48,007 nucleotides of DNA. Source: a virus. A model generated the notes under the pieces. It was not told where the DNA came from. It did not search any database and saw only the letters and a program-made list of their open reading frames with translations. The stretch lies in the IMG/VR virus record IMGVR_UViG_3300037358_000016, positions 1 through 48,007 of that record; one strand, written 5' to 3'. The position numbers were made by a program, and so were the translations under genes. Positions 1-48,007 of this stretch are shown piece after piece (position 1 is the first letter of the stretch; each line of letters opens with the position of its first letter).

Positions 1-164
1 GTCGCCGGAGATCGACCCGCCGCCGCCCACGCCGCCTGCCGATACAGATCCGCCTACGACGTAGCAGCCGCTGCAATAGGTACGGATGATAGCGGCGGCG
101 TCCAGAGACATCTGCGCCAACTGCGTTGCAGTCCCGGTCCAGTATCCCGAAGTATTGAACTCGT
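1..164. repeat. Terminal direct repeat, left copy
   Basis: These bases are identical to 47844-48007 except at position 128 (g here, a at 47971). Such end overlap is expected from assembling a circular or circularly permuted phage genome, giving about 47,843 unique bases. It lies inside a gene that reads continuously across the junction, so it is not a separate biological end. The mismatch changes one codon (GCA Ala here, GTA Val in the right copy). Confidence 0.9.
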
Positions 165-651
165 TCCACATCTCGAAGTAAACGAAATTGTTGCAACTCG
201 ATACTGGCAAAGGAGTGCCCGGCTGCGAACCTACATTGCAGACATACTGCATGAGCGACGTCACGAACTCCTTATACTGGCAGTCCGTAGTGACAACGCC
301 TGCTATGGGCGCCTGGCAGGTCGCGGACGTGTTGATATCGCTGGGCGGAACTGCCGTCCCCCCGCTCCCGTTGGCCCAGTTCGGCACGTGCGAGAAGGTG
401 TAGTGGTTCACCGCTCCTGCGCAAGCCGCAGTTTCAGTGATCCAGCTTGCAAGCCCCGACCAAGTGTACGTTCCGCGAGCCGTTTCTATGTTCGACCACT
501 CGACCGAAATGGAGCGGTTGACCGGTGGGCAGGGAGAAGGTATATATGTGGTGGCGTTGGTGGTGCTCAAGGAGAAGGAGGTCGTCTGGGCGCGAATCGG
601 CAGCGCTACGGCGAGTGCGCAGAGGAACGCTAGATAGACGAGTCTCTTCAT
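1..651 (-). CDS. Secreted clan GH-A glycoside hydrolase-like tail protein (5' part)
   Basis: N-terminal 217 codons of a 570-residue protein whose remainder is at 46782-48007; the frames join exactly through the terminal repeat. The ATG at 651 overlaps the stop of the fibre gene (ATGA). Residues 1-22 form a typical Sec signal peptide (MKRLVYLAFLC..., probable cleavage after IRA). The fold resembles clan GH-A: WNE with candidate acid/base Glu164 here, then HPY near residue 244 and GSEGG with candidate nucleophile Glu314 in the right-hand part. A polysaccharide-degrading role at the cell surface is inferred from these motifs and the fibre-gene context. GH5- or GH39-like families are possible; I cannot choose. 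A signal peptide on a phage tail-region enzyme is unusual. Confidence 0.7.
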   Translation of the reverse strand, partial: MKRLVYLAFLCALAVALPIRAQTTSFSLSTTNATTYIPSPCPPVNRSISVEWSNIETARGTYTWSGLASWITETAACAGAVNHYTFSHVPNWANGSGGTAVPPSDINTSATCQAPIAGVVTTDCQYKEFVTSLMQYVCNVGSQPGTPLPVSSCNNFVYFEMWNEFNTSGYWTGTATQLAQMSLDAAAIIRTYCSGCYVVGGSVSAGGVGGGGSISGD

Positions 652-3600
652 TGCGCGCTCACATTGAACGTGATGGCCGAGTACGTGATCGGCAAAGTGG
701 TGATGTTGCAAACCTTCCATGTCGCCATGTTCGCCGATGACGGCCAAATGGAGAAGGTCATGCCCGCGGTCGCGCCCCAGCCCGTCAAACTGGTCGGATC
801 CGTTCTGTACCCGCCACCGACTTTCATAGCCGTCGTCAGGCCAGCCATGGCGACGTTCGTGCCTGACGAGCAAGTGTTGGCTACCATGGTCCCTCCGGCG
901 ACCGCCACCGTCGTATCCGCTACGAACGGAAACGATGTCGGCATGTAGTAATACTGGCCGTTGATCAGAGTCGATACCGGGACCTGACCTGCCGCGGTCG
1001 GCTGCGGCTGCGGCAGGGTCTCCGGCGTAACCACCACATTTTTGTAAGTCAGAGTCGACGTGAATCCGCTGGCCCCCAGCGAGAGATTCCCGAAGGATGT
1101 ACACGCGGCGAGATTGGCGGTAATGTAGACGGTCGTGAACGTCGTGCCGACTGTCGGCGTGGTCGTGGAGCCGGTAATAGCCCCGCCGTCGCAATTGATA
1201 TAGAAGGTAGGCGTCGCGGATGCGGAACTCTTGACAGTCAGCGCCCAAGTGGTCGGCACCGAAGCCAGATACCGGGGCGAGACAGGATTGCCTGAATTAA
1301 CCCGCCACTGAAATCCTGGGCCAAGCAGGAAGTATGTTGCCGAACCCGGATTGGGCAGGTCGATAGAAAAGTTAGTCGGCGTGAAACTCGTGTCGTAGTA
1401 GCACCCTGCGGGCGGAACGACGGCAGATGGAGGGCTATTGTAGAACGTATAGGTGCAGGGTGACAGAGTCGCAGGCGACGGCGCGTTGGGTGCGATGCCG
1501 ATAAAGGCGACATCCTCCGTCGTCACCCCGCCTCCCCACGCCGGGACGATGTTGATCGTAATCCAATCCCCGAGTGTGGTCCCGGAAAGATCGATGAAAA
1601 GCGTCTGGGCGGAAAAGTTGGTTGTGAAGCGAAGCGTACTACTGCCGATTGTCGAACCGCCAGCGGTGATATCCGCTACCGTCACTCCGGTCAGGCACGC
1701 GGCGTTGCAACGCCCCCCAATGGCGATCGTTATGCCACTCTGCGGAATCCGGTCGCCCACGATCAGCAATTTGTTCAGCGGCCCTGTTCCCTGAAACGAC
1801 GGCCCAAATCCGAACCCTGAAGCGTAGTTCGTGCTGTCGGAGTGAAAGTAGGTCTGGATCGGGTTGTAGACATCCCCAGGGTCCAGAGTGCAGCCGGGAG
1901 TGGTGAACGACCCGTTACTAAAAGCGAAGTTGAAATCCTTGCACGACATTAGCAAGTCTGAGCTTCCGGCGAACGGTGCGGTAGGATTGCCGCTCAGCAG
2001 AAACCCGGCGTCCAGTTTCCCTACCGGCTCAACCGGTCGGTCCAGGTATACCCGCCGAATCAAGTTGCTGTTATTGGCGCTTCCAGAAGTGTCTACGCTG
2101 TTATCTAGCCCGTTGTCGGTGAGGTTGGCGGCTCCGAGCCCAGTGTGGGTGAAGACGTTCTGAGCGCCCATGCCGAAACTTGTTCCCGGCGCGCTGATTA
2201 CGAGGTTGTTGATCGTGGCGTTTACCGTGCTCTCGCTCGCTAGCCAGTTTGCGTAGTTGGTGCCGCCGCATTGACCCAGCGCACCGCCCTGGATCACGTT
2301 GCCATTGCCGGAAAACCTCGAATGCTCCCCCGCATTGAGGCTGAAGCACTCGTCGTAATAACGGTTTACGGTCATGCTGGGCACCGCTCCGGCTCCTGAT
2401 CCCAGAGCTACCTCGAACTGAAACAGGCCCAGCGCAAAAGGCTGCTCCCCGGAGTAAATGTTGATGCCTTTGCCGGTCCGGTGCGACCCGTTGTACATGG
2501 TCATTGGGATCGCGTTGAATTTCAGGTTGATATCGTCGTAGAAATTGGTGTCCGGAGTCCACGCGAAGTAGGAGGTGTTGTTTGAGGCCGGCGGCGCCTC
2601 GATCAAACCACCCCACAATCCCTGCGCAGCGACATGCTCAAAACTGATATTGTTCGACGCAGCTTGCATGAACAGCCCGCATACGTAGTTAGCCTTCGGC
2701 GAGCCGTTCGCCGTGAATTGCAGGTTGCGGAAGACATACCCATTGAAATTCGAGGCCATCGCCGCGCCGCTGCTGGCAGGGATAGCGATGCCTGCATTGC
2801 CGCAGTACCAAGGCGCGTCCATCGAAGTTCCCGCAATGGTGCCCGATGCCGTGCTCGTGGTGGTCGACGCGTTAGCAGCTAGCACGATATGTGAGTTGTC
2901 CGTCACCGATGCTACGGTCGTGGTGAGCGTTCCTCCACTCGTGCCCGCGCCGACAACCGTCGCAATCTGCCCGACCAGAAACGACGAGGGCACCCCGTTC
3001 AGGAACTCGGCGCAGGGAACGGTGAGGATCGGTGAGCCGTTGGTCATGGACCCATCGCAAGTGCCGGTGACGGCGGGGCCGAAAGCCATGCCGCCCGGCG
3101 CAGGAGGACCGCCGCTGGAGGCCGGGAGCGCCGTGGTGCCTCCTGCGGTTCCGTAGATCCGGTTGGGGAAGGTGTTGTTTCCGCTTACTGCCGTCGCCGC
3201 TGCATTCACCGTCCCGTCCGACTCGATAGTCATATCGTGGACGTAGGCCCCGAAGAGGAGGGTCGCGGCGGAGTCGGGAGTAGCGAAGACATCTTGGCCT
3301 GGTTCGCCTAGAATTGTCGTTTGTGTAACGCCCGCGCCAAAGAAATTCTGCCCCATCCATGTAATCGTTCCCGTCTTGCAGATCCCAGCCGGAAATTGAA
3401 TCGAGGCCCCGTTCACATACAAGCCGCCTTGCGCCGGGGGCATCGCGTCGTTGAAAGCCGCCTGGATCGCCGCCTGGTCGTTGGTCACTCCATCGCAGCT
3501 GGCGTTGTATGGAGACTCGAGGACGCTGATTATGCGGTTTACGCTGGCGGTGCCGGTTTGATCTGGGAACGTCAAATTCAAGTATTGCCCTAGCGGAGTG

Positions 3601-4079
3601 TAGTTTACCGCTGCCGCGCCATTCCCAACGATATTCCCAATATGCAGTTGATCCACTCTAAAGGTATCCTGACGCCCAGTCGTAAGCTGATCTAGACCAT
3701 TCTCGAAATCCGCGTAAAGGGCTGGCATGTACGGAGTGAAATGCGTTAGCTGTGTCGGCTCCGTCGCTCTTGCGATGACCAGCGTGTCTCCAGAAGGGCA
3801 TGGACTAAGCAGCGCGATACTGCCACCGTTTGCATAAGAATTATTTACCGGAGTGCCTGCCCATTGATTCGACGCAAGAACTGTCATCACCCCCGGCAAC
3901 GATCCAGCCGGAATGTCGATGACCAGCAAGGCCCCCACGTCATCCACTGGAAATGTGAACGGGAACGGGCCTGGGGAGTTTGTGCAGGCAAACGTAGCAG
4001 TGCTGGCTGTGCCGGTTACGGTCGCATGAGCAAGCACGGCAAGCATCCATAACGCCACGGCACATAAGAGTTTATGCAT
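648..4079 (-). CDS. Tail fibre/spike with T7 gp17-like N-terminus and beta-helix, carrying a signal peptide
   Basis: 1,143 residues; start supported by the ribosome-binding site AAGGAGAGGCG directly before ATG 4079. Residues 1-19 (MHKLLCAVALWMLAVLAHA) look like a cleavable Sec signal. Residues about 20-145 resemble the virion-attachment domain of T7-type fibres (FPFTFPVDD near the start, then LTHFTPYMPALY and a FENGLDQLT helix). From about residue 180 a pectate-lyase-3-like start (SCDGVTNDQAAIQAAF) leads into a long Gly/Asn/Ser/Thr-rich region typical of a parallel beta-helix. The role is receptor binding and possibly glycan depolymerisation. The export signal before a virion-attachment domain is hard to reconcile with cytoplasmic assembly. 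Confidence 0.75.
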   Translation of the reverse strand: MHKLLCAVALWMLAVLAHATVTGTASTATFACTNSPGPFPFTFPVDDVGALLVIDIPAGSLPGVMTVLASNQWAGTPVNNSYANGGSIALLSPCPSGDTLVIARATEPTQLTHFTPYMPALYADFENGLDQLTTGRQDTFRVDQLHIGNIVGNGAAAVNYTPLGQYLNLTFPDQTGTASVNRIISVLESPYNASCDGVTNDQAAIQAAFNDAMPPAQGGLYVNGASIQFPAGICKTGTITWMGQNFFGAGVTQTTILGEPGQDVFATPDSAATLLFGAYVHDMTIESDGTVNAAATAVSGNNTFPNRIYGTAGGTTALPASSGGPPAPGGMAFGPAVTGTCDGSMTNGSPILTVPCAEFLNGVPSSFLVGQIATVVGAGTSGGTLTTTVASVTDNSHIVLAANASTTTSTASGTIAGTSMDAPWYCGNAGIAIPASSGAAMASNFNGYVFRNLQFTANGSPKANYVCGLFMQAASNNISFEHVAAQGLWGGLIEAPPASNNTSYFAWTPDTNFYDDINLKFNAIPMTMYNGSHRTGKGINIYSGEQPFALGLFQFEVALGSGAGAVPSMTVNRYYDECFSLNAGEHSRFSGNGNVIQGGALGQCGGTNYANWLASESTVNATINNLVISAPGTSFGMGAQNVFTHTGLGAANLTDNGLDNSVDTSGSANNSNLIRRVYLDRPVEPVGKLDAGFLLSGNPTAPFAGSSDLLMSCKDFNFAFSNGSFTTPGCTLDPGDVYNPIQTYFHSDSTNYASGFGFGPSFQGTGPLNKLLIVGDRIPQSGITIAIGGRCNAACLTGVTVADITAGGSTIGSSTLRFTTNFSAQTLFIDLSGTTLGDWITINIVPAWGGGVTTEDVAFIGIAPNAPSPATLSPCTYTFYNSPPSAVVPPAGCYYDTSFTPTNFSIDLPNPGSATYFLLGPGFQWRVNSGNPVSPRYLASVPTTWALTVKSSASATPTFYINCDGGAITGSTTTPTVGTTFTTVYITANLAACTSFGNLSLGASGFTSTLTYKNVVVTPETLPQPQPTAAGQVPVSTLINGQYYYMPTSFPFVADTTVAVAGGTMVANTCSSGTNVAMAGLTTAMKVGGGYRTDPTSLTGWGATAGMTFSIWPSSANMATWKVCNITTLPITYSAITFNVSAQ

Positions 4080-4091
4080 CGCCTCTCCTTG

Positions 4092-5348
4092 CTACAGTCT
4101 AATCCCCCACTGCTTGAACTGTTCAAGATTCTTCTTCAACCCGTCCATGCTCCCAACGAACGCATCTACCTTAAAGCCTTTTATCTGCTTGCTGATCTCC
4201 TCGGCCTCCGCAATGCAGGCGTCCGGAGAGCCCCCACTCGTCACGATGGCCGCAAACACAGGACTGTCCTTTTGAGGCATAATCCACAACCCATCCGGAT
4301 ACTGAGTGGCGCGGCGGAACTTAATCTGCTCCCGGTACTTTTCAGGAAACTCGACCAGTAATGGGTGTTCATTGACCCACGGGCTCTGAATCAGCATCTC
4401 AAAGCTGTATTGCCCTTTGTATTGAGGCTCAACCAGCTTTCCATCAGCGCCTTCCCAGAGGATTTCCGGAAGGTTCTTGAGCATATTCAATTCCAACTCA
4501 AAAGGAGGAGAGCCGCATCGGCAACACGGATCGCCAAGCCAGATTTTCTTTTGCGATACGCGGGATTCGAGAGACAGGAATTGCCGGTATTGGTACTTCC
4601 CTAGAGTCGGCCCCAGCTTCTCGTAAATGTCAGACAGATTGGCTGGCATCTGTTTCCAATCCTTGACGGCGCAGATATAGCCTTCGTCCTTCTGCTCGGT
4701 CCCCAGAAGTGCTCTAGAAGGATATTTGCCGTCAATCGAGTATGTGTCAATGGCAAGGTCCAGGGTATCGGGAAGATGATCCTCAACGATGAACTCCCGG
4801 TACTCGGCCATTGGGCCGAACTGCGCCTGAAAAGCATCGAGCCGGTTTTTTGCCGTCTCATACCCCTCAACTGAGAAAGTCTCCGTATCGTTGCGGGTCA
4901 GGCTGATTTTGATCCACAACTTATCGTTGCCACGGCTCCTGATGTACTTCCGAAGAGCTTCCATGCCTTTAATGACTTCGTAGGGAGCTTGGGGAATACC
5001 AAGACTCTCGAAATGCTCTTTAGCGTCCTTGCGTTCAACTTCCAACTCCTCGCCGTTGCGCGATCCCCAAACCCGCTTACCGTTATCAACTAGATACTCC
5101 TGCAACGGCCCCTGATGCAGATCGGTGAATACGAACAGGTCCACATCGTCGATGATTCCCCAAATGTCTTCCACGCGCTCGAAGTCCGGGAAGCCTTCGC
5201 CCTGCTCGGTATTGTAGGAGGATGGATAGTCGGCAACCCAAGGCGAGGTATAGTAGGTCTCGCCGAAAGAGGGAGCAAGGGTCCGAGCAAGCTCAGGGAA
5301 GGCCCCGTTGTCCACCACGCACACACTCTTGGATGAATACTCAGTCAT
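4092..5348 (-). CDS. ATP-grasp family enzyme
   Basis: 418 residues from ATG 5348; an in-frame upstream extension to 5384 is possible, but AGAGG lies 12 nt before 5348. The N-terminus resembles the pre-grasp domain of PurD/biotin-carboxylase-type enzymes. It is followed by an ATP-grasp-like part (VWGSRNGEELEVERKDAKEHF... then SLGIPQAPYEVIKG and LWIKISLTRNDTETF), with a Cys-rich patch CCRCG near residue 290. ATP-grasp enzymes ligate a carboxylate to an amine or thiol using ATP; the substrate here cannot be told. It sits between the ejection proteins and the tail fibre in the late operon, so modification of a virion component or of host-surface precursors is possible. That role is inference. Confidence 0.6.
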   Translation of the reverse strand: MTEYSSKSVCVVDNGAFPELARTLAPSFGETYYTSPWVADYPSSYNTEQGEGFPDFERVEDIWGIIDDVDLFVFTDLHQGPLQEYLVDNGKRVWGSRNGEELEVERKDAKEHFESLGIPQAPYEVIKGMEALRKYIRSRGNDKLWIKISLTRNDTETFSVEGYETAKNRLDAFQAQFGPMAEYREFIVEDHLPDTLDLAIDTYSIDGKYPSRALLGTEQKDEGYICAVKDWKQMPANLSDIYEKLGPTLGKYQYRQFLSLESRVSQKKIWLGDPCCRCGSPPFELELNMLKNLPEILWEGADGKLVEPQYKGQYSFEMLIQSPWVNEHPLLVEFPEKYREQIKFRRATQYPDGLWIMPQKDSPVFAAIVTSGGSPDACIAEAEEISKQIKGFKVDAFVGSMDGLKKNLEQFKQWGIRL

Positions 5349-5445
5349 TGCAATGCCCAGCCTCTTCCGGCGGCCACTCGTCATCGAGCATGTTCAACTC
5401 CCAAAGTGGCCAGAGCCGGTCAATCTTTCGTCTGCGTATGCACAT
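5341..5445 (-). CDS. Small coupled ORF, 34 residues
   Basis: ATG 5445 overlaps the TAA of the preceding gene (TAATG) and its stop lies 8 bases inside the ATP-grasp gene, a tight arrangement suggesting translational coupling. The product begins MCIRRRKIDRLW and contains DDEWPPEEAG: a basic N-terminal half and an acidic C-terminal half. No family is recognised. It may be a real tiny protein or mainly a device coupling translation of the enzyme to that of the ejection protein. Confidence 0.45.
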   Translation of the reverse strand: MCIRRRKIDRLWPLWELNMLDDEWPPEEAGHCND

Positions 5446-8400
5446 TATCGGTACGCTCCGCGAATTGAAAATCCCTTCTTGGTCTTCCTGGTCGGTACGT
5501 TCTCACGCAGACCGGGAATATTCTCCTCGATAGTCTCTTTCAGGTCTGTCGGCTTGCGCTTCTGCGTGTCGCCCTTCTGGGCCATAGTCCGCACATCTGG
5601 GGGTATCAACAGGCTTTGGATCAGGTCATCAATGAAAAGCCCAGCCGAATCCGCGGTGCGGGTAGCTTCCGCCAGACGGCTTGATTGCTCAAGAAACGGC
5701 ACCTTTTTAGCCGCTCCCAATCCTGCGGTGGCCGCGCCAGCGACGAATCCTCCGCTCTTCCCCTTCATCGTGTAAGCGTCATTCACCCGCCGCATGGTAG
5801 CGCCCATCTCGAAAACAAGTCCTATTGGAGTGTGTTGAATCCACGGTGGAAGTTCCATGCCTCCGATAGTCAGCGATTCAGGCTTCTCCTTATTTTTCTC
5901 ATCTCCGGGCTTATAAAAGCCGCTTGCCGTGATGAACCCAGAGGCTTGCCCGGCGTAGTACCCTATTGCCAGCACAGCCAACCCGACGCTCCCTTTCTTG
6001 AGTGAGCGCATGATATTGTCGGCTTCGTTCCCGGTCAGGTTCTTGAGGCCGTCTTTTGTTACCAGAACTCGCAGAGCGTCGATGCTGCCGGTGACTGATC
6101 CAAATGCGACCGTGCCCGTCTCCGCAACAATGTTCGTCGGAACCTTCACGATGGGAAGCACGGTCTGAATCATAAACTCGGTTGCTCTGCCGCTCAATCC
6201 TTGAGAGTGGAAGTAGTTCATCAGCATGCGGAATCCGGTGTTGATAAAATTCTCCTGCATGAAGATGGAACGATTCGCGTCAATGTACGCATCTGCGGCC
6301 ATCGTCGCCTGCACCTTGGGGTCTTGGATGTCCAGGTGACTGTCGAGCGCCCACTGTGCGCGCTTCTCTAGTGACCGGAAGAATTCGGCCCGCTTTGGCA
6401 GCACCTTGAGCGCGCCGTGCAGATGACCAAAGAAATCCAGCGCCTCGGGTGGAAGCGTCCCCTTCTTACCGTACAGATAATCGAGCGAAGTTTTGCCAGT
6501 CTTGACGGCCTCTTTAATGTCGCTAGCGGTCGCCTTCTCGAAGAACTGACCGAACGCCTTCGCCTCCGCCGAAAGGTTCAATCCGCCGCCCTCGCGCGGG
6601 GCCTTCGCGGCAATATCGGACAGCCCCGGCATCTTCGACAGCACGCCACCAATAAGCTCCTCAATGGGAGTAGTCCCAAATCTCAGCATCGCGGCGGTGG
6701 TAAGTTTCCCAAGTGTGTTGACGCTCGACAGCAACACAGCCCGCCGCCATTTCTGGAACACCGCCGCGCCCTTTTCAAGCGGAGTTCTCGCGGCCAGCTT
6801 TTGCTTGTGTATCGCATCATCTACCTGCCCCTTGATTTTCTCCGCCTTCGCCTTCAAATCCTCCGCCTGCTGGTCGAGAATTGTTTGCCTGCGAGTTGGA
6901 TTGGTGAAGTCGCCGGCATCGAGTTGCTTCTGGAGGTCCGCAATGCGCTTGGTGATGCGCGTCTTGTACGACTTGAGCTTTACCGCCTCCGGGTCTGCCT
7001 TCTCTCTCTCGACCTTTACTTTCATGCTGTCCAGAGTTTCCCGAAGAGCATCGCGTCTTGCTTTCAATGATGCTGCTTCTTCGGTGTCCGGTCCCTGCAT
7101 TTTCGGCTTGGCGGATGAGGTATCTCCGTCCTTGATACGCCGCTCCAAATCGGCGATTGACTTCTGGAGAGCAGCAGAACGCGCCTTCTCTTTGCCGCCT
7201 CCCTTATCAACTCCCTCCGCTTTCATCTCCTCGTATGTCTCACGCAGAGCGTCACGTTGTTCCCTGAGAGATGCGACAGTTTCAGTCTCCGGCCCTTCTT
7301 TCTTGGCCTGCTCCTTTGCGGAGAAATCTCCCTGCTTGATTCGGCGGTCGAGTTCTGCGATTGAATTCTGAAGAGCCTTTGCTTTCGCACTCTCCGCACC
7401 GCCTCCCTTATCGGGTTTCTCTTCCGCTTTAATCTGGTCGTACTGTTCCCGAAGAGATTCGCGCTTTTCTTTTAGAGAATCCAGAGTTTCCGTGTCTGGT
7501 CCCTGAAGGCGTGCAGCGGGAGATGTATCCTTTGCCTTGATTCTCCTGTCGAGTTCAGCGATGGATTTCTCTACCGCCTTCTGCCTAGCCGATTCCCGTC
7601 CTGAGACTTCCCCCGCCGCCTTCGGTTCTTTAGGTTCCTTTACCTCTTCCTGCTTGTCCTTCTCCTCAACCGGATCAGTCTTTTTCATCAACTCGTCTAG
7701 TTGCTGACGTAGTTCCTTGACTCGCTCCGATGGCTTGCCCGGTGCCTTGCCTTTCTGCGGCTGTTCCCCTGTTTCCGCATCCTCGATCTGAGAGAGTAGC
7801 TTGCCCTGTTTCTTCGCCTCGCGTAGCTGGTCCTGAACTTCGTTTTTGGTGGGCTCCTTAACCTGCCTTCCGTATTGAGAAATGTAATCCCTAATCTCGC
7901 GTTTGCTGATTCCCGTTTCCTGCAACTGCGTATGGATGTCATCCACGATCTGCTCAATGGTCAACAGTCCTGAACGAACACGATTGATTGCCAGTTTCCC
8001 AAATAGCTCATAGAGCTTGGGATTGAGCATCGGGTTGGCATACGTCTTGCCGAGTAACTCCGCATTCAAGTCCTTGATGAGTGAATCAAACTCAGTCTTC
8101 AGATCGGCCTTGACTGCCGTGCGCTTAGCAGTGCGTGCAATCTTCTCTACTGTGCTTTGCCCGGCTTGCTGCTTCTTCGACTCCTCATACGCATCGATGC
8201 GCTTGTTCGCCTCATCCAGTTGGCGGGTCAGGTCTTCCAGATTCTGCCGTACTTCCGGTGATATCTCACCATTCTTGCTCGCAGTCCTTGCCCTCTGGAG
8301 GACGTTCGCCAGAGAGTAGTCCTGCTTGATCATCATGCGCCGTGCTGCTAGTCCAAGTCCCTGCTCATATCCGGTACGCCGTGAAGCCTCGTCGTTCGTG

Positions 8401-9818
8401 TTGATGGCGTCTTCAACCTGCTTCAATCGATCCTTGCCACGTTGAAGAGCATCCTCATCTCCAGACGCACGAGCCGCCTCGATAGTGTTCATCGCAACCG
8501 CGTGTTCGTTCTGGAGTTTCATGCGGTCGTAAACCAGAGCCGCCGACTCCTCCGCATTCAGCGCACGAGGTTTCTCGGCCAACTCCTTAGCCAGATCACG
8601 AGGCTGGATCGTTCCTTCATCTACGGCTTTCTTGGCCGTCTCAAATGCGGTACCGAAACTGCGCCGCGCCTCAACTTCTACTTCGGGCAATCCACGAGCT
8701 GTGCGCTCTTCCTCCGTCGTCTCATTCTTGATGCCGGTTTGACCTTCGCCGGGTTGGCCTGGAGTCGGTTCCTGCGGAGTGGCTTCGGTTGCCGCTTCCG
8801 GAGTCTTGCCGGGGATGCCTGCCAACTCGTTGTCAATCTTGTCCATCACCTCCATCGGGTTGTCAGTCGGAGGTTCTTGTACATGACGCTGCGCTGCTTC
8901 AGAAACCACATCTGCGGGATGTGCTCCTTCTCGCGCATACAGGTCCATCGCCTTATCTTGAATCTCGGGAACCGACTTCTTGGCGAATGGAAGATTGCCT
9001 ACCGTGGCATGCATCAGCGCCAGCAATGCCGCGTTCTGGGCGAAATCTCGCGCGCTCGGAACGCGCCCCTCGATGAAACTTCCAACCGTTGTCATAGCCG
9101 CCAATTCCGCCGCCGTTTTGTACGCGCGCGGGCCAAGGAATCTGCCCACTGCGCCGCTCGCCAGCGGAGCCGCTTCTCCCGCCACACCGAAGGCCGCGCC
9201 GGTCAAGGCGCCCTTAGCGGACGACTTCACCACGTCCATCACTTCATCGAATACCGATATTTGCCTGCCAGCGTACTTGTCCACGAGCCACTGACGCAAG
9301 CCGGCTGTCAGGCCGAATCCGCCGGCACCCGCGCCTACTATACCGCCTGAGATGGTTCCCACTACGGGTAGTTCCAGCGTACCCGCCGCGCCACCTACAA
9401 TCGTACCAAGGCCCCCACCCACCAGATAAGCCGGCAGATCGCCGATCATCTGGCCGAATCCTTCGATGAACTTAGACACTTCGTCATCGGACTCAAACGG
9501 CCCTGAGGTCTGTCCGCGTAGGTACTCTCCGATGATCGAATCTTTGGTGAGTCCCTTCCATCCCGCCTCGGCATATTCCCCAAGTCGCTCTCCGAAGTCC
9601 TTGTTGAGCGCGTCCCGATTTTCATAGGTAAAGCTCGGCGGCGCTCCGGTCAGGTGGGAGTACACCAGCGCGTCTGTAGCCCGCTGGGCTTGATCCTGGT
9701 CAAGCGATGGACTCGGAGGCTGGAAATTGCTCCAAGGGCCGGTAGCGGGCGTTTCTGGGGCAGAAGCGGGCGCTGGAGCGTACTGCTGCCAAGGACCAAC
9801 CTGCGCAGGCGTCCTCAT
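5445..9818 (-). CDS. Large internal virion (DNA-ejection) protein
   Basis: 1,457 residues, in the position of T7 gp16. The N-terminus is Pro/Ala-rich; a Gly/Ala/Val-rich hydrophobic stretch at about residues 130-175 could insert into a membrane. The centre is highly charged and helical with at least three repeats of about 65-70 residues (SIAELDRRIK / PDTE..SLKE.R..LRE type) between roughly residues 740 and 930, likely coiled coil. The C-terminal third has NTGFRMLMNYFHSQ and a hydrophobic PIVKVPTNIVAETG segment, a pattern seen in large ejection proteins of uncultured podoviruses. No lytic transglycosylase motif was recognised. The start ATG overlaps the previous stop (ATGA). Confidence 0.65.
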   Translation of the reverse strand: MRTPAQVGPWQQYAPAPASAPETPATGPWSNFQPPSPSLDQDQAQRATDALVYSHLTGAPPSFTYENRDALNKDFGERLGEYAEAGWKGLTKDSIIGEYLRGQTSGPFESDDEVSKFIEGFGQMIGDLPAYLVGGGLGTIVGGAAGTLELPVVGTISGGIVGAGAGGFGLTAGLRQWLVDKYAGRQISVFDEVMDVVKSSAKGALTGAAFGVAGEAAPLASGAVGRFLGPRAYKTAAELAAMTTVGSFIEGRVPSARDFAQNAALLALMHATVGNLPFAKKSVPEIQDKAMDLYAREGAHPADVVSEAAQRHVQEPPTDNPMEVMDKIDNELAGIPGKTPEAATEATPQEPTPGQPGEGQTGIKNETTEEERTARGLPEVEVEARRSFGTAFETAKKAVDEGTIQPRDLAKELAEKPRALNAEESAALVYDRMKLQNEHAVAMNTIEAARASGDEDALQRGKDRLKQVEDAINTNDEASRRTGYEQGLGLAARRMMIKQDYSLANVLQRARTASKNGEISPEVRQNLEDLTRQLDEANKRIDAYEESKKQQAGQSTVEKIARTAKRTAVKADLKTEFDSLIKDLNAELLGKTYANPMLNPKLYELFGKLAINRVRSGLLTIEQIVDDIHTQLQETGISKREIRDYISQYGRQVKEPTKNEVQDQLREAKKQGKLLSQIEDAETGEQPQKGKAPGKPSERVKELRQQLDELMKKTDPVEEKDKQEEVKEPKEPKAAGEVSGRESARQKAVEKSIAELDRRIKAKDTSPAARLQGPDTETLDSLKEKRESLREQYDQIKAEEKPDKGGGAESAKAKALQNSIAELDRRIKQGDFSAKEQAKKEGPETETVASLREQRDALRETYEEMKAEGVDKGGGKEKARSAALQKSIADLERRIKDGDTSSAKPKMQGPDTEEAASLKARRDALRETLDSMKVKVEREKADPEAVKLKSYKTRITKRIADLQKQLDAGDFTNPTRRQTILDQQAEDLKAKAEKIKGQVDDAIHKQKLAARTPLEKGAAVFQKWRRAVLLSSVNTLGKLTTAAMLRFGTTPIEELIGGVLSKMPGLSDIAAKAPREGGGLNLSAEAKAFGQFFEKATASDIKEAVKTGKTSLDYLYGKKGTLPPEALDFFGHLHGALKVLPKRAEFFRSLEKRAQWALDSHLDIQDPKVQATMAADAYIDANRSIFMQENFINTGFRMLMNYFHSQGLSGRATEFMIQTVLPIVKVPTNIVAETGTVAFGSVTGSIDALRVLVTKDGLKNLTGNEADNIMRSLKKGSVGLAVLAIGYYAGQASGFITASGFYKPGDEKNKEKPESLTIGGMELPPWIQHTPIGLVFEMGATMRRVNDAYTMKGKSGGFVAGAATAGLGAAKKVPFLEQSSRLAEATRTADSAGLFIDDLIQSLLIPPDVRTMAQKGDTQKRKPTDLKETIEENIPGLRENVPTRKTKKGFSIRGAYR

Positions 9819-11569
9819 TGCTTCTCCCAGCTTTTAGGATCGGCGGGATTGCCGCCCTTGAAGCGAAACCCTTGAACCACATTACCGGGCTTAGGAGGGG
9901 CAGGCGTTTGGGTAGTGGCTGGTGACACTTTCAAGCCCGTGATTGGTTGTCCGGTCGCAACGCCGCGCAAAATCGGCCAGATGTTGTCGAGTAGCCCTTT
10001 GATGGTCTGAGTCTTCTGCGCCTCTTCCTGCGGGTGGAGTTCTTTCTCTAATTCGTCGGTGATCTGTGAGCCAGTAAGTTTCTTGTTCTCAACAGTCTTG
10101 GCGAAGCCGATGAGGTCTTTACTGAATTTGGCGCGTCCCTCATCGGTGCTTGGGTCGTACAGAGTGGATTTTGTCATGGTTTCCACAGCCTGCTTCCATC
10201 CCGGATCGCTATTGAGCGCCCGCACTTTCCATACAATGTTCGCGTCTCCGGCGTTCAAGCCTTTCAGCCGGTAGGGAGTCAATTCGTTCTGGTCGGCGAT
10301 ATATCCCGGATCGGATAGAAGCTGGTCGCGAATGTCCGCGCTCTTGTCCATGCGCTCCTGCCGCAACAGAGCGCGATCCTGCATATTCTCAACCCGGTTC
10401 TCGCGCTGAATCTGCGCCGCTTTGGTGAGCAGGTGGTCGGCTACGCGGCGCGGAAGATAATCCTTTTGTCCAGGAGCAAGATTCTCCCTGCGTGTCAATT
10501 CCGCAAACGTCAATGCTCCACTTTCAACGTGAGGATCGAGGTCGTCAAGCATCTTCTGGTCTTTGTCGTTCTGGAGTTTCTGTGTGGCTCCGGCTTCCTC
10601 TTCAAGCTCCGTCCGGGCGTACTTCTTTACCTTGGTTGGGATGTTTGGATCGTCATCGATCTTCTTTGCCGCTGCCAAGTGATCGAATTCCCCTGTCTCC
10701 GGGTCCGTGAGAGTGGGGTCTTTCTTGGCGCTAGCCAGAACCGCGTCTCCCTGTTTAGACACGTCCACATTCTGAGCCCTAATCATAGCCTTATCGTAGG
10801 CAGTCGTGAGATAATCCTGACCCTGAGCAAGTTTCTCCGGCTTGATATACGGATTCCCCTTGTAGGCTTCCAGTCGGTCCATTGCGGCCTTCATGCTTTC
10901 CGGGGTGTTAAGGGCGTTGGCCGCAGTCCTGATTTCCGCGTCAAAGGTGTCTGTGACTATATCCCGCTTCATCACTGCGGCTTGAACAGGGTTAATAATC
11001 CCGTTCGATTGATTGATGTCTATCTTGTTGAACTCGTTTCCCCACAGCAGTTCTTTAGCCGCGAAGTTCGGCTCAAGCGCCGCCTGATTCGCGGTACGCA
11101 GTCCAGAATCCATCAAACTGGCCTGCCCATACTTAGAGGTCAGATCGGCAGACTTTACATCGACATGGTTGTTATACGAGTTCAATTCCCTGTCAGCGTA
11201 AGATTCGATATGGCGCATCAGGTCGGGACGGTTCCCGTACTTCTCCGCGAGGCTATCCTTTAGAGACGTAGCAGCATCGCTCTTCATTTGCTCGGTTGCG
11301 GTGCCCAACTGCTCGATAGGAGGGCTCCAATTCGCCAGACCTGAGTGATATTTCTCCACTTCCGCGTCGATCTCATTCTGCGCGGTGTTGAGAATTACAT
11401 CATCCTGCGCCTTCTTGATTCGCTCAGAGACTTGCATTGCAAAGTCAGATACCTGCGCGAATTGATCCGCCGCGCCAGCTATCGCTTGCCCTGGCCTTCC
11501 GGCAATGTTCGGGTTCATCTCCGGCGGCGGAGTAAATTTAGGCGATACAACTGTTGGGATGACTGGCAA
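9815..11569 (-). CDS. Internal virion protein, gp15-like position
   Basis: 584 residues, strongly helical and charged, with no membrane segment. It starts at TTG 11569, just after the stop of the previous gene, with a poor ribosome-binding site, so it is probably coupled. It opens with a Pro-rich stretch (FTPPPEMNPNIAGRPG) and ends with a Pro/Thr-rich linker and GGNPADPKSWEKQ. By gene order (tubular B, small internal, medium internal, large internal) it matches the second ejection protein of T7-like phages. No enzymatic motif is seen. Function is by position and composition. Confidence 0.6.
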   Translation of the reverse strand: MPVIPTVVSPKFTPPPEMNPNIAGRPGQAIAGAADQFAQVSDFAMQVSERIKKAQDDVILNTAQNEIDAEVEKYHSGLANWSPPIEQLGTATEQMKSDAATSLKDSLAEKYGNRPDLMRHIESYADRELNSYNNHVDVKSADLTSKYGQASLMDSGLRTANQAALEPNFAAKELLWGNEFNKIDINQSNGIINPVQAAVMKRDIVTDTFDAEIRTAANALNTPESMKAAMDRLEAYKGNPYIKPEKLAQGQDYLTTAYDKAMIRAQNVDVSKQGDAVLASAKKDPTLTDPETGEFDHLAAAKKIDDDPNIPTKVKKYARTELEEEAGATQKLQNDKDQKMLDDLDPHVESGALTFAELTRRENLAPGQKDYLPRRVADHLLTKAAQIQRENRVENMQDRALLRQERMDKSADIRDQLLSDPGYIADQNELTPYRLKGLNAGDANIVWKVRALNSDPGWKQAVETMTKSTLYDPSTDEGRAKFSKDLIGFAKTVENKKLTGSQITDELEKELHPQEEAQKTQTIKGLLDNIWPILRGVATGQPITGLKVSPATTQTPAPPKPGNVVQGFRFKGGNPADPKSWEKQ

Positions 11570-11570
11570 A

Positions 11571-12062
11571 TTACCACCCGATCAGCGAAGTGGGAACATT
11601 GGAGCCGGAGCCCGGACCCATGATGCTGGCCGCGCTCAGAGCAGCTTTGGACAGCCCGGAGATGAAGGTGCTAATTCCACCTACCGTTCCGTTGAACGCA
11701 GCTACTTTACCGTAATACTTCTGCAAGGCCGCTTCCTCCGTACCGGCCTGATATTCGCTTTCCTGTTGAACTCCGCCCTGGGCGGCGGTGTGGGCCATCA
11801 CCAGCAATGGAGATCCAGAGGCTACGTCCACTCCCGCCCTTGCATAAGCCGATGCCTGCTTGCCAATGAGGGTAGAATAATTCGCCTCAGTGGTCTGCAT
11901 CTGCTCCTGCATCTGCTGGAGCGTCATCGAGGCGTTGTAGTCGTAAGCCTCTTTCTGTTGCTGGCCGGACTCGTACTGCCCAAATCCGGACACAGCCGAA
12001 CTCACCGCGCCAGAGCCAGCGGATGCCAAGCCGATCTGCTGCAAGCCGGTCATGTTGCCCAT
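11571..12062 (-). CDS. Small internal virion protein, gp14-like position
   Basis: 163 residues, Ala/Gly/Ser/Gln-rich, with a GAVSSAVSGFGQYESGQQQ N-terminal part, a central Gln-rich helix (LQQMQEQMQ) and an AGVDVASGSP motif often found in phage internal virion proteins. A GAGGAGGG ribosome-binding site precedes ATG 12062. It follows the tail tubular B gene directly, as T7 gp14 follows gp12 and gp13. It is expected to be ejected into the host envelope with the genome; this is inferred from position and composition. Confidence 0.6.
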   Translation of the reverse strand: MGNMTGLQQIGLASAGSGAVSSAVSGFGQYESGQQQKEAYDYNASMTLQQMQEQMQTTEANYSTLIGKQASAYARAGVDVASGSPLLVMAHTAAQGGVQQESEYQAGTEEAALQKYYGKVAAFNGTVGGISTFISGLSKAALSAASIMGPGSGSNVPTSLIGW

Positions 12063-15000
12063 TCAACCCTCCTCGGCGACAGAAAGACGTGGAACTACCG
12101 ACCGCAGCGTGAGCGGGAATGGTTCCCCGTGGACTATCAAGATAGGATCTGAATCCGTCCAATCCCCGTCGAGTTCGCGTGTGATGTTGCCAGTAAAAAG
12201 GGTTGGAGGATTGCCAATCGCGTTCTGGCCGTAATTGATCGCATGAAGGTGATTCGAGTCAGTTCCAACCAAACCGCCGATGGATTCGTATAAAGAAAGC
12301 GTGACGCGCGAGAACTTTTGCTTCTTGCCTTTGGACGTGGCCTGCTGGTTGCCGATTACCGGATTCATCGGCTGGACCGTGGTGGTGAACGGAAGTCCTA
12401 TGGTCACCTGATTGGCATACGAGGGAAACACAACCGTATCGGCGGTGACTGGACCGCTGAAGATCACCTGCTCATCACCGACCGCGATCACGGTCTTGCC
12501 AAGCAAGTAACTCATGCCCGTAACCTGGTTAGTGACCTGCTCAACCGTCCCTCCGCCCCCATATACGCCCCACGCGCTTGAATCAATGCCGTCAAGCTGG
12601 AACGTGTTGGCGCTCGTTCCCACCACCGTCCACGCCGTAAGAGGATTTGTGTTGGCCTGCGTCGCCCCAAGAACTTCCGCAATCGCAATCGACATCCCGT
12701 TCGTAAGTGAATGGCCGGGAGCCGTAACGACGCATGGATTGGAATTCGAGATTCCGGTGATTGAAAACGGCCCCACTCCTTGAAACTGTAGACCGGCATG
12801 GACGAAAAAGGCATTCGATAATTGGTGAAATAAGTCCTGCGGAGCGAAGTACTCGATGTACCGCTGCTGGACTCCGTTGATGATTCTTAAAACTGAAATC
12901 CACACCTGATCTTCCGCGTTGTCTTCGGATACGCAGGCCACCGATTCAATCACGCCATCGGTTACCACACGGAACCATGCAAACACTTCCTCTTCGCGGT
13001 TGTAAGTTAATCCGAGCAGTTGCCCGTCGGCCCGCACAGCCCAGAAGATCGGATAAGGCTCACTTTGGAACGAAGTCTGGACGATCCCTGAAAGAGCTTC
13101 TGTCGCTCCAATCGTGATATAGCTGTTCAATCGAGTGAGATCGGGGCCTTCCCACTGATTCGTTACAAAGTTGAACACAATCAGGCGAACCACTCTTGCC
13201 GACCGAGTGACCCAAATTACATCGGAATTGACCAGTTGAGGAGCTATGTTCCCAGCGCCGATGGTAGTTTGGAGAGCCGCTGTAACGTCTGTTTGTGAAA
13301 GCGACTGGCCATCCGTGGTGTACATCGCCCACACGCCGCCGGAAGTGCCCAGCATCAAGGCAGTAGGTGTGCCGATCATCCACCTCATCTGATTAACCTG
13401 CTGACTCACTAAAGTGAACTGAATCGCGTAATCATCCTCGTTCGGGTCGCAGATAAAATCAGAGTAGTCATCTTGCACACTGCCATTGACCTGCGTTGGC
13501 GTGGCGAGTGCACCGGCCACGCAAAACCTTTCTTGATAGAGCGTGCAGCACGCAGGATAATTCCCGGCCCCGACAAACAGGTTAGGAATCGCCACCGCAA
13601 ACCCGCCGCCGGTGTAGGGCAGAAAGTTGGTCGAGTCGATGGCGGCGCTGCCGATAACCGACGTGACTTGCGCCGTCGCTCCGAATCCGGAGCCTGAGAT
13701 TTCTACTGTATCGCCGACATTATATCCAGTGCCAGCGTCTACCACCCCAAGATAAATGACTCTCCAGAGCGTGACATCGTACTCCTGCACAGGCTCCGTG
13801 GCGACGGAAATAGTCAGGCCAGTGCCACTGCCGCCGCTTGCCATATAAATTCCAGAGGGGTTTTCAGGAAATTCGCCGCCACTCCAACCACCCAAACTCC
13901 CGACTGGCCCTCCGCCTTCGGCTCCTAGCGGAAGAAGGTTGAACGTCCATGCCCCCGCGCTTCCACCCATGCCTGACACGATGAACTGTCCTTCGTTCAA
14001 CTCCACCATCCCGGAGCATTCGTTGATGTAAATCCGGTCTCCATCCTCGAACGGTTCGGCGGCGCTGGCCACCGTGACAACGGCAGGGTTCGCCGCTGTG
14101 ATGTTAGAGATTGACTGCCCTAACGCGCTGTATCCGGTCTTCACCACATCGGTTGTGCCGTAGAGGGCGAGAGGCTGGTAAATCCATGACGTGTCTGAAT
14201 ACCGACTTAGTGAAGCGAGCGGATAAGACGAATGCGCGATGTAGAATACGTCGGCACTTTGGGTAGAGACATCGAGCGCAAACAGGTCGGCCTCGGCGTA
14301 TGGCGTTGCAATGACAACCGGCTGGTTGGGCGCAATCAGATTCCAATTTGAAAGGGAGACGGCTGGGAAGTTGTCAGTATTGCTTGCGGTCAGATTTTCG
14401 TAAATTGAGCCTGAACCTGCCATCGCCTGCGAGACAGTGACAGAGGTAATCGGAGGAGTTGAGGAAGTTGGGTCCCAATACGCCTGCCAGTTTACGAGCG
14501 GGATGTAGTTGTGCAGGAAAGAATTCAGGTTTATTAGCGCCAGAAGAGCAGCCTGAATAGCCGCCGATGAGTTTTTGGATGACGTTGTATTGGCCAAAAG
14601 TATCTGAATTCCCTGATTTGGCACTACTCCTGTTTTGGTCACCGCGAGATTGTCTGAGGAATTCACTCCTAAAGTAATCACCGCATTGCTGAGTGATCCT
14701 TCGCTGTACGGAGCCTGGATGGTCAGATAGGGCGTTGCTGGCACCAGTGTGGTAGAGAGCCTTGTATAAGCCCCGAGAAGAACCTGCATCCCCACAGCAT
14801 AGGAATTCGTCGGAGCCCAGTCATTCAACCCGGTCGAAGCTCCGACGACCAACCCGCCGTCAATCCAGATGCGCACGCCCATTGCAAAGAATTCAAGGAT
14901 CGCTGTCTGGTTGGTAGAAAACTCGAAAGGAACCAGCCTGGATTTGCCAGTGCTTGCCGTTCCCAGAGGGCCGCCGTTAGCCGCGATCCCGGCGAAGATC

Positions 15001-15152
15001 GTCCCCGGCATCTTCTTCGCCCCGCCCTCGACCAACGGAATGGCGTTCTCAAGCGTCTTGCAGGCGGCAGCATACTTGGACAGGTCCGACCTTGATTCTA
15101 TTAGTTCCGACACTTCGCCGGTATTGAAATTGTTGATGAGAACATTGCTCAT
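12063..15152 (-). CDS. Tail tubular protein B / nozzle-like protein
   Basis: 1,029 residues. The N-terminus has the hallmark of this family: N.NTGEVS..IESRSDL.KYAAACKTLENAIPLVEGG..KMPGT, as in T7 gp12 and related stabilisation proteins of P22-like phages. The rest is beta-rich and low in charge, fitting the propeller-type nozzle at the distal end of a short tail. The start overlaps the stop of the tubular A gene (ATGA). It is longer than T7 gp12 (about 790 residues). Confidence 0.8.
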   Translation of the reverse strand: MSNVLINNFNTGEVSELIESRSDLSKYAAACKTLENAIPLVEGGAKKMPGTIFAGIAANGGPLGTASTGKSRLVPFEFSTNQTAILEFFAMGVRIWIDGGLVVGASTGLNDWAPTNSYAVGMQVLLGAYTRLSTTLVPATPYLTIQAPYSEGSLSNAVITLGVNSSDNLAVTKTGVVPNQGIQILLANTTSSKNSSAAIQAALLALINLNSFLHNYIPLVNWQAYWDPTSSTPPITSVTVSQAMAGSGSIYENLTASNTDNFPAVSLSNWNLIAPNQPVVIATPYAEADLFALDVSTQSADVFYIAHSSYPLASLSRYSDTSWIYQPLALYGTTDVVKTGYSALGQSISNITAANPAVVTVASAAEPFEDGDRIYINECSGMVELNEGQFIVSGMGGSAGAWTFNLLPLGAEGGGPVGSLGGWSGGEFPENPSGIYMASGGSGTGLTISVATEPVQEYDVTLWRVIYLGVVDAGTGYNVGDTVEISGSGFGATAQVTSVIGSAAIDSTNFLPYTGGGFAVAIPNLFVGAGNYPACCTLYQERFCVAGALATPTQVNGSVQDDYSDFICDPNEDDYAIQFTLVSQQVNQMRWMIGTPTALMLGTSGGVWAMYTTDGQSLSQTDVTAALQTTIGAGNIAPQLVNSDVIWVTRSARVVRLIVFNFVTNQWEGPDLTRLNSYITIGATEALSGIVQTSFQSEPYPIFWAVRADGQLLGLTYNREEEVFAWFRVVTDGVIESVACVSEDNAEDQVWISVLRIINGVQQRYIEYFAPQDLFHQLSNAFFVHAGLQFQGVGPFSITGISNSNPCVVTAPGHSLTNGMSIAIAEVLGATQANTNPLTAWTVVGTSANTFQLDGIDSSAWGVYGGGGTVEQVTNQVTGMSYLLGKTVIAVGDEQVIFSGPVTADTVVFPSYANQVTIGLPFTTTVQPMNPVIGNQQATSKGKKQKFSRVTLSLYESIGGLVGTDSNHLHAINYGQNAIGNPPTLFTGNITRELDGDWTDSDPILIVHGEPFPLTLRSVVPRLSVAEEG

Positions 15153-15871
15153 CTACGCCCCCAATACCGCCCCGCATCCACCCACGAGCTCGATCCCGCC
15201 TCATCCTGCAAAAAATCGTCGCACTCGGTCTGTGCCTGCGCGGAGTTGAGTGTCTGGAAGTACATTCCCATCGCACTCTGAGCTTTTTTCGAGTCCTCTG
15301 TGATTGAGATTGCCAGTTCTCCGGCGAGCCGGTACGCCAGCGCGTTCACAAACCCCGGCAGCAGTTGCGTCAGGTCGGTGATGAGACGGATGTAGTTGAT
15401 GGTGATTGGGCAGGCATCGGCATACGTTTCGCATCCAGGATAGTTACTCAGAAGATTCGTCGTATAGGTGGGAATCGGGGAAGGATTCAACACCGTCTCT
15501 GTGATATACGGCTCGACCTCTCTAGGCCATACGGGCAGATCGCGGTTGCGGTGTCCCCATCCCCATGAGTAGGCATCGGCGATTCTGCGCTCTTCCGGCT
15601 TCTCTCTTGGGCGGCACAGGCGAAGAAAGTCAGATGGAAGAGCATACGCGAACTTGTACCCTCCCGCCGGGGAGTTGGCGTTCTGCTGTAGTTGAATGCG
15701 AGTCTTCGCAAATTTCCAGTCCCGCTCCGACAAAACCTCCTGAAATATCATGTCCCAGACGGCAGATACCTTAATGGCGTTGGGCGAGTCTTCGGAAAGA
15801 GATGCGATGGTGCCGCGCGCCCCGATTCTCAACAGGGCCATGTTGGCTATTCCAACCTGTGAATAGTTCAT
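15149..15871 (-). CDS. Tail tubular protein A (adaptor)
   Basis: 240 residues. The pattern IANMALLRIGARGTIASL.EDS, SERDWKFAKTRIQLQ, YALPSDFLRL and the C-terminal ALAYRLAGELAISITED is typical of T7 gp11-like adaptor proteins that bind under the portal. The ribosome-binding site GAGGGAGAGCG lies just before ATG 15871. It is the first gene after the intrinsic terminator at 15883-15919, so it needs read-through or antitermination. Confidence 0.8.
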   Translation of the reverse strand: MNYSQVGIANMALLRIGARGTIASLSEDSPNAIKVSAVWDMIFQEVLSERDWKFAKTRIQLQQNANSPAGGYKFAYALPSDFLRLCRPREKPEERRIADAYSWGWGHRNRDLPVWPREVEPYITETVLNPSPIPTYTTNLLSNYPGCETYADACPITINYIRLITDLTQLLPGFVNALAYRLAGELAISITEDSKKAQSAMGMYFQTLNSAQAQTECDDFLQDEAGSSSWVDAGRYWGRR

Positions 15872-15882
15872 CGCTCTCCCTC

Positions 15883-15919
15883 AAAAAAATAGGAGGCAAG
15901 GCGAAACGCCCCGCCTCCT
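15883..15919 (-). terminator. Intrinsic terminator inside the late operon
   Basis: On the minus strand the stem AGGAGGC pairs with GCCTCCT (15913-15919 with 15891-15897), with an inner GGCG/CGCC stem and an AAA/TTT loop. Seven T residues follow (15883-15889). This is a classic rho-independent terminator placed after the head genes and before the tail genes. It would raise head-protein over tail-protein expression unless read through. Confidence 0.85.
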
Positions 15920-15937
15920 GGACGAATGGCAACCTGT

Positions 15938-16285
15938 CTAAGCCGCCGTCAGCCTCGCCAGTTTTTCAGCCTTCTTGGCTTTTCGTGCAGCTAACATCTT
16001 GGCCTTGTGCTCATCTGTCATCGGCTGCTTCCGTTTGTCTGCCTTTGCTTCAATAGGAGGAACCTGCGGAGCAACCGGCTCTACTCTTGGTTTCTGAAAG
16101 CCTTTCCCTTCATGCCCTGGATACTGGAACAGCCACATTCCCCTGATAGTCACAAGCGTTGAAAGCTGGCTATCGGCGTCGATCTCATAAAGCCCGTCCG
16201 GTAACGGTCCTTGTCCCGGTTCGTAGGTTCTACAAGCAACGCTATCCCACGCAGAAGCAAGACATTGGGCTACAACCATCCTCAC
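15938..16285 (-). CDS. Lys/Ala-tailed head-region protein, unknown
   Basis: 115 residues from GTG 16285, which overlaps the previous stop (GTGA) and has GGAGG six bases upstream; a start at 16312 is open but less likely. The N-terminal half is a small mixed domain (GLYEIDADSQLSTLVTIRG then WLFQYPGHEG). The C-terminal half is Pro-rich then strongly basic (KMLAARKAKKAEKLARL), like a nucleic-acid-binding or disordered tail. No family is recognised. It lies between the cement protein and the terminator. Confidence 0.6.
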   Translation of the reverse strand: MRMVVAQCLASAWDSVACRTYEPGQGPLPDGLYEIDADSQLSTLVTIRGMWLFQYPGHEGKGFQKPRVEPVAPQVPPIEAKADKRKQPMTDEHKAKMLAARKAKKAEKLARLTAA

Positions 16286-16803
16286 TGTTCGCCTCCGCAC
16301 TTTGGTCCCCACCAGGAATAGAGTGTCCCGAGGGTGGGATCGGAGCCGGTCAACACAGCATCCCAGCGCAGGAATTCGAGCACGGCTGTCAGCGGAACTG
16401 GAATCCAGTAGTGCGCTCCTACCACCGCCATCTGCGCCAGGGTAAGCGAACGCGCCGCAATGATGGGTGTGGTTGCCGCCGTGGTTGCGGCTGAGACGAC
16501 GTTGAACAGAATTGAGGTCAGAGTGTTGAACGCGGAACCGATAACGATATGGACCCCCATCTCAATTCCGCCTTCTCCGACCACTTCGGGAGGGGAGGCG
16601 TAACCCTTCTCGGTGAGAGACGGAAATTCCGAGATGTACGGGAAAGCCGAACCGGTGCTGGGAGCGCCAAAATCGATTTCCAGGTTGCAATACTGGCTCC
16701 CCGCGGCGCACAGAGCATCGCCGAGCACCCCAGCGGTGTTGGTTACCGGGCCGAAAGCCGATGTCCCCGTTCCATGAAAATACTGCATCGCATCTGACAG
16801 CAT
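16282..16803 (-). CDS. Bbp16-like capsid cement protein
   Basis: 173 residues directly downstream of the major capsid gene, with AAGAGGAGATTACC before ATG 16803. The segments NLEIDFGAP, MGVHIVIGSAFNTL, IIAARSLTLAQM and GAHYWIPVP..LEFLRWDAVLTGSDPTLGTLYSWW follow the layout of the Bbp16 cement-protein family of BPP-1-like phages. It probably decorates and stabilises the capsid. Identification rests on remembered family pattern and gene order. Confidence 0.6.
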   Translation of the reverse strand: MLSDAMQYFHGTGTSAFGPVTNTAGVLGDALCAAGSQYCNLEIDFGAPSTGSAFPYISEFPSLTEKGYASPPEVVGEGGIEMGVHIVIGSAFNTLTSILFNVVSAATTAATTPIIAARSLTLAQMAVVGAHYWIPVPLTAVLEFLRWDAVLTGSDPTLGTLYSWWGPKCGGEQ

Positions 16804-16815
16804 GGTAATCTCCTC

Positions 16816-17871
16816 TTAGCTGATGATGGTTTCCGCGTTGGAAATCTTTTCCGCCATGACGACCTGGATTCCCTGGAAGCGGGTAATGCGCCGCGATCCC
16901 CAGATGTCTCCGGTTTCCATGTTCTGCGTGTAGAAGGCGTTGGTCTTCTGCGAGACTGCCCGAATGTTCATCTCATTCAGAATGGCCCGGTTAACCAAAA
17001 TCACCGTGCCTGGAGCATTGCCCGCGCTGGGCAAATTCCCCAACGCCTGAATGAGAATGTTCTCGTCGAAGCCGCCCGCCGCCAGAGCCGTAGGGTTGGT
17101 GTTAGCGATGCGCTGCGCGCAGCGTTCGTCAACGACCTGTAGGCCCAGGCTCCATTTCACTTGAGTGACATAGGCCATCATCGCCTTAGATTGCCCAAGA
17201 ACTCCACTCAGACCCGTGGCTATAGTCCAAGGCATTTTCCCAAGAGTATTGATTTCCAACCCCCCAGGACTCCCCGCCGCATAGATAGCTTGAACCTTGT
17301 CTTTCCCTAATTCAAGCGCCCAAATACTGGTGGAGTTTCCCGATGCCACGCCGCCGCTGTACGCATTGGCGGGCCACTGTCCGTCTCCGTTGGGAAGCGA
17401 TTCGAGGTTGTTGATGCGCGTCGCCAAGCCCCTGATTCCGCCAACATCCGTAGCGGGACTGCCATAAAACAACGACGCCTCAAGTTTCTGGCGGAAGCCC
17501 TCAACTTTGTTGTCAAGCTGATCCGACATATATGCGGACGGGTCGGGTTGAATATCGGCAAACGCCGAATCTTCGACGCTCCAGTTTTCCCACATCGCAA
17601 TATCGTCGGTGATATTGGTGTTCTTCGACGAAGTAACTGCGGCTGCTTCGTTGAACCTCCGGGTCGAGGGCGTATCGAGGTAATCGGTGCGCCGGGCGAC
17701 ATTGAAAAGCATGTTGTTTGCCGCGACGAATGGCAGGAATTCAAGCAGCGGGCAAGCGCGGGCAAGAACCTTGGCTGGCTTCACAAACTGCGCCCGCGCA
17801 TCCGACGACGAATAACTCCCGATCACATCGGTGAGCGTTGAGTAACCGAGTTGCGATTGATCTGTGGCCAC
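16816..17871 (-). CDS. Major capsid protein (BPP-1 Bbp17-like)
   Basis: 351 residues; GTG start at 17871 with GGGAG six bases upstream. Features typical of the HK97-fold capsid proteins of BPP-1-like phages are the PLLEFLPFVAANN region, LEASLFYGSPATDVGGIRGLATR and the C-terminal GDIWGSRRITRFQGIQVVM. It follows the scaffold gene, as expected. Confidence 0.85.
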   Translation of the reverse strand: MATDQSQLGYSTLTDVIGSYSSSDARAQFVKPAKVLARACPLLEFLPFVAANNMLFNVARRTDYLDTPSTRRFNEAAAVTSSKNTNITDDIAMWENWSVEDSAFADIQPDPSAYMSDQLDNKVEGFRQKLEASLFYGSPATDVGGIRGLATRINNLESLPNGDGQWPANAYSGGVASGNSTSIWALELGKDKVQAIYAAGSPGGLEINTLGKMPWTIATGLSGVLGQSKAMMAYVTQVKWSLGLQVVDERCAQRIANTNPTALAAGGFDENILIQALGNLPSAGNAPGTVILVNRAILNEMNIRAVSQKTNAFYTQNMETGDIWGSRRITRFQGIQVVMAEKISNAETIIS

Positions 17872-17884
17872 GATGAACTCCCAT

Positions 17885-18604
17885 CTACACTCTTGCCTTG
17901 GGCAGATTGAACTTACTCAAATCGTATCCCGCTTTGGGAGATTCGGTTCGCTGCACTGTCCCACGCAAAGATGTATCTTCCCCGGTTTTCGCGGCTACAT
18001 TCAACAGGAAGCGCATCATCGTCACTCGATTGGCGGATGTTTCAGTAGCGAACGCCTTATCGAACTCGACTTCTGTTTTTCCCCATTGCTTCCATAGCCG
18101 CGACACGAGCGCGACGCTCGCATCGTATTTGTCGCCCAACTCGGTTTTAAGTGCGGCTGCAGCATCGCTATTCGCTTTAAGAATCTTCGCGTTGTGCTGC
18201 TCGACCATCGACCCGATCTGTTTGTTGAAGGCCGCTGAAATTGCCTTGGCCTGGTCCTTCGGAACGCCAATCTTGTGCAACTCGTTCCGCCAGTACCCAG
18301 TCCACTCCGGCGCATTCTTGTCCTCTCCATCCAGTTCATAGCCGTCCGGCTTTTCGGGCCGTCCGAGTGAGTTGTAAAACTTCTCGCGCTCTTCCGGAGT
18401 CGCGTTCTCGCCAAGTTTGGGAATCGAATTGGCCAGCTTCCCCTCGTAGTCCTTGACCTTCGCCGCCGTCTCCTTGTGGGCTTTTGCAAAGTCTCCCACG
18501 GTTTTGAACGGTACGAATGCCTCGTCCTCACGAATATCGGCTGGTAGTCCGGCTCTCCATCCAAGGGATACTGGCTCCGTCGGTTGGGTTTCTACGCCAG
18601 GCAT
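17885..18604 (-). CDS. Scaffolding protein
   Basis: 239 residues, highly charged and helical, with GWRAGLPADIREDEAF and ATPEEREKFYNSLGRPEKPDGYEL near the N-terminus, a common signature of phage scaffolds encoded directly before the capsid gene. GAGG lies seven bases before ATG 18604. No protease triad is seen. Confidence 0.75.
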   Translation of the reverse strand: MPGVETQPTEPVSLGWRAGLPADIREDEAFVPFKTVGDFAKAHKETAAKVKDYEGKLANSIPKLGENATPEEREKFYNSLGRPEKPDGYELDGEDKNAPEWTGYWRNELHKIGVPKDQAKAISAAFNKQIGSMVEQHNAKILKANSDAAAALKTELGDKYDASVALVSRLWKQWGKTEVEFDKAFATETSANRVTMMRFLLNVAAKTGEDTSLRGTVQRTESPKAGYDLSKFNLPKARV

Positions 18605-18663
18605 ACTTTACCTCTGACAGTCTCTGGCGTCATCGGTTTGCGGGGATACACTCCGGTTGGCAT
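18592..18663 (-). CDS. Possible 23-residue leader ORF
   Basis: Starts at ATG 18663 behind a strong AGGAG site (spacing 4), reads MPTGVYPRKPMTPETVRGKV... and stops 13 bases inside the scaffold gene. Its ribosome-binding site is better than that of the scaffold, so it may be a real microprotein or a coupling leader. The GVYPRKPMTPE stretch looks more like protein than random sequence, but no function can be given. Confidence 0.35.
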   Translation of the reverse strand: MPTGVYPRKPMTPETVRGKVCLA

Positions 18664-18670
18664 AAAACTC

Positions 18671-19060
18671 CTAGATTGCTACCGCCGCCGCGGCCGGCAC
18701 AACCCCAAGGGCCGCGTCGATTACGAAATGCTGGAGGAAACCGGCAGCAACGGCAATAGGCGTTGCGCTCTGGCCGGAAACTTCGACAGTGACAGAGTTG
18801 GACGAGGCTGCAAGATTGTTGACGATAAATTCCTTCCCAGGAATACTGGGAAAAACCAGCGTCACGGCAGCGTTGTTGGTGATGCTGAAATAGGTGCGCG
18901 ACGCCTGCTGAGAGTTGAGTGTGACGGTTCCGGCCTGTCCGGTAAGCGTGAGGTCTTTGTAGACGGCGAGATTTGCAGGGAATGCCTCGGTCGGAACTCG
19001 TAAGGCTCCAGATCCCGGCATTCGAACATCCTCGTAATACGGCGCTGTCGGTCCTGCCAT
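18671..19060 (-). CDS. Head-region beta protein, unknown
   Basis: 129 residues, with GGGGAGG before ATG 19060. The body alternates short hydrophobic beta-like stretches (DLTLTGQAGTVTLNSQQASRTYFSI, then VTLVFPSIPGKEFIV). The C-terminus is Ala/Val-rich. It lies between the Bbp19-like gene and the scaffold. A minor capsid or decoration role is possible from position only. Confidence 0.6.
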   Translation of the reverse strand: MAGPTAPYYEDVRMPGSGALRVPTEAFPANLAVYKDLTLTGQAGTVTLNSQQASRTYFSITNNAAVTLVFPSIPGKEFIVNNLAASSNSVTVEVSGQSATPIAVAAGFLQHFVIDAALGVVPAAAAVAI

Positions 19061-19061
19061 G

Positions 19062-19310
19062 TCAATCCTCCCCGATTCCCAACTGAGAGTCGATTGCGCC
19101 CATCATACCACTCATGCGGGCGATTGTAATGCCCACATTATACTCAATCCGTTCAGAATCGTTATTCAACGGGACTCCAAAGTGGCACATCGCGAGAATA
19201 TCACCCAATACTCGAAGCCCCTCTGGGGAGCCGAAAACATTCCTGTACCGCTGCAAACGATCCCGCTCGCGCTGTGCCTGTTTGACCTCTTCCGGGGAGT
19301 ATTCAATCAT
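19062..19310 (-). CDS. Bbp19-like head protein
   Basis: 82 residues. The pattern YRNVFGSPEGLRVLGDILAMCHFG followed by an amphipathic helix matches the Bbp19-like domain found after portal genes in BPP-1-like phages. The start overlaps the portal stop (ATGA). The function of the family is not known to me. Confidence 0.65.
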   Translation of the reverse strand: MIEYSPEEVKQAQRERDRLQRYRNVFGSPEGLRVLGDILAMCHFGVPLNNDSERIEYNVGITIARMSGMMGAIDSQLGIGED

Positions 19311-21148
19311 TCTCCTGGCTCCTTGCCGCCGCCCATCAACTGTTTAAGCGGGCTATCCGGCTCCGCACCCTTGCCTGCCAGAGCCGCCGCCTTCGCAATC
19401 TTCGGCGCGTTCTCGACCTGCTGCTGCTGCCGGCGCTGTTTCTCCGCCATCTCGCGTATTTGAGCAATCGCCTTCGGAGGCCTGAGGCAGGAAACCGGCA
19501 TCCCGGAAGCGTCCATCGCTTCGCGCATCATCTCGTCAGTATCAATCGCATGAAGGGCGATAGGATCGAACTGCGAGATTTGCATCGCCAGCGCGACGGA
19601 GGTTTGGATAGACCGCACTTTACTCAACCGCGTCTGAGCCTGAGCCAACATGCCAAGGTATTGAACCATCACCCCGTTGTGCTCGGAGTCGAGCAGAATC
19701 TGCGGAGGATCGGGAATTCTTCCTGCTCTTGCCTCAATATCGAACACCCTTGCAATCAACGGGTCGAACGCCTCCGATTGAAGGTTTCCGATCCTGGTCC
19801 CCAGAGCAGCGGCCTTCTCGCTTTGCATCTCGAAAATCTGTTCGGTTACCGGCCTGCCCATGCCCTTCTGCTGGCCAATCTGGCTCAGCATCGTAAAAGT
19901 GTTGGCGTGGAAATGCTCGTTGATGATCTGCCCGACACGCTGCTGAAACTCTATTGTGAAGGGAAGATTCTGCACTCCCGTTGTCAGAGGTTGAGGCATC
20001 CTGTCTCGTAGATTTCCTCGGTCGGCTTCAAGGAATGTGATGCCGTTCGGACCTCTCTGAATCTGCCCGCGCTGATCGGAATACGCCGCCAGCGGAGGCT
20101 CAGCCGCTTTCTGGCCGGTAATCAGGTTGGTTCTCCCCATCTGATTTGCCAGCACAATGGCTACCCAGGCGTCGTGCGCCGGTCCCCTGCCGTAAATCTC
20201 GTCCGAGTTGACCCGCCACCGCCAGGAGAGAATCGGCATCGAGTCGTACCCGCCCTCGGACAACATGGTTACGCCCTGATCGCTTGCCTGGGAATCGAGG
20301 ATCTTTCCACCCTTACTGTAAACCCAATCGGAAGCCCACTTCTTTCCTTTGGCATCGATCCGCCACGGCTGATAGTCCTTGCGCGGATAGACGGCGTGCA
20401 ACACTTCCCGCTCCGCGTGCATGTTCGACTCGTAATCTTTCTCGAAGTTATTGTCGGCCTTCTTCATCGCATCCAGGCCGAACTGCTGGACAAACTGCCG
20501 CAACGTCATTTTGAAAACGCGGTAGTTGGTATCGACTTTTCCGAAACAGTTGACCGCGACATAGCACTCCCGGAAATGAGGGACGGTGAAAAATATGGTG
20601 GACGTGGACACATCTTCCTCGATCAACAAATGTGCCGTCCCGCAGGAAGCTCCGTCCCTTATGAACTCGGTGTTGATGTCATAGAAATTAGACCGGTTGA
20701 AGGCCGACTCCATCACGTCCTGAGAATCCTGCAGCCACTTCTGGACTTCTGGATAAGAATCAACTCGCTTACCTGTCCAGCTTCGCATCCGGGAGGTGCG
20801 GGGAAAATTCAGTTTGCCGGGAATTTGAAGCAAGTACCACTGCTGATTTCTGGGGCAGAGATACCCCACCATGCCATCGACCAGTTTATTGCAGGCAAGC
20901 ATGGCGGAATCGTCGTAAATTTCCATTCCGGTTGGCTGTCCGGGCCACAAGTCTTTATCCTGAATCGACCTTCGGCCATGATTTACATAGGCTATTAAGT
21001 TATCGATCTGTGGTTCCCACGGAAGTCTTTCCTCCGCTAAAACCTGCAAATACTTCTGCGCGTCTTTCGCCCTCTCGCCGGCGGCGCGCCCGTTCAGACG
21101 GAACCCGTCTGAATCCTGATATGGCATCGCAACTGCGGGATACGCCAT
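19307..21148 (-). CDS. Portal (head-to-tail connecting protein, PF12236-like)
   Basis: 613 residues. Typical elements are the N-terminal helical part (YLQVLAEERLPWEPQIDNLIAYVNH), YDDSAMLACNKLVDGMVGYL, FNRSNFYDINTEFIRDGASCGTAHLLIEED and YGRGPAHDAW. The C-terminal helix is rich in Gln and Lys. These fit the dodecameric portal family of podoviruses. It is followed by the Bbp19-like gene with ATGA overlap. Confidence 0.85.
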   Translation of the reverse strand: MAYPAVAMPYQDSDGFRLNGRAAGERAKDAQKYLQVLAEERLPWEPQIDNLIAYVNHGRRSIQDKDLWPGQPTGMEIYDDSAMLACNKLVDGMVGYLCPRNQQWYLLQIPGKLNFPRTSRMRSWTGKRVDSYPEVQKWLQDSQDVMESAFNRSNFYDINTEFIRDGASCGTAHLLIEEDVSTSTIFFTVPHFRECYVAVNCFGKVDTNYRVFKMTLRQFVQQFGLDAMKKADNNFEKDYESNMHAEREVLHAVYPRKDYQPWRIDAKGKKWASDWVYSKGGKILDSQASDQGVTMLSEGGYDSMPILSWRWRVNSDEIYGRGPAHDAWVAIVLANQMGRTNLITGQKAAEPPLAAYSDQRGQIQRGPNGITFLEADRGNLRDRMPQPLTTGVQNLPFTIEFQQRVGQIINEHFHANTFTMLSQIGQQKGMGRPVTEQIFEMQSEKAAALGTRIGNLQSEAFDPLIARVFDIEARAGRIPDPPQILLDSEHNGVMVQYLGMLAQAQTRLSKVRSIQTSVALAMQISQFDPIALHAIDTDEMMREAMDASGMPVSCLRPPKAIAQIREMAEKQRRQQQQVENAPKIAKAAALAGKGAEPDSPLKQLMGGGKEPGE

Positions 21149-21418
21149 CTAAGCTCCGAGCGTGGCCTTTTGAGTTTGGGGAGCGCCAGATACCCCCAAG
21201 GGACTTGTGAGAATAGTACTGGCCATGCCGCGCCGTTTTTGAAGGGCGTTAGCCTGCGCCAAAGCGGCGGCCTGCGAAGCCTGCGCCTGTTGTGCTGTGG
21301 TCTGCTGCGTCGTGGGAGCCGTGGGGGCCTGGGGTTGGGCAACTGCCTCATAGATGCCTGTCCCTACCGAGGCAGCAGTCGAAATCGCCAATCCGGCGAT
21401 CAGAGCCGTGATTCCCAT
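21149..21418 (-). CDS. Small Ala/Gln-rich head protein
   Basis: 89 residues with one hydrophobic N-terminal segment (ITALIAGLAISTAASVGTGIYEAV), a Gln/Ala/Thr-rich centre and a conserved-looking end (RRGMASTILTSPLG). The ribosome-binding site AAGGAGCG precedes ATG 21418. Similar small proteins ending in G..STILT are common next to portals in podoviruses. No function is known to me. Confidence 0.6.
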   Translation of the reverse strand: MGITALIAGLAISTAASVGTGIYEAVAQPQAPTAPTTQQTTAQQAQASQAAALAQANALQKRRGMASTILTSPLGVSGAPQTQKATLGA

Positions 21419-21898
21419 TCAGCGCTCCTTGAATACTGGTTTGGTATCTCCGATGACCTTAACGAAGTACCGCCCAAAGTCTTGGTAGTCCATAAATTCA
21501 AACAGCTTGTACACCCCATTATGCGCTCCGCCATGGGTCATCATCAGTTGCGCGCCCGCCTTGACCGCCTCTGCCTCAGCCAGTTTTACCAACCGGATCC
21601 CTTCTCTACCCTTACGGCACTCAGGGACTACGAACAGCAACGGCAGCGACGCCGCTATGCAGGCGTAGTGCGGGTGCGGCGCGACGACAATAAAGGTGCC
21701 TGCCTTCAAGACTCCACCGACGCGCCCGCAAATGACTTTGAGGCACCCCTTCTCTTGAGCCAGAAGGTAGGTCTTCCAGTCCACATTGGGAGGAAAGGCG
21801 TGGAACGGCCCAGCCACTTCCTCCCAATACGCCTGCTGCACGGCAAGCGTCTCGCCGATCAGGGCGAGGCTCAGGGGTTCCATTTGGTACTCAAGCAT
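21419..21898 (-). CDS. GNAT-fold acetyltransferase-like protein
   Basis: 159 residues from ATG 21898 (GAGG four bases upstream). The stretch LPLLFVVPECRKGREGIRLVKLAEAEA contains the V-x-(x)-R/K-G-x-G/A-like acetyl-CoA loop of GNAT enzymes, here as CRKGREG. The C-terminal NGVYKLFEFMDYQDFGRYFVK resembles the end of phage GNAT proteins, including those at the T7 gp13 position. The substrate is unknown; a structural role or modification of a host or virion protein is possible. Confidence 0.6.
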   Translation of the reverse strand: MLEYQMEPLSLALIGETLAVQQAYWEEVAGPFHAFPPNVDWKTYLLAQEKGCLKVICGRVGGVLKAGTFIVVAPHPHYACIAASLPLLFVVPECRKGREGIRLVKLAEAEAVKAGAQLMMTHGGAHNGVYKLFEFMDYQDFGRYFVKVIGDTKPVFKER

Positions 21899-21904
21899 CA
21901 AGCC

Positions 21905-22363
21905 TCAAGTCGTCTGCGTAAACGAAATCGCGGTCGGCAGATTCACGGGAGCCGAGGGCGTGACCCGCGCCGCGAGCGTCCATGTGGGATTGCTGGCGCT
22001 TGCGGCTGAATAGGAAATCGCCAGCGGCTGTCCAACTTCCTCCACCCATCCTGTCGGTAGGGGAACGGTCACGATCAAACCGGTCCCGTCCACTGTGGGA
22101 ACGACTGCCGGATCGTTGGCGGAAACGGTGAAGGCCGCATCCGCGGGAAAGGTTGAGCCGGACGGGGTTAGCGTTCCGGTAAAGACGAGGGTATTTCCGC
22201 CTGCTGTGGGTAGCATGGTAATCTCCTGAAACGAAATTTGGGTGGGAAGGTTTTCAAGTCCAAGGTGCTTGAGGATGCGGCGCAGCAAGTGACGGTTTTC
22301 GCGCTCAAGATAGACGATCTCTCCAAGCTCTTCTTCGTGACCGCACCGTGGGCACTTGCTCAT
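21905..22363 (-). CDS. Zinc-ribbon plus Ig-like protein
   Basis: 152 residues. It starts with a half zinc ribbon (MSKCPRCGHEEELGEI) and a basic helix, then a beta-rich part that looks like an Ig-like fold. The motif LPTQISFQEIT at residue ~40 is echoed by LPTAISFTQTT at the C-terminus, so the Ig-like part may be bounded by a short internal repeat or be the remnant of a fusion. It lies between large terminase and acetyltransferase. No recognised family. Confidence 0.55.
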   Translation of the reverse strand: MSKCPRCGHEEELGEIVYLERENRHLLRRILKHLGLENLPTQISFQEITMLPTAGGNTLVFTGTLTPSGSTFPADAAFTVSANDPAVVPTVDGTGLIVTVPLPTGWVEEVGQPLAISYSAASASNPTWTLAARVTPSAPVNLPTAISFTQTT

Positions 22364-22367
22364 GCCA

Positions 22368-24065
22368 TCACACTATCACACCCGGCCTGAGTCCGTACCC
22401 CAGCGGGTGATAATCGCTTTCATTCTTCTTTGCCAGCAATTCCAGCAGTATATCCCGCTCGGCGCTCGGCGCTTTGTACACCGGCTGCTCTAGGGCAGCA
22501 TAGCGAACGCAGTCTGGAAAATCCTTATATCCCTCTTCCGGTTTGTCTGTTCCTGGTTTCCACTGATAATTACGCATGTCCTGGGACGGACCCCGGTCTC
22601 CAGCGCAGCCTTCCTTGGCAAACATCATGCCAGGCACGCTTTTTCCGCGCGCCGATGAGTACTGAGGGGCCAGGTATTCTTTCACTCTCTTATGCCCCAG
22701 AGCTACATCCCCAGGATCGGAATGCGACAGCCGAATTCTTTCAATCCCGGCCTTATACAAATCTTCTTCCCAGGAGCTTTCCCCCTCGAACGTCCGGGTG
22801 GACCTTGCCCCATATTTGGCATCCAGGATCACAAACGCCGGAGTCCGATAATTATGCTCCGCGCGTTTAACTTTGACCTTGCGCGCGATATCGTCGATGC
22901 TGCCGGTTGGAAGCAGGTAGGCATACCAGTAAATTCTGTGTGCCGTTTTACCATTGATGACAATATCTTCCGGGCTCACGGCTCCGAAAAGCCAGCGCAC
23001 AGGTTTATTGTCGTGAGGATCCACGACCTCAATCCGCATCCAGTGTTCCGGAATCTTGAAGTCTTGATAGTGGTGATTCTCTATGTTTAATTCCTTGTAT
23101 ACCAGACCCGAAAGATGAGCATACTTGCCCTCGACATGCGCTGCCAACTCGTCAGGATCGGTGAACAGTTTCAGGTACTCTTCAATGCCCGCCCTGGGAA
23201 TGAACCCCATCACCAACCTGCACTTCGGGCACTCGTTTCCCGGCCTCTCTTGGTGAGGATCGGGCATATTTACCGGATCGTTCTCAGGGATATAGCAATC
23301 GCAGGCGCGGCAAAAGTCCTGGCAATTCTCCCACATGCTACCGTGGAAGACGGCAATCTCTTGATCCGATCCCCCACCGTTGAACGCCTTGAGGCTGAAC
23401 ATATCGTAGATGTAGGCTTCCTTCAACGGGGTCATGGTGAACCACGAAGGAGCATTGGTGACCACTTTACCGCGCTCGGAAGCGATCAAAATATCTCTAG
23501 GAGGGGGCTCGTCCCAATGATTCCAATGCGGGTCGATGCCACGAAAACTCTCGGCGGGCTGGTTGTACGACCGAATATGAATAGTTGACCCGCACTGACG
23601 GCCCAGGTAGTCATAGCGCAACGTGATGCTCTTTAAGGCGCCGGTCGTGTCATTTTTCCACTGAGGGCCGCAATGCGCCGGAATCAGAGCCTCGAATTCA
23701 GGTCTGATCTTAGCCTCGACCGACTGCGCCATCGTCTCGCAGCCGACCAGCCCATGATTAGGAACCTGAATGTTGATCTTGTAATCGGGGTCGCTAGCGT
23801 CAAGCCACGGCCTGAAGCCGAAAGAGTGGGCAAGGTCTTCAGAAATTCCTATTCTTGTTTTTCCGACCTTCTCGCCGGCCTCTAAAATTCTTCGCCTCGG
23901 GGTGCGGCCAAACTTGTTTCTGGCCCGAATGAACGGCTCCTGCACCCGATTCATCCGCATCAGCCCAATCCGCATCAGGGAGTTGACCGTCTCCAAAGCC
24001 TTTGCGGGATCGATCTTCCCGTCCGGCCCTGCCGCCCGCGCCAGAAGATCAGGCCGCTTCGCCAC
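22368..24065 (-). CDS. terL: Terminase large subunit
   Basis: 565 residues from GTG 24065, which overlaps the upstream stop (TAGTG) and follows GAGGAGGAATA. An extension to 24089 is open but lacks a better site. The ATPase Walker A GEKVGKT is at about residues 64-70 and the Walker B HWDE pair (Asp185, Glu186) after PHWN. The nuclease part has VILDAKYGARS and a late acidic KDFPDCVRY. A four-cysteine insert (CRACDC...CPKC) at about 252-282 should bind zinc and is less usual. The enzyme packages DNA into the prohead with the portal and small subunit. Confidence 0.85.
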   Translation of the reverse strand: MAKRPDLLARAAGPDGKIDPAKALETVNSLMRIGLMRMNRVQEPFIRARNKFGRTPRRRILEAGEKVGKTRIGISEDLAHSFGFRPWLDASDPDYKINIQVPNHGLVGCETMAQSVEAKIRPEFEALIPAHCGPQWKNDTTGALKSITLRYDYLGRQCGSTIHIRSYNQPAESFRGIDPHWNHWDEPPPRDILIASERGKVVTNAPSWFTMTPLKEAYIYDMFSLKAFNGGGSDQEIAVFHGSMWENCQDFCRACDCYIPENDPVNMPDPHQERPGNECPKCRLVMGFIPRAGIEEYLKLFTDPDELAAHVEGKYAHLSGLVYKELNIENHHYQDFKIPEHWMRIEVVDPHDNKPVRWLFGAVSPEDIVINGKTAHRIYWYAYLLPTGSIDDIARKVKVKRAEHNYRTPAFVILDAKYGARSTRTFEGESSWEEDLYKAGIERIRLSHSDPGDVALGHKRVKEYLAPQYSSARGKSVPGMMFAKEGCAGDRGPSQDMRNYQWKPGTDKPEEGYKDFPDCVRYAALEQPVYKAPSAERDILLELLAKKNESDYHPLGYGLRPGVIV

Positions 24066-24376
24066 TATTCCTCCTCGATGTACTCCCAATCGATTACGTC
24101 GGTGGAGGTCCCTGCTATATAAAACAGTTTGAGATTCAAAGCCCCCGAAGTCGCAAACATCCCACCGCTCGAACCCCCCGGCTGAATCAACAAGCCGAAA
24201 CCAGCCGTCCCGCCATTCACCGCCGCGGGAGTCGTCACACTCACACTAGCCGAATCTCCGACTCGAATCGGATGCGCTGAGTTGTTCTGGAAAACTAAAC
24301 TCATCCCCCGAAGCGGCGTCGCCGCCGAAATCATCGTCGTCGCGCCCGCTCCCAAACTCGTCTGTCCACACGGCAT
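24065..24376 (-). CDS. Small beta-rich protein, unknown
   Basis: 103 residues, from ATG 24376 to a stop overlapping the terL start. It is Gly/Ala/Ser/Thr-rich with short beta-like runs (GMSLVFQNNSAHPIRVGD, LKLFYIAG) and an acidic end (EYIEEE). The composition is like small phage decoration proteins, but it lies between the terminase genes. No family recognised. Confidence 0.55.
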   Translation of the reverse strand: MPCGQTSLGAGATTMISAATPLRGMSLVFQNNSAHPIRVGDSASVSVTTPAAVNGGTAGFGLLIQPGGSSGGMFATSGALNLKLFYIAGTSTDVIDWEYIEEE

Positions 24377-24398
24377 AAATCACCCCAACGGAATCATA

Positions 24399-24752
24399 TC
24401 ACCGCTTCGAGCAGAACTTCTGGTGGCCGCTCAACGATCCACACTCAGGGCATCCATACGCAGCCGGAGATCGCTCACTTCTTTTGACAACCTTTCCACC
24501 GCCGACCTTAGACTCCGAATCTCTGCTGGCAACGTCATAGATTCCAGTCGAGACTCCCGATACATCGCCCCTCCCACCGCTCGCTGCCGGTCTGTGTCCA
24601 TCCAGGTTCTCCTTGCTACTGTAAAGTTCCACATCGCTCAAAATCCACGCGATTACCCAAGACCTGCTGCGGCCCAAACGAGCGGCCTCAACATCTACCA
24701 TCGTCACCGTCTCAACAGGCAATCGCACCGTTACATGAATTGTCCCACCCAT
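24399..24752 (-). CDS. Ribbon-helix-helix protein with zinc-ribbon tail
   Basis: 117 residues from ATG 24752 (upstream in-frame codons exist but have no better site). Residues 4-40 fit a ribbon-helix-helix fold: TIHVTVRLPVETVTMVDVEA followed by RLGRSRSWVIAWILSD. A charged linker leads to a C-terminal CPECG...KFC putative zinc ribbon. It may bind DNA as a dimer, possibly as a late-operon regulator or packaging factor. There is no clear ribosome-binding site, so it may be leaderless or coupled. Confidence 0.55.
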   Translation of the reverse strand: MGGTIHVTVRLPVETVTMVDVEAARLGRSRSWVIAWILSDVELYSSKENLDGHRPAASGGRGDVSGVSTGIYDVASRDSESKVGGGKVVKRSERSPAAYGCPECGSLSGHQKFCSKR

Positions 24753-24938
24753 AAACACAAGTGTAGCATAAGTGAACACGCTTTTGCGGAAAATCTCTTT
24801 GGAGAGACATATAACGCGATGCCGGCCCGCCGTGCGATGGGGGGCATAGGGTGTCAGGTAGGCTCTCTTTTTGGTCTATGCCATTGAAAACAAACGCGCC
24901 ACCTTTGGTTCCTTCGCTCAATCTGTAGATACAGAGAA

Positions 24939-25394
24939 TCACTCGCCAATCGCGCGCTGATTGCCTGCTCGTGTACGCATATCCTTGATCGCCTGCACCG
25001 CGTCTAGCAGCACACTGACATTGATCTGAGTGGCTTGGCCGCGTATCGTGCGGGCCTTGTCATGGAGGATCGCGGCGCTCGTAACTCGTGGCAACAATTG
25101 GGCTTTTGCAATATCTGCGTCAGTAATTGACATGAGCATCTTATGAGTAAGCCTGTCGAAGATGTCTGCAGTGTTAGCTTTGAAGGCTTCATGGTCTTGC
25201 TCGGTGATCCCGTCTCCGAGGAAGCGTTTTAGCACGCGATGAACGTTTGCGGGGTCGCATCCAACCCGTTTGGCGATCTGGGCTTCGCTCATTTCCGGAT
25301 AGCGCATCTTCATTCTTCGAATCGCCGGCGCGGCTCCGGTATTGGCGCTGCTGACGCGGGGTGCATCGATAACTGGCGTGACCTTAGGTGCCAT
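24939..25394 (-). CDS. Terminase small subunit-like DNA-binding protein
   Basis: 151 residues from ATG 25394; codons further upstream overlap the promoter and are unlikely. A helix-turn-helix is seen at about residues 30-60 (YPEMSEAQIAKRVGCDPANVHRVLKR). The C-terminal half is helical (IFDRLTHKMLMSITDADIAKAQLLPRVTSAAILHDKARTIRGQ), as in small terminase subunits of this size. As the first late gene, two genes before terL, it is probably the packaging-site recognition subunit. A transcription-factor role cannot be excluded. There is no ribosome-binding site: the -10 box ends six bases before ATG. Confidence 0.65.
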   Translation of the reverse strand: MAPKVTPVIDAPRVSSANTGAAPAIRRMKMRYPEMSEAQIAKRVGCDPANVHRVLKRFLGDGITEQDHEAFKANTADIFDRLTHKMLMSITDADIAKAQLLPRVTSAAILHDKARTIRGQATQINVSVLLDAVQAIKDMRTRAGNQRAIGE

Positions 25395-25400
25395 ACAGTG

Positions 25401-25429
25401 AGCGTAATTGGCGGGGGAATGGCTGTCAA
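25401..25429 (-). promoter_or_regulatory. Late-operon promoter giving a leaderless transcript
   Basis: On the minus strand a perfect TTGACA (25424-25429) is followed after 17 bases by TACGCT (25401-25406). ATG 25394 begins six bases beyond the -10 box, so transcription would start at or next to the A of the start codon. This is the spacing of leaderless sigma-70 genes. Confidence 0.7.
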
Positions 25430-25464
25430 GATGTAAACCTGCATCCAATAATCCGAGGTGCCTC

Positions 25465-25665
25465 ATGCTTGGTTTGCTGATAACCGTTCTGGTGATGTGC
25501 ATTATCTTCGGCTTGATCTGGTGGATTTTCACCCAGATACCGCTGCCTGCTCCCTTTGCTCAGATTGCGCGGGTTGTTATTGTGGTGATCTTCTGTATTT
25601 GGTTGATTTATCTGCTTCTCCCGCTGGCTGGTGGATCTGGCTTCGGTCACCCATTTACCCGGTAG
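25465..25665 (+). CDS. Two-helix membrane protein (Thivi_2564-like)
   Basis: 66 residues from ATG 25465, with GAGG seven bases upstream. Two hydrophobic helices (LGLLITVLVMCIIFGLIWWI and VVIVVIFCIWLIYLLLPL) flank TQIPLPAPFAQIARV. This layout matches the small Thivi_2564-type membrane proteins seen in phages and proteobacteria. The function is unknown; as the first gene of the rightward region it could act on the host membrane early. Confidence 0.65.
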   Translation: MLGLLITVLVMCIIFGLIWWIFTQIPLPAPFAQIARVVIVVIFCIWLIYLLLPLAGGSGFGHPFTR

Positions 25666-25727
25666 GCACACCTCGGGCTTCCCTCGGGAAAGGTTCTGTG
25701 TTTGCTTCTTAGCATGGCTCTCAGGTC

Positions 25728-25997
25728 TTGATTTCAGCGCGTTTATTTGTCCCGCCTCTCAGCGGTTTCCCATGCGACCGGGACGTAGCCCTGGTGCTGG
25801 ATCGAGTACCAGCCCGTTGCCCGGATTTGATTGCGCTGATTTCATCGGTGCCTATGTCCGTACCTGTCCAACTCAAGCGGCCCGTTGATTATGGGAAAGA
25901 GTGCCGCGAACTCCCCGAACTGTTTTCACGGCTCTGCCATGCTCTTGACGGTTGCAGTATTTCACGGAGTGGGGATATAATCAAGTCAGCGGGGTGA
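25728..25997 (+). CDS. Doubtful 89-residue ORF
   Basis: Open from TTG 25728 with only AGG nearby. The product reads as possibly protein-like in the middle (VPVQLKRPVDYGKECRELPELFSRL) but has no recognisable domain, and its 3' end overlaps the promoter at 25952-25981. The remainder of 25666-25950 holds nothing else I can support. Confidence 0.2.
   Translation: MISARLFVPPLSGFPCDRDVALVLDRVPARCPDLIALISSVPMSVPVQLKRPVDYGKECRELPELFSRLCHALDGCSISRSGDIIKSAG
25952..25981 (+). promoter_or_regulatory. Strong sigma-70-like promoter
   Basis: TTGCAG (25952-25957) and a perfect TATAAT (25976-25981) are separated by 18 bases; transcription should start near 25988. No good start codon follows before the hairpins and terminator at 26075-26129, which suggests an RNA product. 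Confidence 0.65.
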
Positions 25998-26129
25998 GAA
26001 GCCGATATCACCCCTCGCGCCATGTCCTTGACAACCTGCCGCGAACCTTACCCCGCGACTCCTAACCCAAAGAAGCCAGCACTCGGAGTGCTGGCAAGGA
26101 ACGGCCTCATAACATCGGGGCCGTTTTCT
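25988..26129 (+). ncRNA. Candidate structured non-coding RNA, about 140 nt
   Basis: Between the promoter at 25952-25981 and the terminator lie several inverted repeats: GGGGTGA/TCACCCC (25991-25997 with 26008-26014, ten-base loop), CGCG/CGCG (26040-26043 with 26054-26057), and a perfect nine-pair hairpin GCCAGCACT-CGG-AGTGCTGGC (26075-26095). No ORF with a ribosome-binding site is present. Promoter, structure and terminator together suggest a small phage RNA. No known RNA family is recognised. Confidence 0.5.
26100..26129 (+). terminator. Rho-independent-like terminator of the candidate RNA
   Basis: AACGGCC (26100-26106) pairs with GGCCGTT (26119-26125) around a 12-base loop and is followed by TTCT. 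The T-run is short but oriented to the plus strand. Confidence 0.55.
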
Positions 26130-26210
26130 GGTAGTGGGCTACTTTGAATCCGGCCATCGCTGCGCGCAGTTTAATGGCATACTAAACTTCCACCAAAGAA
26201 AGGCCCGAGG

Positions 26211-26429
26211 ATGACCCGGTTGTCTACCCACGCTAATATGAGCCAGGAAGAGATTGAGCGCAGTGAATTCGAGGGAGAACTCGCCGCACATGCAGACAAG
26301 GTTTTTTATGCGATTGAGGAGGCCAGAGCAAAAATGACTCCCGCTGACCGTGAAAGAGCCGATGCCGAAGCAGATTCTATTCTTCAGAAGGCCACTCGTG
26401 GTGCTGCGCCTTTACGGCGTCGAGCTTGA
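26211..26429 (+). CDS. Small acidic helical protein
   Basis: 72 residues. AAAGG lies seven bases before ATG 26211. The sequence is helical and charged (SQEEIERSEFEGELAAHADKVFYAIEEAR then MTPADRERADAEADSIL), ending in a basic LRRRA tail. No domain recognised. Its 3' end overlaps the convergent gene 26377-26565 by 53 bases. Confidence 0.5.
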   Translation: MTRLSTHANMSQEEIERSEFEGELAAHADKVFYAIEEARAKMTPADRERADAEADSILQKATRGAAPLRRRA

Positions 26430-26565
26430 ATTGTTCCTCAAGCGCGAGTTTCAATGCGCCTGATGCGGCGACCAGATTTGTGATTGCGGCATCTAGAGCC
26501 GCTCGACGGTTCATTAAATCCTTAATGATCGCGGCAATATCGCCTGTTTGGATTTCGTTGGCCAT
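26377..26565 (-). CDS. Small helical protein, isolated minus-strand gene
   Basis: 62 residues from ATG 26565, behind a clear AAGGGG site. Predicted as two amphipathic helices (GDIAAIIKDLMNRRAALDAAITNLVAASGALKLALEEQF style), ending with an acidic tail. It is the only minus-strand gene within the rightward early region, so it may be separately controlled. No family recognised. Confidence 0.55.
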   Translation of the reverse strand: MANEIQTGDIAAIIKDLMNRRAALDAAITNLVAASGALKLALEEQFKLDAVKAQHHEWPSEE

Positions 26566-26628
26566 TGCGATTTCCCCTTTCTTTATGGGGTGATTTGTGT
26601 TAAAAAAGATGGAGAGAGTAGACGCAAA

Positions 26629-26646
26629 GGGGCCGCTTGCGGCCCC
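26629..26646. repeat. Perfect inverted repeat / hairpin
   Basis: GGGGCCGC-TT-GCGGCCCC. On the minus strand it is followed by TTTGCG, so it could stop leftward transcripts before the gene at 26377-26565. It also marks the left side of the roughly 580-base stretch without intact genes that contains the transposase relic. Confidence 0.5.
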
Positions 26647-26751
26647 CAAACGTCACGGGGTCCTCATGGGCATCACCAGTCCTCTCTGTTCAGCGTTAGG
26701 GCTCGGACCAAGTTTCGCGGCTTATCCGGGCCTTACGCCTCTCCTTATTAA

Positions 26752-26907
26752 TCGCGCTTTCAAGATGAAGCATTCCGCAATCTCAACTCACAACGGATTC
26801 AAGTCGATGAACTGTGGGCGTTCATTTATGCGAAGGATAGAAACGTAACGCCGGAGATTGCAGCGAAGCACGAAGGCGCAGGAAACAATCGAACTATTTA
26901 TCATTAG
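26752..26907 (+). pseudogene. Decayed IS1-family transposase fragment
   Basis: The frame 26752-26907 reads FQDEAFRNLNSQRIQVDELW then AFIYAKDRNVTPEIAAKHEGAG before a stop. This matches the region around the first catalytic Asp of IS1-type DDE transposases (usually RIQVDEIWSFVYAK..NV). There is no start codon, and the N- and C-terminal parts and the other catalytic residues are missing. The flanks 26647-26751 and 26908-27080 hold no gene I can support. It is probably a relic of a past insertion, or host DNA picked up by the phage. Confidence 0.65.
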
Positions 26908-27080
26908 TCAAGTATATTATTGCCGCCGTAAGCTGTTGCAAAGCAACGCCGTGCGCATCCACACCGCGCACCAATCTGAGCGAAAGAAAAGCGAAAGTAA
27001 GAAAGAGCGCAGTCCCGCCCTTGCTATGCCGCGCCTTGCTAGTGCCGTGCGGTATTGTCCGGTTACCAAAGTTTTACGCT

Positions 27081-27125
27081 GCATTGTCGAATTTACTTGC
27101 AATGTCGATAGTGTTGTGGGATAGT
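27081..27125 (+). promoter_or_regulatory. Early promoter with two direct-repeat half sites
   Basis: TTGCAA (27097-27102) and GATAGT (27120-27125) are 17 bases apart, upstream of the small-gene operon. Two 10-base repeats, GCATTGTCGA (27081-27090) and GCAATGTCGA (27099-27108), 18 bases centre to centre, overlap the -35 box and could bind a regulator on one or two helical turns. Confidence 0.5.
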
Positions 27126-27147
27126 AGGTACATCGAGGTGATTGGTT

Positions 27148-27363
27148 ATGGCAACCGTCATTTACAACTGCAAGACCTGCAAAATTGGGCAGCTTGTCAT
27201 CTGGCCCAAGGGGGCGAACGATAATCCCGTCGAGAGTATCGGCAAGGTGGTCAACGCTTCTAAGTATGAAGCAAAGCACATCCTTTGGAGCGACCAGCAA
27301 AAGACCTACCTCACCGATGACGCCGCAATGGAGTACGTAAAGCAGTACGTCCACCTGAACTAA
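27148..27363 (+). CDS. Small two-cysteine protein
   Basis: 71 residues from ATG 27148 (GAGG nine bases upstream; a TTG at 27142 is less likely). It begins MATVIYNCKTCKIGQLVIW, a short knuckle with one CxxC, followed by a charged body (ASKYEAKHILWSDQQKTYL). No family recognised. Confidence 0.55.
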   Translation: MATVIYNCKTCKIGQLVIWPKGANDNPVESIGKVVNASKYEAKHILWSDQQKTYLTDDAAMEYVKQYVHLN

Positions 27364-27401
27364 CCCGGCACACATCCTTACCAAAGGGGACTGAGGAGAC
27401 C

Positions 27402-27620
27402 ATGACCCAACCCACCGAAAAACACGACTTTACCGTCCCCCAGGTAGCCAAAGCCTTCTCCTGCTCCGCCGGCACCGTCAAGAATTGGATCAAGCAGGGA
27501 CGCATCAAGGCTTACCGGCTCGGCGGGCCTCTCGGACGTGACTGGCGAGTGCCGTGGGCTGAGGTCGAGCGGCTCAGAAGCGAGTGGACTTACTCGCCAA
27601 ACACCGAACAGGCATTATAA
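27402..27620 (+). CDS. Excisionase/MerR-type DNA-binding protein
   Basis: 72 residues with a GGAG site before ATG. The core TVPQVAKAFSCSAGTVKNWIKQGRIKAYRLGG then DWRVPWAEVERL is the winged helix-turn-helix of excisionase/HTH_17 proteins. With no integrase in the genome it is more likely a transcription regulator than an excision factor. The palindrome at 27633-27643, just downstream, could be its site. Confidence 0.7.
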   Translation: MTQPTEKHDFTVPQVAKAFSCSAGTVKNWIKQGRIKAYRLGGPLGRDWRVPWAEVERLRSEWTYSPNTEQAL

Positions 27621-27632
27621 GTACCGTAATTT

Positions 27633-27643
27633 GGGATTATCCC
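27633..27643. promoter_or_regulatory. Short palindrome, possible operator
   Basis: GGGAT-T-ATCCC is a perfect inverted repeat between the excisionase-like gene and the DUF2829-like gene, just before its ribosome-binding site AAAGGAG. Confidence 0.3.
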
Positions 27644-27658
27644 ACAAAGGAGAAGATA

Positions 27659-27838
27659 ATGGCTGACATCAAACAGGCCGCGCAGTGGATGAAAGACGGC
27701 ATCCGCGTGAGACGCAAGGAGTGGAAGGCGGTATACGAGGCGGAATTAAAAGAATATATTCCCGTCAAATGGGATGGACAGACTGCACCTTTTACCCTCA
27801 TCGATATTCTCGCCGACGATTGGGAGATTGCCCCATGA
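27659..27838 (+). CDS. DUF2829 (Tad2-like) small protein
   Basis: 59 residues from ATG 27659 (AAAGGAG upstream). The N-terminal QAAQWMKDGIRVRRKEWK and C-terminal LIDILADDWEIAP correspond to the two conserved ends of DUF2829 (..L..GK.VRR..W... and ..D.LA.DWE.). In some phages this family (Tad2) sequesters the signalling nucleotide of the Thoeris defence. The middle is shorter than in most members (about 60 versus 70-90 residues), so ligand binding cannot be assumed. Its stop overlaps the next start (ATGA). Confidence 0.6.
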   Translation: MADIKQAAQWMKDGIRVRRKEWKAVYEAELKEYIPVKWDGQTAPFTLIDILADDWEIAP

Positions 27839-28017
27839 CCACCAACCCGCTCACACTCGCCCACTACCGCATCTTTTTAGCCGCAGAGATTAAACATGCG
27901 GCGCTGGTCCTGACGAACGATGAACCGCTCCCACTTGGGCTCGACGAACGCGGCGTGCAACTGGCCTGGGCCGGACACGCAAGCAGCATTGAAGCAGCTT
28001 TTCACGCTACATTATGA
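27835..28017 (+). CDS. Small protein, unknown
   Basis: 60 residues from ATG 27835, overlapping the previous stop. It contains LAHYRIFLAAEIKHAALVLTN and GVQLAWAGHASSIEAAFHATL; mainly helical, no known domain. The position in a tightly coupled operon supports it being real. Confidence 0.5.
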   Translation: MTTNPLTLAHYRIFLAAEIKHAALVLTNDEPLPLGLDERGVQLAWAGHASSIEAAFHATL

Positions 28018-28033
28018 ATTACGGAGGCCCCAC

Positions 28034-28309
28034 ATGAACATGCAACAGGAAGCCAGAGAAGTGATGAATCAGATGGAAGAAGCATTGCCGGGAGTGGTGA
28101 AGTCGCATATCGTCATCATCAATCCCTATCGCGTGCCGAACGCAGACCAACTGGCCGCCCGCCGCAAGCGCAACCAGCGCGAAGATTTGATGCTGACCTA
28201 CTACAGTTCCTTCCTCGGCTTCGTGTTCGTGGCGCTTGCGATCGCTTGCGGAGCATGGGTCGCGCATCACCTTCATGCGATGCTGGCATATCTGGCCGGG
28301 AAGCTGTGA
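28034..28309 (+). CDS. Single-pass membrane protein
   Basis: 91 residues from ATG 28034 with ACGGAGG upstream. The soluble N-terminal half (MNQMEEALPGVVKSHIVIINPYRVPNADQLAARRKR) leads to a C-terminal membrane helix (FLGFVFVALAIACGAWVAHHL). The basic stretch before the helix predicts the N-terminus inside the cell. No family recognised. Confidence 0.55.
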   Translation: MNMQQEAREVMNQMEEALPGVVKSHIVIINPYRVPNADQLAARRKRNQREDLMLTYYSSFLGFVFVALAIACGAWVAHHLHAMLAYLAGKL

Positions 28310-28422
28310 TGGGCTGGGTATACATCGGCATATTGCTTGCGCTGGTCTTTGCGGTCGGCTTTCTGATCGGCGAACACGCCGGAGTACACCGCCTATTCAA
28401 AAGCACAAAGGAGAAACCATGA
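28309..28422 (+). CDS. Tiny membrane protein, 37 residues
   Basis: Starts at ATG 28309, overlapping the preceding stop (TGATGG). It reads MGWVYIGILLALVFAVGFLI then GEHAGVHRLFKSTKEKP: one membrane helix with a basic tail. Its stop overlaps the next start (ATGA). Two successive single-helix proteins may form a membrane complex. Confidence 0.5.
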   Translation: MGWVYIGILLALVFAVGFLIGEHAGVHRLFKSTKEKP

Positions 28423-28553
28423 CCGACTCGGAGCGCGTGTTCTACGACAATGATTCGCAAGCCTATAGCCTCGAAGACGTGCTCATGGAGCGAGTCAGCC
28501 TGCGGCAGATGCTGTGGGTTTGGCTACTCAAGATTTTGAAAGGAGCACTATGA
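28419..28553 (+). CDS. Small protein, 44 residues
   Basis: Starts at ATG 28419 (ATGA overlap) with GGAG upstream. It contains SERVFYDNDSQAYSLEDVL and a C-terminal hydrophobic/basic helix (LRQMLWVWLLKILKGAL) that could associate with a membrane. Unknown. Confidence 0.5.
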   Translation: MTDSERVFYDNDSQAYSLEDVLMERVSLRQMLWVWLLKILKGAL

Positions 28554-29635
28554 CGACAGAATTAGCAACGCAAGCCTTGCCCGGCGGCACACTGATCGCC
28601 CCGGTAATGAACGTGGCGCTGGCGAAGGAACGGCTGATGCAGCTTCAGCAATTCGTCAAAGAGTATTTGGTTGACGGTGAGGACTTCGGCACCATCCCCG
28701 GCACTCCTAAGCCCACGCTCTACAAACCAGGCGCCGACAAGCTCTGCGAACTGTACGGGCTGGCCGATGAGTACGAAGTCACACAGCGCACGGAGGACTT
28801 TGAGAAGGGCCTGTTCGATTACGAAGTCAAGTGCGTACTGCTCCGCAAGCCGGAGATGACGCTGGTTTCCTCCGGCCTCGGCTCCTGCAACAGCTACGAG
28901 AAGAAGTACCGCTGGCGGGAAGCGAAGCGCAAGTGCCCAAACTGCGGCAAGGAAACCATCATCAAGGGCAAAGAAGAGTACGGAGGCGGTTTCGTTTGCT
29001 GGGCAAAGAACGGCGATTGCTGCAAAGCCAAGTTCGCCGACAATGACCCGTCCATCGTGAATCAGTCAGTCGGCAGGGTCCAAAACGAAGACATCGCGGA
29101 TTTGAAAAACACGATCCTCAAAATGTCGAAAAAGCGGGCGAAGGTGGATGCGGTGCTCTCCGCTACCCGATCCTCCGGCCTGTTCACTCAGGACATGGAG
29201 GATTGGGACATCCCAAAGGCGGAGCAGAACCGTTCCGCCGAACCCGCCCACGCCAGCCAAAAGCCGGGGATGTACGACCAGCCTCGCGTGGGCAAGGATG
29301 GGCTGGAGGTCACGGTGGAACGCATCAAGGAGTTCCCGGCGCAGGAGAAGCCCAAGCTCAACGCTTGTACGAGTGTGGTGTTTGTCGGGGCGCTCAAAGG
29401 CGAGAATCAGGGTGTTCCGTGGGAAGCCGGGGGCGCGTGGTGTTACCACGGCAGCTTGCTGGAGGCGCTCAAGAAGACTCCCGGCAAGGTCTGCACGTTC
29501 CGCATCAAGGAGCGGGACAAGAAGATCAACGTCACGGACGAATGGCCTACCCACTTCATCGACATCGAAGACATCGTGTTTATCGACGGCGATGAGTACA
29601 AAGAAGGCAAACCCATCATCAACGCAACAGCGTAA
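28550..29635 (+). CDS. Conserved zinc-finger recombination-associated phage protein
   Basis: 361 residues from ATG 28550 (AAAGGAG upstream, ATGA overlap). It contains KPGADKLCELYGLADEY, a treble-clef-like CPNCGKETI...CWAKNGDCC cluster at about residues 125-165, and SVGRVQNEDIADLKNTILKMSKKRAKVDAVLSATRSSG, a pattern conserved in many phage and prophage proteins near recombination genes. The C-terminal third looks like a small OB- or beta-barrel-like part. A role in DNA annealing or repair alongside the next genes is inferred, not shown. Confidence 0.5.
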   Translation: MTTELATQALPGGTLIAPVMNVALAKERLMQLQQFVKEYLVDGEDFGTIPGTPKPTLYKPGADKLCELYGLADEYEVTQRTEDFEKGLFDYEVKCVLLRKPEMTLVSSGLGSCNSYEKKYRWREAKRKCPNCGKETIIKGKEEYGGGFVCWAKNGDCCKAKFADNDPSIVNQSVGRVQNEDIADLKNTILKMSKKRAKVDAVLSATRSSGLFTQDMEDWDIPKAEQNRSAEPAHASQKPGMYDQPRVGKDGLEVTVERIKEFPAQEKPKLNACTSVVFVGALKGENQGVPWEAGGAWCYHGSLLEALKKTPGKVCTFRIKERDKKINVTDEWPTHFIDIEDIVFIDGDEYKEGKPIINATA

Positions 29636-29652
29636 CCGGAAGGAGAACGGGT

Positions 29653-29931
29653 ATGAAATTCATGAAAGCAGACGGCACCGTCGAGGATGGGACTCCGTTC
29701 ACGGAAGAGCAGGCCCGCATCGTGGAAGTGGTACACGAACTGGTCTGCCGTCACAGGACGCACTACAGTTGGCAAGGCGTGCCGGAATGCTCCCAAGTAG
29801 CTATTCGCGTGGGTGAAGGAATTTCGCTGCTTGACGCACTCAGCCCCAAGCCGGAACCTGAACCCGAGCCGCTTCCCGCAGTTCCCGAACCCGTCGCCGT
29901 TGCGGTGGAGAAAGACGAGGTAATGTTCTAA
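29653..29931 (+). CDS. Small protein with Pro/Glu linker and acidic C-terminal tip
   Basis: 92 residues; AAGGAG before ATG 29653. A small N-terminal domain (EEQARIVEVVHELVCRHRTHYSWQGVPECSQV) is followed by a PEPEPEPLPAVPEP linker and the end KDEVMF. An acidic tip ending in Phe resembles the tail with which single-strand-binding proteins recruit repair enzymes, but no OB fold is evident. The stop shares one base with the next start. Confidence 0.5.
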   Translation: MKFMKADGTVEDGTPFTEEQARIVEVVHELVCRHRTHYSWQGVPECSQVAIRVGEGISLLDALSPKPEPEPEPLPAVPEPVAVAVEKDEVMF

Positions 29932-31028
29932 TGAAAACACTTTTCGATGAGCGCCCCATGCCTACGACTGATGAGCAAGCCGAATCCACCGGCTCTGCCC
30001 TTGCCGTGATCGACAGCCTCACCCCCGATGCTTTGTTTGCGCCGGGGGGAGTCACTGACGCGCAGCTTGCCGCTGGCCGGGAGTGGTACCTCACCGAAGC
30101 CAAGAAGTACGGCATCGAGACGGAGGAGCGCCGGACGGAGTTGAAGCGGTTCGCCCGGACCCTCCAGAAGCTCCGCACCGGCATCGAGGCGCGGGCCAAA
30201 GAGTTTACCGGGGAGACGAAGCGGAAGCTCGCGGCCATCGACACAGAGAAGCGCCGCTTGGTGCTGATCGTGGGCGGCATCGAGGCTGACGTGTTGCGCC
30301 CGCTGACGGAGTGGGAGCAGGAGGAGGATGCACGAAGGACGCGGCTTTCCGGCATCGTGAATATGCTTGCAGATTTGGGTCAGCCGCACCTCTACTCAGA
30401 TACTGCATCCATCGAAGCGGCAATCAAGGAACTGGAGACGTTCGATGTGTCAACCATGCAGGAGTACAAGGTGGGCGCGGAATCGGCCATTGCTGCCAGC
30501 CTGCTGGTGCTTAAGGACGCCCTTGCGCAACGGCAGCAGGTGGAGGCCAACGAGCGGGAACTGGCCGAACTGCGCCGCAAGCAAGCCGAGCGGGACGAGG
30601 CTGACCGGCAGGCCGAGGCGAAGCGGCAGGAGGAAGCGCGGATCGCTGAGGCTGCGGAGAAGCTGGCAGCGAAGCAGGTAGCAGATGCGGTGCAAGCGGC
30701 AAGGGTGGAGACGCGGCAGGAAGTGATTGCGGAGTTGAGCGTTCCTACTCGCCCCGATTGGATGGAACCGACACCGGAACCGAAAGAATATAGCCTTGCC
30801 CAGCCATCTCCGCTTCGGTATGTTCCTTCCGTCACAGTAGGTGGCACAGCCTTCGACTCCAGACCAGCCGAGCCGGTAGTGGAGGAGACCCAGACGGACC
30901 GCTGGAACAGGGTCCACGGAGAAATAACTCAAGCCTTGATTGGTTGCGCCCTCACGCGAGACGAAGCCAGAGGCGTTGTTCTAGCCATCGCCAGGGGTCT
31001 AATCCCGCACGTAAGCATCACCTACTGA
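29931..31028 (+). CDS. Coiled-coil protein, DUF1351-like
   Basis: 365 residues. The N-terminal part (KKYGIETEERRTELKRFARTLQKLRTGIEAR, FTGETKRKLAAIDTEKRRLV, RPLTEWEQEEDAR) resembles DUF1351-type phage proteins found beside recombination genes. Residues about 180-270 form a long charged coiled coil (LRRKQAERDEADRQAEAKRQEEARIAEAA). The C-terminus is a separate helical part (GVVLAIARGLIPHVSITY). It is probably part of the replication/recombination module. Confidence 0.55.
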   Translation: MKTLFDERPMPTTDEQAESTGSALAVIDSLTPDALFAPGGVTDAQLAAGREWYLTEAKKYGIETEERRTELKRFARTLQKLRTGIEARAKEFTGETKRKLAAIDTEKRRLVLIVGGIEADVLRPLTEWEQEEDARRTRLSGIVNMLADLGQPHLYSDTASIEAAIKELETFDVSTMQEYKVGAESAIAASLLVLKDALAQRQQVEANERELAELRRKQAERDEADRQAEAKRQEEARIAEAAEKLAAKQVADAVQAARVETRQEVIAELSVPTRPDWMEPTPEPKEYSLAQPSPLRYVPSVTVGGTAFDSRPAEPVVEETQTDRWNRVHGEITQALIGCALTRDEARGVVLAIARGLIPHVSITY

Positions 31029-31040
31029 AAGGAAACTGCT

Positions 31041-31724
31041 ATGAACGGATGCCCTGTAATGCATGGCCAGAATGCGCAGGCTCTCGATTGGAAGGGTCTG
31101 CCGATGCGAATGAAGACACTTCCCCGTGATGAACGCGGCTTCCCGGTTCCATGGTTCGTGGATTGGATTGACGGCAAGCCTGAGTTTCGGGCGATGGATG
31201 GCAAGAAGTACATCGCGGCCATCCGTGAGAATCGTTGTTGGGTATGCGGGGAAAAGATGGGCATCACCAAATGCTTTGTCGCTGGCCCTATGTGCGGAAT
31301 CAACCGTACAAGTGCAGAGCCTCCGTCGCATATTGAGTGCGCTCGGTGGAGCGCGAAGAACTGCCCGTTCTTGTCGAATCCTCGTCAAGTGCGCCGCGAG
31401 GATGAAGCAATTAACAATACAAATCTTCGCGATAGAGCACCCGGCCATGCGCTGACCCGCAATCCCGGCGTGGCGATGCTCTGGATTACTCGGCAGTATG
31501 AAGTCTTCAATGACGGGCGCGGCAATCCACTTATCCAGATGGGTGAGCCAGAATCGGTTGAGTGGTACGCTCACGGTCGCATTGCTACACGGGAAGAGGT
31601 AAATGCTTCCATTGAGAGCGGGTTGCCGAATCTGGAAGCCATCGCCCGTACCGAACAGGGCGGCATTGAGGCGCTGCGCGGATACGTTGAGCGTTTCCAG
31701 AAGTTCCTTCCGGTCGAAGGATAG
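31041..31724 (+). CDS. Conserved phage protein with Cys cluster
   Basis: 227 residues, AAAGGAA before ATG. The segment NRCWVCGEKMGITKCFVAGPMCGINRTSAEPPSHIECARWSAKNCPFL is typical of a conserved protein of unknown function in phages of proteobacteria and soil bacteria; the cysteines suggest zinc binding. The C-terminal half (MLWITRQYEVFNDGRGNPL) has no known fold to me. Confidence 0.6.
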   Translation: MNGCPVMHGQNAQALDWKGLPMRMKTLPRDERGFPVPWFVDWIDGKPEFRAMDGKKYIAAIRENRCWVCGEKMGITKCFVAGPMCGINRTSAEPPSHIECARWSAKNCPFLSNPRQVRREDEAINNTNLRDRAPGHALTRNPGVAMLWITRQYEVFNDGRGNPLIQMGEPESVEWYAHGRIATREEVNASIESGLPNLEAIARTEQGGIEALRGYVERFQKFLPVEG

Positions 31725-31726
31725 CC

Positions 31727-32002
31727 ATGCCCTTTCCCGCCACACTGCCGCTCATGCTCGCCGCCGGGTACAAACTGCTTCCGGCGCGTCCTTGCCCTGA
31801 GTGTGGCAAGGTGGTGGGTCCATTCACAACGCCGGGCGGGAGAGAGATTTTCATGGAGCTGGTACCCGGTCCTGAGTCTCCCGCCGAACGACACTACTGC
31901 GATATCGCACCAACGGCAGTTCACGAGGCGATCTACTTCAAGCCTCCGGGGGATGCCCTGAAGGCGGTCAAGGAGTTGGAAGCCACGCTGGCCAAGAAGT
32001 AA
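31727..32002 (+). CDS. Small zinc-knuckle protein
   Basis: 91 residues; GAAGGATAG precedes ATG 31727. It contains ARPCPECGKVVGPF and later HYCDIAPTAVHEA, so cysteines and a histidine could bind zinc. The C-terminal helix is charged. Unknown function. Confidence 0.5.
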   Translation: MPFPATLPLMLAAGYKLLPARPCPECGKVVGPFTTPGGREIFMELVPGPESPAERHYCDIAPTAVHEAIYFKPPGDALKAVKELEATLAKK

Positions 32003-32052
32003 TCGCAATCAAGCTCTACGGAGTGACCGACAAGAACATGGAGGAGAAATAA

Positions 32053-32253
32053 GTGGTCTGCCCACATTGCTTCCATACCATCGGAGAGCATTATCTCTGC
32101 CGTTTGCATGGTGGAAAAGATGGATTCAGCGCAGGGGCCGCGAAGTGGAAGCCTAAGCCCCTGGACCTGCCGCCGATGCCGGAGAACTTCCGCGATGCGT
32201 GGTGGGATTTTATCGATAGCGGGCAGAAGGTACTTGCGGAGGCTATTCCGTGA
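32053..32253 (+). CDS. Small zinc-knuckle protein, GTG start
   Basis: 66 residues from GTG 32053, behind GGAGGAG. Begins VCPHCFHTIGEHYLCRLHGG, a CxxC...C/H cluster, then PENFRDAWWDFIDSGQKVL. Unknown. Its stop overlaps the GTG start of the next gene (GTGA). Confidence 0.5.
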   Translation: MVCPHCFHTIGEHYLCRLHGGKDGFSAGAAKWKPKPLDLPPMPENFRDAWWDFIDSGQKVLAEAIP

Positions 32254-32630
32254 CAGGTTATCGCGGCTGGCATGGCGTCACAGATCCGAGCGGTAGCCTG
32301 ATATGTGTTTCCTATGAGCCCATCGAAGGCAGTTTGGCTTGCAAATTCACGGGGGGAATCTACATCTTCGAGGGCGTGCCGGAGAATAAGTACCAATGCC
32401 TCATAAGAAGCAAGTTCGCCGGAAGTTACTTTCGCAAGCAGATCAAGGACAAGTACCCCTGCATCGACCCAAAAGGCGCGGTCATCCCAGCGAAGTTGGA
32501 CGAATCGGGGGTGAGGCAGAAGCAGGCCAAGCAAGCCAAGCAGTGGTTGGAGGAGGCCTACAACCCCACCTTGAATCTTTTCGGGGAAGCAACGCCTGGA
32601 CCCCAAGCAAAGCAGCGCAGGAAGCTATAG
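32250..32630 (+). CDS. KTSC-domain protein
   Basis: 126 residues. VSYEPIEGSLACKFTGGIYIFEGVPENKYQCLIRSKFAGSYFRKQIKDKYP (residues about 20-70) fits the KTSC domain, a small fold first noted at the end of lysyl-tRNA synthetases and common in phages. The C-terminus is a basic helix (RQKQAKQAKQWLEEAY) and a RRKL tail. The role is unknown; nucleic-acid binding is plausible. Confidence 0.65.
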   Translation: MTGYRGWHGVTDPSGSLICVSYEPIEGSLACKFTGGIYIFEGVPENKYQCLIRSKFAGSYFRKQIKDKYPCIDPKGAVIPAKLDESGVRQKQAKQAKQWLEEAYNPTLNLFGEATPGPQAKQRRKL

Positions 32631-32663
32631 ATTGGTGGATGGATTTTTAAAGGAGGAATACCG

Positions 32664-32903
32664 ATGAAAGTAGAACTGGAGCCAACTGAAACCGTAGAGC
32701 CGTGCCCGATGTGCGGCGGGGAAGTATCGCTCCACAGCAGCCCAGTTGGCGCTTTCCAGCCCAAAAAGGGAGCAGCGATAGTGCCGTCTGGAACGCTGTT
32801 CTGGTGCCGCTGCGACGACAGTGGGGCGGTAACATGCGGCACGACTCAGGCTGCGGTGAGCGACCGGGCGAACGCTTTGGTGCGTTGGAATAGGAGAGCA
32901 TGA
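32664..32903 (+). CDS. Lar-like zinc protein (first copy)
   Basis: 79 residues, AAAGGAGG upstream. It has the Lar-type layout: PCPMCGGEVSL near the start, FWCRCDDSG in the middle and an A..A..WNRRA end. Lar proteins relieve type I restriction in some phages and prophages; many relatives are uncharacterised. A second such protein is encoded at 39008-39247. Confidence 0.55.
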   Translation: MKVELEPTETVEPCPMCGGEVSLHSSPVGAFQPKKGAAIVPSGTLFWCRCDDSGAVTCGTTQAAVSDRANALVRWNRRA

Positions 32904-32904
32904 A

Positions 32905-33114
32905 ATGGCAAACCGGCCTTCGCAGAGATGCCTAGCCTGCAACGGCAACGGCTGGCTCCATGCGGTCGGACCCACCAATCGGTACTGCCCTGTCTGCGGA
33001 GGCGCTGGGCGGATCACCATCGCGCCGGCTCGTGTCCTGAAGTGGTATCCGGTGGTTCACCGCAAGAGACGGCAAAGAGCACAGCAACTATCGCTGTTAG
33101 GGGGGGGTAGATGA
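32905..33114 (+). CDS. DnaJ-type zinc-finger small protein
   Basis: 69 residues. CLACNGNGWLHAVGPTNRYCPVCGGAGRI contains two CxxCxGxG-like knuckles, as in the zinc centre of DnaJ, followed by a basic tail (VVHRKRRQRAQQLSLLGGGR). Probably a small nucleic-acid- or protein-binding factor. Its stop overlaps the methyltransferase start (ATGA). Confidence 0.55.
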   Translation: MANRPSQRCLACNGNGWLHAVGPTNRYCPVCGGAGRITIAPARVLKWYPVVHRKRRQRAQQLSLLGGGR

Positions 33115-33851
33115 AGCCATACTATGAGCACGCAGGCATCACGATCTACCACGGCGATTGCAGGGAGATTTTACCGACACTCCCACTTTGCGAAAGTATC
33201 GTGACGGACCCAGTATGGCCTAATTGTCCACTTGGTCTACTCGCGGGCAGCGACCATCCGCAAGGCTTATTTGTGGACTTTGGCGAGGAGGTTAAATGGG
33301 GCAAGCGGGCTGTGTTCATCTTGCGCTACGATTCAGATCCACGTTTTCTTTGGCCTGTACCGCTGCCCTATGCTCGAGCTGTGATTCTACCGTATGTGAT
33401 TCCCAGTTATATCGGCCGATGGCTGGGGGGCGAGGAGATCGCTTATTGCTTTGGAGACCCAATCCCAAGCCGAGCAGGCCAAAAAGTTATCCCAGGCCGG
33501 GCACCCTCACAGCAACCCGGAGGAAGAAAGGCAAATGGACACCCCTGCAGCCGCGCTTATAGGCACATGGAATATTTAGTCAGATGGTGGAGCGAACCAG
33601 AAGAAACCGTGCTCGATCCTTTTTGCGGCTCTGGCACCACACTCGCAGCCGCGAAGAACATGGCACGCAAAGCAATCGGTATCGAAATCGAGGAGCGCTA
33701 CTGTGAAATAAGTGCCAAACGGTTATCGCAAGAAGTGTTATCATTCGAGAATGAGGAGCAAAGAACCAGCGTACAGAGCAGTTTATTGGCAAGAGTGGAC
33801 CGCGAAGAACAGACCGATCAAGACTCGAACCTGTTTGATTTGCCACTGTGA
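33111..33851 (+). CDS. DNA methyltransferase, beta-type order, with DPVW motif IV
   Basis: 246 residues. The early IYHGDCREIL and TDPVW (residues 32-36) mark motif IV, and DPFCGSGTT (169-177) marks motif I, the order of beta-class N6-adenine/N4-cytosine enzymes. Motif IV normally reads DPPY or DPPW; here Val replaces the second Pro, so activity is uncertain. GRAPSQQPGGRKANGHPCSR suggests a target-recognition loop. It may protect phage DNA from host restriction. The C-terminal AKRLSQEVLSF recurs in the next gene. Confidence 0.7.
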   Translation: MKPYYEHAGITIYHGDCREILPTLPLCESIVTDPVWPNCPLGLLAGSDHPQGLFVDFGEEVKWGKRAVFILRYDSDPRFLWPVPLPYARAVILPYVIPSYIGRWLGGEEIAYCFGDPIPSRAGQKVIPGRAPSQQPGGRKANGHPCSRAYRHMEYLVRWWSEPEETVLDPFCGSGTTLAAAKNMARKAIGIEIEERYCEISAKRLSQEVLSFENEEQRTSVQSSLLARVDREEQTDQDSNLFDLPL

Positions 33852-34359
33852 CTTCATACCCCACGCCACACAGAAGCGATGCGCCGCGTGTCGGACGCTA
33901 ACATGCCAGCAATGCGGGTCACCGTTTATTTCGGAGAACGCTAGGATGGACCAGAGATTCTGCTGCCGGGGATGCAAGGATGCCAGTCAGAAAGGCTGTG
34001 AGCCTGGGCACTTGGCGATGAATCGCGGAATCAAGCCACGGACCTATCATTTGAGGACTGACGTGCGGCGCAATACCCGTACATTTGATAACGACTGGCG
34101 CAAGGCGGTGATGAGCCGGGATGGATTTACCTGCCGGAGATGCGGGGCGAAAGGATGCAGACTTGAGGCTCATCACATCAAACCCTATGCCGACTTTCCC
34201 AGTCTTCGCTACGTTCTCTCAAACGGGTTGACTCTCTGTGTTCCGTGTCACAAGCGCACACGGACGTATGGATGGCAAAAGATGCACAAGGAGCGTAAGC
34301 GACTCGCTGCCAAACGCCTGAGCCAAGAGGTATTCGACTTTGACTACTCAGCAGATTGA
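33751..34359 (+). CDS. HNH endonuclease with zinc fingers
   Basis: 202 residues from ATG 33751; an upstream ATG at 33712 is possible, and either choice overlaps the methyltransferase by at least 101 bases. N-terminal CxxC pairs (CLICHCDF...CAACRTLTCQQCG...CCRGC) are followed by the HNH core: RDGFTCRRCG, EAHHIKPYADFP, LSNGLTLCVPCHKRTR. The C-terminus AKRLSQEVFDF copies the end of the methyltransferase. It is probably a homing or packaging-associated nuclease. The large overlap suggests insertion at the methyltransferase 3' end. Confidence 0.7.
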   Translation: MRSKEPAYRAVYWQEWTAKNRPIKTRTCLICHCDFIPHATQKRCAACRTLTCQQCGSPFISENARMDQRFCCRGCKDASQKGCEPGHLAMNRGIKPRTYHLRTDVRRNTRTFDNDWRKAVMSRDGFTCRRCGAKGCRLEAHHIKPYADFPSLRYVLSNGLTLCVPCHKRTRTYGWQKMHKERKRLAAKRLSQEVFDFDYSAD

Positions 34360-34582
34360 CCTCAAAGAGTACCGCCGGGCCGTGGAGATGTCTCAAATGC
34401 GCAAGCTGATGAGATACGGCAAAAAAGAGTTTGAGGAAGACTGGCAAGTAGCTGTAGCATTGGCTGTACTGATGGCTTTGAGGGATGACGCGCGATTTAG
34501 TTTGATGCTGGAAAACTGCTTCAACCGAATGCTTGCTTACCGGCAGAACAACCCCGACGTGCTCCCTTTCGAGGAACCATGA
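34340..34582 (+). CDS. Small helical protein
   Basis: 80 residues from TTG 34340 with AAGAGG nine bases upstream. It overlaps the HNH gene by 20 bases. Helical: LKEYRRAVEMSQMRKLMRYG then DWQVAVALAVLMALRDDARF. Unknown function. Its stop overlaps the next ATG. Confidence 0.45.
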   Translation: MTTQQIDLKEYRRAVEMSQMRKLMRYGKKEFEEDWQVAVALAVLMALRDDARFSLMLENCFNRMLAYRQNNPDVLPFEEP

Positions 34583-35220
34583 AACCAGATGCGATCTCGC
34601 CCGTTTTGGCGCTACAATCGCCCGACTGGGAAAAACTAGGGTGTTGTGAGCCGGAAGATGCCGCAATCGCCCTGAAGGGCATCCTGACCTCGCTGGAGGG
34701 TGCTGAGGACCGCATCTTCTCACTGCGCATGTGCGCTCTGCGGATTGTCTCGGAGCGGGAGTTGTGGAAGCTCGACGAAGATCCCGACTACGGCGTCCCG
34801 TTCAAGTCAATGCACCGCTGGATTCAGGCTACCTTTCCGCGGACCCGGTATGCACTCGAAGCCAACACAACGCAGCTCGCGCTGGGGCCGGTTCCGCTTG
34901 AAGACTTGGCTCAAGTCAAGCGATGCAATGCTGTGCTCCTGGCCGACAAGGGCGTGAGCGATACATGCCGCCGCGATCCTACGGTGATTGAGGCAATGAA
35001 GACAGCAACGGAAAGCGAGTTCCGAGAAAAGCTCAACAAGGACCACGGGCAGCACCTGGAGCGGCCAGAGATGCTGAAACTGACCTACCCAGCGGGCGAC
35101 ATGCGACAGGTCAAGGCATACCTCCAGTGGGTTGCGAGGAAGGCCGAGCTTGAGCCGGACGACTACCAGGGGGCGCTGCTTTATTTGGCGATCTCGGAGT
35201 TACAGGAGCAGGAAGCATGA
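34579..35220 (+). CDS. Conserved-looking early protein, unknown
   Basis: 213 residues, ATGA overlap at both ends. It is helical with no clear enzyme motif; notable stretches are ALRIVSERELWKLDEDPDYG and FKSMHRWIQATFPRTRYALEA, and VIEAMKTATESEFREKLNKDHGQHLE. The layout (short helices, then a HTH-like ATESEFREKL) resembles phage proteins that act with recombination genes, but I cannot name it. Confidence 0.5.
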   Translation: MKPDAISPVLALQSPDWEKLGCCEPEDAAIALKGILTSLEGAEDRIFSLRMCALRIVSERELWKLDEDPDYGVPFKSMHRWIQATFPRTRYALEANTTQLALGPVPLEDLAQVKRCNAVLLADKGVSDTCRRDPTVIEAMKTATESEFREKLNKDHGQHLERPEMLKLTYPAGDMRQVKAYLQWVARKAELEPDDYQGALLYLAISELQEQEA

Positions 35221-35396
35221 AGAACTGGACAGCGAATCGACTCGCAGATAAACTGGCCGCTGTCGGCCTCGTTATCACCAACGAAAGAGCTTTGGCGTAC
35301 ATTGCACTGATCCTCAACGAACAAGCGACCATGGAGAAGCCTCCTGCTGCGCTGAATGATTGCGTTATCCACTGGGCTCGGGGCTGGGAGCAATGA
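35217..35396 (+). CDS. Small helical protein, 59 residues
   Basis: Starts at ATG 35217 (ATGA overlap) and reads MKNWTANRLADKLAAVGLVI then TNERALAYIALILNEQA, ending WARGWEQ. Its stop overlaps the following start. Unknown. The coupled spacing on both sides supports it as a gene. Confidence 0.5.
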   Translation: MKNWTANRLADKLAAVGLVITNERALAYIALILNEQATMEKPPAALNDCVIHWARGWEQ

Positions 35397-35794
35397 GCCA
35401 TGCGTACCTGACCGCTCCTGCCTTCCCCAAACCCAAAGACACCCCTCCAATAGAGATGGAGAACCGTGCCTTCATCACCAAGCCGGACGGCAGGCAAATC
35501 TGCCGGAACCATCCCCTGGCCGGCACATCGGAAGGGAGAGCGGAGTACAAGCGGCGCATTACGGCCATGCTGGAACGGCAGAACGGCATTTGCTGCCTCG
35601 CTGTGCATCTGAACTGCTGTGCCGGTCCGCTGAGCCGCAAGGATGCGAGTTTCGAGCATGAGCATGGGCGGGGCATGGGCGGATTGCGGCGGGACGACCG
35701 AATCGAGCTGCCCAACGGCGACTGGATCAACGGCGCAGCTTGCGTAAACGGAAACTCTCTCAAGGGCGGGAACCGGCTGAGGTACAACAAGTGA
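35393..35794 (+). CDS. HNH-fold nuclease-like protein
   Basis: 133 residues from ATG 35393 (ATGA overlap). MLERQNGICCLAVHLNCC, FEHEHGRGMGGLRRDDRIELPNG and INGAACVNGNSLKGGNRL follow the Cys...HxH...N pattern of degenerate HNH domains. Compared with the gene at 33751, the zinc cysteines are fewer. Proposed DNA-cleaving or DNA-binding role; moderate certainty. Confidence 0.5.
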   Translation: MSHAYLTAPAFPKPKDTPPIEMENRAFITKPDGRQICRNHPLAGTSEGRAEYKRRITAMLERQNGICCLAVHLNCCAGPLSRKDASFEHEHGRGMGGLRRDDRIELPNGDWINGAACVNGNSLKGGNRLRYNK

Positions 35795-36126
35795 CGATCG
35801 CAAGGGCGCTTTCCGCGGGGGAAGAAGCTTTCTGGCTGCATTGTCGAGCGGAGAATCTGACTCCAGTGCGGGAATACCTGTTCCATCCCAAACGCCGCTG
35901 GCGGTTTGACTTCTACTTCGCAAACGCAAAGCTGGCCGTCGAGATTGAAGGCGGTGTGGGCGGACGGCATCAGCGTATCGGCGGTTTCGTAGGGGACTGC
36001 CATAAATACAACGCCGCTGGGCTCATGGGAATCATCGTTCTTCGCTACACGACCGCGATGGTCATGGACGGTACAGCAATCAACGATGTGCTATCGGTGT
36101 TGAGGGTGAACCCGCCGATGGTCTGA
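35791..36126 (+). CDS. PD-(D/E)XK-like endonuclease
   Basis: 111 residues from GTG 35791, which overlaps the previous stop (GTGA). FHPKRRWRFDFYFANAKLAVEIEGGVGG carries the restriction-nuclease-like core, with Asp followed by an E-x-E pair but GG in place of the usual x-K. It continues with HQRIGGFVGDCHKYNAAGLMGIIVLRYT. Such Vsr/VRR-NUC-like small nucleases are common at the ends of phage early operons and could resolve recombination intermediates. Confidence 0.6.
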   Translation: MTIARALSAGEEAFWLHCRAENLTPVREYLFHPKRRWRFDFYFANAKLAVEIEGGVGGRHQRIGGFVGDCHKYNAAGLMGIIVLRYTTAMVMDGTAINDVLSVLRVNPPMV

Positions 36127-36183
36127 CGGGTTCTTTGTGGTGGGTCCGTGTGCGGATGTAGAGCGTAGGGTTGTGTCGCAGGG

Positions 36184-36510
36184 TTAGTCGATGACCTTGT
36201 GGGTGCCCCAGTCGGAGTTCTCGACCTGTGGCACGTAGACATACTCTGCAGGCGCTACGGTGTGGGCCTTGTGCTGCTGGTGGACCAGGCTCACGCTTTC
36301 TGGCTCACCGAGCACACGCACGAAGGTCTGGCCGTCTTTCTCGTACATCTCGACTAAATCTTCAATGGGTGTTTCCACGTTGGACATGAGGCTGTGGTGA
36401 TGGCCGGTACGCTCACCGAGAGCGATGGGGCGCAGGGCGATCTTCTTGGCGTCGGTGGGGATGGTTGCGGGCTTCAGGAGTACGTCTCCCTGTCTTACGG
36501 CTGCTTTCAT
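36184..36510 (-). CDS. Conserved GERTGHHH phage protein
   Basis: 108 residues with AAAAGGAG before ATG 36510. RQGDVLLKPATIPTDAKK, GERTGHHHSL and VRVLGEPESVSLVHQQHKAHTVAP are the pattern of a small conserved phage/prophage protein; its His-rich GHHH and QQHKAH suggest a cupin-like metal site. Function not known. Last gene of the minus operon that starts at 38444. Confidence 0.6.
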   Translation of the reverse strand: MKAAVRQGDVLLKPATIPTDAKKIALRPIALGERTGHHHSLMSNVETPIEDLVEMYEKDGQTFVRVLGEPESVSLVHQQHKAHTVAPAEYVYVPQVENSDWGTHKVID

Positions 36511-36523
36511 CGTGGTTCTCCTT

Positions 36524-38074
36524 TTAACTGTGGGCGCGGACGGATTGCTTGTATTCAGTTTCCGTCATGTTAAAGGTTTGCGCAACTGCTTCGTATGCGC
36601 GCTTGTTCGAGGACCAAACTCTCAGCGTGTATTTCTCGCCCGTGCTCGGGTCAGATACGCGGACGAACTTGAGCGGCATATCATCAAAGTCTTTAAACTC
36701 CTCCGACTCCAGCAACTCGGCAACTTCCTTCCCTTTCCGGTAGCGGGTAACTGCTCGCATATCGGCGTGAACCGTTTCCGACACCGGCAAGGCGGGGAAT
36801 TGCGCCGTCAGTGTGTCGGTATGTATGACCTTGAGCTTGGCTTCGGAGCAGAATTTTTCCCAACCCATCCGCTCAATCATAATGCGGCGGACCTCGGCGT
36901 TTTCTTCGTCACGGATGTGCTTGATGGTGATCCAATCTGGCCGTACCACAACGAAGGCTGGGACCAAAATCCCGTGGATGAAATACAGATTTTGCACATC
37001 TGATTCTAAGGCCGCGTATGAGTCGTTGTGCAAGCGGCGTCCACGGCCCTCCGCAGTCTTTTCGGTGTGAACGGTAGGTTTCGCCACCCAATAAAGTGTG
37101 TCTGAGGTCCAAAAAAGTAACCAGCATCCGTTTAGGAAAGCGCTCAGAAGCGGGTTGGACCACGCGGCTACCACCTTATCATTCCGTTGTGCTGCGCCGA
37201 ACGCGGTAGTTGAGACCCAGGAAATTTCCCAATTAAACCACCACCATCCTCGTCCTTGGACGCACCACTGAGCGAAGCGATGTGGTGCGTCCAGTGCGTT
37301 CCGTGCGTCCAGTGCGTTCCGTGCGTCCAGTGCGTCCCGTGCGTCCCGTGCGTTCCGTGCGCCCCGTGCGCCCAGTGCGGCCATTGCGTCCAGTGCGTTC
37401 CGTGCGTCCAGTGCGTTCCGTGCGTCCAGTGCGGCCCGTGCGGCCATTGCGTCCCGTGCGTTCCGTGCGTCCAGTGCGTCCAGTGCGTCCATTGCGTTCC
37501 GTGCGTCCAGTGCGTCCCGTGCGTCCATTGCGGCCCGTGCGCCCCGTGCGCCCCGTGCGTCCAGTGCGTCCCGTGCGTCCCGTGCGTTCCGTGCGTCCAG
37601 TGCGTCCCGTGCGTCCAGTGCGTCCATTGCGGCCCGTGCGCCCCGTGCGCCCCGTGCGGCCAGTGCGGCCAGTGCGTCCTGTGCGACCTGTGCGTCCAGT
37701 GCGTCCCGTGCGTCCCGTGCGTTCCGTGCGTCCTGTGCGTCCTGTGCGACCTGTGCGTCCAGTGCGTCCCGTGCGTCCAGTGCGTCCATTGCGGCCCGTG
37801 CGCCCATTGCGTCCCGTGCGTCCATTGCGTCCCGTGCGTCCCGTCGAACCGGCTTGTAGCCGGTTCTCTCTTGAAAATCGTCAAGGATGGCATTTACGGT
37901 TCGGGACAGCGGTTGATGTTGTTCCAGTGTCCAACCTTGGCGTAAGTGGATAATTTCCCTTGTCACGCCAAGCGCGGAAAGGTATTGATGGAGGGCCGAT
38001 TCGACGAGCGATTCGTCCAATTTGCCGGGATAGTTGCAAGCCTCAACATAGGCGTCAAAAAGTGGATGTGTCAT
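36524..38074 (-). CDS. Triplet-repeat protein with DUF6745-like C-terminus
   Basis: 516 residues from ATG 38074 (AAAGGAA upstream; ATGA overlap with the previous gene). Residues 1-78 form a helical head ([23 protein letters not shown]). Residues 79-261 are 61 uninterrupted [DNGAV]-A-[RLMQ] triplets. From about 262 a DUF6745-like domain follows: [53 protein letters not shown] and [23 protein letters not shown]6745 has no established role. The repeat keeps a strict three-residue period with fixed Ala, which could form a solenoid with Ala inside and varied residues outside. GC-rich repeats may also vary in copy number. Confidence 0.65.
37292..37840 (-). repeat. 61-unit 9-bp tandem repeat
   Basis: Minus-strand unit GAC-GCA-CGG with substitutions in codon 1 (GAC, AAC, GGC, GCC, GTC) and codon 3 (CGG, CTG, ATG, CAG), while codon 2 is almost always GCA. 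The period is never broken by a frameshift. The opposite strand also stays open, reading Cys every third residue in one frame and Val-Arg-Pro in another; these are not taken as genes. Confidence 0.9.
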
Positions 38075-38229
38075 TGCGTTCCTTTCAGGTCTGGGTGGTG
38101 TGAGTCGTACATCTCCCTGAGTTCCATAGACTCGATTGTCTTCTTGTCCTCTGGATACAGGAGCCTCATTGCATCGACCATCCGTAGATCGCCACTGCTG
38201 ACTAGATTGAGGATGGTCCAGTGGTCCAT
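38071..38229 (-). CDS. Small protein, 52 residues
   Basis: ATG 38229 shares its A with the stop of the upstream gene (TGATG), and its stop overlaps the start of the triplet-repeat gene (ATGA). It reads MDHWTILNLVSSGDLRMVDA then MRLLYPEDKKTIESMEL, mainly helical with an acidic C-terminal half. Tight coupling on both sides argues that it is real. Function unknown. Confidence 0.6.
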   Translation of the reverse strand: MDHWTILNLVSSGDLRMVDAMRLLYPEDKKTIESMELREMYDSHHPDLKGTQ

Positions 38230-38444
38230 CAAAAGGCCCCCAACGCGGCTTCGGCTTCGGCCATCTGCTCGGGGCAGGTAATTGGCCCGGATACGATAGC
38301 GATGAATGGAGCGAACTTCTGCGCCTCCAGAATCTCGACGAAGTTCTCAGCCAGCCGCTTGTCATTGAAGACGCCGCTGGTTTTCTCGCGCCAGACCTCG
38401 GTTGCGGTGTAGCGATAAACAACAATGTACAAAGTCTCTTCCAT
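38229..38444 (-). CDS. Small protein, first gene of leftward operon
   Basis: 71 residues with AAAGGAG before ATG 38444. MEETLYIVVYRYTATEVWRE then KTSGVFNDKRLAENFVEILE and a C-terminal Ala/Glu helix. It looks like a compact alpha/beta protein; no family recognised. It is transcribed from the divergent promoter at 38468-38496. Confidence 0.55.
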   Translation of the reverse strand: MEETLYIVVYRYTATEVWREKTSGVFNDKRLAENFVEILEAQKFAPFIAIVSGPITCPEQMAEAEAALGAF

Positions 38445-38467
38445 GTCTGAATCTCCTTTCTTTTCGG

Positions 38468-38496
38468 AAAATACTCCCGGCGCTACAGCATGTCAA
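38468..38496 (-). promoter_or_regulatory. Leftward promoter of the triplet-repeat operon
   Basis: Minus strand TTGACA (38491-38496), 17 bases, TATTTT (38468-38473), and a normal leader with AAAGGAG before ATG 38444. It is back to back with the rightward promoter at 38507-38535; the -35 boxes are only ten bases apart, so both are probably controlled together. Confidence 0.75.
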
Positions 38497-38500
38497 TAGA

Positions 38501-38535
38501 AATCATTTGACACATATGATTATTTTTGCTAGTGT
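38501..38535 (+). promoter_or_regulatory. Rightward promoter with operator-like inverted repeat, leaderless
   Basis: TTGACA (38507-38512), 17 bases, TAGTGT (38530-38535). ATG 38542 begins six bases after the -10 box, so the transcript should start at or beside the start codon, as for lambda cI from PRM. The inverted repeat AATCAT-N9-ATGATT (38501-38506 and 38516-38521) straddles the -35 box and is a likely repressor site. Confidence 0.75.
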
Positions 38536-38541
38536 CTGGGA

Positions 38542-38754
38542 ATGGCTTACGCGACAGACAATCAATTACGAACAATCCTCACCCGCAAGCTGGCGAAGGA
38601 AACACAGGTAGAGCTTGCCAAGAGAATAGGCATCAAGCCTCAAAACCTGTCCATTGTCCTCAAGGGCGCTCCAGTCGGAACTCGTATCGCCGCCTTTCTT
38701 GGGTACGAGCGAGTCGATGGACTTTACAGGCGGAAGCTGAAAGGGGAAGCATGA
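38542..38754 (+). CDS. Cro/CI-type repressor
   Basis: 70 residues. KLAKETQVELAKRIGIKPQNLSIVLKGAPV is a compact helix-turn-helix of the Cro/CI type; no C-terminal peptidase or dimerisation domain is present, so it is Cro-like in size. Encoded from a leaderless transcript divergent to the 38444 operon, it probably represses one or both promoters at 38468-38535. With no integrase found, it may control a pseudolysogenic or plasmid-like state, or only early timing. Confidence 0.7.
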   Translation: MAYATDNQLRTILTRKLAKETQVELAKRIGIKPQNLSIVLKGAPVGTRIAAFLGYERVDGLYRRKLKGEA

Positions 38755-38939
38755 AGAAGAGAGCAGTAAAGCAGTCTCCGATAGAGAGGACTATCTCCAA
38801 TAAGGAGAACCTAATCCTCAAGGGCCGCAAAGAGGTAGAAGCTGTGCGGCAGAAAGCGGCAGATCGAATCAAGGTCATTGAGCAGCGCATTAAAATGACG
38901 CAAATCTTTGTCGAAGCGCTCAAAAAGGGCATCGCATGA
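38751..38939 (+). CDS. Small basic coiled-coil protein
   Basis: 62 residues from ATG 38751 (ATGA overlap with the repressor, AAGGGGAAG upstream). KENLILKGRKEVEAVRQKAADRI then KVIEQRIKMTQIFVEALKKG is a long basic helix. Unknown; co-expression suggests a partner of the repressor. Confidence 0.5.
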   Translation: MKKRAVKQSPIERTISNKENLILKGRKEVEAVRQKAADRIKVIEQRIKMTQIFVEALKKGIA

Positions 38940-38992
38940 CCATGCGCCGCCCCATCATGCGCCCGTGGAACACCAACATTAACGCGCTGTAG
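38936..38992 (+). CDS. Possible 18-residue peptide
   Basis: ATG 38936 overlaps the stop of the preceding gene (ATGA). The product MTMRRPIMRPWNTNINAL is very short and may only be a coupled read-out or part of the leader to the next gene. Weak support. Confidence 0.2.
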   Translation: MTMRRPIMRPWNTNINAL

Positions 38993-39007
38993 AAAGGGAG
39001 GGGAGAA

Positions 39008-39247
39008 ATGGCGATTGAATTGAAGCCATGTCCGTTTTGTGGCAAAGAACCTAAGCAGCAGGAGAACCGTGCAGGCGGTATCGTGATCTTCTGCAACTCA
39101 CTCGACTGCGAACTGCTTTCTGTGGACGGCGAAGCAGGAAGCGCGGAAGAAACAGAAGCGGTTATTGCCGCATGGAACAGACGCCCGTGCTCACCAACGG
39201 GAGCGCACCGCGACGCAACACGAAAGGGACACTATGACTTGGATTGA
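39008..39247 (+). CDS. Lar family restriction-alleviation-like protein (second copy)
   Basis: 79 residues, GGGAGGGGAG before ATG. LKPCPFCGKEPKQQEN, VIFCNSLDCELLSVDG and AEETEAVIAAWNRRP match the Lar family layout more closely than the copy at 32664-32903. Lar proteins counter type I restriction in Rac prophage; the role here is by analogy. The stop lies 14 bases inside the Cys-triplet gene. Confidence 0.65.
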   Translation: MAIELKPCPFCGKEPKQQENRAGGIVIFCNSLDCELLSVDGEAGSAEETEAVIAAWNRRPCSPTGAHRDATRKGHYDLD

Positions 39248-40028
39248 AGACGCAAACGGCAACAAGTGCTCAGTGGAATGCTTCGGAACGCGCGAAAAGG
39301 CTCAGGCGGCGCTGGACAGCCTGAACAACTGCAAGAATTGTACAAACTGCTCCGGCTGCTCCGGCTGCTCCGACTGCTCCCGCTGCTCCGGCTGCTCCCG
39401 CTGCTCCGGCTGCTCCCGCTGCTCCGGCTGCTCCGACTGCTCCGACTGCTCCGGCTGCTCCCGCTGCTCCGACTGCTCCCGCTGCTCCGGCTGCTCCGGC
39501 TGCTCCCGCTGCTCCGGCTGCTCCGGCTGCTCCCGCTGCTCCGGCTGCTCCCGCTGCTCCGACTGCTCCCGCTGCTCCGGCTGCTCCCGCTGCTCCGGCT
39601 GCTCCGGCTGCTCCGACTGCTCCGACTGCTCCGACTGCTCCGGCTGCTCAAATATCGCCTATCTAGATAGCAAGAAGGATCTGAAAGATAGCAAGAAGGA
39701 TCTGAAAGGCGATCCCGAATCGTCTTGGGCTGGCGCGCCCCCGATTCCGAAGATCGAGAATATACACCAAAAAATCTATGATGCCGCGTCGATCCCGCCA
39801 GAAGCGCTGAAAATGAATACATGGCACACATGCCGCACCACGCACTGCCGAGGCGGTTGGACGGTGCATCTGGCTGGCCCTGCCGGCTACGCGCTGGAGA
39901 AGTTTCATGGCACGCTTCTCGCCGCGCAACTAATCTACCGCGAGAGTGGCCACGCCATCAATCCGTGCCGCTTCTTCGACAGCAACGCCGATGCTTTGGC
40001 GGACATGAAGAAACTCGCTGAGGTATGA
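39234..40028 (+). CDS. Cys-triplet repeat protein with conserved C-terminal domain
   Basis: 264 residues from ATG 39234 (AAAGG upstream). Residues 1-32 form a short head (WIEDANGNKCSVECFGTREK). Residues 33-138 place 36 cysteines exactly three apart, mostly C-S-[GRD]. A 21-base duplication (39665-39706) encodes DSKKDLK twice. The C-terminal domain (IPKIENIHQKIYDAASIPPE, NTWHTCRTTHCRGGWTVHLAG, AAQLIYRESGHAINPCRFFDSN) looks conserved across phage and bacterial proteins that carry such Cys repeats. The repeat could bind many metal ions or form disulphide- or metal-linked solenoids. No function is established to my knowledge. Confidence 0.65.
   Translation: MTWIEDANGNKCSVECFGTREKAQAALDSLNNCKNCTNCSGCSGCSDCSRCSGCSRCSGCSRCSGCSDCSDCSGCSRCSDCSRCSGCSGCSRCSGCSGCSRCSGCSRCSDCSRCSGCSRCSGCSGCSDCSDCSDCSGCSNIAYLDSKKDLKDSKKDLKGDPESSWAGAPPIPKIENIHQKIYDAASIPPEALKMNTWHTCRTTHCRGGWTVHLAGPAGYALEKFHGTLLAAQLIYRESGHAINPCRFFDSNADALADMKKLAEV
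39330..39647 (+). repeat. 9-bp Cys-Ser-X tandem repeat
   Basis: About 33 units of TGC-TCC-NNC where the third codon is GGC, CGC or GAC. The first units (AAGAAC, ACAAAC) differ and may be the older edge of the array. Like the array at 37292-37840, it has a 9-base period, no indels that shift frame, and variation limited to chosen codon positions. Confidence 0.9.
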
Positions 40029-40072
40029 GCGCATCGGATAGGGCAGCCGCATCAGCGAGCAAGACGGAGTAA

Positions 40073-40090
40073 GCCGCACCCGGGTGCGGC
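40073..40090. terminator. Palindromic hairpin between convergent operons
   Basis: GCCGCACCC/GGGTGCGGC is a perfect 18-base palindrome lying between the end of the Cys-triplet gene and the end of the endolysin gene. It has no long T-run but is well placed to stop both the early plus-strand and the late minus-strand transcripts. Confidence 0.6.
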
Positions 40091-40095
40091 AAAGT

Positions 40096-40602
40096 CTACT
40101 TAGCAGCCCGCGCCAGCCAAGCCTTCAAATACTTCGCGTCCTGCGGGTTGCGGCCCACGATCTCTTGATAGAGCGCAGCGCGTCTGGCTTGGAACCCCGC
40201 CAGCAGAAACGCAGGATCGATAGCATTGGCCGCATTGACCGTCAGAGGCCCCCATTCGCCGTCAACCGCTATCGGGTCGCCACAGGCCCCTACAGCCTCC
40301 TGCAACAGCCTCACAGCGGTTCCAGGCCCTTGATTTACGGCGCAGTCAAACACGCGCATTGCGAGGTCATCTGAATTTAGCGCGGCGTACCAGGCGTTCC
40401 AAAACTCGCGGAAGTAGAAGTCCTCGACTGCCGGCCCGCGTTGGGATTGCGGAAGGGCGTTGATGGCTTTGAATTGCGACGGGAAGGATGCGGAGTTAAT
40501 TCCTGAGATGGCATCCCCGCCCACGTCCGGCACGGTCGCATAGGAGTGCGCCGCATCTTCGTTTTGCATCAACCACTCGAAGCAAGCCGGGAAGCTGGCC
40601 AT
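40096..40602 (-). CDS. Endolysin, GH108-like muramidase with peptidoglycan-binding domain
   Basis: 168 residues. The N-terminus FEWLMQNEDAAHSYATVPDVGGDAISGI corresponds to the GH108 start; the usual catalytic motif EGGY is divergent here, with Glu15 the candidate acid. FWNAWYAAL and MRVFDCAVNQGPGTAVRLLQEAVG, then DGEWGPLTVNAANAID, match the GH108 plus PG_binding_3 layout. It should cleave the glycan strand at lysis. It is the last gene of the late operon. Confidence 0.75.
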   Translation of the reverse strand: MASFPACFEWLMQNEDAAHSYATVPDVGGDAISGINSASFPSQFKAINALPQSQRGPAVEDFYFREFWNAWYAALNSDDLAMRVFDCAVNQGPGTAVRLLQEAVGACGDPIAVDGEWGPLTVNAANAIDPAFLLAGFQARRAALYQEIVGRNPQDAKYLKAWLARAAK

Positions 40603-40695
40603 GGGTCACCTGGATTGCGCGGCAGGGCCGGATAGTGCGAATCCGACCCCCGCTCCGCCCCACAGAGCCTAGATGGAGCCGCGCATAAATTGATT

Positions 40696-41193
40696 CTACG
40701 CGAGTTTCTGGAAGCCCATCTTCGGGTTCGCCTTGACCGCATCGTTCCAAGTCCCGATGAACGCGGAGCGCGGCCCTTCAAACACATGCCGGTGGATCTG
40801 CGCCTTCCCGCGCCAAGGGTTCGCCGGCAAAGTGTCCACAAAGGCCAGTACGGCTTTGGCATTGGCTACAGTGTTCGTCGCCTGTGTCGCTTGGGTTCCG
40901 AGGTTCCCAATCAGGATGTCGAGGGCCGCGACCGCGATTCCCACGAATACAGCATAGGGAGCCGTGAGCGGGATGGCTGCCAGCAGCGCCTCAATGGCCT
41001 GTGCTGCGTAGTTGATGATCGCGACAGGGCTTCCGGTCGTCCAGTTGGTTGTGGCGGCAACCAGGGCGGCTGCTGCGGCGTTGAGGTCCGTTTTCAGTGT
41101 GGCTGGGATGTCAGGCTGGTTGGCGATGTCGTTGATTGCCGCCGCTACTGCGGAAGCGTCCGCTTGGATGGCCGAAGCCGTAATCTTGCACAT
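40696..41193 (-). CDS. Hydrophobic Ala-rich lysis-region protein
   Basis: 165 residues from ATG 41193, behind TAAGGAG. Long Ala-rich helices (ASAVAAAINDIANQPDIPAT, LNAAAAALVAAT) and a hydrophobic segment (LLAAIPLTAPYAVFVGIAVAALDILIGNL) that could cross the membrane twice. The polar C-terminus ends WNDAVKANPKMGFQKLA. It could be a membrane partner of lysis, but no family is recognised. Confidence 0.5.
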   Translation of the reverse strand: MCKITASAIQADASAVAAAINDIANQPDIPATLKTDLNAAAAALVAATTNWTTGSPVAIINYAAQAIEALLAAIPLTAPYAVFVGIAVAALDILIGNLGTQATQATNTVANAKAVLAFVDTLPANPWRGKAQIHRHVFEGPRSAFIGTWNDAVKANPKMGFQKLA

Positions 41194-41203
41194 TTGATTC
41201 TCC

Positions 41204-41935
41204 TTAGTTGATCGCCGCAAGGTCTGCGGTCAGTTGGTCCAGATTGAGGCCGTTCGGCGCTCCCCACGTTGCAATCCACTCCGGCGAGAGCAAAGCATGG
41301 GCCTCTTGCACGTACTTGTTCCAGAAGGCCACAGTCATAGTGTAGACCTGGCCCCAGGAGATGAACTTGAAGATTCCTGCCGCGTACCCCACCACGAACA
41401 CACAATGGCCACCATCGATGCCGCCGTTATCCGCCACCACGTCCCACGGCACGGCTGGATTCGGAGGGCCTTCCATGATGTAGTTCGGCACCTGCATCCC
41501 GATGTACACTCCGCCGAAGGTCGCAATGGCTTGCTTCACTTCCTGGATGTTCGCCACGTTCGGGTCGGCAAATCCAAGCAGGACATGACCGGCCAAGCCG
41601 TTCGCCTTCCAGTCAGTCAGCACGTCGAGTTCCACGCCGCCCTGATCGGTAGACGGATCGGCAGGGTTGTAGCCGCACCACGCCTCGTAAGCCGATTGAA
41701 TGTCGCTGTCGGCCACGGTCAGTTGTTTCCCTGCGCTGCTGAGGCTCCAAATCTGTACCGCATGGCCGCATCCGGCAATTGTGCAGTCACCCAGGGAGTC
41801 ATTCAGCATTTCGCCCCAATCGGTGACGCCATCGGTCCAGTCTTTCGTCGCCGGGGGAGTATCGAGCGGGGAGAGGTAGTCCTTTAGCAGCAGCGTGCGA
41901 GAGTCTGTTTTGAACGCTTTTACGCCTAGCTTCAT
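41204..41935 (-). CDS. Papain-like cysteine peptidase
   Basis: 243 residues; the start overlaps the previous stop (ATGA). The catalytic Cys51 lies in NDSLGDCTIAGCGHA and His177 in GGIDGGHCVFVVGYA. ISWGQ near 193-197 takes the place of the NSWG of papain-like enzymes, so the third residue differs. It has no signal peptide. In the lysis cassette it could act as a peptidoglycan endopeptidase or process virion proteins. Confidence 0.6.
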   Translation of the reverse strand: MKLGVKAFKTDSRTLLLKDYLSPLDTPPATKDWTDGVTDWGEMLNDSLGDCTIAGCGHAVQIWSLSSAGKQLTVADSDIQSAYEAWCGYNPADPSTDQGGVELDVLTDWKANGLAGHVLLGFADPNVANIQEVKQAIATFGGVYIGMQVPNYIMEGPPNPAVPWDVVADNGGIDGGHCVFVVGYAAGIFKFISWGQVYTMTVAFWNKYVQEAHALLSPEWIATWGAPNGLNLDQLTADLAAIN

Positions 41936-42207
41936 GGTGTCTCCTTTGCTTGCACAGGAGGAGCCGGGTCAACCACGGTAGTCTCGGTCAGCGTGTGCGT
42001 GGTGGTCTGGATCGCCGGGAGCGGAGACTTTTGAAGCAGCGCCAGCACGGGCACCACAAAACCAAACAACGCCAATTCCCCGATCTTCGCTAGCCCCGCT
42101 GGGGAAAAGTTGAATACTGAGGGTGCAACAATGACGCCGCCCAGTGAAGTAGCAGCGCCGCCAATGCCAGCCGAAAAGATGGAGTACAGCCAAGGCTTCC
42201 AGTTCAT
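41932..42207 (-). CDS. Holin-like two-helix membrane protein
   Basis: 91 residues. Two hydrophobic segments (LYSIFSAGIGGAATSLGGVI and IGELALFGFVVPVLALL) with a short loop, then a polar Thr/Pro-rich C-terminus. Size, topology and position beside the endolysin fit a class II holin. The start has a GGGAGAACG site upstream. Confidence 0.6.
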   Translation of the reverse strand: MNWKPWLYSIFSAGIGGAATSLGGVIVAPSVFNFSPAGLAKIGELALFGFVVPVLALLQKSPLPAIQTTTHTLTETTVVDPAPPVQAKETP

Positions 42208-42217
42208 CGTTCTCCCT

Positions 42218-42331
42218 TCACCACAGCGGCGGCTTCCACATCTTACCGCGCTGAATCCTGCATACCACCCACACGGCAGGCGCGATAATAGCCAAGAATA
42301 CGCCCACGCCGCAGACGATCGCTTCCGTCAC
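42218..42331 (-). CDS. Tiny membrane protein, 37 residues
   Basis: GTG 42331 overlaps the stop of the preceding gene (GTGA). It reads VTEAIVCGVGVFLAIIAPAV followed by WVVCRIQRGKMWKPPLW, i.e. one membrane helix and a basic C-terminus. A lysis accessory (small holin or spanin-like) role is possible. Confidence 0.5.
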   Translation of the reverse strand: MTEAIVCGVGVFLAIIAPAVWVVCRIQRGKMWKPPLW

Positions 42332-42591
42332 TTGTCCGCATCCTTCTTGTCCGCATCCTTCTTGTCCGCATCCTTCTTGTCCGCATCCTTCTTGTCCGCC
42401 CGGTCTCTCGCGTCATTCTTTTCTTCCAATTTAGCCTCTGCGCGGTCGGCACGGCTGCGCCATTCAAACAGCCCGTCCGTCTTCACTTGCAGCCCTTTAA
42501 TGCCCCAGCTATTCCAGATAGCTGCAAGGGCGCTTAAGCCCCCAACGATATAAGCGCCGATCTGTTTCCAATTCCAGCCTGGAAGGCTCAC
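42328..42591 (-). CDS. Membrane-anchored charged protein with KKDAD repeats
   Basis: 87 residues from GTG 42591, which overlaps the stop of the preceding frame (GTGA). One N-terminal membrane helix (WKQIGAYIVGGLSALAAIWN), then a charged coiled coil (RSRADRAEAKLEEKNDARDRA) ending in four to five KKDAD repeats. The layout resembles an i-spanin (inner-membrane anchored coiled coil) or holin-like protein. Confidence 0.55.
   Translation of the reverse strand: MSLPGWNWKQIGAYIVGGLSALAAIWNSWGIKGLQVKTDGLFEWRSRADRAEAKLEEKNDARDRADKKDADKKDADKKDADKKDADK
42331..42390. repeat. Four 15-bp tandem repeats
   Basis: The unit cttgtccgcatcctt is present four times without change, with a partial fifth (42391-42400). 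It encodes KKDAD on the minus strand. Perfect identity suggests recent slippage expansion. Confidence 0.9.
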
Positions 42592-42746
42592 ACAGTCCCC
42601 TTGTCCTTCATGTCATTGTAGTACCGCATGAACTCCTCGTGCGTCATCTTCTCCACTTTGTCTGCGTGCTTCTTCAGGAACTCCTGGTACCGCTCAAACG
42701 TGACGCCCTTCCCGCGCTTCTTCGCTTTGGGCTTGCGGCGCTTGAT
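42588..42746 (-). CDS. Basic 52-residue protein lacking a standard start codon
   Basis: An open frame directly follows, in the same frame, the TAA of the HNH-lipoprotein gene and reads IKRRKPKAKKRGKGVTFERY then QEFLKKHADKVEKMTHEEFM, ending at a TGA that overlaps the GTG of the next gene (GTGA). There is no ATG, GTG or TTG before the charged N-terminal part; the first codon after the stop is ATC. Options are a rare ATC start, stop-codon read-through, or an internal start at GTG/ATG 35-38 codons in. The coupling at its 3' end suggests that the frame is translated. Confidence 0.45.
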   Translation of the reverse strand: MKRRKPKAKKRGKGVTFERYQEFLKKHADKVEKMTHEEFMRYYNDMKDKGTV

Positions 42747-43364
42747 TTATTTGCCGCCTCCGCTGGCCAGCCACACCTGGTACCAATTGGTGCGCGTCTC
42801 CCGCTGCGCCGCGCCGAGCGTGATTTTGCCCGCGCACACCTGCTTCAGCAGCCAGGTGTCCGCCGTCCCCTTCTGCTTGGCGCCGGGAAGCGGCAGATAG
42901 GGCTGCGGCCACAGATTGGCCAGCTCGTCGCTGCCGCCCAGCGCCAGCGGAATCAGGTGATCGATCTCAAATAGTGACGCAGTGCACTGCGCCGGAGCCA
43001 GACCGTAGCGGCTGCACACCTGTTGCCTGCTGGCTTCGGCGGTCGACCGGGCGATGTCGGCCTGGAACGCGCCGGCGGACCCAGCAGCGGTGGCCGCGCA
43101 CAGCGTCTTGGCGGTTGCGCCGGTGGCCGCGCCGGGCGTGAGCGCGAGGTTGTTCAGGATGGCCAGGCCGTCGGACCGGAACAGCGGGTCGATGATGAAC
43201 GTGGCGTGCGTGGGCGCGGACGGGCCCGCGGCGTGCGCGCGCGCCGAAAAATCGAAGCGGTGCGGAATCTGGGCCGGCGTGCAGCCCGTGAAGAGCAGCG
43301 TGGCCAGGATGCCAAAGGCTATCCGCACATGCCGGATTTCGATGGATGCGAGAGCGCGATTCAT
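42747..43364 (-). CDS. Lipoprotein with HNH-nuclease-like C-terminus
   Basis: 205 residues from ATG 43364 (GAGGAG upstream; ATG 43376 is an alternative). The N-terminal RHVRIAFGILATLLFTGC is a lipoprotein signal with Cys31 as the likely lipidated residue. The C-terminal half has TASLFEIDHLIPLALGGSDELANLWPQ with an HxxP...N pattern, followed by LKQVCAGKITLGAAQRE, the layout of secreted HNH-like domains. It would be placed in the periplasm. Roles could be DNA degradation at lysis, superinfection exclusion or a structural use of the fold. Confidence 0.6.
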   Translation of the reverse strand: MNRALASIEIRHVRIAFGILATLLFTGCTPAQIPHRFDFSARAHAAGPSAPTHATFIIDPLFRSDGLAILNNLALTPGAATGATAKTLCAATAAGSAGAFQADIARSTAEASRQQVCSRYGLAPAQCTASLFEIDHLIPLALGGSDELANLWPQPYLPLPGAKQKGTADTWLLKQVCAGKITLGAAQRETRTNWYQVWLASGGGK

Positions 43365-43372
43365 AGTGCTCC

Positions 43373-43630
43373 TCATGGTACGAGCGTACAGAAACTTCCG
43401 AGCTTGATAACCACTGCGTCCGAGGCGTTCCCTGTGTAAGCCAAGACCTTCAGGGCTCCAGCCGTTGACCCCGTGGTGAGCATTGCGTCAAGTGTGAATG
43501 GATAAGCTGTTCCAGTTGCGCTCGGAGTTCCGAAGACAACAGAGGTGGCTGTGGTTGATGTGATATTGGGCAAAACGCCGGAGGCAAGTCCGCCCGTTAG
43601 GGAGGTGTAGACGGTTCCGGTGGCGCTCAT
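43373..43630 (-). CDS. Small beta-rich fibre-associated protein
   Basis: 85 residues, Thr/Ser/Gly-rich (SLTGGLASGVLPNITSTTAT, then LKVLAYTGNASDAVVIKLGS), no signal peptide. It lies between fibre and lipoprotein genes. The composition is like a fibre tip or chaperone; no family recognised. There is no clear ribosome-binding site before ATG 43630. Confidence 0.5.
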   Translation of the reverse strand: MSATGTVYTSLTGGLASGVLPNITSTTATSVVFGTPSATGTAYPFTLDAMLTTGSTAGALKVLAYTGNASDAVVIKLGSFCTLVP

Positions 43631-43666
43631 AAGCGCCGCGCCGGTTGTCGCCGATTGGAGCGACAG

Positions 43667-46279
43667 TCAGAACCCACCCTCTGACACTGCTTGGGTATAA
43701 GACCCAGAGCAGTGCAGGAAGTAGGTTGTGCTTGGATTAATGGTCCCGAGAGAAAATACCACACTTCCCGGAGTGGTGGTGGTTATGCCTGACGAGTCGC
43801 TGCCGTAAGAGCCATTGGCCACTCCTACAGTGCCAGTCTGCTCCACATCCAGATTCGTGCCGTCATAGCAGACATTGAGAGGTATATTCGCTGGGATTAC
43901 ATGCGCGGTCAGTGCAGTGATAAAGCCGGTCGGACTGGGAATTGCCACGCTCTTTGCGCCGAGAGAATTGACGTTTATCGTAAGAGCGGTGCCGCTGTTG
44001 GTAGTCGTCGTGGTGTAAGCAAAGCAGGAGCCTGTCGTCACCGTGAATGTGGCGGGCGTCGTCGTGCAGGACTGCGCAGTTCCCGAGCCAGATGTGTCGG
44101 GGCACAGGTTGACTGTCTGGGCGGATACGGCACCCGTGGCCTGCGCGGTTCCCGTGTGGAGTGTATCTACCACCGTGATGTTGCTTTTATATCCCGAGAG
44201 CTTGCCGAGCGAATCCGTAAATATGGAGCAGGGCGGCGATCCGCAGCCGGGAGTTACGTTGTCCTGAATAATGGCGGTCGCGGGGTAAGCCCAAACGGAA
44301 GACCCGCCATAGGCCATCACGTTGTCGATGCTGACCGCCGTGGGGAAAATGCTGCTTATATAAAGAATGGTCGCTGTCGATCCTGACGCAGAAATCGGGT
44401 AGGCATCAATCAGCCCGAAGGTCAGAGATTCGCAGCCCGCATCGTCGATAAATGGATTGCTGGAGCTTGCGGCGGTATCCTCCATGTAGAGAAGGCCACT
44501 GAAAACGATGACTGAATTCCCTCCGCCTGTCGTGTCGTGACAATAGATATCGGGAGTAGTTACGGTCACCCCATGGTTGTTGACCGTGGTGTCATGGAAG
44601 TCAATGGCAGTGACTTGTGCGCTTGTTCCGGCTTCGATGTCCAAGCCGCCTGAACCCCATTCATTGTCAACTTGATTTCTTGCGGCTTCTGTGTGGCAGC
44701 AGAGTATACCTCCGCCTGCGGTTTGTATCTGTAGGGTATAGCTATTGCTTGGATTACTCGAAGCATTGTCCGCCCACTGGTTATCCGCCCATACCGAGCC
44801 ATCAAACCCATTGGTGATGATGCCGATGTGACCGCTGGCCATGGTGCTGCCGTGGTTGTTTTTGAAGAATACTCCGTTCATGTAGTAATAGCCTTGGCCC
44901 GCCGTTCCGGGCAACTGGCCGTACATGGCGTAGATATTGTTTGCGCTGGAGTAGTTCACGAAAGCACAACCGACAGCCTGCACGCCGACACACTCGATGT
45001 GAGCATAGGACTGATGGAATACCGCATAACCTGTAGCGGTGATTGTTTCGGAGCCAACCGTCTGTGATGCGCTGACGGTCCACGAGGTTCCACTGCCAGC
45101 CGTGAGCGTTGTACCCGCTGTTACACCGCTTCCGCTGAGCACATTGCCGATGGCAAGGGGCGTACCTGTAACCGAGCCGCTCACCGTCAAGGTGGTTCCT
45201 GAGATTGAACCCGTAAAGGTCGCGGGGGTCAGAGTGACGTGATTGAACAAGCCCGTTGGCAGCAACCAAGTGACTGGATGCGTGCCGTCACCCGCGTTAA
45301 TCTGAGCAGTCTGCGTCGTGCCGGCTGGCTCGCCGGTTGAATCGCAGATGCCGGACGTATTGCCGTTTGTGCTTGCAGCGGCGTCGGCGAGGCAGGCATT
45401 GGCGCGGGCGTCTAAGGTTGCGCCGGGGTAGTTGTTCGAGTAGCTGATGCCGTTGACAACTTTTGCTGCCGGATTATAAGAGAACTGCGCATAAGTCAAC
45501 GATGAACCGGACGAACCAATGGAGGTAACTTGCGAAGTCAACAGCCAGCTTGTTGTTGTGTTTACCGTACCTGACTGTACCGGGATCGCGCCTGTATTGT
45601 TCACATCTGAAGGCGTGTCGTAATCCTGCGCACGAGTAAAAATCGGGCTTACACCCAGTGAACCTGGCGTAGTCAGGGTGTAGACGCCATTCTGTGAAGC
45701 CGTTGACTGATTCTTGAAGAGTACCCGCTGGCCCGATGTCCCTACTGAGATCCCGTCGAGTGTGAAGGCTCCTGTGGCCGTCACGGTGAAGGTGTCGCCC
45801 ATGCCACCACCTACCTGCACATAGGTTCCGACCACATTTGCGGTCGAAGCGGCCAGAACGGCCACAGCGGGGTTTATGCCTGCCACCGCGTTAGCGACGG
45901 CCAAGTCTGTGTAGGCAGTTGTGGACGGACTCAGGCTATTATTATTTTGCGATTTCGTGGTCGCAGTGGTCCCGCTAGGAAGAATTAAAGATGGGTCCAG
46001 TGAACAAACCGGATTTGTTGGACTCGTCGTACAGTCAATCTCATTTGCGGTGCCGGAGACGCTGGTTACGGTGCCTGATCCTGTGCCGGTTCCCAAGGCC
46101 TGGCAGGCGTAGCCCACCGTCGGCCCGTACAGCGTCCAGGGCGTCGTGGTAGTGAGCGCGTAAAGTGCATCCGTTCCGCAAAAGGCCGGCGCGGTGGAAG
46201 TCAGACTGACCACCGGCTGCGCCACCTGCGCCAAGGCCGGCAACCCTAAGAGAAACAGAACCCATGCAAGATATTTCAC
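43667..46279 (-). CDS. Second tail fibre-like protein with signal peptide
   Basis: 870 residues from GTG 46279, which has AAGGAG four bases upstream (GTG 46297 is open but lacks one). Residues 1-18 (start codon plus [17 protein letters not shown]) are a typical Sec signal. Around residues 165-270 lies the common fibre module [49 protein letters not shown] and [13 protein letters not shown]. The centre and C-terminus are beta-rich, with a beta-helix-like region. It may bind receptors or exopolysaccharide. It lacks a recognisable T7-like attachment domain. Confidence 0.65.
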
Positions 46280-46293
46280 AGTTCTCCTTACCG

Positions 46294-46785
46294 TCACTTC
46301 ACAGTTGCCGTAAGACTTCTCGGCTCACGAAATGCCGCTGGCTGATCGTCCGTGACCGTCGGCTCTGCTTGCGCCACCGGGGATGCACTCGGAGGCCCCG
46401 GAGCCGTTGGCGGCGCTGCAATGGTCAACGGTAGGCCGCCATTTGAAGGCTGGGACGCAACGCTGGTCATCCCGCTCTGCACGGTTTGCGCAACGTAGCA
46501 GACATACCCCGAAGGCGGAGTCGAGTCCGTGAAGACCAGTCCGGGTGCCGGAGCCGTCTGATTAATAGGTACGTATGCGGTTCCTGTTGTCGCCGGGCAG
46601 GCTGTCGTTGCGGTTGCCACAGTTGCGCGGCTGTAGATGTAGGTGCAGGCCGGGGCTGTGCTCGTGCAGCTTGTGGATGCCGTGACCGTCAAAGCGACGG
46701 TTGGGGATGAAGAGGCCGGAACCTGTGCGTGGCACCCCGCCATCGTCGCGAAAGTCAGAATCGACGATAAAAGTATGTGTTTCAC
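46294..46785 (-). CDS. Small secreted lipoprotein-like fibre accessory
   Basis: 163 residues from GTG 46785, overlapping the GH gene stop (GTGA) and preceded by GGAGGAG. The N-terminus [17 protein letters not shown] ends in a lipobox-like MAGC (Cys18). The rest is Thr/Ala/Ser/Pro-rich and beta-like, with [28 protein letters not shown], a pattern seen in fibronectin/Ig-like modules, and a Pro-rich tail. Probably surface-exposed; the function is unknown. Confidence 0.6.
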
Positions 46786-48007
46786 GATGCTCCTCCGGTG
46801 TGAATTACCACCTTTGCTCCTACTAGAAGCGGTGGATTGGGTGCGTTTACGGTCGGGTTTGTCGTCAACAGAACTGGCTGCTGGTTGAGCGTGACGCCGC
46901 CCCCGGTCGAGGATGTAGTTCCGGCGAGATTCTGCACGGTTGAGAATGACGTGCTCTTGGTATAGGAAGTCAGCCAGCCGTCGAAAAAAGTGATCTGCGC
47001 CGCGTTTCCGCCGACATCGACGGACAGCGCCCAAACGTTCCCGCCACTGACGGCAGTGCTCGTCCACGTTCCCGTAAGGGTCGATTCGTTCACCCATGTC
47101 TGCGTCTGGGTGAAGGCAGTATGCCAGCCGGGGGACGAGTTGTTCGGGCATTCCCAGTACACGCCCCATGTGCAGGTGTTGTCGTAACCCGCGTAGAGCA
47201 GTTGGACGGCGGTGCCCTGCGCCCACAGCGTCATCATCCACTGCGAGATGTAGGCGGCGCGGAGGAAGGTCGTGTTGGTAAGATCGTTCGCCTGGCCGGT
47301 GTCCGACGTAGATGAGACATTGGCGTGTGTAAAGTTGAATTCGTATTGCGACGAAGAAAGGCCGGTGCTGAGGACCGTGACCGTAACCTCATTGAAATAG
47401 GTCGCTGTCGTCCATCCGTCCAAGATAATTGTCTCGCCCGACGTAAAGTTATTCGTTCCGGTGACGGTCGCCACGTTCGACGTAATGGAGAAGGAGGTTG
47501 CGGCGTAGGACGTGTTTCCGCCCGCCACTGCGCGCATAACGCCGAAGCCGCCCTCGGATCCGATGACGGGAGTACCGGCAGCCCACGCAGAGATAGCCGC
47601 GTTCTGCAGCACCGCCGTCCCTTTGACTTGGCTGATCTCTTGATAGACTGCGACATAGCAAGAGCTATTCGGTGTGTTGCCGCTGGTGCAGACGGAATTC
47701 GAATTGCTGACCAGTGTGGTAGGGAACGGCGCGGGGAATACATTGTCCCGCGACGGATATGGATGGATGCTCACATAATCCGGCTTGACGAATCCGCTCA
47801 GGCCGCCCCACGCGGTGAGGTAGGCCAGCAGCGCTACGTCATAGTCGCCGGAGATCGACCCGCCGCCGCCCACGCCGCCTGCCGATACAGATCCGCCTAC
47901 GACGTAGCAGCCGCTGCAATAGGTACGGATGATAGCGGCGGCGTCCAGAGACATCTGCGCCAACTGCGTTACAGTCCCGGTCCAGTATCCCGAAGTATTG
48001 AACTCGT
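46782..48007 (-). CDS. Secreted clan GH-A glycoside hydrolase-like tail protein (3' part)
   Basis: Continuation of the gene at 1-651; the protein is cut at the window edge, not by a mutation. This part contains HPYPSRD (His about residue 244 of the joined protein) and PVIGSEGGFGVM with the candidate nucleophile Glu314. Then follows a C-terminal beta-rich domain (NFTSGETIILDGWTTATYFNEVTVTVL-like) of the type that binds carbohydrate or trimerises. It ends with an overlap (GTGA) into the lipoprotein gene. Confidence 0.7.
   Translation of the reverse strand, partial: EFNTSGYWTGTVTQLAQMSLDAAAIIRTYCSGCYVVGGSVSAGGVGGGGSISGDYDVALLAYLTAWGGLSGFVKPDYVSIHPYPSRDNVFPAPFPTTLVSNSNSVCTSGNTPNSSCYVAVYQEISQVKGTAVLQNAAISAWAAGTPVIGSEGGFGVMRAVAGGNTSYAATSFSITSNVATVTGTNNFTSGETIILDGWTTATYFNEVTVTVLSTGLSSSQYEFNFTHANVSSTSDTGQANDLTNTTFLRAAYISQWMMTLWAQGTAVQLLYAGYDNTCTWGVYWECPNNSSPGWHTAFTQTQTWVNESTLTGTWTSTAVSGGNVWALSVDVGGNAAQITFFDGWLTSYTKSTSFSTVQNLAGTTSSTGGGVTLNQQPVLLTTNPTVNAPNPPLLVGAKVVIHTGGAS
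47844..48007. repeat. Terminal direct repeat, right copy
   Basis: Matches 1-164 with a single difference at 47971 (a, versus g at 128). See the left copy for interpretation. Confidence 0.9.

Follow-up and report, generated by a model that had tools for sequence, protein, structure and literature searches.

In tailed phages, folding and attachment of the tail fibres are generally placed in the cytoplasm, where the virions themselves are formed, and the usual N-terminal processing of ordinary fibres is the removal of Met, which leaves a Thr-Val/Ile end. Late attachment of tailspikes in vitro is known for other phages. The fibres of T7-type podoviruses (T7 gp17 with its N-terminal domain PF03906, and the fibres of pelagiphages, Carin 1 and LME-1) share with those described here an N-terminal anchoring domain, a gene position after the internal virion proteins and an enzymatic or binding body downstream. 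However, T7-type fibres start at the domain (mostly with Met-Thr-Val/Ile) and have neither a signal nor a Cys pair, whereas the fibres of the present phage group carry a predicted Sec signal and contain 1-4% Cys.

Virion proteins with cleavable signals that mature outside the cytoplasm are known from filamentous phages (pIII, pVIII). These phages are tailless and are assembled at the membrane without lysing the cell, in contrast to the present group, which is tailed, with presumably cytoplasmic heads and with lysis. T5 Llp and similar small phage lipoproteins of superinfection exclusion are made in the infected cell; of the proteins described below, a 163-aa and an HNH-motif protein recall them by their lipobox-like signals only. 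No report of Sec signals on tailed-phage fibres was found in the open-access literature, and we know of no tailed phage in which Sec-exported fibres are joined to the virion at lysis. The parts described here are of known kinds; what is new, as far as can be told, is their combination in a tailed phage whose fibres are predicted to be exported.

Genome type and gene order

The analysed DNA, called the window below, is a stretch of 48,007 nucleotides (IMG/VR record IMGVR_UViG_3300037358_000016, positions 1 to 48,007). Its ends share 164 bp with one mismatch at position 128 (1-164 is repeated at 47844-48007); the contig is therefore a phage genome that is closed or permuted, with a fibre locus spanning the join. 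In IMG/VR the record is classed as linear, despite this overlap. The phage core is of the short-tailed, epsilon15/pelagiphage/T7-like type, with a portal (phrog_332), a head protein, two tail tubular proteins and internal virion proteins. Among the minus-strand late genes the ATP-grasp gene comes last, followed by the fibre locus and then by the lysis genes. The six genes of the locus lie as the first-pass annotation had described them, all on the minus strand (Table 1); the GH-A-like gene is read across the join (651..1, then 47843..46782) and encodes 570 aa in all.

Table 1. Predicted features of the fibre locus in the window
Feature	Position	Strand	Remarks
PurD-fold ATP-grasp enzyme gene, 430 aa	4092..5384	-	marker directly upstream of the cassette; no export signal
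Fibre 1, 1143 aa	648..4079	-	Sec signal, virion-anchoring N-domain with Cys pair, weak pectate-lyase-like signal in the body
Fibre 1 signal peptide MHKLLCAVALWMLAVLAHA	4023..4079	-	AxA site directly before TVTG; Shine-Dalgarno AAGGAG 5 nt upstream
Fibre 1 mature N-terminal virion-anchoring domain	3505..4022	-	172-aa aligned stretch
GH-A-like protein, N-terminal part	1..651	-	start overlaps fibre 1 stop
GH-A-like protein signal peptide MKRLVYLAFLCALAVALPIRA, cut before Q	651-589	-	
GH-A-like protein, C-terminal part	46782..47843	-	read across the join
Small lipoprotein-like protein, 163 aa, GTG start	46294..46785	-	lipobox-like TMAGC, alternative signal peptidase I site CHA/Q (cut at the stroke), 5 Cys; Shine-Dalgarno GGAGGA
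Fibre 2 / tailspike-like, 870 aa, GTG start at 46279	43667..46279	-	signal peptide; Shine-Dalgarno AAGGAG; 2.2% Cys; phrog_17264, E=3.4e-9
85-aa protein without signal	43373..43630	-	
HNH-motif protein, 205 aa, start at 43364	42747..43364	-	lipobox LLFTGC; Shine-Dalgarno GAGGAG; 2.4% Cys

Three genes outside the locus deserve mention. The tail nozzle protein (phrog_376, 12063-15152) varies strongly at about residues 105-400 among the relatives (863-1170 aa), and this stretch is an additional variable surface part. An 87-aa protein (42328-42591) whose N-terminus is hydrophobic and which contains KKDAD in tandem repeat is possibly a lysis protein. The gene at 41204-41935 encodes a 243-aa protein matching phrog_19005 (unknown function, E=1e-32) and adjoins the holin-like and endolysin genes.

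The ATP-grasp gene was used as a landmark, by which 24 loci were recovered from viral contigs. The AlphaFold model of its product (pLDDT 83) finds its best Foldseek matches in GAR synthetases over the whole length (E=2.7e-18), and a PurD sequence model gives E=0.0053, far below cut-off; the predicted fold is that of GAR synthetase (PurD). The gene adjoins fibre genes in signal-bearing and signal-less phages alike and is therefore not tied to export itself. In L074-L076 a different 449-aa gene (MKFIFYTEFGEIADLAIHL...) is found near its place.

Export signals of the locus

Signals were scored by a home-made n/h/c-region rule, not by SignalP or LipoP, and were judged by comparison. Signals had been proposed for five of the locus genes, and by this rule 5/6 genes do have a canonical N-terminal signal of the Sec or lipoprotein type, the 85-residue gene being the one without, as had also been noted. 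Features of Sec export and signal peptidase I cleavage (a basic tip, a hydrophobic core and an AxA-type site) are present in fibre 1, the GH-A-like protein, fibre 2 and 25 fibre relatives. In the 163-aa protein the lipobox-like site competes with an AxA-type site; the HNH protein has a lipobox that conforms to the pattern. The Cys content is unusually high (1.8 to 3.1%) in each of the five proteins with a signal. The claim that ribosome-binding sites are placed for all five starts holds for four of them, which have the Shine-Dalgarno sequences given in Table 1, and fails for the GH-A-like gene, which has no clear one. Its translation is probably coupled to that of fibre 1, because its start overlaps the fibre 1 stop (ATGA).

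The background rate came from the same phage group, in which genes lying upstream of the locus were scored by identical rules for signal and ribosome-binding site; at this rate of 3/81, the chance of five signal-bearing genes among six is ~4e-7. Conservation of the signals in related phage contigs, a check suggested by the first-pass annotation, was found in the IMG/VR relatives: a signal with a ribosome-binding site was scored in 35/50 genes after the marker vs 3/81 before it (Fisher p=1e-16), the sampled fibres being related, the counts not independent and many contigs incomplete at the fibre genes. The signals are therefore a trait that this locus shows throughout the phage group, rather than a peculiarity of a single genome. 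The median Cys content is 1.83% downstream vs 0.0% upstream of the landmark (Mann-Whitney p=4e-14). One of the three upstream signal-positive genes is itself a fibre. Short signal-bearing genes upstream of the landmark are seen beside tail genes at L044:1071-1589 and L047:923-1651.

N-terminal domain of fibre 1

Fibre 1 had been labelled a T7-like fibre, and this label gains support through its relatives and through structure. Neither the whole of fibre 1 nor the ATP-grasp gene gave a tblastn match among GenBank phages; isolates are reached only by the N-domain of the relatives. The N-domain family consists of 28 distinct environmental copies, 27 from phages and one from a bacterial MAG. When 21 members were aligned and compared with PHROGs, all of them matched phrog_1640 (tail protein; E=0.0011 for the window member) and 19/21 matched phrog_5510 (tail fiber). 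PF03906 was matched by 6/21 N-domains with a best E of only 0.0038, and a PF03906 search of the window alone gave no match. The family profile matches PDB entry 8ck1 (tailspike or tail-fibre chain) and related entries with E=1.2e-9. With a fibre model of medium quality (pLDDT 73; query-normalised TM-scores to the matches about 0.34-0.45), the top 19 Foldseek matches (8ck1 at E=3e-5, 9efk, 7boz and 7ey9 among them) come almost entirely from tail-fibre domains within podovirus tail complexes and include T7 gp17. The hhalign comparison of the family with the single T7 gp17 sequence was not significant and the model is a medium one, so the link is to the fold family.

The fibre 1 gene comes after the internal virion protein genes, as in the isolates, and its N-domain is predicted from these sequence and model comparisons to be a virion-anchoring domain. 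The body matches PF12708 with E=0.025 only, and the mature protein contains 1.78% Cys. No other fibre candidate was seen in the window genome.

Signal peptide and cysteine pair

Isolates with the same domain include pelagiphages, Alteromonas phage ZP6, Vibrio phages J2 and K300, BcepC6B and Klebsiella phages. All 12 isolate fibres start at the domain, without a signal and without the Cys pair, and most begin with MTV or MTI. The premise of the first-pass annotation that fibres normally lack export signals held in every control, namely in these 12 fibres and in a published survey, where phage DGR target proteins had no signal peptides and this was taken as support for phage origin (PMC6199706). 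The signal is absent also from further provirus-like homologues in other genomes.

In place of Met, fibre 1 has a predicted 19-aa signal whose AxA site falls exactly before Thr-Val; cleavage would therefore restore the usual fibre N-terminus. The signals of the relatives diverge in sequence and retain the Lys/Arg tip, the short hydrophobic core and the AxA-type site. The signal is carried by 25/27 phage anchors, and the N-domain of every signal-bearing phage copy (25/25) contains the Cys pair, so that the two occur together; in L042 and L098 the second domain Cys is slightly displaced and the pair is still present. The remaining two anchors, L038 and L055, have no signal and begin at the mature position (MTVIAQ and MSVVTL) with a good ribosome-binding site. 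They contain no Cys in 357 and 355 aa. In the tree they nest inside the signal-bearing clade; signal and cysteines were therefore lost together, which speaks in favour of genuine export and of folding under oxidising conditions. In both phages the 358-aa signal-less anchor is followed by a fibre-like gene with a signal. Here the anchor would stay in the cytoplasm, and its export is therefore not obligatory.

The copy from the Deltaproteobacteria MAG is an exception, having a signal and 2.3% Cys overall and no Cys pair in the N-domain. Disulphide formation normally requires the periplasm, so the simplest reading is that the N-domains fold there; the pattern would be hard to explain otherwise.

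Other proteins of the cassette

Pfam and PHROG scans of single cassette proteins were mostly empty, and no full-length homologues of the GH-A-like, small, fibre 2, 85-aa and HNH proteins were found in the fetched relative loci, with the sole exception of the GH-A-like protein, which recurs in one near-identical contig. The GH-A label of the first-pass annotation, drawn from motifs only, was not confirmed: the protein has no Pfam match, and GH39 in the PDB is reached with E=0.15 only, around the WNE motif. It contains no fibre domain. The HNH protein begins with MNRALASIEIRHVRIAFGILATLLFTGC and contains the motif FEIDHLIPLALGG, with the Pfam HNH match below cut-off (E=0.0077); an exported nuclease of the infected cell is a possible, putative function of this lipobox protein. 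A role at the cell surface is possible for the GH-A-like, small lipoprotein-like and HNH proteins. In fibre 2, residues 353-422 form a module resembling segments that are inserted in the L012/L013 tail tubular protein and segments in an L015 gene, as if a mobile domain were spreading among structural genes.

Host and cultured phages

Tunturi 1 and 2 (PP887698, PP885685) are podoviruses of the acidobacterium Tunturiibacter psychrotolerans (PMC11924767). In their fibre cassette, which is annotated as tail fiber, tail spike or pectin lyase, virion structural protein and hypothetical, 5/6 genes have signals, and the Cys content is 1.3 to 2.7% vs <0.9% in the core. Thus both Tunturi 1/2 and the window group possess a cassette of signal-bearing, Cys-rich fibre proteins; the two differ in that Tunturi 1/2 have other portal and tail genes and fibres without this N-domain. 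Unrelated Tunturi 3, from the same host strain, has signals in 0/16 genes, and the fibre region of Tunturi 4 has none. A host-wide bias as the source of the signals was rejected, since Tunturi 3 grows on the host of Tunturi 1/2 and has none. The main text of the Tunturi paper (PMC11924767) makes no mention of signal peptides or mass spectrometry, and the signal-bearing cassette has apparently been unremarked so far.

A protein of the Tunturi cassette has a relative in the cassette of the window phage group (E=2e-33), and the Tunturi endolysins are related to the endolysins of two relatives; an acidobacterial host is therefore hinted for the window group, and these soil phages probably infect Acidobacteriota. 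When genome contigs were searched for a host, only two loci came up: the Deltaproteobacteria MAG locus, whose copy is distant, and a contig of 3.2 kb that had been binned with a peat archaeon, probably in error. The MAG locus (L056:11319-13883) has a signal-bearing fibre with a distant ATP-grasp neighbour, and the fibre/ATP-grasp arrangement may reach beyond Acidobacteriota phages.

Proposed assembly route and alternatives

With a probability of about 0.6, the cassette would encode exported host-interaction proteins, the first of them being the virion's own tail fibre, joined to the virion at lysis. The sequence comparisons give good support to export of the fibre and to its oxidative folding; its attachment at lysis is the inferred part. 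We infer a place on the virion for the exported fibre because it has the anchoring domain, because its gene lies where isolates have theirs and because the genome shows no second fibre. As tailed-phage virions form in the cytoplasm, exported fibres would have to meet them when the inner membrane opens. The fibres would be translated late and sent through the host Sec translocon, and signal peptidase I would cut them to a Thr-Val N-terminus. Trimerisation and disulphide formation would take place in the periplasm, where the fibres would remain while heads and tails are assembled on the cytoplasmic side. Once the inner membrane is opened by the holin, both pools would mix and the N-domain of the fibre would dock on the tail. 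The other exported proteins (tailspike-like, GH-A-like and lipoprotein-like) could be distal fibre parts or cell-surface actors, and the arrangement in L038 and L055 points to a fibre of two parts that would be joined at this same moment. The wider claim, that tailed phages widespread in soil, probably on Acidobacteriota, build their virions in two compartments joined only at lysis, with heads and tail tubes made in the cytoplasm and fibres passing through Sec, becoming disulphide-bonded and folding in the periplasm, stands in our view at about an even chance.

It could be argued that none of the exported fibres and glycosidase-like proteins belongs to the virion and that they are free depolymerases or a coat of the infected cell serving receptor masking or superinfection exclusion. 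The real look of the signals, the lipobox-like sites in the small and HNH proteins and the absence of a fibre domain from the GH-A-like protein agree with this. However, fibre 1 keeps the virion-anchoring domain and sits where isolates encode the virion fibre, and neither the window nor the relatives, except L038 and L055, contain a substitute signal-less fibre, which makes this explanation rather unlikely. Just these two phages, with a signal-less anchor and then a signal-bearing fibre-like gene, would fit two-part fibres in which the anchor remains virion-bound and export and addition concern the distal proteins only, export of the anchor in most phages being secondary; but 25/27 anchors of the group carry the signal themselves, and we consider this improbable.

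If the hydrophobic N-termini were uncleaved membrane or tail-docking segments, or chance hydrophobic starts, it would be difficult to understand why nearly all copies have the Lys/Arg tip, short core and AxA-type site despite their divergence, why the start of the mature domain coincides with the site and why the cysteines track the signal; we attach very little weight to this possibility. Host-derived genes for secreted proteins, carried as cargo without a virion role, would account for the signal peptides and high Cys content, which are typical of host secreted proteins, and for the several cassette proteins without a phage family match. Yet the position and the tail-fibre N-domain are conserved across 25+ phages, and the relatives of the domain are phage fibres, so that such an origin seems highly improbable. 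Among the readings offered by the first-pass annotation, assembly of part of the tail after export, its last and least developed option, fits best, because the anchor domain is predicted to be exported, cleavage would restore the N-terminus, the cysteines track the signal and no other candidate fibre was seen; nothing in the analyses speaks directly for the other readings. Depolymerase secretion, receptor masking and superinfection exclusion may still apply to the GH-A-like and the two lipoprotein-like proteins.

If true, assembly with export and joining at lysis would be a new route, in which fibres are exported and oxidised, and it would explain how disulphide-rich fibres can be made. It would change the prediction and expression of fibres, and annotation rules that read a signal peptide as the mark of a bacterial gene would be unsafe. 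The cultured Tunturi 1 and 2 make the idea of exported fibres testable now.
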